A stretch of DNA of 47,616 nucleotides, taken from NCBI GenBank assembly GCA_023248215.1, contig JAHFEW010000025.1, forward strand, positions 2,490-50,105. Direction: 5' to 3'. This stretch comes from Nitrospira sp. Its GTDB lineage: Bacteria; Nitrospirota; Nitrospiria; Nitrospirales; Nitrospiraceae. Of the stretch, positions 1 to 47,616 are shown piece after piece. Each line of letters opens with the position of its first letter. Position 1 is the first letter of the stretch. The notes beneath the pieces are model-generated. The model made no database searches. It saw only the letters and a list, made by a program, of their open reading frames with translations, and was not told the DNA's origin. A program made the translations under genes and the position numbers.

Positions 1-60
1 CCCCTTGCAAAAAAATTCGTCTCGGGGCAACATGCCGCCAGCAACTTTCTTGAGGAGCCT

Positions 61-990
61 ATGGCGGAGCAGCGCAGACTGCAGTTCTATCAAGCGGACG
101 TGTTTACAGATGAACCATTCGGTGGGAATCCCGTGGCCGTGTTTCCCGATGCCGATGGGTTGACCGATGTGGAGTTACAGCAGATCGCCCGCGAGATGAA
201 TCTTTCGGAAACCGTCTTTGTCTTTCCGCCGACCGACAAGGCGGCCGTCGTCAAAATGCGTATCTTCACCCCGACGCAGGAAATTCCCTTCGCCGGGCAT
301 CCGGTGATCGGCACCTTCTTTGTGCTAGGGATGCTGAAACGCCTGACCCTCAAGGGACCGGTGACCAGGGTCCTGCAGGAATGCAATTTGGGACTGTTTC
401 CAGTCGACATCCATACGCGAGACGGCGTGATCGAACGTGTGGTGATGTCGCAACCCAGCCCACAGTTTCTCGATGTGATCGATGAACCGGAAGCGCTCTT
501 TGCGATTGCCCGCTCGCTGGGAATTACCAAGGCGCTGATCACGGAGACTCGGTTTCCGGTGCAGGTCGTGTCCACGGGTCTGCCGGTCATCATCGTGCCG
601 GTGCGGACGCTCACGGCCGTTCGTTCGATCATTCCTGATGTCGCTGCCATCGCGGAACTCTGCCAGCAATACGGCGCCAACGGCCTCATGGTGTTCAGTA
701 CGATGACGGTCGAGCAGTCCTCGACGGTGCATACACGGATGTTCGCTCCGTTGATCGGGATCGTGGAAGATCCCGCGACCGGCAGCGCCAGCGGCGCCTT
801 GGGCGCCTACTTGGTGCAACACGGTGTCGTGGATATCAGCCCGATGACCGAAATTACGGCTGAGCAAGGTTATGAGATCGACCGTCCATCACGCATTCTG
901 ATTCAGGTGGATTCCGACGAGGAAGTCATTCAAGCCGTGATGGTCGGGGGGCAAGCCATGATGGTGGTGGAAGGGACGCTCACCTTTTGA
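61..990 (+). CDS. PhzF family isomerase/epimerase
   Basis: The 309-residue protein fits the PhzF fold, a two-lobed relative of diaminopimelate epimerase that uses a glutamate as general acid/base. The family signatures are visible: NPVAVF near residue 24, the presumed catalytic Glu50 in MNLSETVFV, the PFAGHPVIGT strand-turn near 80, and EDPATGSASGALGAY near 240. A GAGGAG box at 53-58 lies just before the ATG, so the start is well placed. It stands alone on the plus strand, followed by an AT-rich spacer. The family covers phenazine isomerases and many enzymes with unknown substrates. No phenazine genes are nearby, so the substrate cannot be named and a phenazine role is unlikely. Confidence 0.9.
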   Translation: MAEQRRLQFYQADVFTDEPFGGNPVAVFPDADGLTDVELQQIAREMNLSETVFVFPPTDKAAVVKMRIFTPTQEIPFAGHPVIGTFFVLGMLKRLTLKGPVTRVLQECNLGLFPVDIHTRDGVIERVVMSQPSPQFLDVIDEPEALFAIARSLGITKALITETRFPVQVVSTGLPVIIVPVRTLTAVRSIIPDVAAIAELCQQYGANGLMVFSTMTVEQSSTVHTRMFAPLIGIVEDPATGSASGALGAYLVQHGVVDISPMTEITAEQGYEIDRPSRILIQVDSDEEVIQAVMVGGQAMMVVEGTLTF

Positions 991-999
991 GGAATGCTC

Positions 1000-1077
1000 A
1001 ATTCTCAATTTTCAATGATGCAAGAATTTAACATCACAAATTGAACACTGAACATTACACATTGAACATTTTTCTGA
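1000..1077. repeat. AT-rich spacer with repeated TTGAACATT/TTCAAT units
   Basis: This spacer between the PhzF-like gene and the alcohol dehydrogenase is much richer in A+T than its surroundings. It consists of near-repeats of the words TCAATT, TTGAACA and GAACATT. The same words return at 6028-6091. It could be a degenerate hairpin terminator or a simple-sequence intergenic repeat; the stem is weak by eye. Confidence 0.45.
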
Positions 1078-1123
1078 TCAGTGCTCACCATTCCGCGTCA
1101 ATATTTCCCATTTGGGAGGATTC

Positions 1124-2155
1124 ATGAACGCGGTGGTCTTTCACGAACATGGTGGGCCGGGCAAATTGCAGTATCAAGAGATGCCGGCGCCGACCCGCGG
1201 CCAGAATGAGGTCCTCGTTCGGGTGAAAGCCTGCGCGTTGAACCACCTCGACATCTGGATCCGGCAGGGCAGTCCGGCCTATCCGATGCCGCTTCCGCAT
1301 ATCTCCGGTTCAGATATCGCCGGGGTGGTCGAACAGATCGGCTCCCAGGTGGAGGGTGTCGTCGAGGGGGAGCGCGTCTATGTTTCCCCCGGCGTCGGCT
1401 GCGGGCGGTGCGAACAGTGTTTCGCTGGTCGCGACAACATGTGCCGCTCCTACGGGTTGATCGGGGCGATGTGTCATGGCGGCTATGCGGAGTACGTCAA
1501 GGTCCCGGCGCGGAATGTGTTTCCAATTCCAGGCACGTTGACCTTCGAGCAGGCTGCGGCGTTTCCTCTAGTGTCGGTCACCGCTTGGCACATGTTATTT
1601 ACGCTCGCCAATCTGCAGCTCGGCGAAGACGTGCTGATCATGGGCGCGGGCAGCGGGGTGGGGCACATGGCGATCCAAATGGCCAAGCTGGCCGGCGCCA
1701 GGGTCTTGACCACGGTCGGCAGCGACGACAAAATCGCAAAGGCCAAGGCCGTCGGGGCCGACGAGGTGATCAACCACAGCCGCGAGCAGGTGAACCAACG
1801 GGTGCGCGAGCTGACTCACCGCCGCGGTGTGGATGTGGTGATCGAGCATATCGGCCCGGAGGTGTGGGGGCAGTGTGTGGATTCGTTGGCCAAGGGTGGG
1901 CGCTTGATTACCTGCGGGGCTACGACTGGGGCGGACGTGAAGCTGGATCTCCGCTATGTCTATTCCCGCCAGCTCACGATCAAAGGTTCGTATATGGGGT
2001 CTCAGAGTGAATTGCTCAAGGCCGCTCAATTGATCGGACAGGGGAAGTTGCGACCCTTGATCGATCGAACCTTTCCTCTGGCTGATGCCAAGGCTGCGCA
2101 AGAGTATCTTGTGGGTAGGACGTTTTTTGGTAAGATCGTGCTGACGATACCGTAA
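1124..2155 (+). CDS. Zinc-binding alcohol dehydrogenase/quinone reductase (MDR superfamily)
   Basis: This is a 343-residue medium-chain dehydrogenase/reductase. An N-terminal GroES-like domain is followed by a Rossmann domain with the NAD(P) motif MGAGSGVGHMA near residue 178. The structural zinc lobe is intact, with Cys93, Cys96, Cys99 and Cys107 in GCGRCEQC plus the later Cys. Cys37 and the GSD motif near 62 fit a catalytic-zinc or quinone-reductase-like site. I chose the ATG at 1124, which follows GGGAGGA, over an upstream in-frame TTG. The substrate cannot be told from sequence. The CBS gene follows by about 50 bases on the same strand and may be co-transcribed. Confidence 0.9.
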   Translation: MNAVVFHEHGGPGKLQYQEMPAPTRGQNEVLVRVKACALNHLDIWIRQGSPAYPMPLPHISGSDIAGVVEQIGSQVEGVVEGERVYVSPGVGCGRCEQCFAGRDNMCRSYGLIGAMCHGGYAEYVKVPARNVFPIPGTLTFEQAAAFPLVSVTAWHMLFTLANLQLGEDVLIMGAGSGVGHMAIQMAKLAGARVLTTVGSDDKIAKAKAVGADEVINHSREQVNQRVRELTHRRGVDVVIEHIGPEVWGQCVDSLAKGGRLITCGATTGADVKLDLRYVYSRQLTIKGSYMGSQSELLKAAQLIGQGKLRPLIDRTFPLADAKAAQEYLVGRTFFGKIVLTIP

Positions 2156-2206
2156 TGCGGCTTCATTATCGAATCTCTTGTCCCAATGGGCAGAAAGGCA
2201 TGTGAC

Positions 2207-2641
2207 ATGGCGACTGTTGCGCAGATCATGAACAAGCATCCCCAAAGTGTTGGTCCTACCACTTCCATTCGCGGTGCGGCGAAAAAAATGCGGGAGTTGC
2301 GAGTCGGCTCACTCCTCATCAAGAAGGGGAAGAACCATGTCGGCATCGTGACCGATACCGACCTGGTGCGGAAGGCGCTGGCGACGAATCAAGACGTCAC
2401 GAAACTCACGGTCGAGAAGATCATGACGTCTCCCGTCTGTACGATCGAGGCGAGCCAGGCGGTTGACGAGGCCCAGGATATGATGGGTGATCTCGGCGTG
2501 CGCCATCTCGCGGTGACCAGGGGAGGGGCGATTGTCGGGGTGGTGTCGGTACGCGATCTATTAATGTTTTACAAGCGGTACGCGCAATCGAAGATTCCCA
2601 CGAATGAGGTGTATTCTGAACCGAAAATCGGCCAAGACTAA
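2207..2641 (+). CDS. CBS-pair domain protein
   Basis: The protein has 144 residues and is almost entirely two CBS motifs (Bateman module). Each has the usual pattern of a VxxIM start, a hydrophobic strand and a closing GIVTDTDLVRK or GVVSVRDLL segment. Such modules bind adenine nucleotides such as AMP, ATP or SAM and usually regulate a partner; no effector domain is attached here. The ATG at 2207 follows GAAAGG at good spacing and gives the usual family N-terminus, so I prefer it to the ATG at 2186. A paralogue lies at 25658-26050. The stop codon sits at the left edge of a palindromic element. Confidence 0.9.
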   Translation: MATVAQIMNKHPQSVGPTTSIRGAAKKMRELRVGSLLIKKGKNHVGIVTDTDLVRKALATNQDVTKLTVEKIMTSPVCTIEASQAVDEAQDMMGDLGVRHLAVTRGGAIVGVVSVRDLLMFYKRYAQSKIPTNEVYSEPKIGQD

Positions 2642-2813
2642 CAGGACGTTGAAAACGGCCTCCAGCTTCGTTCTCGGCTCATCAAAACCCTCAACGTACC
2701 CCAGAGGGTACGCTGAGGGTTTTGTTTTGCTTGCGGTCTTGCCTGAGGAAAAGCGCGTCTCGGCGCGCTGGGGATTGGGTGGGTGGGAAGAGGGACCGTT
2801 TTGAACATCCTGT
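2641..2813. repeat. Palindromic intergenic element with 22-bp imperfect terminal inverted repeats
   Basis: Bases 2641-2662 (ACAGGACGTTGAAAACGGCC plus two) pair with 2792-2813 at about 19 of 22 positions. A strong central hairpin at 2684-2723 is nested inside. The whole 173-bp block can fold as one long interrupted cruciform. It encodes nothing convincing. From memory, similar blocks ending in GAACATCCTG are common between Nitrospira genes; I cannot verify that here. It may be a MITE- or REP-like element. Confidence 0.7.
2684..2728 (+). terminator. Hairpin terminator after the CBS gene
   Basis: AAAACCCTCA-A-CGTACCC (2684-2701) pairs with GGGTACG-C-TGAGGGTTTT (2706-2723) around a CAGA loop. 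There is one internal A/C mismatch and a T-rich tail follows. The flanking A and T runs would let it work in both directions. It forms the core of the surrounding palindromic element. Confidence 0.75.
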
Positions 2814-2940
2814 GCGATTGGTCAGGGAATTCCCACCGATGCATTGACGCTCCTGAGGGGTTTCTGCGACGTACGGGCTGTATGTCACGGTCCGCTCACG
2901 GTCTGCGCTCGGTGGCGAGCTGAGCTTGAAGCAGGGCGTA

Positions 2941-3453
2941 CTACTTGGTGAGTTCTTTGACGAGGTGGCCGAGTTCAGGAAGGATCAGTTTTTCCATGGC
3001 CAGGCGCACCGCATTTTCTGAGCCCGGCGTGGAGAACAGTACCCGCCCGTGGACGATGCCGGCGGTTGCGCGGGTCATGATGGCCGGTGAGCCGATCTCC
3101 TGGTAGGTGAGTGCCCGAAAAATTTCTCCGAATCCATCCAGACGTTTTTCGAGCATGGCGTCCACTGCTTCAAACGTCGAATCCCGTCGAGAGATCCCTG
3201 TCCCGCCGTTGACGAGGATGGCGTGAATCCCCTCGGTCCGTATGGCCTCGCCGATGCATTCCTTGATCAGCAGGGGCTCATCTTTCACGAGGTGGTAGGC
3301 CAGCACCTGATGCCCCTGTTCCTTCAGCAGCCGCATGATCAGTTGGCCGCTGGTATCGTTATCGGGTGTACGGGTGTCGCTGCAGGTGACGACCATGCAC
3401 CCGACGCTTCGGGGCGCCTGGGCTTTGTGTTCGTGTGGAGTGGAGTGTGCCAC
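2941..3453 (-). CDS. moaB: MoaB/MogA-type molybdopterin adenylyltransferase
   Basis: This 170-residue protein of the MoaB/MogA fold acts in molybdenum cofactor synthesis by adenylating molybdopterin before metal insertion. Visible signatures are VTCSDTRTPDNDTSG near residue 23, the NGGTGISRRD loop, and TPGSENAVRLAM near the end. Length and motif order match MoaB (trimer-like, about 170 aa) better than MogA. The reading frame begins with GTG at 3453, 26 bases after the ferredoxin gene, so the two are probably one transcript. Molybdo-enzymes such as nitrite oxidoreductase would need this cofactor if the host is Nitrospira, but that link is inference. Confidence 0.88.
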   Translation of the reverse strand: MAHSTPHEHKAQAPRSVGCMVVTCSDTRTPDNDTSGQLIMRLLKEQGHQVLAYHLVKDEPLLIKECIGEAIRTEGIHAILVNGGTGISRRDSTFEAVDAMLEKRLDGFGEIFRALTYQEIGSPAIMTRATAGIVHGRVLFSTPGSENAVRLAMEKLILPELGHLVKELTK

Positions 3454-3479
3454 GGTCGTCGGTCACACCTTCAGTTGCG

Positions 3480-3806
3480 TCAGCCCCAGACAGAGTCGGG
3501 GTTCAACTTCTGCGCCGGCTTGCCGCCTTGGATGTGTTCGTCCAAGATGGTGGCGACGTCGGCTTCCGTGACCTTGGAATACCAGGTGCCTTCGGGATAG
3601 ACGACGACTGTCGGTCCCTGCTCACATGGTCCGAGGCAGGACGATCCAGTGACGAGTACTTCCCCTGGCATGATGCCGCGTTGCATCAACCCCATATTGA
3701 AGGTCATGAGCAGTTGCGCAGATCCTTGGTTGCCGCAGGATGGTTTGGGGTGGCCGGGCGGGCGGGCGTTGGTGCAGACGAGAATATGATATTTGGGTTT
3801 CGGCAT
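3480..3806 (-). CDS. Thioredoxin-like [2Fe-2S] ferredoxin
   Basis: This is a 108-residue ferredoxin of the thioredoxin-fold [2Fe-2S] class, related to the NuoE C-terminal part and to the Aquifex Fd4 type. Four cysteines occur in the family spacing: Cys11, Cys24 after twelve residues, then Cys57 and Cys61 in SSCLGPC. The start is supported by GAGGT eight bases before the ATG. It probably shuttles single electrons in the cytoplasm; the partner is unknown. It lies immediately upstream of moaB on the same strand, which hints at but does not prove a link to cofactor or molybdo-enzyme chemistry. Confidence 0.9.
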   Translation of the reverse strand: MPKPKYHILVCTNARPPGHPKPSCGNQGSAQLLMTFNMGLMQRGIMPGEVLVTGSSCLGPCEQGPTVVVYPEGTWYSKVTEADVATILDEHIQGGKPAQKLNPDSVWG

Positions 3807-3859
3807 GATGACCTCTAATTAGCGATAGCGATATGGGTGATTGACGACGTGCCGGGCGG

Positions 3860-4303
3860 TCAGTGTGGTTTGTAGGCCTGCCATTGCTCGCTGCATTCCT
3901 CGGGCAACTTCCACTGCTTGAGTCCCTTGATGACCCAATCAATGTAATGCTCCTTCGGCTTGAATTTGCCGATGGGATTGGCCGCATGGGTCGTGACCAG
4001 CATTTTTTCGCCCTCTGCCGTGATCACGGTGACCGGCAGATGCCGGTAGGCCCCCTGCGGGACATCGTCTTCGAACTCGTCCAGGATCTTGAGATCCTCA
4101 TCGGTGATCTCGAAGACGGCACCCCAAACTTTTTCCCCTGGCGATGGAATGACACTCGCGAGACCGCATCGCCACTGCGTCGACCAGCGGCAGAACTGAA
4201 TGCTGTGGTCGGGGAGATAGGCCGTGAAGAGAAACTTGTGTTCGGGGGCGCGGCGCTTGAGTTGAGACAGATTTAAATTGTCCGCGTAGAAGAAGAACTT
4301 CAT
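3860..4303 (-). CDS. Gamma-glutamylcyclotransferase-like (AIG2/GGCT) family protein
   Basis: The 147-residue protein begins FFYADNLN, a variant of the YGSNL substrate loop of GGCT-like proteins. It carries LDEFED near residue 74, whose Glu78 matches the catalytic glutamate of the LDxxEG motif, followed by AYRHLPVTV. The fold call is good but the substrate is not: members act on gamma-glutamyl peptides, gamma-glutamylamines or glutathione, and many are unassigned. The change of Gly to Asp in the nucleotide-like loop suggests a divergent member. No ribosome binding site is obvious before the ATG. It is transcribed alone, upstream of the ferredoxin-moaB pair. Confidence 0.75.
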   Translation of the reverse strand: MKFFFYADNLNLSQLKRRAPEHKFLFTAYLPDHSIQFCRWSTQWRCGLASVIPSPGEKVWGAVFEITDEDLKILDEFEDDVPQGAYRHLPVTVITAEGEKMLVTTHAANPIGKFKPKEHYIDWVIKGLKQWKLPEECSEQWQAYKPH

Positions 4304-4504
4304 TGAACAGTGATGCTCCGATTATATGGCGTAGGTTGACCGGTACTTGTACCACAGCGTTGCGCGGCCTTGTCAAGCACAGCGACTTCCAGACGTCTCC
4401 GGTTGTGGCCCGCCGCAGCGCCGTTCCGTGATTGACAGTGAAATCTGGCGCCACATATGATGACCATTCATCAACGATGTGCCTGCAGCGTATGGTCTTA
4501 CACT

Positions 4505-4960
4505 ATGAGTAAAGCGCTCCATTACGCGGTTGTTCTTCTTCTCCTGGTCGGAGGGTTGGTGTATTGGTGGATGAAACCACCGACCCTCAATCCGATGACC
4601 GACCCACAGGCGGCTCAGGCCCTGGCATTGGTGCAGACCCATCGGGCGGTCGGCTATCCGACCATTCTCCAGGCCTTCAACGAACGGGCCCGCATTCAGG
4701 AGGCCCGCAAGCTGGGCTTGCGTTTGGGGGAGTGGCAGGTGATCAAGCAGGATGGGCAGCGGTACGAGGTTCGCATCTACATGCGTGAGCAGGGGACGAC
4801 GCAATGGTTCGAACGGGATTTCATTTGGCACGTCGATTTGGCCACGAAGCGAGTGAATGCCGCCTCGCTGCCGGCCGATGGCCTGATGCCGGAAGGACCG
4901 GAAAGCGGACGACCGCGCAATCCCGCCGCAGATTCCCCTCCGCTGCCTCCTACAATGTAG
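4505..4960 (+). CDS. Small membrane-anchored protein of unknown function
   Basis: I do not recognise the family. From the ATG at 4505 the product has 151 residues: a short basic start, one transmembrane helix (residues 6-22, YAVVLLLLVGGLVYWWM), then a soluble domain of about 100 residues and a proline-rich tail. The soluble part alternates charged helix and strand, with segments such as GEWQVIKQDGQRYEVRIYM suggesting a small beta-rich domain outside the membrane. An upstream in-frame ATG at 4457 would add sixteen residues without helping the membrane anchor. The 3' end overlaps the convergent Rieske gene by 11 bases. Confidence 0.7.
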   Translation: MSKALHYAVVLLLLVGGLVYWWMKPPTLNPMTDPQAAQALALVQTHRAVGYPTILQAFNERARIQEARKLGLRLGEWQVIKQDGQRYEVRIYMREQGTTQWFERDFIWHVDLATKRVNAASLPADGLMPEGPESGRPRNPAADSPPLPPTM

Positions 4961-5276
4961 GTGGAATTTTCACTTGCACGTTCGGGCCTTGCACCCGCAC
5001 TTCTACGCAGGCCACAGAGATCTCAGGGTTTTCGGGACGCTCGCCGGTGCGGACATTGAAGCGCCACCCATGCCAGGGGCATTCAAGCACTTCCCCGTCC
5101 AGAGTGCCTTCACCCAGCGGCCCGCCCGCGTGTGGACAGGTGTTATCGACGGCCCGAAAGGTTCCATTCACATTGCAGAGGGCGAGAAAGATGCCTTCGA
5201 CCTCCACAGTTCGGCAGGTTCCCGGCGGAATCTCGTCCACTTGGGCCACGGTGACATAAACGGCGAGTGAATCCAT
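4950..5276 (-). CDS. Rieske [2Fe-2S] ferredoxin
   Basis: The product is a 108-residue soluble Rieske protein with both cluster motifs intact: CPH at residues 47-49 and CPWH at 66-69, giving Cys47, His49, Cys66 and His69 as ligands. There is no signal peptide or membrane anchor, so it resembles the free ferredoxin components of dioxygenases or the NirD-type subunit rather than a bc1-type Rieske. No oxygenase or nitrite reductase large subunit is adjacent, so its electron partner is unknown. AAGGGA precedes the ATG. The gene overlaps the 3' end of the convergent small membrane protein gene. Confidence 0.92.
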   Translation of the reverse strand: MDSLAVYVTVAQVDEIPPGTCRTVEVEGIFLALCNVNGTFRAVDNTCPHAGGPLGEGTLDGEVLECPWHGWRFNVRTGERPENPEISVACVEVRVQGPNVQVKIPPTL

Positions 5277-5477
5277 GCGGTCCCTTTGTAAATTACAGGA
5301 GGATCTGGGGCGACTTACGATTGGGTAACATTCTGTACGTTATGGCCTAAGCGCTTGATTTCATTAATTACATGTGGCATAGATTGAGCATATGCATTCA
5401 GGGAAGGGTACAACGCCGCCGTCATTTTGCTATTCTTAAAATAGTGCACTCACTCATAGGAGACCGCCGGAGCTGCT

Positions 5478-6023
5478 ATGGAAATGACCTTGTTGCTCAA
5501 CTCCACCTATGAACCGTTGCGTGTCCTGCATTGGCAGAAGGCCATTACCTTGCTCTGGCAGGGGAAGGTCGAAGTCCTCGAAGTCTACGACCGCCAAATC
5601 CACGGCATCTCTATCTCGATCAAACTTCCGTCGGTGATGCGGCTCCTGAAGCTCGTCAAGCTCAAGGAGAGTCACCGGGCTGTGAAGTTTTCCCGCATCA
5701 ACATTTTTACGCGGGACGGTTATTGCTGCCAATACTGCAAACGCAAGTTCCGCACCGAAGAATTGACGTTCGACCACGTCGTGCCCATCGCGAAGGGTGG
5801 GCGGAAGACCTGGGAAAACATCGTGACGGCCTGCTGGCGGTGCAATAACCGGAAGAGCGGCCGGACGCCGGAAGAAGCGAATATGCGTCTCATTAAAAAG
5901 CCCGTGAAGCCCCGCTGGAGCCCCACGGTTACGATTACCATCGGGATTCGCAACACGCCGGAAAGCTGGCGGGACTATCTGTATTGGAATTTGGAACTCG
6001 ATGCGGACCCGGCCGAGACGTAG
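5478..6023 (+). CDS. HNH endonuclease family protein
   Basis: This is a 181-residue HNH protein of a type common as a stand-alone housekeeping gene in many bacteria. The nuclease core spans residues 76-128. A zinc knuckle is formed by Cys84, Cys87, Cys119 and Cys122 in YCCQYC and ACWRC, and the DHVVPIAKGG motif carries Asp99 and His100. An N-terminal region of about 70 residues (LLNSTYEPL, LPSVMRLL) is typical of this subgroup. Its cellular role is unsettled. There are no restriction, phage or toxin genes nearby, so a mobile origin is not supported. The 201 bases upstream contain short palindromes but no confident promoter. Confidence 0.9.
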   Translation: MEMTLLLNSTYEPLRVLHWQKAITLLWQGKVEVLEVYDRQIHGISISIKLPSVMRLLKLVKLKESHRAVKFSRINIFTRDGYCCQYCKRKFRTEELTFDHVVPIAKGGRKTWENIVTACWRCNNRKSGRTPEEANMRLIKKPVKPRWSPTVTITIGIRNTPESWRDYLYWNLELDADPAET

Positions 6024-6041
6024 CCGTCAATTTTCAATGGT

Positions 6042-6091
6042 CAATGTTTAATGTTCAATTTCGGCAGTTTCTGATTGAACATTGTGCATTG
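6042..6091. terminator. AT-rich hairpin between convergent genes
   Basis: AATGTTCAAT at 6050-6059 pairs perfectly with ATTGAACATT at 6074-6083 around a 14-base loop. The stem extends outward as CAATG/CATTG past three mismatches. It lies between the convergent HNH and CcmI-like genes, where a bidirectional terminator is expected, but it lacks the usual GC core. It shares words with the spacer at 1000-1077. Confidence 0.5.
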
Positions 6092-6106
6092 CTCATGTCC
6101 TCTCGC

Positions 6107-6559
6107 CTAGTACACCTTATCGATCGTAATCATCAGATCGCGCCCGCCGGGCAAGGTCGGATTCTTCGCATAACGTCCTTCCATATCTCCCGGTTGCGGT
6201 TGACCGGCCTGGCCGTCGCGATCCAGACGGGCAATCACATCCACCATGCCTTTCAGCTCGCTACCTTGCACCATGACATCCGCATTGGTTATTTCGAACT
6301 GCACCGGAAATTTCGGTCCGTCGATCCGTTTGGCGGCGAGGGGTCGCGGTGGTCCTGTCGGGCGCCGCACGATCACAAACAACACGTCGGTCGGTTTGAC
6401 CTGGTCGGCCAAATTGGGCGCAATCTCTACTTGTCCTGCGATCGACCCGCCGCCCTGATCCGGTTCTCCGATGTGTGCAATGCCGAAATAGGCAGCCAGC
6501 GCCGCAATGCCGATGACCCCTCCAGCCATTCCCAGGGATCGTCCTGTATATCCAGCCAC
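6107..6559 (-). CDS. Membrane-anchored CcmI/CycH-type Ig-like domain protein
   Basis: The 150-residue protein has an N-terminal transmembrane segment (residues 10-30) and one domain of about 110 residues. That domain closely matches what I know of the C-terminal periplasmic domain of CcmI/CycH, the apocytochrome c chaperone. Matching features are the sequence order GQVEIAPNLA, LFVIVRRPTGPPRPLAAKR, FPVQFEI, DVIARLDRDG and QPGDMEG, then a closing DLMITIDKVY. The TPR region that binds apocytochrome c in full CcmI is absent. A role in cytochrome c maturation is therefore inference; the domain may have been reused. The organism's tetrapyrrole genes lie about 14 kb away. Confidence 0.72.
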   Translation of the reverse strand: MAGYTGRSLGMAGGVIGIAALAAYFGIAHIGEPDQGGGSIAGQVEIAPNLADQVKPTDVLFVIVRRPTGPPRPLAAKRIDGPKFPVQFEITNADVMVQGSELKGMVDVIARLDRDGQAGQPQPGDMEGRYAKNPTLPGGRDLMITIDKVY

Positions 6560-6732
6560 AATATGCTCCTTTGTTTACTCACCGTGAGAGCGAGGGCTCC
6601 CTCGTCATCCAGCGCGCGCATTATACCCAGCTCATGGCGGAAAGGGGAATGCCGAAGCGGGTTTACCCTGTGAAATCGCCTGTTGTATGATACGCCCTTA
6701 CCTTGTTGACGCCTTGTTGGAGGATTATGACG

Positions 6733-7392
6733 ATGGCTGCAAATTCTGGCTTTCAAATTTCACTCGATGTGCGCGGTTGGCCGGTTCTGGTCATCGGTGG
6801 CGATGAGGAGGCGGCTGAAAAGGTTCAGCGGTTATTGGACGCCGGCGCCAAGGTGACCGTGATCAGTCCCACCATGAACGAAACGCTTCGCAAGCTGGCG
6901 GCCTCGGCCAAGATTATTCACCGCGGCCGGCATTTTCGCGCGAACGATCTGGAGAGCGCCATTCTGGTGTTGAACACGATGCGGGATGACCGTGAACTTT
7001 CCCATTCGCTGATGCGGCTGGCTCGCGAGCAGAAATTCTTGATCTGGTCCGTCGACCAGCCCGACGTGTCGAACGTGGTGATGCCGGCCGTCGTCAGCTG
7101 CGGTCACCTTCGCCTGGCGGTCAGCACGAGCGGTCAGGCGCCCGCCCTATCCGGATTCATGAAGGAAGATCTGGAACGTATTTTGGATAGTGAGTTCGCC
7201 GCCTTTGTCGATTGGCTGGGGCAGCTTCGCGAGCAGGCCAAAGCCAACGAACCGGATGCGGAAAAACGCCGCGCCCTCCTCCGTGAGGCGCTGGATGGAT
7301 TTCGTCTCTTGGGGAAAGTGCAGTATCCCAAGGTGTGGCTCGATCACCGCGCGAGCCAACAGGCTCCCGCGACACCTGCATCAACCACCTAA
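6733..7392 (+). CDS. SirC-like precorrin-2 dehydrogenase / sirohydrochlorin ferrochelatase
   Basis: This 219-residue protein matches the N-terminal half of CysG (SirC/Met8-type), which oxidises precorrin-2 with NAD and can insert iron to give siroheme. A Rossmann motif VIGGDEEAAEK starts at residue 20. Asp108 in VDQPD aligns with the catalytic Asp104 of enterobacterial CysG, followed by MPAVV and the VSTSGQAPAL loop. The third glycine of the usual GGGxVA is replaced by Asp, a mild oddity. I chose the ATG at 6733, nine bases after GGAGG, over the ATG at 6727. Its substrate would come from the CobA-HemD fusion at 24044-25609. The thiamine-binding protein gene follows directly. Confidence 0.85.
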   Translation: MAANSGFQISLDVRGWPVLVIGGDEEAAEKVQRLLDAGAKVTVISPTMNETLRKLAASAKIIHRGRHFRANDLESAILVLNTMRDDRELSHSLMRLAREQKFLIWSVDQPDVSNVVMPAVVSCGHLRLAVSTSGQAPALSGFMKEDLERILDSEFAAFVDWLGQLREQAKANEPDAEKRRALLREALDGFRLLGKVQYPKVWLDHRASQQAPATPASTT

Positions 7393-7409
7393 GGAGGACG
7401 ACGACGGCC

Positions 7410-7718
7410 ATGGTGTTATTGGAATTCAGTATGTCGCCGCTGGGCAGGGGCGAGAGCGTGGGCAAATATGTGGCGCGCTCTCTGGACATCGTCGATCGAA
7501 GCGGCGTGGCCTATCGGTTGAACCCGATGGGAACGGTGCTGGAAGGGGAGTGGGACGAGGTCATGGCGGTGGTCAAGAAATGTTATGCGCGCATGCGCAA
7601 GGACTGCAACCGCATTTCGTGCAGTATCAAGATCGACTATCGGAAGGGGCCGAAAGGGCGGTTGTCGAGCAAAGTGTCCAGCGTGGAATCGCAGTTGAAG
7701 CGGAAACTGAAGGCGTAA
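7410..7718 (+). CDS. MTH1187-type thiamine-binding protein
   Basis: The protein has 102 residues and fits the MTH1187/YkoF-like family of small ferredoxin-fold proteins that bind thiamine or hydroxymethylpyrimidine. The order LLEFSMSPLG, SVGKYVARSLDIV, YRLNPMGTVLEGEW and CSIKIDYRKGPKGRLSSKV is characteristic. GGAGG at 7393-7397 directly follows the stop codon of the SirC-like gene, so the two genes are almost certainly co-transcribed; the spacing to this ATG is long at twelve bases. The gene ends ten bases from the convergent DUF4403 gene. Its role (thiamine sensing or salvage) is unproven in the family. No riboswitch is seen upstream. Confidence 0.85.
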   Translation: MVLLEFSMSPLGRGESVGKYVARSLDIVDRSGVAYRLNPMGTVLEGEWDEVMAVVKKCYARMRKDCNRISCSIKIDYRKGPKGRLSSKVSSVESQLKRKLKA

Positions 7719-7728
7719 CTTCCGAGGA

Positions 7729-9150
7729 TTACGGGAGCAACCCATCGGCAAGGGCGTCGTAATGCAGGGATCCGTCGGTTTTGAAAGTTGCCGATAGGCT
7801 ATTGGTCTGCACCGCCAGTTCTTTGAGTGACAGCTGTTGCACCGTTCCGCGCAAACGTCCTCCCGTCAGGTCACGGTTCAGACCACTTTCCAGGGCTTTT
7901 CGCATGAGGTCCAGCTCTTCCCGAATGGGGAGCACCAGTCTTCCGGCCAATTCTTCGCGCAGTGGCTCGTGCAGCCATTCTTCGGCCAAGTCTGTGGCCG
8001 GCGTGCGCTCCTTGATGGTGTAGTCGACCTCTCGAAACAAAATCCGTCCCGTGGATTCGTCGTAGGCCGGCGTGCCTTTGAGGCGCAGCGTCAACGGAAG
8101 CAGCCCTTGCAAGGTCAACTCTATCCCCACCTGAGTGCCCAGGGGATAGAGCGTCGCTCCGACAATCTTGATCGTGCCGACTCCAAGCGACCATTCCTGG
8201 CCCACCACCGCCTCGCGCAGACGTTGATTGGCTTCGTCGATCGGGACCTGCAGGGCAAAGGTGACGTGAAACCCGTCATCCTGGAGTCGATCCTGTGCGT
8301 CGGGGAGGGGCAGATAACGTGACAGGGGCTGTGCCCCTCGCACTACAGTGGGTCTGGCTGTCACCCCAAAGCCTGCGGATGGAGCATCCGACAGAGCCCC
8401 TACGCCGGCAGGGCCGACGGCTTCAGGGTTTACGACGAGCCAGAGTGCCTGGGCTTCATCCAGCAGCAATGGTTCCTGTAGCTCCTTCCAGACGCGGGCG
8501 ACCGGCGGCTTCAGCGTGACGAGACTGGCGGCTTTCCGGTCTACTGCTGGCAAGATCCCTCGGAGCTCGCTTCGATAGACCTGGGCCATCAACGGTGCTG
8601 CATCCACGTTTTGCTCCGATAACAAGCATGACCCTGTCGGCTCTATGGCAGCGACCGTGCTCGCCGGTAGCACGGTATAGCCGCGGCCCTGGGCGAACGT
8701 GGTCGCAACCTGTACGGACAATCGACCTGTTCCTGCCGTCGCGTCGCGCTGACCGCATTCGGCTACCTTCGTGAGCGAGCCATTGAGGCGTTTCGCATAC
8801 TCCACTCCAAATGCAAAGGTCGCTTGGGAAAATAGTCGACCTCCCGTCGTCTTGAATCCCTGTTCTCCCGGCCAGATTCGATACTTCAGAAATCCGGTGC
8901 CTCCGCCCAGCGCAACCCACTCGCGGGCAGCGGCCCGATGTGAGGCAAGATCCCGGTGGATGCCGCCATACAACTCGGCAAGGGCTGGCACCGGGATCGG
9001 GATATGGATGGTGATGCTGGAGACTTCAGTGCGTGGTTGCTGGAGCCCTTCAGTTCCGGACGCTGACGCGAGATTTGCGGAGCACGCGCTCAGGATGGCT
9101 CCACAGCACCACACTAGGCTGGTTCGACCGAACAGATGCCTTCCGCCCAT
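7729..9150 (-). CDS. DUF4403 family lipoprotein
   Basis: The 473-residue protein is a predicted lipoprotein: a short N-terminal segment ends in the lipobox ILSAC with Cys23. The rest looks like the DUF4403 family, with paired long beta-rich halves (IHIPIPVPALAELY near residue 47, a YTIKERTPATDLAEEWLHEPLREEL segment near 380 and an amphipathic end). DUF4403 proteins are thought to resemble lipid-binding TULIP-type folds, but their function is not established. GAGGAGAGG precedes the ATG. It lies downstream of alr on the same strand, separated by 155 bases, and may be a separate unit. It ends close to the convergent thiamine-binding gene. Confidence 0.75.
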   Translation of the reverse strand: MGGRHLFGRTSLVWCCGAILSACSANLASASGTEGLQQPRTEVSSITIHIPIPVPALAELYGGIHRDLASHRAAAREWVALGGGTGFLKYRIWPGEQGFKTTGGRLFSQATFAFGVEYAKRLNGSLTKVAECGQRDATAGTGRLSVQVATTFAQGRGYTVLPASTVAAIEPTGSCLLSEQNVDAAPLMAQVYRSELRGILPAVDRKAASLVTLKPPVARVWKELQEPLLLDEAQALWLVVNPEAVGPAGVGALSDAPSAGFGVTARPTVVRGAQPLSRYLPLPDAQDRLQDDGFHVTFALQVPIDEANQRLREAVVGQEWSLGVGTIKIVGATLYPLGTQVGIELTLQGLLPLTLRLKGTPAYDESTGRILFREVDYTIKERTPATDLAEEWLHEPLREELAGRLVLPIREELDLMRKALESGLNRDLTGGRLRGTVQQLSLKELAVQTNSLSATFKTDGSLHYDALADGLLP

Positions 9151-9305
9151 CGCCTCTCCTCATTCCATCAGCAGGTGGCGTCGCTCTCGTGTGTGACCTG
9201 AACACGTGGATCTCTATCGACTATGGGGAAATCCCGTGTGGAAGGCAAGGGGATGCCATGAGACAAGCGGGAGACCGAATTGAGGAACGTCTCGTGACCA
9301 CTCCC

Positions 9306-10469
9306 TCACGAGTGACGTGATTGACCAGTGCGGTCAAGTGGAAGGGAGTGGTATTGGCGGGGAACGCGGGGCCCGATGGCGCAGAGAATTTCGTAGGGAA
9401 TCGTCTGTTGCCAGGCGGCCAAGTCGGCGGCCGTAATGCGTTCCTGTCCTTGTTGCCCGATCAGGATGGCCTCATGCCCGATTTCCACGCCGGGGACGTC
9501 GGTCACATCGATCATGGTCATGTCCATGCAGACACGTCCGACCACCGGTGCTCGCTGCCCGCCGATCAGCACCACTCCGCGGTTCGAGAGGAGACGGTTG
9601 TACCCATCCGCATATCCAACCGGTAGCACCGCGATGCGGGACTGTCGCGAGGCGACGAACGTTTGGTTGTAGCTGACGCTGTCGCCTGGTTGGATGGTGT
9701 GAAGGTGTGCGATGGTCGTTTTCCAGGTGAGGATCGGCCGCAGCTCATCCGTCGGGTCCTCCTTGGCCACGGTTTGGTACCCGTAGAGCATAATGCCGGG
9801 CCGCACGAGGGAATAGCGGCTCGCGGGGTATTTGACGATGGCTGCGCTGTTGGCCGCGTGCACCAGCGGGAGTGTGAGGCCGCATTGTTGCAGGGTCTTA
9901 AGGGTCTGCTGAAATCGTGCGAGTTGAGCCTCGGTGTGCAGGGCGTCGTGATTGTCGGCGTCAGCCAGATGGGTCATGAGCCCTTCGAGGCGTAGCGTTG
10001 TTCGAAAGTCCGGCATGTCGATGAGATCGGGCATCTCCTGAGCAGAGAGGCCCAGGCGGCCCATGCCGGTCTCGATCTTGACGTGCACGGGGTAGGGCTT
10101 GGCGCCGGGCGGGACCTTGCCGGCAAAGGCCTGCACCATATCGGCCCGATAGAGCACGGGTGTCAGCTGGTGAGCCACCAGGTCTGCAAACTGCGCAGGG
10201 ACCGTCGCGCCCATCACCACAATGGTATCGTGAATTCCAGCCTGGCGGAGCGCGATGCCCTCGTCGACTGTGGCGACAGCAAATCGGTGGACTGTCAGTT
10301 GTTGGAGGGCGCGCGTAATCTCGACGGCGCCATGGCCATAGGCATTGGCCTTTACGACGGCCAGCACCTCGGAGCACGGGGCGAGCCGCCGCACGTGGGC
10401 GAGGTTCTGTGCAAGGGCACCCAGATCGACTGAGACGGAGGTTGGGAGAAAATGAGAGGGCGTGTACAC
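9306..10469 (-). CDS. alr: Alanine racemase
   Basis: This is a 387-residue PLP enzyme making D-alanine for peptidoglycan. Lys40 in VVKANAYGHG is the PLP-binding lysine. The second catalytic base, tyrosine, lies in SVSYNQTF near residue 270, and VVGRVCMDMTMIDVT is the substrate-loop signature. The length is normal and both the TIM barrel and the C-terminal beta domain are complete. The gene follows frr by 26 bases on the same strand, so it may share the rpsB-tsf-pyrH-frr transcript. It appears to be a standard functional enzyme. Confidence 0.96.
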   Translation of the reverse strand: MYTPSHFLPTSVSVDLGALAQNLAHVRRLAPCSEVLAVVKANAYGHGAVEITRALQQLTVHRFAVATVDEGIALRQAGIHDTIVVMGATVPAQFADLVAHQLTPVLYRADMVQAFAGKVPPGAKPYPVHVKIETGMGRLGLSAQEMPDLIDMPDFRTTLRLEGLMTHLADADNHDALHTEAQLARFQQTLKTLQQCGLTLPLVHAANSAAIVKYPASRYSLVRPGIMLYGYQTVAKEDPTDELRPILTWKTTIAHLHTIQPGDSVSYNQTFVASRQSRIAVLPVGYADGYNRLLSNRGVVLIGGQRAPVVGRVCMDMTMIDVTDVPGVEIGHEAILIGQQGQERITAADLAAWQQTIPYEILCAIGPRVPRQYHSLPLDRTGQSRHS

Positions 10470-10495
10470 GCAGCCTGTCGTGACGGAAGAAGGCG

Positions 10496-11059
10496 CTAGA
10501 CTTCGAGAATTTCGCCTTCTTTCTTCTTCATGACGTCGTCGATCTTCTGTACGTACTGATCAGTCAGTTTCTGAATCTCGGCTTCCGACTTGCGCAACTC
10601 GTCTTCGGTCAGTTTCGTGTCCTTCTGGAGTTTCTTGAGCTCTTCATTCCCATCCCGACGGAAGCCGCGAATCTGCACTTTCACTTCTTCGCCGTGTTTC
10701 TTGCACACCTTGATGAGTTCCTTCCGGCGTTCTTCGGTCAGCGGCGGAAGGGGAATGCGGATGAGCTTCCCGTCATTCGACGGCGTCAATCCGAGGTCGG
10801 AGGTTTGGATCGCCTTTTCGATTTCTCTGATTAAGTTCTGTTCCCAGGGCTGAATCGTGATGAGCCGTGCTTCTGGGGTGGCGACATTCGCGACCTGTTT
10901 CAGCGGTGTGAGGGTGCCATAGTAGTCCACCTTGATGCCGTCAACGAGCGCCACTGACGCGCGACCGGTGCGGAGCCCGGCCAGGTCGCGTTTCAAATGT
11001 TCGATCGCATGCTCCATCTTCTCGGTTACGCGTTGTTTCACCGCCTGCGCCGTCGACAT
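10496..11059 (-). CDS. frr: Ribosome recycling factor
   Basis: The 187-residue protein is a full-length RRF, which splits post-termination ribosomes together with EF-G. Typical segments are [21 protein letters not shown] in the three-helix bundle, then [16 protein letters not shown], and a C-terminal [16 protein letters not shown] helix. AAGGAGAGAG precedes the ATG. The gene follows pyrH by 12 bases, in the classic order rpsB-tsf-pyrH-frr found across bacteria. Confidence 0.97.
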
Positions 11060-11071
11060 CAGACTCTCTCC

Positions 11072-11797
11072 TTAGCGACTTCCTACGGTGACCAGGGTCC
11101 CGATGGGATCACCTTGGACGACCCGTTTAAAGTTTCCCTTCTCTTTTAAGTTGAAGACGATCAACGGCAGCCTGTTGTCCATGCACAGGCTGATGGCCGT
11201 CGAGTCCATGACTTTCAGATTCTGGGTAAGAATCGACAGGAAGGGGATTTCAGCATATTTCTTGGCTTGTGGATTCTTAGTCGGATCGCTGTCGTAGATG
11301 CCGTCGACCTTGGTGCCTTTCATGATGACCTGCGCGCCGATTTCCATCGCCCGCAGCGACGCGGCCGTGTCGGTGGAGAAGTAAGGATTCCCCGTTCCGC
11401 CGGCAAAAATCACCACACGCTTTTTTTCCAAGTGCCGGATAGCGCGGCGTCGGATGTAGCCTTCCGCCAATTGCCGCATTTCAATCGCCGACTGGACACG
11501 GGTCGTGACCCCTTTGCTTTCCAGCGCATTCTGGAGGGCGAGCGCATTCAGCACGGTGGCCAGCATGCCCATGTAGTCGGCAGAGGCCCGTTCCATGCCG
11601 CGCGCGCTGGCGGCCAGACCGCGGAAAATATTGCCGCCGCCGATCACGACGGCGACTTCAACGTCCATCGCGACGACGTCGGCAATTTCGTCCGCCAGTC
11701 CTTCGAGAATCGAGGGTTGGATGCCATAGCCCTGCTCACCGGCCAGCATTTCTCCGCTGACTTTCAGCAGGATGCGGCGGTAATGGGCAGAACTCAT
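11072..11797 (-). CDS. pyrH: UMP kinase
   Basis: This 241-residue UMP kinase of the amino-acid-kinase family phosphorylates UMP to UDP in pyrimidine nucleotide synthesis. Features are LLKVSGEML near the start, the [11 protein letters not shown] loop, [11 protein letters not shown], and [15 protein letters not shown] in the nucleotide-binding half. I chose the ATG at 11797 ([11 protein letters not shown]): it gives the standard family length and overlaps the stop codon of tsf as ATGA, implying translational coupling. A longer upstream frame exists but is antisense-like noise within tsf. Confidence 0.97.
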
Positions 11798-12390
11798 GCC
11801 TGGCCTAATTGGTACCGGGTAAAGCGGCGAATGTTCATGTTCTCGCCGATCTTGCCGATTTGCTGCGCCAGCACATCTTTGATCGTGACCGACGGATCCT
11901 TGATGAAGGCCTGTTCGAGCAAGCAATTCTCTTGGAAAAATTTTTCAAGCTTGCCGTCAATGATTTTTGGCCAGGCTGCCGGCGGCTTGCCCATTTCTTT
12001 GGCCTGTCCTTCGTAGATGCTTCGTTCCTTCGTGACGACGTCTGCGGGAATCTCTTCCCGTCTGACACAGGAGGGACTCGACGCCGCCACTTGCAGGGCC
12101 AAATCATTCACGAACGCTTTGAACTGTTCGTTCCGCGCCACGAAATCGGTTTCGCAGTTGACTTCAATGAGGACCCCGATCTTCCCTCCGGCGTGGATAT
12201 AGGCATGGACCAATCCTTGATTGGTTTCCCGACCGGCTTTTTTCTGGGCCGCGGCCAATCCCTTTTGCCGAAGATAATCGATCGCTTTTTCGATGCTGTT
12301 TCCATTCTCGGACAAGGCTTTCTGACAATCCAGAATGCCGGCCCCTGTTTTTTCACGCAGCTCTTTTACGAGATCACTCAGACTTGCCAT
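11794..12390 (-). CDS. tsf: Translation elongation factor Ts
   Basis: The 198-residue EF-Ts recycles EF-Tu from the GDP to the GTP form. The N-terminal UBA-like domain ([20 protein letters not shown]) and the [10 protein letters not shown] motif in the core that contacts EF-Tu are intact. It is of the short form, with one core subdomain, unlike the roughly 280-residue E. coli protein; short EF-Ts proteins are common in other phyla. GAGGAG lies just before the ATG. It sits between rpsB and pyrH and overlaps pyrH by four bases. Confidence 0.96.
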
Positions 12391-12441
12391 GGGCTCCTCA
12401 GTTGGTCGAGTCGAACAATTCCGACGTGCAGGATGCGGTGT

Positions 12442-13215
12442 TTACAAGGCTGACACGCCGGCCAGGTGTGCGGACGGTTTCGCGCCGCCACCCGCTGGTG
12501 CTGCCGCAAACTCAGTTTCTTCATGCTGTGCCCGGAGGTGCGCTCCTTCGAGGCACGCGTCCGCGATTCGGGAAATAATCAACTTGATGGAGCGAATCGC
12601 ATCGTCATTGCCGGGAATTGGAAATTGAATATGGTCCGGATCGCAGTTCGAGTCGAGGATGGCAATGACTGGAATTTCGAGCCGGCTGGCCTCGAGGATC
12701 GCAATGTGTTCGATCCGGGTATCCAGGACGAATACCGCACCAGGCAAGGCACGCATGTTGCGGATGCCCGACAGGTTCTTCTGGAGCTTGACGACTTCCT
12801 TCTGCATCTGTCCGAGCTCTTTCTTGGTATGGCCCTGATGAGTCGGATCAGCGAGGGTCGCCTCCATCTTTTTCATTTTGTCGATGCTGCGTCGGATGGT
12901 CTGGAAATTGGTCAACATGCCGCCCAACCATCGCTGGTTGATGAAAAACTGGTTGGCTCGTTTGGCCTCTTCTTCCAAAATTTCCGCGGCTTGGCGCTTC
13001 GTGCCGACGAACAAGACGGAGTCACCGGCCGCCACGGTGTCGCGCGCGAAGGCATAGGCCTGCTCCATGCGCGTGACCGTCTGTTGCAAGTCGATGATGT
13101 AGACGCCGTTTCGCTCGCCGAAGAGGAATCGCTTCATCTTCGGATTCCAACGGTTCGTCTGGTGGCCGAAATGGACACCGGCTTCCAATAATTCCTTAAT
13201 CGCAACTACTCCCAT
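12442..13215 (-). CDS. rpsB: 30S ribosomal protein S2
   Basis: The 257-residue S2 protein has the standard start VVAIKELLEAGVHFGHQ, the RWNPKM segment, the coiled-coil region around residues 110-150 and DTRIEHIAILEA. The last 25 residues form a low-complexity alanine/glycine-rich tail, a common variable region. GGAGGTGAAGG precedes the ATG. It is the first gene of the rpsB-tsf-pyrH-frr cluster. The 231 bases upstream, up to argJ, must hold its promoter and leader. Confidence 0.97.
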   Translation of the reverse strand: MGVVAIKELLEAGVHFGHQTNRWNPKMKRFLFGERNGVYIIDLQQTVTRMEQAYAFARDTVAAGDSVLFVGTKRQAAEILEEEAKRANQFFINQRWLGGMLTNFQTIRRSIDKMKKMEATLADPTHQGHTKKELGQMQKEVVKLQKNLSGIRNMRALPGAVFVLDTRIEHIAILEASRLEIPVIAILDSNCDPDHIQFPIPGNDDAIRSIKLIISRIADACLEGAHLRAQHEETEFAAAPAGGGAKPSAHLAGVSAL

Positions 13216-13267
13216 ACCTTCACCTCCCTCCGAAGCCTGCAGAGCGCCTGGCGAACGCCAACGACGA

Positions 13268-13281
13268 GGGGGATGTCCCCC
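13268..13281 (-). promoter_or_regulatory. Short GC hairpin in the rpsB leader
   Basis: GGGGG at 13268-13272 and CCCCC at 13277-13281 form a five-pair stem closed by ATGT. It lies about 50-65 bases upstream of the rpsB start, within its untranslated leader. Many bacteria regulate rpsB through leader RNA structure bound by S2. Whether this stem does so is unknown. The rest of 13216-13446 shows no gene. Confidence 0.3.
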
Positions 13282-13446
13282 TTATTCTCAGGCTGCGCAG
13301 CGTGCGCATCACGCTGGTTTGGATTTAAATAAGACGTCCCTGATTTTGATGGCTCAAGCCGTGAACGATGGGACAGACCCTTCACTGCGCGAAAACGCCC
13401 GAACGCTAGCATAATCCTCTCTATTTTGCAACCAACCAGGTCCCCG

Positions 13447-14652
13447 TCACGACCGGTAACTGGCGTTGATGCGCACGTATTCATAGGATAAATCCGTGGT
13501 CCACATATGTGCTTCCGCTTTGCCCAGTCCGAGATCGACAAGGATTGTAAAGTCTCGTTCTTGGAAGACTTTGGCCAGCCGCCGTTCAGCCACAGCGCCC
13601 AGGCCTTGTCCCTGTCTCACCATTGCGACATCCCCGAATTGAAGGCTTACGCGCGTGGGATCGATAGCGACCCCAGCACGCCCGAGGGCAGCCATTACGC
13701 GGCCCCAGTTTGCGTCACCGCCGAACAACGCCGTCTTCACTAAGTTGGACGTGGCGATCGTTTGCGCAATCTGCCGGGCTGACTGTGGGGTCTTAGCCCC
13801 TTTGACTTGGATCCGCACAACTTTTGTCACGCCTTCGCCGTCCCAGCAAATTTTCAAGGCCAGTGTCCGACAGACCGTTTCGAGCATCGTACAGAAATGC
13901 GTAAAGTCTGCGGAGCCGGGTTTGAGCGTCTCATTCCCCGCCATTCCATTGGCGAGACACAAGACAGTATCGTTCGTGCTGGTATCCCCATCGACCGTGA
14001 TGCAGTTGAATGATTGCTCCACGGCCTGACGAAGCGCCATTTGAAGCGCGCGCCGACTGATGGCCGCATCGGTCGTGAGATAGGCCAACATGGTGGCCAT
14101 GTTGGGGTGGATCATACCGGACCCCTTGGCCATCCCGCCGACCGTCACCATTTCCCCGCCGAGTCGAGTGCGCACAGCCACCTGCTTAGGCTTGAGGTCG
14201 GTCGTCATAATGGCCTGCGCCGCCTCCCGACCACCGCGACGAGTGACTCGTGTCAGCAGAGTCGGCAGCGCCTTTTTAATATAGGCAATCGGAAGCGGTT
14301 GGCCGATCACTCCGGTCGATCCAATGAAGATGGTGTGTGGAGCGCTCTGGAGCGCGGTGGCTACCAGCTGTGCCATATCCTTGGCTGCACGCATCCCTTC
14401 TGGCCCGGTGCAGGCATTGGCATTCCCACTATTGACGAGGATGGCGCGGCCGATGCCCTTTTTCAGATGCAGACGATCAAGGATGACAGGGGCTGCCACG
14501 ACTCGATTAGTGGTGAAGACCCCGGCGATGGGTCCTTCTTTTTCAGATACCAGCAGCGCCAAATCGAGCTGCTTCTTTTTCTTGATTCCGCAGTAGATTC
14601 CGGCAGCCCGAAACCCAAGCGGGGCAGTGACGCCTCCTGGAATAGTTTTCAT
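13447..14652 (-). CDS. argJ: Bifunctional ornithine acetyltransferase / N-acetylglutamate synthase
   Basis: The 401-residue ArgJ transfers the acetyl group from N-acetylornithine to glutamate, recycling it in arginine synthesis. It is made as one chain that self-cleaves before a threonine. The cleavage site is visible as NMATMLAYL, giving Thr187 as the nucleophile. SGNANACTG and the C-terminal NASYRS are family landmarks. It follows argC by 57 bases on the same strand, forming an argC-argJ unit. Whether it also uses acetyl-CoA (bifunctional) cannot be told from sequence. Confidence 0.95.
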   Translation of the reverse strand: MKTIPGGVTAPLGFRAAGIYCGIKKKKQLDLALLVSEKEGPIAGVFTTNRVVAAPVILDRLHLKKGIGRAILVNSGNANACTGPEGMRAAKDMAQLVATALQSAPHTIFIGSTGVIGQPLPIAYIKKALPTLLTRVTRRGGREAAQAIMTTDLKPKQVAVRTRLGGEMVTVGGMAKGSGMIHPNMATMLAYLTTDAAISRRALQMALRQAVEQSFNCITVDGDTSTNDTVLCLANGMAGNETLKPGSADFTHFCTMLETVCRTLALKICWDGEGVTKVVRIQVKGAKTPQSARQIAQTIATSNLVKTALFGGDANWGRVMAALGRAGVAIDPTRVSLQFGDVAMVRQGQGLGAVAERRLAKVFQERDFTILVDLGLGKAEAHMWTTDLSYEYVRINASYRS

Positions 14653-14709
14653 CTGTCATCCTGTGTGGAGTAGGAATGGCTCGTATGGGGGCTCACTAAT
14701 GCGCAGGGT

Positions 14710-15783
14710 CTACGGATAGATGCCGGGTGCTATCAATCCCATCTCCTCAGGATACCCGAGCATGAGATTCATGGCCTGAATGGCTTGTCCTGCCGCTCCC
14801 TTGATCAGGTTATCGATGGCCGAGACGGTTACCACCCAGCCGGCTCGCGTATCGGTATGCACAGCGAGATCGCAGTAGTTGGCGCCCCGCACATGTCGTG
14901 GATTCGGCATCGCGCTCTCAAGCAGTCGCACAAATCGTTCACCCTTGTAAAAATCGCGATAGAGGGCTCTCAATTCGACGACATCGAGCGTTCCTTTCAC
15001 GCGCGCGTAGGCGGTGCTCAAGATGCCTCGATTCATGGGAACTAGATGTGGTGTGAAGGCGATCGTGACGGTGGCATCCTGTCCGGCGGCCCTTCGTCCG
15101 TGCTTCCTTGCCAGTCCGGCAAGTTCCTGCTCGATTTCAGGAATGTGTCGATGCTGACCTATCTTGTAGGGTTCCAGCGATTCGTGCGCTTCCGGAAAGT
15201 GGTAGGGAAGGGCCGGACTTCTTCCGGCTCCTGACACACCGGACTTTGCATCGATCACGATCGTGTTCGGCACGATCAGGCCATGGGCGACCAACGGCGC
15301 CAATTGTAGAATGGCAGCGGTGGGGTAGCAGCCCGGCGAGGCCACTAGGCGGGCCTGCGCGATGGCGGATCGATGCAGTTCGGGCAGGCCATACACGGCG
15401 CTTCCGATCAGATCGGGATGCGCGTGCGGAGTCTGATACCATGTTTCGTACGTTCGAGGATCCTTGAGCCTGAAGTCCGCACTCAGATCAATGACGCGCT
15501 TGCCGGCTTTCATGCAGCTCGCCACCGGACCCATGGATTTGGTGTGGGGCAGGGCGAGAAAGAGGACATCGGCACGCTCCGCCAAAGCCTCAGGCGCCAA
15601 GGCTTCAAAAGTCAGCGGTATCACGCCCTGCAAATGGGGATAAATGGACGATACGGCTATGCCAGCCGACTTCTCAGAGGTCACCGCAGTCAAGTTGACT
15701 TGAGGGTGTTGAGAAAGCAACCGCAGTAACTCCGCCCCTGTGTAACCACTAGCGCCTGCCACCGCCACTCGTACCGACGTCAT
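14710..15783 (-). CDS. argC: N-acetyl-gamma-glutamyl-phosphate reductase
   Basis: This is a 357-residue NADP-dependent reductase for the third step of arginine synthesis. The N-terminal VAVAGASGYTGAELLRLL is the dinucleotide site. Cys152 in ASPGCYPTAA is the catalytic cysteine, and HRHIPEIEQEL is a typical late segment. AGGAGG lies before the ATG at 15783. It is separated from the upstream rpsI by a strong terminator, so the argC-argJ unit should have its own promoter in the short 50-base region after that terminator, or rely on read-through. Confidence 0.96.
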   Translation of the reverse strand: MTSVRVAVAGASGYTGAELLRLLSQHPQVNLTAVTSEKSAGIAVSSIYPHLQGVIPLTFEALAPEALAERADVLFLALPHTKSMGPVASCMKAGKRVIDLSADFRLKDPRTYETWYQTPHAHPDLIGSAVYGLPELHRSAIAQARLVASPGCYPTAAILQLAPLVAHGLIVPNTIVIDAKSGVSGAGRSPALPYHFPEAHESLEPYKIGQHRHIPEIEQELAGLARKHGRRAAGQDATVTIAFTPHLVPMNRGILSTAYARVKGTLDVVELRALYRDFYKGERFVRLLESAMPNPRHVRGANYCDLAVHTDTRAGWVVTVSAIDNLIKGAAGQAIQAMNLMLGYPEEMGLIAPGIYP

Positions 15784-15833
15784 GTCACGCCTCCTGGAAC
15801 ATCGTGAGCTGTTTTCCGGTCAGTGCATCTCGC

Positions 15834-15870
15834 ACATAAAAAAAGGGAAGGCTGCGGAGCCTTCCCTTTT
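15834..15870 (-). terminator. Rho-independent terminator of the rplM-rpsI operon
   Basis: On the minus strand, AAAAGGGAAGGCT and AGCCTTCCCTTTT form a perfect 13-pair stem (15841-15853 with 15858-15870) around a four-base loop. The T run continues after it on that strand. It lies about 26 bases after the rpsI stop codon and is the best terminator in the window. Confidence 0.92.
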
Positions 15871-15895
15871 GACACCATGTCGCTCCAGGCTTTCG

Positions 15896-16288
15896 TTATC
15901 GCTTCGAGTATTGGAAGCGCTTTCTGGCGCCCTTTTGACCGTACTTTTTACGCTCTTTCACGCGTGAATCCCGGGTCAGCAGGCCTTCCTTCTTGAGGGG
16001 GCTGCGAAACGCCGCACTCATGATCACCAGCGCCTTCGAGATCGCATGTCGCAAGGCTCCGGCTTGGCCTGCAGGGCCACCGCCATACACCGTGGCGCGC
16101 ACCGAATACTTGCCGGCGACACCGGCCAGCTCGAACGGAAATTGGATCACATTCCGCAACGTCATGCGAGGAAATGCTTTTTCCAGCGGCTTCTCATTTA
16201 CAACGATGTCACCTGCGGCGGCGGTTACCCAGGCACGAGCGATCGCGCTCTTTCTCTTTCCGGTTGCATACTGCGTCAATGCTGCCAT
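15896..16288 (-). CDS. rpsI: 30S ribosomal protein S9
   Basis: The 130-residue S9 protein shows ATGKRKSAIARAW at the start, YGGGPAGQAGALRHAISKAL in the middle, and the invariant basic tail ending in FQYSKR, which reaches the tRNA in the ribosomal P site. GAAGGAG precedes the ATG. It follows rplM by 42 bases, the universal rplM-rpsI order, and is followed by a strong terminator. Confidence 0.98.
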   Translation of the reverse strand: MAALTQYATGKRKSAIARAWVTAAAGDIVVNEKPLEKAFPRMTLRNVIQFPFELAGVAGKYSVRATVYGGGPAGQAGALRHAISKALVIMSAAFRSPLKKEGLLTRDSRVKERKKYGQKGARKRFQYSKR

Positions 16289-16330
16289 ATCAGACCGTCT
16301 CCTTCACAGATCGAATTCAAACAATAATGG

Positions 16331-16771
16331 TCACAGTGAGAGTGATTCCAGTTGCTGTGCGTGATGCGGATGGGTCGGTCCCGCATAGACGCGCAATTTC
16401 TTTGCCATATGGTTGCCGAGGGGAGTCTTGGGCAACATGCCCTCGATGGCTCTCGTCAACAGCTCGGTCGGTTGTTTCCGGTGGATATGCTCGGCGGTGA
16501 GCGTTTTTAGCCCACCCGGATATCCGGTGTGATAGGAGTAGGTCTTGGATTCCATCTTGTTTCCAGTCAGGCGGACCTTCTCCGCATTCACGATCACGAC
16601 ATGATCCCCAGTATCAACATGGGGCGTAAAGGTGGGTTTGTGCTTGCCGCGGAGCAAACTGGCTACTTTCGCCGCCAAGCGGCCGAGCGTCTTTCCATCG
16701 GCATCCACCAAGAACCACTTACGTTTCACATCAGCTGGCTTTTCCAGATACGTTTTTGTCATGGTCTCCAT
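16331..16771 (-). CDS. rplM: 50S ribosomal protein L13
   Basis: L13 of normal length, 146 residues from the ATG at 16771. Family segments are RKWFLVDADGKTLGRLA, VNAEKVRLTGNK, YSYHTGYPGGL and GMLPKTPLGNHMAKKLRVY. A second ATG at 16762 (MTKTYLEK) is also plausible because AGGAG is very close to the first. It heads the rplM-rpsI pair. A seven-pair hairpin lies 27-45 bases upstream, at the end of the preceding DUF151 gene. Confidence 0.97.
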   Translation of the reverse strand: METMTKTYLEKPADVKRKWFLVDADGKTLGRLAAKVASLLRGKHKPTFTPHVDTGDHVVIVNAEKVRLTGNKMESKTYSYHTGYPGGLKTLTAEHIHRKQPTELLTRAIEGMLPKTPLGNHMAKKLRVYAGPTHPHHAQQLESLSL

Positions 16772-16797
16772 CTACTCCTGCACAATAGGCTGCTACT

Positions 16798-16816
16798 GTG
16801 AGGCGTTAGGCCTCAC
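16798..16816 (-). promoter_or_regulatory. Hairpin at the DUF151-rplM junction
   Basis: GTGAGGC (16798-16804) and GCCTCAC (16810-16816) form a perfect seven-pair stem with a five-base loop. The stem contains the stop codon of the upstream DUF151 gene and sits 27-45 bases before the rplM start. No T run follows, so it is not a classical terminator. It could be a processing site or a control element for L13. Confidence 0.4.
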
Positions 16817-17298
16817 GCTTGTTGGGGTTCGATATTTTTTGCGTCGAGTTTGTTGATCCAGGCATCCAAGTGAATCGCAGTTCGCCGATCGAGCACGTCT
16901 TGGGTGGCATAGATCGGGCAGTCTGCGCGCAGCGCGAGGGCGATGGCATCGCTTGGTCTGGCGTCCAACGTGCGATGCACCCCCTTTGACGCAAAGGCCA
17001 CGCTTGCGTAATAGGTACTGCTCTTCACATCCGTAATCACGACTCTCTCGATCCGAACGCCGAGGTGATCAGCAAAGCTTCGAATGAGGTCGTGGCTCAT
17101 TGGCCGCGGGGTCACCACACGCTCCATTGCGAGACGAATCGCATTCCCCTCGGCAGATCCGACCCAAATAGGCAACGTGACAGTCGCATCTTCACTTTTT
17201 AGGACGACGATGCGGGTGTCGGTGTTGCCGTCGTCCAGTACCTGTTTGACGGTCAGCGCCACGAGTTCAGGCGACTGGTTCTGGTTGACTGGTTCCAT
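16813..17298 (-). CDS. Bifunctional nuclease (DUF151) family protein, copy 2
   Basis: The 161-residue protein has one BFN/DUF151 domain. It shows the pattern DTRIVVLKSEDATVTLPIWVG, EGNAIRLAME, TPRPMSHDLIRSF, TYYASVAF and the signature DARPSDAIALALR. Family members in plants have reported RNase and DNase activity; bacterial roles are poorly known. It is a diverged copy of the gene directly upstream, with only two bases between the stop of one and the start of the other. It has no clear ribosome binding site of its own, so it is probably translationally coupled. It precedes rplM. Confidence 0.88.
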   Translation of the reverse strand: MEPVNQNQSPELVALTVKQVLDDGNTDTRIVVLKSEDATVTLPIWVGSAEGNAIRLAMERVVTPRPMSHDLIRSFADHLGVRIERVVITDVKSSTYYASVAFASKGVHRTLDARPSDAIALALRADCPIYATQDVLDRRTAIHLDAWINKLDAKNIEPQQA

Positions 17299-17300
17299 GG

Positions 17301-17756
17301 CTAGGTATCCAGTTTGCCGAAGTCTTCCGGCTTCAAATTTTCAAGCCACTGTTCGAGTTCTTCGGAAGACTGCTTCTTAATGACTTTCTCGCTCGCAAAG
17401 ATCGGGGCGCTGGTTCGAAGCGCCAGCGCAATGGCATCGCTGGGGCGGGAATCGACGGTGTACTCCGAGTCTTCGTACATGAGATGAATTGTGGCGAAAT
17501 ACGTGTTCTCATTCAAATCCGTAATGACCACGCTAATGATTTTCGCGTCGAATGTTTCAAGAAACGATTTCATCAAATCGTGCGTCATAGGACGCGGAGC
17601 GGTCACACTCTCCAGCGCCAGGCCAATAGCGCTGGCTTCTGATTTTCCCACCCAAATCGGGAGCATGTCCGAATTATCTTCGTCTCGCAACACCACGATG
17701 TAGGCGTTGTTATAGGGGTCGAAGATCAGACCCTTTACCCGCATTTGTGTGATCAC
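17301..17756 (-). CDS. Bifunctional nuclease (DUF151) family protein, copy 1
   Basis: This is the first of two tandem BFN/DUF151 genes. The core reads MRVKGLIFDPYNNAYIVVL, then MLPIWVGKSEASAIGLALE, APRPMTHDLMKSFL, TYFATIHL and DSRPSDAIALALR. I prefer the GTG at 17756 (151 residues), about ten bases after GGAAGGA. The ATG at 17744 is the next option, and a TTG at 17798 would add an atypical extension. It shares most of its domain landmarks with its neighbour. Function is inferred only at the family level. Confidence 0.87.
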   Translation of the reverse strand: MITQMRVKGLIFDPYNNAYIVVLRDEDNSDMLPIWVGKSEASAIGLALESVTAPRPMTHDLMKSFLETFDAKIISVVITDLNENTYFATIHLMYEDSEYTVDSRPSDAIALALRTSAPIFASEKVIKKQSSEELEQWLENLKPEDFGKLDT

Positions 17757-17975
17757 GGCGGGATTATCCTTCCTGATCTCAGCTGAAAACCTCAACAATA
17801 GGGGACTTTAGCACTTCCGAAATCAGAGTGTCAATGAATTCGATCCCGCAACGGCTGAGGGAGCACCAGAATATAAGAAAGCAACTTCGTAGGCCACGGG
17901 CGCGGACAACCACCTGGGTCGCCCGGATGACTGGCTACGCAGGTGATTGGTTCAAGCTTCCGCTCATTGGAACCT

Positions 17976-18257
17976 TTAAGAGCCCGCTGGCCGAAAGTTC
18001 TGGTCTAGTTTGGACGTGTCGGTTTGCTCTCCCAGCTTGAGGAAGGCCTTCATTTGCTTCTTTACGAGTTCGCGGCCGCTCTCATCACCAAGATTGACCT
18101 GGTATTCATTGATGACCATCACGCGCATCCCTTCCCACTTTTTCCAGCAGGGTTTACAGACCTGCGCCTTGATCTCAGCTTCGAGCTTTCCGAGAAATAA
18201 CATATCGGTAATTGCTTCGCCTGCTTGACCGCAGGTGACACATTGCACATCTGCCAT
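17976..18257 (-). CDS. Zinc-ribbon protein with Fe(2+)-trafficking (YggX-like) region
   Basis: The 93-residue protein has two CxxC pairs (Cys6/Cys9 and Cys34/Cys37), which probably bind one zinc or iron ion. The segment from residue 38, WKKWEGMRVMVINEYQVNL, and the following helix closely resemble the YggX/Fe(2+)-trafficking family pattern (AWxxWxxxxxMLINE). Enterobacterial YggX protects iron-sulfur clusters, but it lacks this double CxxC arrangement. Function here is therefore inference. The ATG at 18257 follows GGAGG by five bases, better than the one at 18269. It is the first gene of the leftward block. Confidence 0.75.
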   Translation of the reverse strand: MADVQCVTCGQAGEAITDMLFLGKLEAEIKAQVCKPCWKKWEGMRVMVINEYQVNLGDESGRELVKKQMKAFLKLGEQTDTSKLDQNFRPAGS

Positions 18258-18351
18258 GGTTGCCTCCATAATTCCGCGTCGGTCTTTCGGTGGATATCGC
18301 TGGCCATTCTAGCATCTGATATTTCAAGAAAAAAAGAGTGCGACGTGCTGA

Positions 18352-18380
18352 TTGACGCTTTTGCGGGTTCATGTTAAAAA
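18352..18380 (+). promoter_or_regulatory. Likely promoter for tRNA-Leu
   Basis: TTGACG at 18352-18357 and TAAAAA at 18375-18380 are 17 bases apart, a sigma-70-like arrangement about 60 bases upstream of the tRNA. The -10 box is imperfect. Confidence 0.45.
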
Positions 18381-18441
18381 AGCTTCCCCTCACATGCTCT
18401 GAGGGACTCTGGATGGAATCGCACGACATATGATGCAAGTG

Positions 18442-18527
18442 CCCGGATGGCGGAACTGGCAGACGCGCCGGACTCAAAATCCGGTTCTCGCAAGAGAGTG
18501 GGAGTTCGACCCTCCCTCTGGGCACCA
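18442..18527 (+). tRNA. tRNA-Leu (anticodon CAA)
   Basis: The 86-base gene folds as a class II tRNA. The acceptor GCCCGGA pairs with TCTGGGC (one G-T). The anticodon arm is CCGGA-CTCAAAA-TCCGG, giving anticodon CAA for leucine UUG codons. A long variable arm and a T arm GGGAG-TTCGACC-CTCCC follow. The 3' CCA is encoded at 18525-18527. Confidence 0.97.
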
Positions 18528-18663
18528 TCGTTTCGATTAGGATGACCACTTGTGCTCGATTGTTTTACGAGTCGAAGAGGGTTATGGCTGTTACAAGTGA
18601 ACCGGGAGTGCCTGAGCAACATTCCATATCCACTATATGGTGGATGGGGTGCCTGAAAACATC

Positions 18664-18692
18664 TTGACATGATGTGGTTGTTGGCCTATAGT
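18664..18692 (+). promoter_or_regulatory. Near-consensus sigma-70 promoter of the secreted protein gene
   Basis: A perfect TTGACA (18664-18669) and TATAGT (18687-18692) are separated by exactly 17 bases. Transcription would start near 18699, giving a leader of about 90 bases before the ATG at 18788. This is the strongest promoter match I see in the window and implies high expression of that gene. Confidence 0.8.
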
Positions 18693-18787
18693 GCGCGCGA
18701 ATTTGCCTAGAACTACTATGACCAGTTTAGTTTATCGCCGTCCATCATCACTCTCTTATCAATTCCATCTCACTAAGGAGGCAGCAC

Positions 18788-19570
18788 ATGCGTAACGTGT
18801 TGGCACTTGGAGCTGCGGTTCTTCTCGTCAGCTCCGTTGGTGTTGCAGGCGCTCAAGAGCGTTTGCCGCAGTCCTCGGCAGGATCAGGATTCGGTGTCGG
18901 TACCGGGGTTGGAGACGTTTCGGGAAATTCGGGTCGAACGCAGGCCTTTGATCGGAACGCATTTATCGATCGACTTGGTCAAGCAGAAACCGTGTTCGGT
19001 CGCGTTCTCGCCATCGATGTGCCAGGCCACAAGTTGCACCTGGAAACGGGTGGGAGTTCACACGACGAAGGTCGTGCAGGTACTGGTGCGATGTCCTCGT
19101 TGACGCTTTATTTCGACGGACAGAGCAATATGGATCAAATTAGAGTTTTGAATGCTGGCGATGATATTTCTGTGCAGGTGGTTGAAGCGCCAAACGAGAG
19201 AGCAGATCAGGGTGTGTACGGATCCGGTCGTAAGCTGGTGCGCGAAATCTACCTGTTCCGAGGTAACGAGAAGTTGGCGGGATTCGGCGGACTCGGCCAG
19301 CGGCCGAGCCCAGTGAATGAGCGTGGAATCGAGACGAATTCAGGCAGCGTTTCTGGCGGGCCGGTCGGCGGTGTATTTCCTGGAACGGTGACAACAGGTG
19401 TGGTCACCACAACTGTCGGTGAATTCACCGGGAGTGCGCCTTGCTGGAATTGTGAACCACAGCCGGGATGGGGTTATCAGACCGTGGCTCCGGAAACCAA
19501 AGTCCAGAATAAATCGGACTATGGGACCGATGGTGCTAAGCCGAATTTGCAGAAGGGTCTGAGCAACTAA
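18788..19570 (+). CDS. Secreted glycine-rich protein of unknown function
   Basis: I do not recognise the family. The 260-residue product has a clear signal peptide (RNVLALGAAVLLVSSVGVAGA, cleavage likely before QE). A glycine/serine-rich stretch follows, then a compact domain (residues 60-165) with AETVFGRVLAIDVPGHKLHLE and LTLYFDGQSNMDQIRVL. That reads like a small beta-barrel of the kind seen in periplasmic proteins that evaluate a Q-x-V pattern. The tail is low complexity, with one CxxC in CWNC near 225. AAGGAGG sits six bases before the ATG. It is a single-gene unit between a near-consensus promoter and a strong terminator, so it is probably abundant in the periplasm or outside the cell. 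Confidence 0.8.
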   Translation: MRNVLALGAAVLLVSSVGVAGAQERLPQSSAGSGFGVGTGVGDVSGNSGRTQAFDRNAFIDRLGQAETVFGRVLAIDVPGHKLHLETGGSSHDEGRAGTGAMSSLTLYFDGQSNMDQIRVLNAGDDISVQVVEAPNERADQGVYGSGRKLVREIYLFRGNEKLAGFGGLGQRPSPVNERGIETNSGSVSGGPVGGVFPGTVTTGVVTTTVGEFTGSAPCWNCEPQPGWGYQTVAPETKVQNKSDYGTDGAKPNLQKGLSN

Positions 19571-19603
19571 GACCATGCGCCGCTACTGAGTGGCCAGTTT
19601 TTC

Positions 19604-19642
19604 AAAGCGGGGTGCTTCGGAAGAAGCACCCCGCTTTTCTTT
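19604..19642 (+). terminator. Rho-independent terminator after the secreted protein gene
   Basis: AAAGCGGGGTGCTTC (19604-19618) pairs perfectly with GAAGCACCCCGCTTT (19623-19637) around a GGAA loop and is followed by a T-rich tail. It lies 34 bases after the stop codon. Confidence 0.92.
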
Positions 19643-19724
19643 CGTTCATGCCCCTCACTATAAGCCCGTTGCAAGTCAACGGATCACTTGGTAACATCTC
19701 CCATCACCTACCTAGAGAACTCTT

Positions 19725-19985
19725 ATGTCAGAAACTCCAGTGAATGTCCACGCCCCGGATGAAGAGTTGGATCTTCGTGGGGTCATTTGCCCCTACAATT
19801 TCGTCAAGACCAAACTGAAACTCGAGACCATGACGGCAGGGCAATTGTTGTTAGTTCACCTGGACGACGGCGATCCTATTCGCAATGTGCCGCGAAGCGT
19901 CAGCGATGATGGCCATGATGTGCTGTCGCAGGAGCGAGCCGAGCATTCCTACCGCGTCATGATTAGAAAACGGCTGGACGAATAA
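19725..19985 (+). CDS. TusA/SirA-like sulfur-carrier family protein
   Basis: The 86-residue protein matches the small TusA fold: LDLRGVICPYNFVKTKLKL, then AGQLLLVHLDDGDPIRNVPRSVSDDGHDV. The active cysteine Cys22 is present, but the usual CPxP motif reads CPYN, lacking the second proline. TusA proteins pass sulfur as a persulfide for tRNA thiolation, cofactor synthesis or sulfur oxidation; which job applies here is unknown. It is a lone gene, ending three bases from the convergent RsmI-like gene, so no operon partner helps. Orthology to enterobacterial tusA is doubtful. Confidence 0.82.
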   Translation: MSETPVNVHAPDEELDLRGVICPYNFVKTKLKLETMTAGQLLLVHLDDGDPIRNVPRSVSDDGHDVLSQERAEHSYRVMIRKRLDE

Positions 19986-19988
19986 TAC

Positions 19989-20738
19989 TCACGTCACATC
20001 TCGTGCCCTCTTCCTCGTTGTTCGCATGCCCTCCACAACCAGCGTCACTTGTATCGATCCATTGTGGAACGGATAGTTTGTCAGGAGTTCCTGAACTCGT
20101 CCCCGCACGATCTGCTGTGTCTTGTGAGTGAGGTCAGCCGCTACGACCACCCGTCGGTTACCCAAGATTTTCGATAGCAGTGTGAGGATTTGTCGAAGGG
20201 CTTGCGCCGGTGGAAAGAGGATCATCGTGCGAGACTCTGACTTCAACGAGCCAAGCCGCCGCGTGATCTCTCGCACGCCGCCGGACCAGCGCCCTTCGAA
20301 GACGAAGGCATTGCCATCCAACCCAGCCACAGCCGCTGCAGTCACGACTGCAGAAGTCCCCGGAATGACCTCGATAGGAATGTGTGCCGTTGATGCTGCC
20401 TGGATGAGCAGTCGACCTGGATCATACACGACAGGCATCCCACAGTCTGATACCAGTGCAATGTGAGTTCCTTGTTTCAGTCGGCCCAATAGGATCGGCA
20501 CTTTTTCAGCGGCGTTGACTCGATCATAAGTGGTCAACGTGGTATGAATGCCGTGATGCGTCAGCAGTGTGTGGGTGGCGTGCGGATGTTTGGTTGCGAC
20601 CAAGCCGACGTGCCGAAATATTCTGAGGGCTCGGATCGTCAGATCGTCAGGATGCCCAATTGGCATGCCGACGATGAAGAGCGTTCCAGGCGGACGGCCC
20701 GATCGAACGTGCTTTCCTTGACTCTGTTCTTGTCGCAT
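19989..20738 (-). CDS. RsmI-like SAM-dependent methyltransferase, divergent
   Basis: The 249-residue protein aligns along its length with RsmI, the enzyme that 2'-O-methylates C1402 of 16S rRNA. The signatures are altered, however. The usual TPIGNLEDIT reads MPIGHPDDLT, the AEDTR segment reads ATKHPHA, and the SDAGTPGISDPG loop reads SDCGMPVVYDPG. VIPGTSAVVTAAAVAGL and RRVVVAADLTHKTQQIVRG keep the family pattern. It may be a diverged RsmI, or a tetrapyrrole-methylase-fold paralogue with another substrate. I chose the ATG at 20738 over an upstream TTG. It is divergent from the heme operon with 62 bases between. Confidence 0.75.
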   Translation of the reverse strand: MRQEQSQGKHVRSGRPPGTLFIVGMPIGHPDDLTIRALRIFRHVGLVATKHPHATHTLLTHHGIHTTLTTYDRVNAAEKVPILLGRLKQGTHIALVSDCGMPVVYDPGRLLIQAASTAHIPIEVIPGTSAVVTAAAVAGLDGNAFVFEGRWSGGVREITRRLGSLKSESRTMILFPPAQALRQILTLLSKILGNRRVVVAADLTHKTQQIVRGRVQELLTNYPFHNGSIQVTLVVEGMRTTRKRARDVT

Positions 20739-20800
20739 CGATATAATTTCCAGTTCCAAAAAACTGGCTTTGCTTTGAAATGTTGCGAGGATAGGGCGAA

Positions 20801-21607
20801 ATGTCTTCGGTCTTTTTCATGCTCACGATGGCGCTCTATTTCGTGAGCACGGTGTGCTACCTGGCCTATCTGCTTCGGCGGGCGGAAACCCTGTCGAAAG
20901 TGTCGCTGGGGATTACCGCCATGGGGTTTGCCACACACACCGTGGCACTGGTCGCCAGAATGGCGGATACCGGCCAGACGCAACTCCCGACGTTTCACGA
21001 AGCCCTGTCGTTTTTCTCCTGGATGCTCATTCTCGTGTTTCTCGCCGTCGAATTTCGTCGGCAACTTCACGTCCTCGGCTCGTTCATTGTTCCGCTCGCC
21101 CTCATCTCGCTGGTGACCGCCGCTGCGTTTCGTTCCGACGAGGCATCAAGTCTCCAGCCCGTGTTCAAAACCCTGTGGGTCCACGTGACCCTCAGCATGT
21201 TGGGCACCGTGGGGTTCGCCGTCGCCTTTGTCGCGGGAGTGATGTATCTCATTCAAGATGGTCTTCTCAAGTCTAAGCGCTTCAATGTGCTCTATGCCAA
21301 ACTGCCCGCCCTCGACTATCTCGATCATCTGAACCAACAGTCGATCGTCATGGGCTTTCCACTTCTGACCCTTGGGATCATCAGCGGCGCCTTCTCTGCG
21401 GAGATCGTTCGCGGAACCTATGTGAACTGGAACCCTGAGCAGACGTGGGCCATGGTGACGTGGGGTTTCTATTTCGCGGTCCTTGTCGGCCGGCTCACTA
21501 TCGGGTGGCGGGCCAAACGAGCCGCATATCTCACGATCATCGGCTTTGCCGGCGTGATCCTGACCCTGATTGGAGTGGTTTTGAAAAGTCACGGGTCGGT
21601 GTCCTGA
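20801..21607 (+). CDS. CcsA/HemX-type cytochrome c assembly membrane protein
   Basis: The 268-residue protein has about eight transmembrane helices and belongs to the CcmC/CcsA/HemX heme-handling family. The tryptophan-rich segment YVNWNPEQTWAMVTW resembles the WWD heme-binding loop, and histidines in HEALSFFSW and WVHVTLSMLG are candidate heme ligands. It is the first gene of the tetrapyrrole operon, ending one base before hemA. In Bacillus the equivalent HemX controls HemA level, whereas CcsA works in cytochrome c assembly; the sequence alone does not decide between them. Confidence 0.87.
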   Translation: MSSVFFMLTMALYFVSTVCYLAYLLRRAETLSKVSLGITAMGFATHTVALVARMADTGQTQLPTFHEALSFFSWMLILVFLAVEFRRQLHVLGSFIVPLALISLVTAAAFRSDEASSLQPVFKTLWVHVTLSMLGTVGFAVAFVAGVMYLIQDGLLKSKRFNVLYAKLPALDYLDHLNQQSIVMGFPLLTLGIISGAFSAEIVRGTYVNWNPEQTWAMVTWGFYFAVLVGRLTIGWRAKRAAYLTIIGFAGVILTLIGVVLKSHGSVS

Positions 21608-21608
21608 C

Positions 21609-23015
21609 ATGCATATCATCGTCGTCGGGTTGAGCCACAAGACCGCCCCGGTCGAGATTCGTGAGAAACTCGCGGTTCCCGAAAGTCGGCTCAGGGAAGC
21701 CCTGAGTCGGCTCTGTGCCTACCCCGGGGTCCGCGAAGGTCTGTTGCTGTCTACCTGTAACCGCGTGGAAGTGTACGCCGTTGTGGAAGAGCTGGAAAGC
21801 GGGTACGGTCGTGTGCAGGAGTTCTTGGCGGATACTCATCTTTCTCTTTCCTCCGAACATCTGACGCCCCATCTCTATTGGCATGCAGGCGATCGGGCCA
21901 TCGGGCATCTCTTCCGTGTTGCCTCCAGCCTCGACTCAATGATTGTCGGCGAGTCACAGATTCTCGGACAAATCAAGGATGCGTTTGAAGTGGCTCTGAC
22001 GCACAAAGCCTCCGGCTTGCTGCTGAACAAGGTGGTGAAGAAAGCGATCTCGGTGGCGAAACGTGTACGCACCGAAACCAAGATCGCCGAGACGGCCGTG
22101 TCTGTGAGTTATGCGGCCGTGGAGTTGGCCAAAAAAATCTTCTCGAATCTGACAGAGAAAACCGTGTTGTTGATCGGGGCTGGGGAAATGGCCAAACTGG
22201 CGGCTCGTCACCTGATCGCCAACGGGGTGCGCCAGGTGCGGATTACCACCCGCAATTTTCAGCATGGCTTGGAATTGGCCCAACGGTTCAACGGAACCGC
22301 CGTGCCGTTCGATGACTACAAGGCGGAATTGGCGGGGGCCGACATCGTGCTCGTGTCCACCGGGGCCTCGCACTATCTGATCAACGCCGACGACGTCCAG
22401 CGCGCGATGAGACAGCGGATGAATCGTCCAATGTTCTTGATCGATATCTCCGTGCCGCGAAATATCGATCCCGCCGTTCGACCGATCGACGATGCCTTTC
22501 TCTTCGATATCGACGACCTGCATATGCGCGTGGAACAAAACCGCGAAGATCGGTTGCGTGAGGCGGCGAAAGCCGAGCAGATGGTGGTCGAAGAAGTCGC
22601 GGTGCTCGGACAGTGGCTCCAATCATTGGAGGTGACGCCGACCATCGTGGCGTTGCGGACCCGGAGCGAAGACATTAAGCGGCGTGAGGTGGATAAGATC
22701 ATGGCGCGTTTGGGGCACCTATCGCCCGAAGATCGAGCCGCCGTGGAAGCGATGGCGTCCGCCATCATCAACAAGATGGTGCATGGCACAATGGTGACGC
22801 TGAAAGCGGAGGCCACTTCTGCCAGCGGGGCCGCCTATGTGGATGCGGCGCGCCGGTTCTTCAATCTTGAAGCAACCCCGGACGGATACACGGCCGGGCA
22901 CGCAGAAGGTTCGGAGGGGCAGGAGGGGAGTGCGGCAAGCAATGGGACCGGCCGACTTCCTGACACGTCATTGGTACCGCAAACGACCAAGGAACAAGGC
23001 CGGCGGGTGAGCTAA
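21609..23015 (+). CDS. hemA: Glutamyl-tRNA reductase
   Basis: This is a 468-residue HemA, which reduces glutamyl-tRNA to glutamate-1-semialdehyde, the first committed step of the C5 tetrapyrrole route. Cys50 in LLSTCNRVEVY is the catalytic cysteine; GLSHKTAPVEIREKL and SMIVGESQILGQIK are family hallmarks. An NADPH domain (VLLIGAGEMAKLAA) starts near residue 187, and a helical dimerisation domain follows. The final 40 residues are low complexity. It directly follows the CcsA/HemX-like gene, supporting coupling. Regulation by heme through the N-terminus or HemX is known elsewhere but not shown here. Confidence 0.97.
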   Translation: MHIIVVGLSHKTAPVEIREKLAVPESRLREALSRLCAYPGVREGLLLSTCNRVEVYAVVEELESGYGRVQEFLADTHLSLSSEHLTPHLYWHAGDRAIGHLFRVASSLDSMIVGESQILGQIKDAFEVALTHKASGLLLNKVVKKAISVAKRVRTETKIAETAVSVSYAAVELAKKIFSNLTEKTVLLIGAGEMAKLAARHLIANGVRQVRITTRNFQHGLELAQRFNGTAVPFDDYKAELAGADIVLVSTGASHYLINADDVQRAMRQRMNRPMFLIDISVPRNIDPAVRPIDDAFLFDIDDLHMRVEQNREDRLREAAKAEQMVVEEVAVLGQWLQSLEVTPTIVALRTRSEDIKRREVDKIMARLGHLSPEDRAAVEAMASAIINKMVHGTMVTLKAEATSASGAAYVDAARRFFNLEATPDGYTAGHAEGSEGQEGSAASNGTGRLPDTSLVPQTTKEQGRRVS

Positions 23016-23105
23016 CATGGGCAAGCCAGCCGAGGCGCATATGACTCGAAAATCCAGCCCCTGTTACCGGGCATCTGTGGCTCAGCGACCGGGTCGTGGT
23101 CGGCC

Positions 23106-24038
23106 ATGAGTCGCTCGACCCTCATCCTTGGCACTCGCGGCAGCAAATTGGCTGTGCACCAGAGTCAGTGGGTGCAGGCGCGTCTCCAGGAATTGGCGCC
23201 GGGCCTCACGATCTCCTTGCGGCGTATCCAAACGTCAGGCGACAAGATTCTGGACGTCCCGCTCGCGAAAATCGGCGGGAAGGGCCTGTTCGTGAAGGAA
23301 ATTGAGGACGCGTTACTGAGCAAGGAGATCGACCTGGCCGTGCATAGCATGAAAGACGTGCCGACGGCATTGCCGGAGGGGCTCGAGATTTTGTGCGTTC
23401 CTCCCCGCGAAGATCCGCGGGATGCCTTGATTACGCGCGATGGGTGCGGGCTGGATCAATTAAAGCAGGGCGCTCGAATCGGCACCAGCAGTTTGCGCAG
23501 GCAAGCCCAACTGCTCCACTATCGACCCGACTTCACCATTGAAATGCTTCGCGGTAATTTGGATACGCGGTTGAGAAAGCTCCGCGAGGGACAGTTCGAC
23601 GCGATTGTCCTTGCCGCGGCGGGATTGAGGCGGCTCGCATGGGAAGCAGAAATTACGGAATGTCTGCCGGTACAGGTCAGTCTGCCTGCTATCGCCCAGG
23701 GTGCCCTTGGCATTGAAGGCCGCAGTGACGATACGTTCGTGCGCGATCTGCTGGGCCGTTTCGAACATCCTCCTACTCGCATCACAGTCACGGCGGAACG
23801 CGCGCTGCTCCACCGCCTCGAAGGAGGATGCCAGGTTCCCATTGCCGCCCATGCCGTTCTCGAGGGAGAAACCCTGACGCTCGATGGTCTGGTGGCCAGC
23901 GTGGATGGCCGGCGAGTGATTCGCCATCAGATCCAGGGAGCAGCGACTGAGGCCTATCATCTGGGGACCAGGCTGGCGGAGCGATTGCTGGCTGAGGGGG
24001 GCGATGTGATTCTCAAGGAGATCTACGGGCAGGCCTGA
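23106..24038 (+). CDS. hemC: Hydroxymethylbilane synthase (porphobilinogen deaminase)
   Basis: The 310-residue HemC joins four porphobilinogen units into hydroxymethylbilane. Cys242 in EGGCQVPIAAH carries the dipyrromethane cofactor. LGTRGSKLAVHQSQ, TSGDKI, LAVHSMKDVPT and IGTSSLRRQAQL are the standard substrate and cofactor loops. It follows hemA by 90 bases and precedes the CobA-HemD fusion by five bases. A short reading frame upstream ends on the hemC start as ATGA (see findings). Confidence 0.97.
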   Translation: MSRSTLILGTRGSKLAVHQSQWVQARLQELAPGLTISLRRIQTSGDKILDVPLAKIGGKGLFVKEIEDALLSKEIDLAVHSMKDVPTALPEGLEILCVPPREDPRDALITRDGCGLDQLKQGARIGTSSLRRQAQLLHYRPDFTIEMLRGNLDTRLRKLREGQFDAIVLAAAGLRRLAWEAEITECLPVQVSLPAIAQGALGIEGRSDDTFVRDLLGRFEHPPTRITVTAERALLHRLEGGCQVPIAAHAVLEGETLTLDGLVASVDGRRVIRHQIQGAATEAYHLGTRLAERLLAEGGDVILKEIYGQA

Positions 24039-24043
24039 TTCCC

Positions 24044-25609
24044 ATGACCACGCAGAAAGGAACAGTCTATTTGGTTGGCGCCGGCCCTGGTGATCCAAAA
24101 TTGCTGACGTTACGCGGGAAGGAGTGTCTTGAGCAGGCCGATGTCGTTTTGTACGATTACCTCGCGAATGAGGCATTGTTGGGGCACGTCTCCCCGCGAG
24201 CCGAGTTATTGTACGTAGGCCGCCGTGGCCGTGGCCAGTATCGCGACCAATCGGAAATCAATCGTTTGTTGATCGACCATGCTCAGGCGGGAAAGCGCGT
24301 GGTCCGGCTGAAAGGCGGCGATCCATTCGTGTTCGGACGAGGCGGGGAAGAGGCGGAAGCCGTCGCGGCCGCCGGTCTGGAGTTCGAAATCGTGCCCGGA
24401 GTGACCGCTGCCGTGGCGGCGCCTGCCTATGCGGGCATTCCTGTGACCCATCGCACGTTGGCGTCCACTGTTACGTTCGTCACCGGCCATGAAGACCCCA
24501 CGAAAGATCGCAGTGGTGTCGAATGGCCGCGCTTGGCCACGGCGCATGGCACGCTGGTGTTTCTCATGGGCATGACGAATTTGCCGAAGATTGTCCAATG
24601 CCTTCGTGCCGAGGGAAAAGACGGCACGACACCCGCCGCCGTTATTCGCTGGGGCACGCGCGTGTCGCAACAGACCGTCATCGGGACCTTGGACGATATC
24701 GTGGAGAAAGCGGCGGCGGCCCACATGGAACCGCCCACCGTCATTGTAGTCGGAGAGGTGGTGCGTCTCAGGGCGCACCTGAACTGGTTCGAGCGCCGGC
24801 CCTTGTTCGGGAAACGTATCTTGGTGACGAGACCGAAATCGCAGGCGCCGGAGTTTTCAAACTTGATTGCGGCCTCTGGCGGAGAAGCGGTGGAATGCCC
24901 GACCATCGAGATTGTTTCTCCTGAAGACTGGGCTCCGCTCGACAGGGCCTTGACCCGGCTGGCAACCTACAACTGGTTGATCTTCACCAGTGTGAACGGG
25001 ATCGCTCCATTCATGACCCGTCTGGCGGAAACACAACGTGATGCCCGCGCATTGGCCGGTTTCACGATTTGTTGTATCGGGCCACGTACCGCGGAGACCT
25101 TGTCGGCCTATGGATTGCGCGCCGACGTGATCCCGGAGCAATTTCAGGCTGAAGGGATCCTAAAGGCTCTGACCGGCCGGCAGATGCGCGGGGCACGCAT
25201 CTTGATTCCGCGGGCGTTGGTGGCACGGGAGATTCTTCCGGACCAGTTGCGCGCGCAGGGCGCCGACGTGGATGTGGTGCCGGTCTACCGGACGAGACGT
25301 CCTGCTGTGGCGACTGATCGCCTCATCGAACAACTCCGTACTCGCGCCATCGACATCATTTCCTTCACCAGCTCGTCGACGGTGCGGAACTTCGTGGAGT
25401 TGTTTTCGTCGAAGGAAGAAATGCTGCGGCTGGTCGGGGAGACGACCATCGCCTGTATCGGTCCTATTACCGCCGCTACCGCCCGCGAGGCGGGTCTGAC
25501 GGTACAGGTGATGGCCGGCCAGAATACGATTCCGGCACTTGCGGACGGCATTGTGCAGTATGTTACGACTCAGATGGATCGTCGGCCCACCTCGGCGGCG
25601 AGTCGGTGA
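24044..25609 (+). CDS. cobA-hemD: Fused uroporphyrinogen-III C-methyltransferase / uroporphyrinogen-III synthase
   Basis: One 521-residue chain carries two enzymes. Residues 1-250 are a CobA/SUMT domain: VYLVGAGPGDPKLLTLRG, YVGRRGRGQYRDQSEIN, VRLKGGDPFVFGRGGEE and PGVTAAVAAPAYAGIPVTHR. It methylates uroporphyrinogen III twice to give precorrin-2. Residues 265-510 are a HemD domain (KRILVTRPKSQA, WLIFTSVNGIAPFM, FTSSSTVRNF) that closes hydroxymethylbilane into uroporphyrinogen III. Such fusions are known in several phyla. It sits at the branch between heme and siroheme/cobalamin; the SirC-like protein at 6733-7392 could take the precorrin-2. Confidence 0.95.
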   Translation: MTTQKGTVYLVGAGPGDPKLLTLRGKECLEQADVVLYDYLANEALLGHVSPRAELLYVGRRGRGQYRDQSEINRLLIDHAQAGKRVVRLKGGDPFVFGRGGEEAEAVAAAGLEFEIVPGVTAAVAAPAYAGIPVTHRTLASTVTFVTGHEDPTKDRSGVEWPRLATAHGTLVFLMGMTNLPKIVQCLRAEGKDGTTPAAVIRWGTRVSQQTVIGTLDDIVEKAAAAHMEPPTVIVVGEVVRLRAHLNWFERRPLFGKRILVTRPKSQAPEFSNLIAASGGEAVECPTIEIVSPEDWAPLDRALTRLATYNWLIFTSVNGIAPFMTRLAETQRDARALAGFTICCIGPRTAETLSAYGLRADVIPEQFQAEGILKALTGRQMRGARILIPRALVAREILPDQLRAQGADVDVVPVYRTRRPAVATDRLIEQLRTRAIDIISFTSSSTVRNFVELFSSKEEMLRLVGETTIACIGPITAATAREAGLTVQVMAGQNTIPALADGIVQYVTTQMDRRPTSAASR

Positions 25610-25657
25610 CCGAGTTCGATTGATCGTCAGGATCATTACCAGGAGGGAGGAAGCGGC

Positions 25658-26050
25658 ATGGTGCCAGTCAAGTCATTCATGGTTCCGAAGGACAAGTTCA
25701 TTACCGTCGAGCGCGATGTGGATGTGCGCACCGCGGGGCGGGTCATGCGCGACCGCAACATCGGCAGCCTGTTCGTCACGAACGGCAAGGACGTGATCGG
25801 CATTATCACGGACACAGATATGGTGCGGCGGGTTGTGGCCACCGGGGCCGACATGACCAAGACGACCGTCGAGCAGATCATGTCCGCGCCGCTCGTCACG
25901 ATCGAAGAACATAAGACGCTGCTGGACGCGAACGACCTGATGGCGCAAACCCACCTGCGACATCTCGGCGTGACGAAAGATGGACAGCTCGTCGGCATGA
26001 TTTCGGTGCGCGATCTGGTGGTCTTCTTGACCAACCTCCCGAGGAAGTGA
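25658..26050 (+). CDS. CBS-pair domain protein in the heme operon
   Basis: The 130-residue protein is made of two CBS motifs and nothing else. The first ends [16 protein letters not shown] and the second [11 protein letters not shown]. It is a paralogue of the protein at 2207-2641, with the same domain order and several identical segments. GGAGGGAGG precedes the ATG. It lies between cobA-hemD and hemB, only seven bases ahead of hemB, so it is part of the tetrapyrrole transcript. A role as a nucleotide or SAM sensor for the pathway is possible but purely inferred from position. Confidence 0.9.
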
Positions 26051-26057
26051 GCGGACC

Positions 26058-27041
26058 ATGGCCTTTCCGATTCAGCGCCTGCGCCGTCTGCGTGAAAAGG
26101 AACCGCTGCGGCGGATGATTCGTGAGACGGGTCTGACTCCGAACGACTTCATCTATCCGGTCTTCGTCACCGAAGGGCAGGGACGTCGCGAGCCGATCGC
26201 CTCCATGCCTGGACAATCGCGGCTCTCCATCGATCTCTTGGTGAAGGAAGCGCTCGACGTGAAGGCGGTGGGCATTCCGGCCCTGATCCTCTTCGGGATT
26301 CCGGAGAGGAAAGACGAGCGCGGCAGTTCCGGGTTCGACCCGGACGGGATCGTGCAACGCGCCCTGCGCACTCTCAAGAAAGAGGTGCCGGACCTGGCGC
26401 TGATTACCGATGTCTGCATCGACGAGTACACGAGTCACGGCCATTGCGGCATCGTGCGACAGGGCAAGATCCTCAATGACGAGACGCTGGATTGTCTCAG
26501 GGCCATGGCGAAGACTCACGCGCAGGCGGGAGCCGACATGGTCGCACCGTCCGATATGATGGACGGACGGGTGGCCGCGATCCGCGACGAGCTGGATCGA
26601 GCCGGATTTGTGGATATTCCCATCATGGCCTATGCGGCGAAATTCGCGTCCTGCTTTTACGCGCCCTTTCGTGACGCGGCCCATTCCAGCCCGCAATTCG
26701 GAGATCGGCAGTCCTACCAGATGGATCCGGCCAACAAGCGCGAAGCCTTGCGGGAGATTGACCTGGACATCGAAGAGGGGGCCGATATCATCATGGTGAA
26801 ACCCGCCATGCCATACCTGGATGTCATCAGCGCCGCGCGTGAACGGACCCTCCTGCCGATCGCCGCCTATCAGGTGAGCGGGGAATACAGCATGATCAAA
26901 GCAGCTGCCCAGGCCGGATGGTTGGACGAGACTCGCGCCATGCTGGAATCGCTCCTTTCGATTAAACGAGCCGGTGCCGAGATGATCTTGACGTATTTTG
27001 CGAAAGAGGCGGCCAGGCTTCTGCAGTCACGGCACGCATGA
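26058..27041 (+). CDS. hemB: Porphobilinogen synthase (delta-aminolevulinic acid dehydratase)
   Basis: The 327-residue HemB condenses two aminolevulinate molecules into porphobilinogen. Lys195 in [16 protein letters not shown] and Lys248 in [10 protein letters not shown] are the two Schiff-base lysines. The catalytic metal segment reads [14 protein letters not shown]: Cys120 and Cys130 are kept, but the position equal to E. coli Cys122 is Asp122. The zinc type has three cysteines and the magnesium type has none, so this is a hybrid site. It overlaps ribF by four bases (ATGA). Confidence 0.97.
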
Positions 27042-28003
27042 AGATTTCTCGCGGTCTCACCCCGTCGACGCCCAGACCCTACGCAGTCGTCACGATCGGC
27101 AATTTCGACGGCCACCACCACGGCCACCGGGCACTCTTGAGCCAGGTCGTGGAGACGGCCCGCCGGGAGGCCGGTACGGCGCTGGTTCTGACCTTCGATC
27201 CCCATCCCGTCAAGATCCTGGCTCCGCAGGTGAACCTCCAGTTTCTGACGACGCCGGAAGAGAAGCTGGCCCGTTTTGATGCAGCGGGCATCGACGAAGT
27301 GGTCTTTCTCGAGTTTACTCCGGCCTTTGCCGGGTTGAGCCCGGCCCAGTTCGCGAAGCAGGTGCTGTGTGATGGCATCGGCACGCGGGAGTTATTTGTT
27401 GGGGAGCACTTTGCCTTTGGAAAGGGCCGTGTCGGGCGCATTGCGGATCTGTTCGAATTCGGCGCCCAACTCGGGTTCCGCGTCCATCCGATGTCGCCCG
27501 TCACCATCGAGGGCGAGGTGGTGAGTTCCACCCGCATCCGCCAGCTGATCCAGGCGGGCGACATGCGGAAAGCCATCCACTTTCTGGGGCGACCCTACAG
27601 CATCGAGGGGACCGTCATTCCTGGCGCGCAGCGCGGGACCGAGCTCGGCTGGCCGACCGCCAACCTCCACCTCCCTCCGGGGCGCGTCATTCCACCGGAT
27701 GGCGTATATGCCGCGCAGACCGTCTGGAATCACCGCTCCTTGAATTCCGTGGTCTACATCGGTACCAGGCCCACATTCGGCGCGGGTGAGCGTTTGCTGG
27801 AGGTGTCGATTCTCGACGAGCGGCTTGATCTCTACGGAGAATCGATTCGGGTGCAGCTCATCGGTTTTGTCCGTGAGGACAAGGTTTTCGCCTCGGCGGA
27901 TGACCTCACCCATCAGATCGCACTGGATGTGGAAACGGCTCGTGCGCAACTCCGCGAGGCGGCGGCGCAGAGCCCTCTGTCGACTACGCTGCCTCGGCTA
28001 TGA
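27038..28003 (+). CDS. ribF: Bifunctional riboflavin kinase / FAD synthetase
   Basis: The 321-residue RibF makes FMN and then FAD. The N-terminal adenylyltransferase domain shows [25 protein letters not shown] and [13 protein letters not shown]. The C-terminal riboflavin kinase domain starts near residue 190 with [17 protein letters not shown] and ends with a typical [21 protein letters not shown]. It starts inside the end of hemB (ATGA overlap), so translation is coupled. Being in a heme operon is an operonic association rather than a pathway link. Confidence 0.96.
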
Positions 28004-28006
28004 GCC

Positions 28007-29500
28007 ATGATGGTTTTTCCGACAGGCTCTCACCACCCGCTCCATAAGCAGGTTGCCAAGGTCGTTCGTGCGCGAGGGCTGCTGCAACCGGGACAGAAGG
28101 TTTTGGTGGCCGTCTCCGGCGGGCCCGATTCCGTGGCGTTGCTCTCAATTCTGCACGCTCTTGCTCCAGCATGGGGTTTCTCGCTGACGGTGGTGCATTG
28201 CAACTACGGTCTGCGGGGCGACGAATCCGCTGGCGATGCTCTGTTTGTCACCGCACTCTGCCGCCGATTGGATATCCCTTGTCTCGTCAAGCCACTCAGC
28301 GCAGGCCGACGCGGAGCCGGTGTATCCAGCTCTCTCCAGGCGCGTGCCAGGGAGTCTCGCTATCGGCTGTTTCGTGAGCTGGCCGGTGAACTCGGCGTAG
28401 AACGGGTGGCGCTCGGGCACAATGCGGATGATCAGGCCGAAACCGTCCTGCTGCGAATGTTACGCGGCGCCGGCTTGCGCGGATTGGCCGGCATGCCGCA
28501 CATTCGCGAGCGACTCTTTGTGCGGCCACTGTTGAGTATCTCGCGCCAAGAAATCCTGTCCTATCTGGAGGCCGTGGGATTGCCCTATCGGACCGACTCC
28601 AGCAATGCCAAGTCCATCTACCTGCGCAATCGCGTCAGGCATGAACTGCTTCCGGTCATACAATCCCTGGCCCCCGCTGCGATCCGGATGTTGGCGCGCC
28701 AGGCCGACATCCTTCGTGATGATGACCGTCTCCTGGACTCTGTGGCTGCGCGTCGTCTGGCGCGGATCATTCGGACTCGCGACTCGACGACCCTGATGCT
28801 TGATCGTGCGGCGTTGCTTGAACAGCCGGCCGCGCTGCAACGCCGGATGCTCCGACAGGCCCTGCAGGCGCTGTCGCCGTCATCCAGTACGCCACGAAGC
28901 GACCTGCTGATGTCGTTGTTGGCGTCCCTGGCTTCTCCACGATCGGGAGGCGCCTGGAAGGTCGGGGCGGTGACGGTCGCTTGTGAACAGCATCAGCTGC
29001 GGTTGACCACTGCGGCTCCGCCGTGCCGCGGCGCAGGCGCAGCCAGTGGATCGGAATGTAGAACCTCAGGTCCCTCATCCGATATGTTGACCATCTCCTC
29101 CCTGCCATCAACGGCTTCGTGGCCCTTGACCGGGGAGTTGATCCGTATCCGGACGGTGACCTGTGAGAGGGGACAGGTCCTGCTGAGAAAGAAATCTCCC
29201 GCCGTCGCCCTCTTCGATGCCGAGCAGCTGTCCCTGCCGTTGAAGATTCGAACCTGGCGCCAAGGAGATTGGTTTTGCCCCACCGGCATGAATGGGCGAC
29301 GAAAGAAATTGCAAGATTACTTCACAGATGCAAAACTGGGTCGGTCTATGCGAGAACGGATGCCGCTGGTGCTGTCGCGTGACGGCATTGCCTGGATCGT
29401 CGGCCTGCGACCCGATGCCCGATTCGCCGCCACCACCTCGACGACCCGGTTTATCGTGGCCCGTGTCAGGCAGCCTACCCGTCGGAAAGGAGCCTTCTAG
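28007..29500 (+). CDS. tilS: tRNA(Ile)-lysidine synthase
   Basis: The 497-residue TilS modifies C34 of the tRNA-Ile that reads AUA, changing both its decoding and its charging. The PP-loop VAVSGGPDSVALLSIL near residue 33 binds ATP. HNADDQAETVLLRMLRGAGLRGLAGM and YRTDSSNAKSIYLRNRVRHELLP are the other family blocks. The C-terminal domain keeps KLQDYFTDAKLGRSMRERMPLV. It is an essential-type gene, starting four bases after the ribF stop and ending three bases before hpt; tilS-hpt-ftsH is a very common bacterial order. Confidence 0.96.
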   Translation: MMVFPTGSHHPLHKQVAKVVRARGLLQPGQKVLVAVSGGPDSVALLSILHALAPAWGFSLTVVHCNYGLRGDESAGDALFVTALCRRLDIPCLVKPLSAGRRGAGVSSSLQARARESRYRLFRELAGELGVERVALGHNADDQAETVLLRMLRGAGLRGLAGMPHIRERLFVRPLLSISRQEILSYLEAVGLPYRTDSSNAKSIYLRNRVRHELLPVIQSLAPAAIRMLARQADILRDDDRLLDSVAARRLARIIRTRDSTTLMLDRAALLEQPAALQRRMLRQALQALSPSSSTPRSDLLMSLLASLASPRSGGAWKVGAVTVACEQHQLRLTTAAPPCRGAGAASGSECRTSGPSSDMLTISSLPSTASWPLTGELIRIRTVTCERGQVLLRKKSPAVALFDAEQLSLPLKIRTWRQGDWFCPTGMNGRRKKLQDYFTDAKLGRSMRERMPLVLSRDGIAWIVGLRPDARFAATTSTTRFIVARVRQPTRRKGAF

Positions 29501-29502
29501 GA

Positions 29503-30054
29503 ATGGAACGCATTTTTGGTCGTCCGATCGTGACGCAAGAACAGATGCGGACTCGAATCCGAGAGCTCGGCAGGCAGATTGCATCCGACTACGCCGGAAA
29601 AGATTTGGTGTTGGTCGGTGTGCTGAAGGGGGCCTATGCCTTCTATGCCGACTTGGCACGGGCTATCCGGATTCCGATGCAGGTGGAATTTATCGTCGTG
29701 ACGAGTTATGGACCCGGCAAAAAAAGCTCCGGTAAGGTTAAGGTGGTGTCGGACCTGACAGAGCCAATCGCCGGCAAGGACGTATTGCTGGTGGAGGATA
29801 TTGTCGATTCGGGCCTCACCGTTCAACATCTCATCAAGACGCTGTCCAAGCGAAAGCCTCGATCGTTGAAGGTCTGTACGCTCTTGAGCAAGCCTGAACG
29901 CCGGACGGTCGATGTGGATCTGGAGTACGTGGGATTTAAGATCCCGAATAGGTTTGTCGTCGGCTACGGTCTCGACTATCGACAGCAGTACCGTAACCTG
30001 CCTTACTTGGCCGCACTCGATCAGGCCGATGAAAGGGAGCAAGAGTCTGCATGA
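29503..30054 (+). CDS. hpt: Hypoxanthine phosphoribosyltransferase
   Basis: The 183-residue type I phosphoribosyltransferase salvages hypoxanthine and guanine to IMP and GMP. The PRPP loop VLLVEDIVDSGLTVQHL, the VLKGAYAFYADLARAI segment and the closing FVVGYGLDYRQQYRNLPYL are diagnostic. GGAAAGGAG lies within the end of tilS, 13 bases before the ATG. It belongs to the conserved tilS-hpt-ftsH string. Substrate preference between hypoxanthine and guanine cannot be read from sequence. Confidence 0.96.
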   Translation: MERIFGRPIVTQEQMRTRIRELGRQIASDYAGKDLVLVGVLKGAYAFYADLARAIRIPMQVEFIVVTSYGPGKKSSGKVKVVSDLTEPIAGKDVLLVEDIVDSGLTVQHLIKTLSKRKPRSLKVCTLLSKPERRTVDVDLEYVGFKIPNRFVVGYGLDYRQQYRNLPYLAALDQADEREQESA

Positions 30055-30059
30055 AAGGT

Positions 30060-30087
30060 TGTTACCCCTGCTGAACCTATGGTAACA
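30060..30087 (+). promoter_or_regulatory. Inverted repeat upstream of ftsH
   Basis: TGTTACC (30060-30066) and GGTAACA (30081-30087) form a perfect seven-base inverted repeat with a 14-base spacer in the 88-base gap between hpt and ftsH. It could be an operator or a small hairpin; there is no T run for a terminator. Confidence 0.35.
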
Positions 30088-30142
30088 TTCGGCAGAGTTA
30101 TCATGATCTGCAGTCTGCCTAATATCCTCAAAGGAGAGGTGG

Positions 30143-31957
30143 ATGAATTCACGTGTAAAGAATTTGTTGTTCTGGGTCGTGGTCGGCCTGTTCATGATTT
30201 TGTTGTTCAATCTGTTTAGTGTCCCGACCCACGCGCCGGAAGATGAAGTGATATTCAGCGATTTCATGGCCAAGCTGGACAAGGGCGAGGTCATGAAGGT
30301 GACGATCAAGGCCAACCACATCAGCGCTATTCTGAAAGACCAAAGCCGGATTCGGACCTATACGGCCGAATATCCGGAGTTGGTCAAGCATCTGCGCGAG
30401 AAGGATGTCCAGATCGAAGCCAGGCCGCCGGATGAGAGTCCCTGGTACATCACCTTCCTGGTGACGTGGGGTCCGTTTATTCTGTTCCTTGGCCTCTGGT
30501 TTTTCCTCATGCGACAGATGCAAATCGGTGGCAATAAAGCGCTGTCGTTTGGGAAGAGCCGTGCCAGGATGTTGACCGAAGAGCGGAAGAAGGTCACCTT
30601 CTCCGATGTCGCAGGCATCGAAGAAGCGAAGGAAGAAGTCCTGGAAATCATCGAGTTTTTGAAAGATCCGAGAAAGTTTCAGAAGCTGGGTGGGCGTATT
30701 CCTAAGGGTGTCCTCATCGTCGGCCCTCCGGGTACCGGTAAAACGTTGCTGGCCAAGGCCATTGCAGGGGAGGCGGGAGTTCCGTTCTTCAGCATCAGTG
30801 GTTCGGATTTCGTTGAAATGTTTGTGGGCGTGGGCGCATCCAGGGTGCGAGACCTCTTCGAGCAGGGGAAAAAACATGCCCCCTGTATCATCTTCATTGA
30901 CGAAATCGATGCCGTCGGTCGTCTTCGTGGTGCTGGTCTCGGCGGAGGCCACGACGAGCGTGAGCAAACGCTGAATCAGTTGCTCGTTGAGATGGACGGG
31001 TTCGATACGACGGAAGGCGTCATTTTGATCGCGGCCACGAATCGTCCTGATGTCCTCGATCCGGCGTTGCTGCGTCCGGGCCGTTTCGATCGCCAGGTGG
31101 TGGTGAACCGTCCCGATCTGCGTGGGCGGTCGGAGATCCTGAAGGTCCACACCAAGAAAGTGCCGCTGGCCTCGGATGTCGAACTAGAGAAGATTGCCCG
31201 TGGTACGCCTGGATTCTCGGGCGCCGATCTTGAAAATCTGGTGAATGAAGCCGCACTTTGGGCGGCTCGCTGGAACAAGAAAGAGGTCGAGCTGATTGAC
31301 TTTGAAATGGCGAAAGACAAGGTGTTGATGGGCGCGGAACGCAAGAGCATGGTGCTCAGCGACGAAGAAAAGCGCACAACGGCCTATCATGAGGCCGGTC
31401 ACGCCCTCATGGCAAAGCTGTTGCCCGGAACGGATCCCGTCCATAAGGTGACGATTATTCCCCGTGGTCGAGCGCTTGGCGTGACCATGCAGCTTCCGAC
31501 GGACGATCGGCACAACTACTCCAAGGACTTTCTCTACAACAATCTCGCAATCCTCATGGGCGGGCGAGTGGCTGAGGAGTTGGTGCTGCACGACGTGACG
31601 ACCGGAGCAGGGAATGACCTCGAGCGGGCCACAGACCTTGCCAGAAAAATGGTGTGCGAGTGGGGCATGAGTGAAAAGCTGGGGCCATTGACGTTCGGCC
31701 GAAAAGAAGAGGAAATTTTCCTTGGCCGAGAGATCGCTACGAAGCGTGACTTCAGCGAGCAGGTTGCGCTGGAAATTGATCACGAGGTCAGGCGTCTGGT
31801 CACGGAAAATTACGAACGCGCCAAGCGTATCTTGACCGACAACATGGCTAGCCTCAAGGCGCTGGCTGAAGCGTTGTTGGAAAAGGAAGTGTTGGACGCG
31901 CTGGAGATCGATCAGATCCTCATTCAGGGATCTTCATCGCAGACGGTTCCCGCCTAA
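30143..31957 (+). CDS. ftsH: ATP-dependent zinc metalloprotease FtsH
   Basis: The 604-residue membrane AAA protease degrades misfolded and short-lived membrane and soluble proteins. Two transmembrane helices (about 8-24 and 103-123) flank a small periplasmic domain. The AAA module has Walker A GPPGTGKT at 194-201, Walker [12 protein letters not shown] and the second region of homology [19 protein letters not shown]. The zinc site HEAGH is at 416-420. The pore segment [17 protein letters not shown] is intact. AAAGGAG precedes the ATG. It appears complete and standard. Confidence 0.98.
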
Positions 31958-31975
31958 TCTGTGTACGTCTGTCTT

Positions 31976-32005
31976 CGCAGGGGCATCGTTTGACGTGCCC
32001 CTGCG
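31976..32005 (+). terminator. Hairpin after ftsH
   Basis: CGCAGGGGCA (31976-31985) pairs perfectly with TGCCCCTGCG (31996-32005), with a small inner CGT/ACG pairing in the loop. It lies 18 bases after the ftsH stop codon. A T run is missing, so termination efficiency is uncertain. The remaining bases to folP (32006-32159) hold nothing I can identify. Confidence 0.55.
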
Positions 32006-32159
32006 AGGCAGGTACCTCGAGTGAGTTCCATGCCAGGGTTGGTTGGGAAGAAGCTCCTACAGATGGTAGTTGTGGTCTCCGTTTCCCTACCGTACTACAC
32101 GTATTTCGCGTCGTGATGTCCCGTTCTGATCGTCATCACCGAGGGGACTTGTCTTGACC

Positions 32160-33050
32160 ATGACCACCGCGACTTCCTCCCGACCTCTCGTTTTGACGGC
32201 GGGATCACAGACGCTTCGTTTTGAATCCCGTCCACTCATGATGGGGATCCTGAACGTCACCCCCGATTCATTCTCAGATGGGGGCGCCTACGTCACGGTC
32301 GAACAGGCTCTGAGTCATGCCAGACAGATGCAAGCGGAAGGCGCCGATATCATTGACATTGGGGCTGAATCTTCCAGGCCCGGCGCTCAACCTATCGACG
32401 AATCCGAAGAGCTTCGACGCCTCATTCCTGTCTTGGAAGCAGTCCATGACGCGGTGCCGCTTCCCATTTCGGTTGATACGACAAAAGCCGCTGTTGCCCG
32501 CCGGGCCATTCAGGCTGGCGCCACCATTGTGAATGACATCAGTGCGTTGCGTGGTGATCCGCTAATGGCAGCGCTCGTGGCAGAAACCGGTGCCGCAGTG
32601 GTTCTTATGCACATGCAGGGGACGCCGCAGACCATGCAGCAGGCGCCCCGTTACCAGAACGTCGTAGAAGAAGTGTCCGCGTTCCTCTGCGAACGGGTGC
32701 AGGCGGCGATCGATCATGGCATCCGCCGAAGGCAGATCATTCTTGACCCCGGCTTCGGTTTTGGTAAGCTCCAAGAGCATAATCTTCAACTGCTGGCTAG
32801 TTTCGATATGCTGACTCACCTCGGGTATCCGGTGCTTGCTGGAGTGTCCCGCAAACAGTTCATCGGTGCCCTGGTGCAACAGCCGGTACACGAGCGGGGC
32901 TACGGCACTGCCGGTGCGGTCGCAGTCGCCGTGCTCAAAGGCGCCCATATCATTCGTGTGCATGACGTCCGATCCATGCGGGACACGGTGTCTGTCGTGT
33001 CAGCCATTTCCCGTCACGCGCGTTCTGGTGTAGAGGTATCCAATGCGTAA
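32160..33050 (+). CDS. folP: Dihydropteroate synthase
   Basis: The 296-residue TIM-barrel enzyme joins para-aminobenzoate to the pterin pyrophosphate in folate synthesis and is the sulfonamide target. [58 protein letters not shown] and [10 protein letters not shown] are all present. The ATG at 32160 gives MTTATSSRP; an in-frame TTG two codons upstream has better spacing from GAGGGG and could be used instead. It overlaps glmM by eight bases, the common ftsH-folP-glmM order. Confidence 0.96.
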
Positions 33051-34392
33051 ATTGTTCGGCACAGATGGCATTCGGGGTGTGGCGAATCTCGAACCGATGA
33101 CCAGCGAAATAGCGATGCAGCTGGGGCGAGCCGCGGCCCATATTTTCATGCGGCGCGCCGGTCGGCACCAGGTCGTCATTGGGAAAGACACGCGCTTATC
33201 GGGCTATATGCTGGAATCGGCGTTGACCTCGGGTATTTGCTCCATGGGAGTGGATGTCTTGCTCGTCGGCCCCATGCCGACCCCGGCCATCGCGTTCCTT
33301 ACGCGGAGTTTGCGGGCGGACGCCGGTGTCGTCATTTCAGCCTCGCACAATCCCTATCAGGATAACGGCATCAAATTCTTCTCCAACGAGGGATTCAAAC
33401 TGCCCGACGAGGTCGAGGCGCGTATCGAACAATTGATCATTTCCGACGAGATCAAGCACCTTCGTCCGACGGCCGATGCGATCGGAAAAGCCTATCGTAT
33501 CGGCGATGCCGAAGGGCGCTATATTGAATTCGTCAAACGCTCGCTTCCCAGGGATCTCGATCTTCAGGGGATCAAGCTGGTCGTGGACTGTGCCAACGGT
33601 GCGGCATACAAAGTGGCTCCTGCCGTGCTTCGCGAGCTCGGCGCCGAGATTGAAATCATCGGGGACAAGCCGGACGGCCTGAACATCAATGACGGGTGCG
33701 GGGCCGTGCATCCGGAACGAGTGCAGGAGGCGGTCCGCCGGCATGGAGCGCATCTCGGCATAGCGCTGGACGGCGATGCTGATCGTGCCATCTTCGTCTG
33801 CGAGCAGGGCAAGATCGTGGATGGCGACCATGTCATGGCCGCGCTGGGGCTCGATTTGCACGCGCAAGGCCAACTCGCCTGTAAAACGGTTGTGGGAACC
33901 GTCATGAGCAACTTCGGGTTGGAACTCGCCATGAATAAGGCCGGGATTCAATTGATGCGCACGCCCGTGGGAGACCGATACCTCATGGAGCGCATGCTCG
34001 CCGACGGGTATAACTTCGGCGGGGAGCAGTCAGGCCACTTTATCTTCCTGGACCATAACACCACGGGCGACGGTTTGATCTCGGCGCTGCAGATTCTCTC
34101 GCTGATGAAGCGCACCGGTACACCGCTCTCTGAACTCGCGAAAGCGATGACCGCCGTCCCTCAGATCCTGCTGAACGTCCAGGTGAAACATAAGCCAGAC
34201 CTGAACCAGATTCCAGACATCCAGCAGGCCATCAAGACCGCGGAAGCGGCCCTCAATGGAAGCGGCCGCGTGCTCGTGCGTTATTCCGGCACCGAAGCGC
34301 TGTTGCGGATCATGGTCGAAGGCGAACGCGATTCTACGATCCGTGAGGTGGCCGATCACCTTGCCGACATCGTTCGCGCTCGTATCGGATAG
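33043..34392 (+). CDS. glmM: Phosphoglucosamine mutase
   Basis: This is a 449-residue GlmM converting glucosamine-6-phosphate to glucosamine-1-phosphate for peptidoglycan and lipopolysaccharide. Ser101 in [12 protein letters not shown] is the phosphoserine. [11 protein letters not shown] is the metal loop, GGEQSGHFI the sugar loop, and [15 protein letters not shown] the phosphate-binding C-terminus. The start [12 protein letters not shown] is typical. It begins inside the end of folP and is followed by comEC after 26 bases. Confidence 0.97.
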
Positions 34393-34418
34393 CATCGAGG
34401 CCTCGTCGCAGGCGCCGG

Positions 34419-36950
34419 ATGCTGCCGTCCCTCACGATCACCTTCGTTCTCGGGCTCATCCTCGGTTCCTATCTGTTGTATTTCCCGCTCAGCGTTGCAG
34501 CCCTTCTGATAGGTGCGGTGGGCCTTCTCACGTTCCTGGAAACACAAGGCCGGCTGGCGCCTCGGCGGAGCCAGGTGATTTTCGCCTGTCTAGTCGGCGG
34601 ATGTTTCTATTGGACTGTGTTTGCCTGGCTCACTCCTCACGTTCCACTTCCCGACAGCACGAGCGCTCTTCCCGCTCGGTTTGACGGAACAATTATTGAG
34701 TCCGTCCGTCACGCGCCAGGGCGGTTGACCGCCCTGGTGGAGGTCACGGCCATCGACGATCCGGCGTTGGCAGCCCCCTTTCACCTGCGCCTCACCTGGC
34801 GTGACCCCGACCGCGATCTCCATCGTGGATTGCGGATTCGCACGCGCACCCATCTGCATGCCCCGTCGGGAACCCTGAATCCCAGGGGATTCGATTATGC
34901 GGCATACCTGGATGCGCAGGGTGTCGATGCCGTCGGATCGGTGTCCGGAACTGGTGCCATCGAGGTGCTGAATTCTGACCCGGGAACGGCTCCTCAACTT
35001 TTCTCACCCATGATCGAAGGATGGCGCAGCCGGGTGCGGTCGGCCGCGGAATCGCTTCCCCAGCCCAGTCGCGGCCTGTTTCTCAGCCTGACCATCGGTG
35101 AGCAGGGGTACCTCGCACCGGAGGTTCGCGAGTGGTTCATGACGACTGGAACGGTGCATATCCTTTCCATCTCCGGATCACATCTCGGTCTCATCGCGCT
35201 ATTGTCGTTCGCGCTGGTCCGGAGGGGATGCCTTTTGCTTCCTTCCATGCTGTTGCTGAGCCTCTCCCGATGGCTGACTCCCACCAGGCTGGCGGCACTC
35301 CTGACCCTGTGCCCGGTGGCGGCCTACACAGTGCTGGCCGGGGCAGAAACCGCAACGATTCGTTCGTCCATCATGATCGCCGTCGGCCTATGGACGGTGT
35401 GGCTCGGCGCGCCGCACTATCTCCTCCATGCCCTCGCGGCGGCCGCCGGCGTGACGCTGCTGGCTCACCCTCCTGCGCTGTACGACATCTCATTTCAACT
35501 CTCCTATGTCTCGGTGTGGGTACTGGCCTTGGCGATTGAACGGGATGTCCGTGAGGACGAACTGCCGGACGCGCAGATATCTGCCACCGGTCGGACTAGC
35601 TATTGGCTGCGGGAGTCCGTTCGCCTCACGGCACTGGTCACGTTGGCGACATTGCCGCTGGTGGCGTTCTATTTCAATCAAGTCTCATGGATGGGTCTCT
35701 TCGCCAATCTTTTCATGGTTCCCTTCGTCGGCTTCATCTTCTTGCCGGTGAGCTTGTTATCGGCCGTCTGGGTCATCACGGCGCACAGCAGTACGCTCCC
35801 TGGTGCGGACGCCATTGACGCGCTAGGCCAGGGGCTGATTTCTGCGACTCATGGGCTGGCCGACCTGCCGGGCGCTGAATGGTTTGTGGCCGCTCCGACC
35901 CTTCCTATGATGCTCCTCTTCTACCTTCTGGGTTGGGGGGTGCTGACCGGTAAGCCGGCTGATGCCGTTCCGCTGCTGAGGGGTGCCATGGCAATGGGAT
36001 TGCTATGTATCGTGGCCTGGTGGCTGTGGTCTCCGCGTCCGTTCAGCAGAGAGGGGCAGGTGCGTGTGACCTTTCTCGATGTGGGGCAGGGAGATAGCGC
36101 CGTGATCGAATTGCCCGCGGGGGAAGTGATACTCATCGATGGGGGCGCAACCTATGAGCGGTTTGATATGGGGCGGAGTGTGGTGGCTCCCTTTCTCTGG
36201 AACCGAGGGATTCGAAGGATCGACCATGTCATCGGTACACATCCGCAACTGGACCATGTCGGAGGGCTGGCCTGGATCTTGGCGCATATTCATGTCGAGA
36301 ATTTCTGGACCAACGGCGTGATACGGAACGAAGACTTCTGGCGCAAGATCGAAGGGGTCCTCGCGCAACAACACCTCCAGGCGAGGGTGGCGGAGGAAGG
36401 ACAGCTGATTTCCGCAGGAGCAGCCTGCAGCATGACGGTGCTGAGCCCGCGCCCGCACGGGGAGTCTTCGCCTGCAGCAAAAAGCGAATCGCTCAATAAT
36501 TTGTCGGTTGTCACCGAGCTCAGCTGCGGCGATCGGCGCATGTTATTCACGGGAGACATCGAACGTGAGGCCTTGGCCCGCTTGACTCGATCAGGGATTC
36601 TTGGCCATGTGGCGCTGCTGAAGGTTCCGCATCATGGGGCACAGAGTTCTTTGGAGCACACCTGGCTCAATACGATCCGGCCGGACATCGCCGTGGTGTC
36701 AGCTGGTCGGCGCAATCCTTACGGTCACCCGGTCGGTGAAGTGTTGGCAGCCTACCGGTCGGTAGCGGCCCAGGTGTGGAGAACGGACCAAGACGGAGCG
36801 ATCTGGGTTGATCTCGACCTGCAGCAGCCACGTCTCTCCGTGCACAACACCAGAGAATGGACACTTCAGCCGGCAGTCTCGCCACCGGCTCTGTGGTCCA
36901 TTGAACTGGATAACATGCGACGATTGTGGCGTCGCTGGAATTGGAGCTAG
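34419..36950 (+). CDS. comEC: ComEC/Rec2-type DNA uptake channel
   Basis: The 843-residue protein has the full ComEC layout. N-terminal membrane helices lead into a soluble OB-like domain (about residues 80-200). A multi-helix competence domain spans 200-540, with SISGSHLGLIALLSFALV and AETATIRSSIMIAV. A C-terminal metallo-beta-lactamase domain runs from 545 (VTFLDVGQGDSAVIELPAGE, THPQLDHVGG, LFTGDIEREAL, VPHHGAQSS). It carries single-stranded DNA across the inner membrane in natural transformation. The metal motif has Gln in place of the second histidine of HxHxDH, a variation I believe is common in ComEC. A comEA-like gene lies at 45535-46065. Confidence 0.93.
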   Translation: MLPSLTITFVLGLILGSYLLYFPLSVAALLIGAVGLLTFLETQGRLAPRRSQVIFACLVGGCFYWTVFAWLTPHVPLPDSTSALPARFDGTIIESVRHAPGRLTALVEVTAIDDPALAAPFHLRLTWRDPDRDLHRGLRIRTRTHLHAPSGTLNPRGFDYAAYLDAQGVDAVGSVSGTGAIEVLNSDPGTAPQLFSPMIEGWRSRVRSAAESLPQPSRGLFLSLTIGEQGYLAPEVREWFMTTGTVHILSISGSHLGLIALLSFALVRRGCLLLPSMLLLSLSRWLTPTRLAALLTLCPVAAYTVLAGAETATIRSSIMIAVGLWTVWLGAPHYLLHALAAAAGVTLLAHPPALYDISFQLSYVSVWVLALAIERDVREDELPDAQISATGRTSYWLRESVRLTALVTLATLPLVAFYFNQVSWMGLFANLFMVPFVGFIFLPVSLLSAVWVITAHSSTLPGADAIDALGQGLISATHGLADLPGAEWFVAAPTLPMMLLFYLLGWGVLTGKPADAVPLLRGAMAMGLLCIVAWWLWSPRPFSREGQVRVTFLDVGQGDSAVIELPAGEVILIDGGATYERFDMGRSVVAPFLWNRGIRRIDHVIGTHPQLDHVGGLAWILAHIHVENFWTNGVIRNEDFWRKIEGVLAQQHLQARVAEEGQLISAGAACSMTVLSPRPHGESSPAAKSESLNNLSVVTELSCGDRRMLFTGDIEREALARLTRSGILGHVALLKVPHHGAQSSLEHTWLNTIRPDIAVVSAGRRNPYGHPVGEVLAAYRSVAAQVWRTDQDGAIWVDLDLQQPRLSVHNTREWTLQPAVSPPALWSIELDNMRRLWRRWNWS

Positions 36951-37211
36951 TTCCAGCGCCCTGCTCGTGAGTCTCTTCCAACGGCCTTCCCCTGTTTCTG
37001 TCCAGCGTTTCCCAACACCTCGATCGCTGCCTTGCGGACTGTACATGACTCGCCACTGGACGCGGCCAGGTGTCAATTTTGCCGTCAATTACCGAAGAGC
37101 CGCCGAGATAAGTCGGCAATATTGCGTGGCAGTGACAGAGTGCTAGCAAGGCATAGCACATGCAAGCATTCAACACAGTCAGACTAGCGTTAATTCATGA
37201 CGAGGAGAGCG

Positions 37212-37397
37212 ATGCCGAAACTCATCCGCATCATGATTCAGTTACCGGAAGAGTTGAAGGACCAGCTCGATGGCCTGAAGCAACAGGGCTATACGACCAG
37301 CGGCTTTATTCGTGCGATACTTGATCGTGAACTTCAGAAACCAGAGTTCCAACCGCCTACAGAGGATGGGAATGGTTCCCGTAAGGGACGACGATGA
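37212..37397 (+). CDS. Small ribbon-helix-helix protein
   Basis: The 61-residue protein has a ribbon-helix-helix look: a beta strand IRIMIQLPEEL, helix 1 KDQLDGLKQQ, a turn GYTTSG, and helix 2 FIRAILDRELQK. A short basic tail follows. Such proteins bind DNA as dimers, and many are antitoxins or small regulators. No toxin gene adjoins it, so antitoxin status is not supported. The ATG at 37212 follows GAGGAG; an in-frame ATG at 37197 is less likely. It lies just ahead of the glycosyltransferase gene. The 261 bases before it contain nothing I recognise. Confidence 0.75.
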   Translation: MPKLIRIMIQLPEELKDQLDGLKQQGYTTSGFIRAILDRELQKPEFQPPTEDGNGSRKGRR

Positions 37398-37509
37398 CCA
37401 GCGGCGACATTGCCAGAGTATGGCATGCGGGACTTGAGCCGCTGAATGTGGGCGAGTACGGACCGCCAGACTCCACCATTTTCATCGTGAGACAAAACGT
37501 AGGAGCATG

Positions 37510-38691
37510 ATGGCCAAGCGTCTGCTGTTTCTCGCCCCTGCGCCGCCTTCTGACCGCCATGGCGGGGGTGCCTTGCGGATGTTGCACCTGCTTCGTTTCC
37601 TGGGAAGTCGGTTTCACGTGGACCTGGTCGCCCCGGCGCACGACGGCGTGGAGGACGCCCAACGATTGTTGAAGGACGTCTGTGCGGAGATGGTCTTTGT
37701 TCCGCCACAAGGTCCCGGCTTCCTCTATCGTATTGGTCACGTCGGTCCCTACGTCAAAGACCGAGCGCTTGCCGCCGTGGTGCGAGAGCGGCTGGCGAGC
37801 GGTGAGTATGGGGCGGTGCATGTGGAGAAACCCGCGATGATTCCCTATGTGCCACCGCATGTCACGGTGCCGCTCGTGCTGGATATTTGGGCCTATGGAT
37901 TGGCCGGCCCGCTGCGTGTACTCAGGACCAGCACCGGCGCGGTCAGCCGATCGAGGCAACTGGTACGCCTGATCAAGCTGGGGCTGTTCAATCGATATTG
38001 CTGGCCGGCGACGCACTGTGTGGTGGCCGTCTCGGAAGACGATCGGATTCGTTGTGAACGTGGCCATCCTGAGCGACGCGTGCTGGTGGTCCCCAACGGC
38101 GTCGATTGTCGGACGATCCTTCCCAAGCCTGATCATGCGGCCACATCGCCCGTCCTGTTGTTTACGGGTGATATGGGGCTCGAACCCAACATCGATGCGG
38201 CGATCCTGCTCGCGTCCGAAGTGTTTCCTGCCATCCGTCGAGAATTTCCCCAGGCAGAATTGCGGCTGGTAGGGCGAAATCCAGACCCGCGCGTGCGCCG
38301 CTTGGCAGGCTCCGGCATCGTGGTGACCGGCGCGGTTCCCGACATGCAGCCCCATTTGCGTGCCGCGACGATTTATGTCGCACCGCATTTCACCGGTTCG
38401 GGAGCGCGAACGAAGTTGTTGGAAGCGATGGCCGGGGGATTGCCGATCATCACCACCTCTATCGGAATCGAAGGGATGAAAGTGCAGCCGGGGAGGGATC
38501 TGCTTGTCGCCGACCAGCCGGCCGACATGATTGAATCGATTCACACATTGCTGGCGAGCCAGGCCGATCGGGAGCGGTTTGCGCGCGCTGCTCGTCACAT
38601 GGCCGAGATCTGGTACGATTGGGGCAGTTGTCTCTGGCCGTTGGAGCCGCTGTATCAGGAACTCCTGGACCCGAAGGCAGTGGCATGCTGA
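37510..38691 (+). CDS. Family 4 glycosyltransferase
   Basis: The 393-residue protein has the two-domain GT-B layout of family 4 enzymes. The N-terminal half opens with LLFLAPAPPSDRHGGGALRMLHLLRFL. The C-terminal nucleotide-sugar domain carries LLFTGDMGLEPNIDAAILL, LRLVGRNPDPRVRRL and VAPHFTGSGARTKLLEAMAGGLPIITT; the glutamate of TKLLEAM matches the conserved EX7E region. It probably adds a sugar to a cell-surface or exported glycan. AGGAG ends four bases before the ATG at 37510. The acceptor and sugar are unknown. The DegT-type gene lies downstream on the same strand. Confidence 0.88.
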   Translation: MAKRLLFLAPAPPSDRHGGGALRMLHLLRFLGSRFHVDLVAPAHDGVEDAQRLLKDVCAEMVFVPPQGPGFLYRIGHVGPYVKDRALAAVVRERLASGEYGAVHVEKPAMIPYVPPHVTVPLVLDIWAYGLAGPLRVLRTSTGAVSRSRQLVRLIKLGLFNRYCWPATHCVVAVSEDDRIRCERGHPERRVLVVPNGVDCRTILPKPDHAATSPVLLFTGDMGLEPNIDAAILLASEVFPAIRREFPQAELRLVGRNPDPRVRRLAGSGIVVTGAVPDMQPHLRAATIYVAPHFTGSGARTKLLEAMAGGLPIITTSIGIEGMKVQPGRDLLVADQPADMIESIHTLLASQADRERFARAARHMAEIWYDWGSCLWPLEPLYQELLDPKAVAC

Positions 38692-38978
38692 GTCTCTCGA
38701 TTGTGAGTCCGGGAGAAGAGATGTCGCTCCCCGGCGGGTGAATCACAAGGTGGAAATCTCGTCGATGCGGTCACACTCAGTTCATTCTCGCCACTGAGCC
38801 GGATGCCAGCTTTCAGAATGATCCTCATCTCGCCATCAGCCCTGGTAGGCTCTCGGTACAGCAAGAGCCAGTTGTATTACGAGGGCTCTCCCACGTAGAA
38901 TTTTACCCCGATGCTGTCAGCGACCCCCATGCCAAGGGCTTCATTTCCTTCTCCTCCTGACGATCGATCCGTGATGCG
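38692..38978. other. Non-coding gap of 287 bases
   Basis: No convincing gene is seen between the glycosyltransferase and DegT-type genes. GGCTCT and AGAGCC near 38850 could form a six-pair hairpin with a ten-base loop, but no T run follows. Promoter boxes are not clear. Confidence 0.5.
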
Positions 38979-40046
38979 ATGACGATGATTCCGCATTCCA
39001 GACCCTCCTTAGGACAAGAAGACATTCGTGCCGTGACTGAGGTGCTCCGATCCGGCCAGGTCGCCGAAGGCCCGGCCGTGGCGCAATTCGAGCGGGGCAT
39101 GGCGGCTTACCTCGGCCTGCAGGGTGGTGTCGCCGTGAGTTCCGGCACGGTCGCCCTGGAGCTGGCCTTGCGTGCCCTTGGAGTCGGGCATGGCGACAAT
39201 GTCCTTCTGCCCAGTTACGTGTGCTCAGCGCCCTGGTTAGCGGTGCAGCGCGTCGGCGCTCAGGCTCGGATCGTGGACATTGATCCGGAGACCTACAATC
39301 TGGACCCGCAGAAAGTGCGCAAAGCCCGTACCTCGCGCACGCGCGCGGTGATTGTCCCGCACATGTTCGGCTTGCCGGCGGATCTGACGACGTTGCAATC
39401 CCTGGGCATTCCCTTGATTGAGGATTGCGCTCAGACGTTGGGCGCGACGGAACAAGGACGTTCCGTCGGTACCGTCGGCATCCTGACCATCTGTTCGTTC
39501 TACGCCACCAAACTGCTCTGTACGGGAGAGGGAGGGATGGTGTTATCGAACGATGCGGTCCTGCTCGAACGTGTGGGCGCCCTTCGCGAGTATGACCAAG
39601 CGCCGTCGCTCAATGCGGCGGCCTTCAATTGCAAGATGACCGACCTGCAAGCGGCGATGGGGATCGCGCAGCTCGATCAACTAGGGACGTTTCTCGAACA
39701 GCGGGCGGCGTTGGCCGCAATCTACCGCGAGAGTTTGCCTGCGGAAATCTTCACGCTGCCGTTCGTCCCTTCCGGCCGTACCCATTGTTATTATCGTTTC
39801 GTCGTGCGTGTGCCGAAAGGGCTGCAATCACCCGATGAATTCACGGCGTACCTCTCGCGGATGGCGCATCGAGGTCTACAGTGCCGCAAACCGGTGTTCC
39901 GTCCCCTGCATCGCTATCTTGAGTTGCCTGATTTTCCCGCCAGTGACGAGGCGGATGGAGCCGCCATCTCGCTGCCGATTCATCCATCGCTGACCGAAGT
40001 GGAGATCAGACAGGCCGCGCAGATCGTACAGGACGAACTGCGATGA
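38979..40046 (+). CDS. DegT/DnrJ/EryC1/StrS family aminotransferase
   Basis: The 355-residue PLP enzyme belongs to the sugar aminotransferase family that makes amino sugars for surface glycans. Residues seen are SSGTVALELALRALGVG near 54, PSYVCSAP, the DCAQTLGA loop near 149, and the PLP lysine Lys178 in CSFYATKLLCTGEGG. AFNCKMTDLQAAMGIAQLDQL is the usual substrate-side helix. Some members are dehydratases instead; the lysine here favours a transaminase. It follows the glycosyltransferase at some distance and may share a glycan role with it. The closing residues are normal in length. Confidence 0.9.
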   Translation: MTMIPHSRPSLGQEDIRAVTEVLRSGQVAEGPAVAQFERGMAAYLGLQGGVAVSSGTVALELALRALGVGHGDNVLLPSYVCSAPWLAVQRVGAQARIVDIDPETYNLDPQKVRKARTSRTRAVIVPHMFGLPADLTTLQSLGIPLIEDCAQTLGATEQGRSVGTVGILTICSFYATKLLCTGEGGMVLSNDAVLLERVGALREYDQAPSLNAAAFNCKMTDLQAAMGIAQLDQLGTFLEQRAALAAIYRESLPAEIFTLPFVPSGRTHCYYRFVVRVPKGLQSPDEFTAYLSRMAHRGLQCRKPVFRPLHRYLELPDFPASDEADGAAISLPIHPSLTEVEIRQAAQIVQDELR

Positions 40047-40225
40047 AGCTGAAGTTCTCCGGCGGTGGGGGCATGGATCGACGTTGGCCCTGCGCCGCGT
40101 GGGCCTGCGCGACGCGATCCTGCGCTTGACCCAAGCTCGCCTGATCGTCATGATGGTTACGATGTTCGAGCCGTCCATGAGACGGCGGTAGGTCCCTTCC
40201 CCATTCCAAAACGGAGAACGCGCTG

Positions 40226-41257
40226 ATGGTGCCCACCGTCGAGTGGAAAGACGGAGCGGTTCGTCTGCTGGATCAAAGCCGGCTCCCGACCCATGTCGAA
40301 TTCTTAGACTGCCGCGACTATCAGGCGGTGGCGCAGGCCATCCGGGAATTGAAGGTCCGTGGAGCTCCGGCCATCGGGGTCACGGCCGCAATGGGCGTGG
40401 CGCTTGGCGCACAGGCACTTCAGACCACAGACTATGATGAGTTCGCGAAAGGGGTAGGGGCGATCTGCGATCACCTCGCAACCTCAAGACCCACCGCCGT
40501 CAATTTGTTCTGGGCCATCGCCCGAATGAAGCACAAGTTGGCGGCCCTCCGAAGCAAATCAGTCTCGGCAATCAAGAACGACCTCATCACGGAATCTCAA
40601 GCGATCCTCGACGAAGACATCGCGCTCTGCAAGGCCATGGGCCAGCACGGTGCGGCATTGATCCGAAGCGGCCAGACGATTCTCACCCACTGCAACGCCG
40701 GCGCGCTTGCGACCGCCGGGTATGGGACAGCACTCGGCGTTATTCGTGCGGCCTGGGAGCAGGGGAAACAGATTCGTGTCATTGCCGACGAAACGAGACC
40801 CGTGCTGCAAGGGGCGCGGCTCACCGCATGGGAACTGATGCAGGACAAGATTCCTGTCACGCTGATTACGGACAACATGGCCGGCTTCCTGATGCGGCAG
40901 GGTAAGATCCAGCTCTGCGTCGTCGGCGCGGATCGGATAGCTGCGAACGGCGACATCGCGAATAAGATCGGCACCTACTCAGTAGCCGTCCTCGCGCGGG
41001 CACACAACATTCCCTTCTACGTGGCCGCGCCGTACTCCACCATCGATCTCAAGACCGCCTCAGGCGACGACATTCCCATTGAGCAACGTAGTCCGCTCGA
41101 AGTCACCGCGATCCATGGCAGCCATCCCGTCGCACCGGCTGGTGTCGCCGTGTTCAATCCCGCCTTCGACGTCACGCCCGCCGACCTCATCACCGGTATC
41201 ATCACCGAACGGGGAGTGTTCAAGCCGGGCGAACTCGCCGGCGCTTTCCGGGCTTAG
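40226..41257 (+). CDS. mtnA: Methylthioribose-1-phosphate isomerase
   Basis: The 343-residue MtnA opens methylthioribose-1-phosphate to the ribulose form in methionine salvage. Catalytic Cys156 in [15 protein letters not shown] and Asp236 in [12 protein letters not shown] are present, as are VRGAPAIGV and [12 protein letters not shown]. The family is related to the eIF2B regulatory subunits, but these residues mark the isomerase. GGAGAACGCG precedes the ATG. No other methionine-salvage gene is nearby, so the rest of the pathway must lie elsewhere. The 179 bases upstream contain a possible short coding remnant. Confidence 0.95.
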
Positions 41258-41359
41258 CGGAGATCTCGTATTGCTTATCTCTGCCATCGCAAACGGCACC
41301 GCACCCGTAAGTTGAGGGCCGTTAGTTTCTGACGATCACAATTCTGGCAGTCCTTTACC

Positions 41360-41389
41360 TTGCCAGTCCTTCCGCCGCTTCTTTATAAT
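41360..41389 (+). promoter_or_regulatory. Sigma-70-like promoter of ndk
   Basis: TTGCCA at 41360-41365 and a perfect TATAAT at 41384-41389 are 18 bases apart. Transcription would start near 41396, giving a leader of about 55 bases before the ATG at 41452. A GAAGGAG ribosome binding site is at 41433-41439. Confidence 0.75.
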
Positions 41390-41451
41390 GGCCCAAGAGT
41401 TTTTTAAGGCCATTGTCATGACATTTTCTAGCTGAAGGAGCCCGACGACCC

Positions 41452-41871
41452 ATGAGTGAACGTACCCTCGCGATCATCAAGCCGGACGCCGTGAAGAAGA
41501 ACGCCATCGGCGACATTATTAATCGATACGAGAAGGCGGGCTTGAAACCGGTCGCCATCCGATTGATGCAACTGTCAAAGTCGACGGCGCAAGGGTTTTA
41601 TGCGGTGCACAAGGCCAGGCCGTTCTTCGACAGCCTCTGCACCTTCATGTCGTCGGGGCCCTGCGTGGTGCTGGTGTTGCAAGGTGACAACGCGATCAAG
41701 ATCAACCGTGAGATCATGGGGGCGACCGATCCGGCCAAGGCAGAGAACGGCACCATCCGTGCGGCACATGGCGCGAACATCGAATTCAACGCGGTGCACG
41801 GGTCAGATGCGCCGGATACGGCGAAGTTCGAGATCGGATATTTCTTTCCCGAGATGGAGTTGGTCGGGTAG
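41452..41871 (+). CDS. ndk: Nucleoside diphosphate kinase
   Basis: The 139-residue NDK passes phosphate between nucleoside tri- and diphosphates through a phosphohistidine. His116 in NAVHGSD is that histidine. [14 protein letters not shown] at the start, [14 protein letters not shown] and [13 protein letters not shown] are the standard blocks. Length is normal for the bacterial enzyme. It has its own promoter and starts the unit that may continue into the lipoprotein gene eight bases after its stop codon. Confidence 0.98.
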
Positions 41872-41878
41872 GCGCGCA

Positions 41879-43429
41879 TTGAGCGCAGACTGTCCTCACG
41901 CGATCGATGCTCGACGGTCTCAGCCGGGCCGTCGAGCTGGCGCGCCACCACTGTTCCTGACGGTGTTGACCCTGCTCTTCGCCGCTTGCACGGTTGCGCC
42001 GTCCGCTCCCGTGGCACAGTCGATCGGCGATCCGGCAGTCGAAGCCGAGACACGCCTCTGGTACCAGGCCTCCACCGCCTTTTCCGATGGACGCTATTCC
42101 GCCGCGATCCATCTCTACGAACGATATCTCACCACGTATCCCAAGTCCCGCCGTGCGATGGAAGCCCATTGGGATTTAGGGCAGGCGTATGAACAGATGG
42201 GCGAGGTCGCCGCGGCAGTCAAAGAATACCGCACGCTGGCCGGTCCTGAAGGGGCACCGCCCGCTACAATGAGCTCCTATGCCGACCGGGCGTTGCACCG
42301 CATCGAGGCGTTGCGTAATCAACCAGCCTTGCCGGCCGGTGCTCGGTCCGGCCACACGGCCTTATATGTCTCATTCAACAATTTGCCGCCGCAATCGCAG
42401 GTCGAAACCTGGGCGCGGCAATTGAGCGCGCAGGGGATCAGCGCTATTTTGTTGGATGCCAGCGCGGAGTCATCCTTCACCAGAGCGGCGGTCCAACCCG
42501 GTGGCGTCTCAGTCGGCCAATCACCGGAGCTGCCAAAGGGCGCCTTGTTTGCCACATCACGAGGGCCTGTGCTCACTGATTGGTACAGTGTGATTGTGCC
42601 GCAAGCCCATGAACTGGGTATCTCTGTCTATGCCGTCCTCGATCTGTTTCATGCGCCCCTGTCCGATCGCCGCGCGGACTCTCGGATGCTCCTCTACGAT
42701 CCGACCAGGCGCAGAGTGCATCCCTGGACGCAGTTCGACCTGCTGTCTTCGGCAGTTCAGCCGTTGGTTGCCCAGTTGTTGACGGATCTGATAAGGAGTG
42801 GGGTCGATGGAGTGGTCTTCCGCGCCAGGGCCGAGAATAGCTTCGCGTACGAAGTGAGCGACGGCGTGTTGCGCCAATTCGAAACGCAGTTCCATCAGCC
42901 CTCGTCCGAGGTGGCACAAGCCCTGCGTGATCGAATGGCCCTTCGTCCGGATGCGGCCGCTCCGGTTTCAGATAAGACGCTCTGGCGGTGGGTGGGATGG
43001 AAGGCGCGCCAGGAACTCGAGGTGATGGCCCTCTTGAAGAAGCACCTGCAGAAGGTGGTCCCGCGTCTACGTTTGGTGCTCGAAGTCCACCCGGAGGCCT
43101 TGTCGAATCCGACGTCCGCCTTGGTGAACTATGGGGAGGATGCCGCAGAGGCGCGTCGTCGGGGATTTGATCTCCTGTTGGGCGGACCATCCCGTGAGGC
43201 GTCGGATGTTCGGGCATTCGCAGGCTCGTTCAAGGGATGGAGCCGCGATGTCATACAATCGGCGAAGGGCGAACCGCAGACGCTCCCGCAAGGGTGGGTG
43301 CTGCTCCACACGCCGGCTGAGCATGGGGCCGGTATGTTCACGGGGCTCGCACAGCAGGCGGATGAACTACGCACGCCGGACATTCGCCACCTCGTGTTTG
43401 TGCCGGATTCGCAAGGGGCGATTCCTTGA
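41879..43429 (+). CDS. TPR lipoprotein with a glycoside-hydrolase-like barrel
   Basis: The frame following ndk encodes about 516 residues. An N-terminal segment ends in the lipobox LLFAACT (Cys37). One or two TPR-like helix pairs follow (residues 55-110, YSAAIHLYERYLTTYPKSRRAMEAHWDLGQAYE). A long C-terminal region then resembles the glycosidase-like barrel of PgaB-type proteins: TALYVSFNNLPPQSQVETW, GISAILLDA, PQAHELGISVYAVLDLFH, GVDGVVFRA and LRLVLEVHPEAL. No ATG fits: I take the TTG at 41879, since no other start gives a signal peptide without overlapping ndk heavily. Function is unknown; polysaccharide binding or hydrolysis at the outer membrane is a guess. Confidence 0.68.
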   Translation: MSADCPHAIDARRSQPGRRAGAPPLFLTVLTLLFAACTVAPSAPVAQSIGDPAVEAETRLWYQASTAFSDGRYSAAIHLYERYLTTYPKSRRAMEAHWDLGQAYEQMGEVAAAVKEYRTLAGPEGAPPATMSSYADRALHRIEALRNQPALPAGARSGHTALYVSFNNLPPQSQVETWARQLSAQGISAILLDASAESSFTRAAVQPGGVSVGQSPELPKGALFATSRGPVLTDWYSVIVPQAHELGISVYAVLDLFHAPLSDRRADSRMLLYDPTRRRVHPWTQFDLLSSAVQPLVAQLLTDLIRSGVDGVVFRARAENSFAYEVSDGVLRQFETQFHQPSSEVAQALRDRMALRPDAAAPVSDKTLWRWVGWKARQELEVMALLKKHLQKVVPRLRLVLEVHPEALSNPTSALVNYGEDAAEARRRGFDLLLGGPSREASDVRAFAGSFKGWSRDVIQSAKGEPQTLPQGWVLLHTPAEHGAGMFTGLAQQADELRTPDIRHLVFVPDSQGAIP

Positions 43430-43634
43430 CAAAGCCGCCCGCAACTTTTACGATCCGGCTGCGCCATAATTCTGATAGGTCTTTCTTATCAACGAGGTCG
43501 CTCAAACGCATTTCCATCAAGGCCGCAGGCCGGCCAGTCTGCGAGGCGTACTGCTGTTCTGGTACGGTGAGGAGAATGGCTGGCTGAGAACGCCGCTGGG
43601 AAGGGGTTTCAGCGACCTATATAAGAGGAGTGTC

Positions 43635-44021
43635 ATGATACCGTCCAATCTCCGTTACCACGAAGAACACGAATGGGCCCGCGTCGAAGGCGCGCAGGCG
43701 ACGATCGGCATCAGTCATTTCGCCCAGGATGCATTGGGCGACATCGTTTTCATCGACCTCCCAAAGGTGGGTGCCAAAGTCACGGCCGGCCAGCAAATCG
43801 GCGAAGTGGAATCGACCAAGACCACCTCCACCATCTATACCCCTGTCAGCGGTACCATCGCGAAGATCAATGCCGATCTCAAGGATCATCCCGAGGTCGT
43901 CAATTCCGATCCCTATGGCAAAGGCTGGATGGCCGTGATCGACCTCAGCACTCCAGCTGAAGTGGAGCAGCTCATGACGGCCGCCCAGTACGAAGCGTTT
44001 TTGAGCAAACAGAAGCACTAG
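43635..44021 (+). CDS. gcvH: Glycine cleavage system H protein
   Basis: The 128-residue GcvH carries aminomethyl groups on a lipoyl arm in the glycine cleavage or reverse (glycine synthase) reaction. Lys62 in EVESTKTTSTIYTP is the lipoyl lysine; the segment differs from the more usual ESVKAVSDLYSP. HEWARVEGAQATIGISHFAQDALGDIV and DPYGKGWM complete the fold. AGAGGAG precedes the ATG. It is followed by an lpd gene 90 bases on. The P and T proteins are not in the window. No glycine riboswitch is seen in the 205 bases upstream. Confidence 0.95.
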   Translation: MIPSNLRYHEEHEWARVEGAQATIGISHFAQDALGDIVFIDLPKVGAKVTAGQQIGEVESTKTTSTIYTPVSGTIAKINADLKDHPEVVNSDPYGKGWMAVIDLSTPAEVEQLMTAAQYEAFLSKQKH

Positions 44022-44040
44022 CACCGAACATCATGGCACC

Positions 44041-44084
44041 ATTGAATCATCTGACCATGGCCTCCGCACAACAGATGATTCAAT
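44041..44084. terminator. 13-bp inverted repeat between gcvH and lpd
   Basis: ATTGAATCATCTG (44041-44053) and CAGATGATTCAAT (44072-44084) are perfect complements with an 18-base loop. No T run follows and the stem is AT-rich, so it could be an RNA processing hairpin or an operator rather than a terminator. It separates gcvH from lpd. Confidence 0.5.
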
Positions 44085-44111
44085 CGGCAATGGTTCATTG
44101 AATCAATTCTC

Positions 44112-45533
44112 ATGTCGAAACACCTCGCAATTCTTGGCGCCGGTCCCGGCGGGTACGTCGCGGCGATTCGAGCGGCCCAGCTGGGAGCACGTGTCACCGT
44201 GATCGAAAATCAGGCGCTCGGCGGCGTCTGCCTGAATTGGGGCTGTATCCCAAGCAAGGCGCTGCTCTCAGTCGTGGAACTTGGCGACAAAGCCAAGAAG
44301 GCCAAGGACCTTGGTATCCAGCTCAGTGGCCCCATCACCTATGATGCCGCGGTCATGGTCGCCCGGAAAAACAAAGTGGTGTCCACGCTGGTCAAGGGCA
44401 TCGCCACCCTTTTTAAAACCTGGAACATTGTGCATGTGGAAGGCACGGGCGAGTTGCTCGATGCCCATACCATCCGAGTCACCAAGACAGACGGCACCGA
44501 AACCCAGGTTGTGGCCGATGGCCTGATCATCGCGACCGGGTCTTCCTGGCCGAACCTTCCCCTCTTTCCCATCGACGGGACTCAAATCATCACCAGCAAG
44601 CAGGCGCTGGACCTCGAGCGAATCCCGGCAAGCCTCCTGATTGTCGGCGGAGGAGTGGAGGGTTGTGAGTTTGCCTCCCTCTATAGCGGGCTTGGTACGC
44701 AGGTGACTATGGTCGAACTGCTGCCGCGCCTGCTGCCATTGGAGGATGAAGAGATCAGTCAGATGATGGAGCGTGAACTAAAGAAGCGAGGTGTGGATAT
44801 CCGCACCGGTGTAACGGTTGATAATATTGCTCGACAGCCTGACGTGGTCACCGCCCATCTACGCGACGGCCTGTCATTCAACGTGGAGCAGGTATTGGTG
44901 TCCGTGGGACGGGGGTTCAATTCACGCGGTATCGGATTGGAAAAAGCCGGCGTGGAAGTCGGCTCCCGCGGCGAAATTCTGGTGGATGATCGGATGGAAA
45001 CGAACGTGCCCGGTGTCTATGCGATCGGGGATGTGGTCGGCAAGGCCATGTTGGCGCATGTTGCGTCGACGCAAGGGAAGGTGGCGGCCGAAAACTTGCT
45101 CGGCCATCCTCGCACGATCAACTACGATGTCATCCCGACCGGCATCTTTACGTTACCTGAAATCGGACGGGTTGGACTGACGGAACAACAGGCCCGTGAC
45201 CGTTGTCTCGCAGCCGGGAAAGATCCACAACAGGCGCTCAAGATCGGACGCTTTCGGTACGGTGCGTTGGGCAAAGCCCAGGCGACAGGAGATATTCAAG
45301 GATTGGTGAAAGTGATTGCCGAGGCAGATACCGATCGGATTCTCGGCACCCATATCCTGGGGGCCCATGCGACTGATCTCATCCATGAAGCAGCCTTGGC
45401 GATGCATCTGGGGGCCACCGTCTCACGCGTGGCCGACATGATTCACGCGCATCCGACGTTCGCCGAAGGCTTTATGGAAGCCATGGAAGATGTCCATGGG
45501 CACGCGATCCACCTCGCACGGAAGACGTCTTAG
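44112..45533 (+). CDS. lpdA: Dihydrolipoamide dehydrogenase
   Basis: The 473-residue flavoprotein reoxidises dihydrolipoyl groups with NAD. The redox disulfide is Cys40/Cys45 in GGVCLNWGCIPSKA. FAD binding is at LAILGAGPGGYVAAI and the NAD domain at LLIVGGGVEGCEFASLY. The catalytic His and Glu pair lies in HAHPTFAEGFMEAM near the end. Its partner here is most likely the GcvH just upstream, though it may also serve 2-oxoacid dehydrogenases encoded elsewhere. There is no clear ribosome binding site. The comEA-like gene starts one base after its stop codon. Confidence 0.95.
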   Translation: MSKHLAILGAGPGGYVAAIRAAQLGARVTVIENQALGGVCLNWGCIPSKALLSVVELGDKAKKAKDLGIQLSGPITYDAAVMVARKNKVVSTLVKGIATLFKTWNIVHVEGTGELLDAHTIRVTKTDGTETQVVADGLIIATGSSWPNLPLFPIDGTQIITSKQALDLERIPASLLIVGGGVEGCEFASLYSGLGTQVTMVELLPRLLPLEDEEISQMMERELKKRGVDIRTGVTVDNIARQPDVVTAHLRDGLSFNVEQVLVSVGRGFNSRGIGLEKAGVEVGSRGEILVDDRMETNVPGVYAIGDVVGKAMLAHVASTQGKVAAENLLGHPRTINYDVIPTGIFTLPEIGRVGLTEQQARDRCLAAGKDPQQALKIGRFRYGALGKAQATGDIQGLVKVIAEADTDRILGTHILGAHATDLIHEAALAMHLGATVSRVADMIHAHPTFAEGFMEAMEDVHGHAIHLARKTS

Positions 45534-45534
45534 T

Positions 45535-46065
45535 ATGGTGCGATCGCTGCTCATCAAGCTCGCGATGTTGGCGGTCACCTTGGGATCCTTGGTGTGGATC
45601 GGCTCCGTAACCCCTGTACGGCAGGTGACGCCGCATCACGTTCAGCCGGCGGCGGCCGCTCCGATTGCCACCGCCTCGCGACCACAGACGAAGGTTCCGT
45701 CAAAGCTGAATCTTCCGGCTGACGCATTGAGCGTAGCGCCTGAGGTCTCAGGCCCTCACGCAGCTCCGCCGTTAGACGCGCCCGAGTCTCCTGCACCGTC
45801 CGGTAACTCGCACGCGGCGACTCCTGACCCGTCACGCCAAGTCGATCTTAATCGCGCAACCGCGTCCGATCTGGAAGCGTTGCCGGGCATCGGTCCCAAG
45901 CTGGCGCAACGGGTGATCGAGCATCGTGCATCGCACGGTCCCTTTACTAAAGTCGAAGACCTTCGTCAGGTGAAAGGCATCGGCCACAAGAAGTTTGACC
46001 GTCTCCGGCCCCACGTCCTGGTGACTAACACTAGATCCCCCTCTCGACATAAAGGCACCCTGTGA
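45535..46065 (+). CDS. ComEA-type helix-hairpin-helix protein
   Basis: The 176-residue protein has an N-terminal transmembrane or signal segment (residues 5-24), a proline/alanine-rich linker of about 75 residues, and a C-terminal double helix-hairpin-helix domain. That domain contains [29 protein letters not shown] and then [17 protein letters not shown]. This is the layout of ComEA, the DNA receptor that feeds ComEC. I chose the ATG at 45535, one base after the lpd stop codon; a longer frame would run into lpd. It overlaps tyrS by four bases. Some proteins of this shape serve other purposes, so competence is inference. Confidence 0.85.
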
Positions 46066-47279
46066 CACCTGTATCCCAGCAACTCGACCTGATACTTCGA
46101 GGGATTGTTGAAGTCATCCAGCCTGCCGAGCTGGAATCGAAGCTGGCTCGTTCGATCAAGGAGCGACGTCCGCTCCGCATCAAAGCGGGGTTTGATCCTA
46201 CGGCGCCGGACCTCCACCTTGGCCATACGGTCCTGATTCACAAGCTCAAGCACTTTCAAGACCTCGGGCATCAGGTGATCTTTCTCATCGGCGACTTTAC
46301 CGGCATGATCGGCGACCCCACCGGCCAGTCGGAGACACGTGTGGCGCTCTCGAAGGAAAAAGTCCTGGAGAATGCGAAGACCTACGAGCGCCAGATCTTT
46401 AAGATATTGGATCCTAAAAAGACGCAGGTGGAATTCAACAGCCGCTGGATGAGCGCGATGACAGCCGACGCGCTCATCGAACTGAGCGCCCACTATACGG
46501 TGGCGCGCATGCTGGAACGAGAAGACTTTCACAAGCGTTACACGGAGGAGAAACCGATCAGCATTCATGAGTTCATGTATCCCTTGATCCAAGGGTATGA
46601 CTCCGTCGCGCTCAAGGCCGACGTGGAGCTGGGCGGCACGGACCAGAAGTTCAATCTCCTGATGGGGCGCGACCTACAGCGGGACTATGGGCAGGAGGCG
46701 CAGGTGGTCATTACCATGCCGCTCCTGGAGGGAACCGACGGCGTACGCAAGATGAGCAAGAGCCTCGGCAATTACATTGCGCTTGAAGACAAGCCGGCCG
46801 ACATGTTCGGCAAGCTCATGTCCGTCAGCGACGCGCTCATGCATCGGTACTATGAGTTACTGACGACCGAAGATCTGGCACATGTGAAAGCTGCCCATCC
46901 GATGGATGCCAAGCAGTCGCTGGCTGAGCAGATTGTGGCGCGTTACCACGGGGTCAATGCCGGGCGCGAGGCCAGGGGTCTGTTTCAGCAGAAGTTTCAG
47001 GCGCGGGAGTTTCCGGAACAGCCCGATGCCCATGTGGCCCTTACGCCGTCCGACGTGAAGGATGCCGCCGCCCCATCGATCGGCTTGGTCGATTTGATTG
47101 CGAAGACCGGCTTGGTGCCGAGCAAGAGCGAAGCCCGGCGGTTGATCGTACAGGGTGGAGTGGAAATCGATGAGCAGAAATTGACCGATGCGAATGCCAG
47201 CATCACATTGACAGCCGGCAAGCCGCTCCGTCTGCGTGTCGGCCGCCGTAAGTTCGCCGTGGCGGAATACAAGGCCTAG
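46062..47279 (+). CDS. tyrS: Tyrosyl-tRNA synthetase
   Basis: The 405-residue class I synthetase charges tRNA-Tyr. The HIGH-type motif reads HLGH at residues 52-55 in [12 protein letters not shown], and the second signature is [10 protein letters not shown], the form of the TyrZ subgroup rather than the KFGKT of E. coli TyrS. The C-terminus has an S4 RNA-binding domain ([20 protein letters not shown]). It starts with GTG, overlapping the comEA-like stop as GTGA, which supports translational coupling. No T-box leader is present. It appears complete. Confidence 0.96.
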
Positions 47280-47469
47280 CCCGCATTATTCACGAAGGCT
47301 TCTACTGCATCCGCCGATACGCCGCTACGACAAGCCTGACGGCCGGCGGGCTCGCCGCTTGGTCAGTCAACATCCTGGTCAAGGATGCCTCCCTCCCTCG
47401 CGGCTCCGCGCGCCCGTCTCGCGTGGCGTCTCGACGGTTTCGTCACGAACCCTCGTGAATAACGTGGGC
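47279..47469. repeat. 191-bp element with terminal inverted repeats
   Basis: GCCCGCATTATTCACGAAGG (47279-47298) and CCCTCGTGAATAACGTGGGC (47450-47469) are inverted copies matching at 17 of 20 positions. The right end also holds a perfect local palindrome, TCACGA-ACCC-TCGTGA (47443-47458). There is no coding sequence inside. It fills most of the gap between tyrS and tRNA-Gly and may be a small non-autonomous mobile element; I recall similar ends in Nitrospira genomes but cannot check. Confidence 0.6.
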
Positions 47470-47541
47470 TACCTGGTTCCAGTCTGTTACCTTGACTTAG
47501 CACCGACGCCAGCGTAGGATTCGGTTCCTCTGTACTGAGGG

Positions 47542-47616
47542 GCGGGCGTAGCTCAGTGGTAGAGTCCTTGCTTCCCAAGCAAGTTGTCGTGGGTTCAAAT
47601 CCCATCGCCCGCTCCA
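47542..47616 (+). tRNA. tRNA-Gly (anticodon CCC)
   Basis: The acceptor GCGGGCG pairs fully with CGCCCGC. The anticodon arm is CTTGC-TTCCCAA-GCAAG, giving anticodon CCC for glycine GGG codons. The T arm is GTGGG-TTCAAAT-CCCAT (closing G-T). The discriminator is T and CCA is encoded at 47614-47616, the last bases of the window. Confidence 0.96.

Follow-up and report, generated by a model that had tools for sequence, protein, structure and literature searches.

A free-standing CcmI-type Ig domain and its likely tie to System II cytochrome c maturation in Nitrospira

Nitrospira depends on many c-type cytochromes. Comammox Nitrospira possess cytochrome c maturation System I and canonical Nitrospira possess System II, a difference that has been treated as a matter of ecology (PMC9693385, PMC7490378), and ccm genes have been described beside hao (PMC4863621). 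According to PMC3884852, the System I chaperone CcmI binds apocytochrome c, chiefly via the C-terminal helix of the cytochrome, and its periplasmic part consists of a TPR region and a C-terminal alpha-beta region. The table of components in the same source gives ResA, CcdA, ResB and ResC for System II and lists no CcmI counterpart among them (PMC3884852). In the openly accessible literature, outside subscription papers and at the level of titles and first parts of abstracts, we found no paper that describes a free Ig_CycH protein or connects it with System II. The domain family itself is known; for its arrangement here, a free-standing CcmI-type Ig domain that is likely tied to System II in Nitrospiraceae, no report was found.

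A free Ig_CycH protein and its neighbourhood

The window, by which we mean the whole analysed stretch of 47,616 nucleotides of Nitrospira DNA, carries a gene for a short protein of the Ig_CycH family on its minus strand (Table 1). The 150-aa product matches Ig_CycH of Pfam (PF23892) with an E-value of 1.4e-20 and 73.5 bits against a cut-off of 27, and the alignment of residues 41-147 covers positions 2-108 of the 108 in the profile, i.e., the entire profile. Its hydrophobic anchor stretch, which begins at residue 9, has a Kyte-Doolittle mean of 1.88 over 19 residues. Ig_CycH is the sole family that the Pfam scan found in the protein, so no TPR family was among its matches, and the N-terminal segment of CcmI (TIGR03142) was not found in it either. 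One NCBIfam match, at 12.7 bits against a cut-off of 440, was put down to chance. When the gene was compared with nine orthologues of the genus, dN/dS was 0.03-0.08. Because of these values and the presence of the gene in 27 of the 29 genomes of the genus, the ORF is not a chance reading frame but a real gene under strong purifying selection. PF23892 occurs once in each of the 27 genomes, which include all 24 of the good ones, and the two genomes without it are 66% and 88% complete. An origin as a fragment or pseudogene was likewise ruled out by dN/dS and by the separate branch of the protein in the domain tree described below.

An earlier note, made from the letters of the DNA, had read this gene as a free-standing CcmI/CycH Ig-like domain with its own membrane anchor, with no TPR part and no ccm neighbours, in a host that might be Nitrospira. 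The HMM search, the hydrophobic stretch and the Pfam scans of the protein and of six neighbours agree with this reading on every point, and the host belongs to the genus group that includes 'Candidatus Nitrospira defluvii'. The three conserved words quoted in the note held in part. All three stand in the sequence, and the core of the first (R-P-x-G and P-R-P) as well as QPGD are largely kept among 31 relatives of the protein, whereas the closing ITIDKVY, present in the window protein, is not conserved among them. All 31 relatives match Ig_CycH in Pfam. The likeness to the C-terminal domain of CcmI/CycH thus consists of the whole-length PF23892 match and of the same domain in the CcmI of sister genera. 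In contrast to CcmI, the window protein has neither the N-terminal segment nor the TPR part, and its gene lies outside a ccm operon.

Table 1. Features of the Ig_CycH locus in the window
Feature	Position	Strand	Remark
Free-standing Ig_CycH protein	6107..6559	minus	150 aa, GTG start
Ig_CycH domain, residues 41-147	6119..6439	minus	predicted beta-sandwich, seven strands
N-terminal hydrophobic anchor, about residues 9-30	6470..6535	minus	short helix in model, low confidence
AGGAG ribosome-binding box	6566..6570	minus	6 bases before GTG; from sequence
Precorrin-2 dehydrogenase-like (CysG N-terminal)	6703..7392	plus	divergent neighbour; stays where Ig gene is lost
HNH endonuclease-like	5478..6023	plus	convergent neighbour; stays where Ig gene is lost
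Rieske ferredoxin-like	4950..5276	minus	conserved neighbour, control

Among the six neighbour proteins scanned against Pfam, no ccm product was found; they are the HNH, Rieske and precorrin-2 dehydrogenase-like proteins, a thiamine-binding protein, a DUF4403 protein and one protein without a match. In most of the 41 regions compared, the divergent precorrin-2 dehydrogenase-like gene is followed by the Ig gene, the convergent HNH gene and, beyond it, the Rieske gene. The regions that depart from this order are two from outgroups (L075, L076) and one around CcmI (L078). The precorrin-2 dehydrogenase-like frame, as called mechanically, is unusually long in three loci, namely L068 (G205) with 353 aa, L096 (G014) with 393 aa and L097 (G016) with 320 aa.

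Other parts of the window deserve mention in their own right. The plus strand at 4457-4960 encodes a conserved protein that has an N-terminal hydrophobic stretch, as judged by eye, and no Pfam match; it is found in 39 of 39 loci from ResB-positive genomes and in 25 of 28 from ResB-negative ones. A CcsA/HemX-type protein (PF01578, E 5e-31) is encoded at 20801-21607 on the same strand, and the ORFs directly after it, up to 27041, read by eye like hemA, hemC, cobA/hemD and hemB. By these names, a heme and siroheme synthesis cluster sits in the same window as the Ig_CycH gene.

Co-occurrence with ResB and loss at the locus

The genome of the window (G000) contains PF23892 once and has a System II operon (L179, G000:C74) encoding ResB, CcsA, two thioredoxin-like proteins and a CcdA-like protein. 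The Ig_CycH gene is not in an operon with resB-ccsA and lies on another contig; in the single-contig genome G001, the Ig gene is about 1.9 Mb away from resB. No CcmE match over the cut-off was found in the genome of the window, its sole match having 22.3 bits against a cut-off of 24.6. Matches to CcmE of about 20-24 bits were not counted as System I, since they are under the cut-off and also occur in ResB-negative genomes. A frame of about 150 codons (G000:C193:85439-85663, L186) and its equivalents give 20-24 bits against CcmE in many Nitrospiraceae, whether these have System I or not.

For comparison, 108 Nitrospiraceae genomes were surveyed for ResB, CcmE and the short form of the Ig gene, with 87 genomes at least 90% complete as the good subset; ResB and CcmE were counted over their cut-offs, and a genome without an explicit negative entry was scored as negative by elimination. 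Both ResB and the Ig gene are present in 67 genomes and both are missing in 31, while four have ResB without the gene and six have the gene without ResB. The four genomes with ResB only are 70-84% complete. In the good subset, the gene accompanies ResB in 55 of 55 genomes, and it is missing from 28 of the 32 without ResB. The same holds within genera. In genus g2, at all levels of completeness, 4 of 4 ResB-positive genomes have the gene and 18 of 18 ResB-negative ones do not; in genus g4 the counts are 10 of 10 and 13 of 15. Fisher values for the ResB table ignore kinship and are not used here as a measure of strength. The exceptions with the gene and with ResB not over the cut-off are G267, G272, G275 and G289 among the good genomes, and G270 and G295 among the poorer ones. 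In G275, a ResB fragment of 24.2 bits, just below the cut-off, stands beside a CcsA-like match on contig C73. For the cytochrome assembly family PF01578, no match was seen in G272 and just one, of HemX size, in G289; these two exceptions may be gaps in the assemblies.

All 28 good genomes without the short gene possess an Ig-bearing frame of at least 387 codons, taken as CcmI, which was scanned and confirmed to have TPR in 17 and was assigned by frame length in the other 11. Such a long Ig frame is also present in 13 of the 14 genomes with both CcmE and ResB; the one without it, G183, has only a weak CcmE match. In its likeness to the known System II (ResB/CcsB, ResC/CcsA, ResA, CcdA), the Ig_CycH gene is thus a companion by co-occurrence in Nitrospiraceae. 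It differs in that the component table of PMC3884852 has no Ig_CycH counterpart and in that it does not belong to the operon here.

The locus itself was then read in 28 ResB-negative genomes. These are not identical with the 28 good genomes that have neither ResB nor the gene: they include G291 (83% complete) and G296 (81%), and ResB-negative genomes with no HNH match (G133, G224) or a cut-off HNH gene (G289, G297) are outside the set. Of the 108 genomes surveyed, 102 have the HNH neighbour. In the 28 loci, the HNH gene is present in all, the dehydrogenase-like gene in 27 (in L175 the contig stops short of it), the Rieske gene in 27, and the Ig gene, at a coverage of at least 70%, in only one (G267). 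Both flanking genes are present in 27 loci, of which 26 have lost the Ig gene altogether or hold only pieces of it, and G267 has a full-length copy with an in-frame TAG. The median distance from the dehydrogenase-like gene to the HNH gene is 735 bases in 39 ResB-positive loci and 227 in these 27. Decayed pieces of the Ig gene stand at the right place in G185, G288, G290 and G296, and also in G298, where they are short and weak (E 0.002). As the flanking genes stay and pieces of the Ig gene remain, its loss left the surrounding genes largely in place.

The same loci bear on a different explanation, in which the Ig protein serves siroheme or heme supply together with the divergent precorrin-2 dehydrogenase-like gene. 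This divergent pair is conserved in most of the family loci that were read, and a shared promoter region is possible. However, the dehydrogenase-like gene is still there in every one of the ResB-negative loci except the one at a contig end, despite the Ig gene being gone or broken, and, by prediction, the Ig protein is not cytoplasmic. Since the neighbour stays where the Ig gene is lost, a joint role of the two is unlikely, and we give the siroheme explanation very little weight.

A tree was built from ten neighbour proteins in 67 rows, each a locus; L093 and L156 (contig ends) and L075, L076 and L078 (other families or other genes) were omitted. On this tree, ResB and the Ig gene each change four times, and they do so together in three of three independent pairs on supported branches, or in four pairs on all branches. 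A sign test on the three pairs gives a p-value of 0.25, the lowest that three pairs allow. On the same tree, CcmE changes seven times and does not track the Ig gene. The Ig gene of G267 is scored as present in the presence table and as broken in the tree, a choice that decides one of the four changes; if this copy is counted as intact, one agreement becomes a disagreement. The link between ResB and the gene therefore rests on only three to four independent losses, and the flanking genes are the sole other genes that were compared for co-loss. Co-occurrence with ResB, which an accessory factor of System II should have, is found in Nitrospiraceae and is not found in three outgroup genomes, as follows.

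Short and long forms, outgroups and the predicted fold

In the sample of the phylum, 70 of 245 genomes match PF23892 at an E-value of up to 0.01, 66 of them over the cut-off. The module is not universal: PF23892 is absent from 15 listed genomes of family f2 in the same order, and no PF23892 match of either kind was found in G227 (99% complete) and G233 (93%), two g2 genomes of the window's own family outside the 108, which counts against a strict rule. The frames of Nitrospiraceae are of two kinds, short ones of about 150-280 codons and long ones of about 390-700 codons, and all 17 long frames scanned have TPR_CcmH_CycH and one or two Ig_CycH domains. A quick tree of the domain was made from 129 sequences thinned to 47 at 85% identity, pieces covering fewer than 86 profile positions being left out. 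In contrast to the CcmI domains of the phylum, the short forms of Nitrospiraceae stand on their own side of a starred branch. Only L250, a long-branched piece of CcmI, falls among them, and this placement is probably wrong. L250, titled as a proteobacterium, was not counted as a free form, because its protein, encoded where a contig ends, combines a TPR-like part with Ig. The short forms of the outgroups (L075, L076 and L248) are on the other side of the tree and unresolved there, so the tree does not show a single origin of the free forms. In genus g4, three short genes adjacent to CcmI group with the CcmI domains and are therefore a different, later kind. Among the CcmI frames of this genus, those in L031 (G229), L034 (G231), L035 (G155) and L037 (G213) carry two or three Ig_CycH domains in tandem, and the one in L033 (G133) a single domain; in all five loci an additional separate Ig_CycH gene adjoins the CcmI frame.

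The three outgroup genomes are G142 and G151, of the same class, and G300, the genome of L248. Each has a free Ig_CycH protein and CcmE over the cut-off, and no ResB match was found in any of them. Assembly proteins of CcmF size are present in G142 and G151, so that these two have System I, as G300 probably does too. With the free domain occurring in genomes without a ResB match, ResB is not required in general. CcmI of G142 and G151 is 305 and 310 aa long, with TPR and without the Ig domain, and G300 has no TIGR03142 match. A further case, G267, combines System I and a TPR-only CcmI with its short Ig form with one in-frame TAG. The System I operon of G267 (L288, G267:C89) adjoins the same two genes as the System II operon of the window genome, which we take to be metK- and ahcY-like. 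The shared neighbours suggest that one system may have been swapped for the other in place, in either direction.

NrfG and CcmH of Escherichia coli keep the TPR part and lack the Ig domain. Together with such TPR-only CcmI and CcmH proteins, they form the other half of the chaperone architecture to which the window protein belongs; the TPR-only CcmI of G142, G151 and G267 keep TPR without Ig, and the window protein is the reverse. The earlier note had gone further and suggested a split CcmI chaperone, of which this gene could encode a subunit and another gene of the genome a TPR-only partner. An arrangement of this sort is indeed present in G142 and G151, where TPR-only CcmI accompanies a free Ig protein, and in G267, though with the TAG in its Ig gene. 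In the genome of the window, the expected TPR-only partner was not found by TIGR03142, which has no match in the genomes of N. moscoviensis and N. defluvii either, and CcmE does not exceed its cut-off. A split CcmI is therefore improbable there. The note's wider expectation, a phyletic link to genes of cytochrome c maturation by System I or II, fared better: the link is seen in the 55 of 55 and 28 of 32 good genomes counted above, and the genome of the window has the System II operon but, with CcmE below the cut-off, not System I.

AlphaFold2 predicts a seven-strand sandwich with block pLDDT of 79-92 over model residues 41-149; the mean is 76.4 and the anchor is unsure. The best solved match to the model is AspS (5wec) with Z 9.8 over 101 residues, an rmsd of 3.0 and a Foldseek E-value of 1.4e-4. 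A T3SS pilotin, 2yjl, presumably of the type named ExsB, comes second with Z 8.4, and the rest of the list has Z of at most 7.3. The closest solved folds are thus secretion pilotins, not cytochrome proteins. By sequence, a search of the PDB with the protein gave only weak HMG-CoA synthase and helicase matches with E-values of 0.034 and above, and a search of the PDB with the PF23892 profile found no solved relative. The similar predicted beta-sandwich keeps alive another explanation, although fold alone shows no function: the protein may be a general envelope protein or a pilotin-like chaperone of the AspS/ExsB-type fold, and its loss may merely accompany a switch of life style in lineages with System I. 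The small number of independent losses would fit this explanation, and so would the Ig proteins of G142 and G151, which start like lipoproteins with signals ending in LLGC and YAGC (lipobox judged by eye). A Cys at the lipobox place is kept in many Nitrospiraceae forms and in none of the window's own genus. However, these pilotins have only 12-16% identity to the Ig_CycH protein, and no pilotin family was among the Pfam matches of its 31 family members up to an E-value of 10, a search in which filters drop most matches above 0.1. The gene is also kept in all 14 genomes with both CcmE and ResB, one of which (G183) is counted on a weak partial CcmE match; the gain of System I alone thus does not remove it. 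On balance, we consider the pilotin-like or life-style explanation rather unlikely.

A probable role in cytochrome c assembly

We consider a tie of the Ig_CycH gene to cytochrome c maturation to be likely. The protein is probably the trans-acting counterpart of the Ig domain of CcmI, serving as an assembly factor for c-type cytochromes beside System II in canonical Nitrospira. It would be anchored in the inner membrane with its domain presumably in the periplasm, and the Ig-like module, which stands behind the TPR part in many CcmI, would here act in trans as a protein of its own. In canonical Nitrospira, it would work beside ResB-CcsA, the thioredoxin-like proteins and CcdA. There it probably holds or presents apocytochrome c, or it may help a step common to both systems, because in the outgroups a free domain of this kind accompanies System I. 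The Ig module could be supplied in trans as the short form or in cis as part of CcmI, and among the genomes compared, those that have no ResB but an Ig-bearing CcmI seem to have given up the short form. As for its partner, the shared substrate or the thiol-redox side is more likely than CcmF/H or ResB, since the Ig module accompanies both systems. Contact with the apocytochrome or with ResB-CcsA, and the biochemical step, are at this stage what we infer.

A broader reading, which we put forward tentatively, is that the Ig domain of CcmI is a module independent of the maturation system: it may be used in trans with a System I that lacks it, in trans with System II, or in cis. The System II of canonical Nitrospira would then have an unrecognised component from the family of a System I chaperone. 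If a conserved member of the CcmI family tracks System II, this would argue for a chaperone-like step in that system and would make it possible to test what the Ig domain of CcmI does separately from the TPR part. For Nitrospira itself, the presence or absence of the Ig_CycH gene may be one consequence of the exchange between System I and System II.
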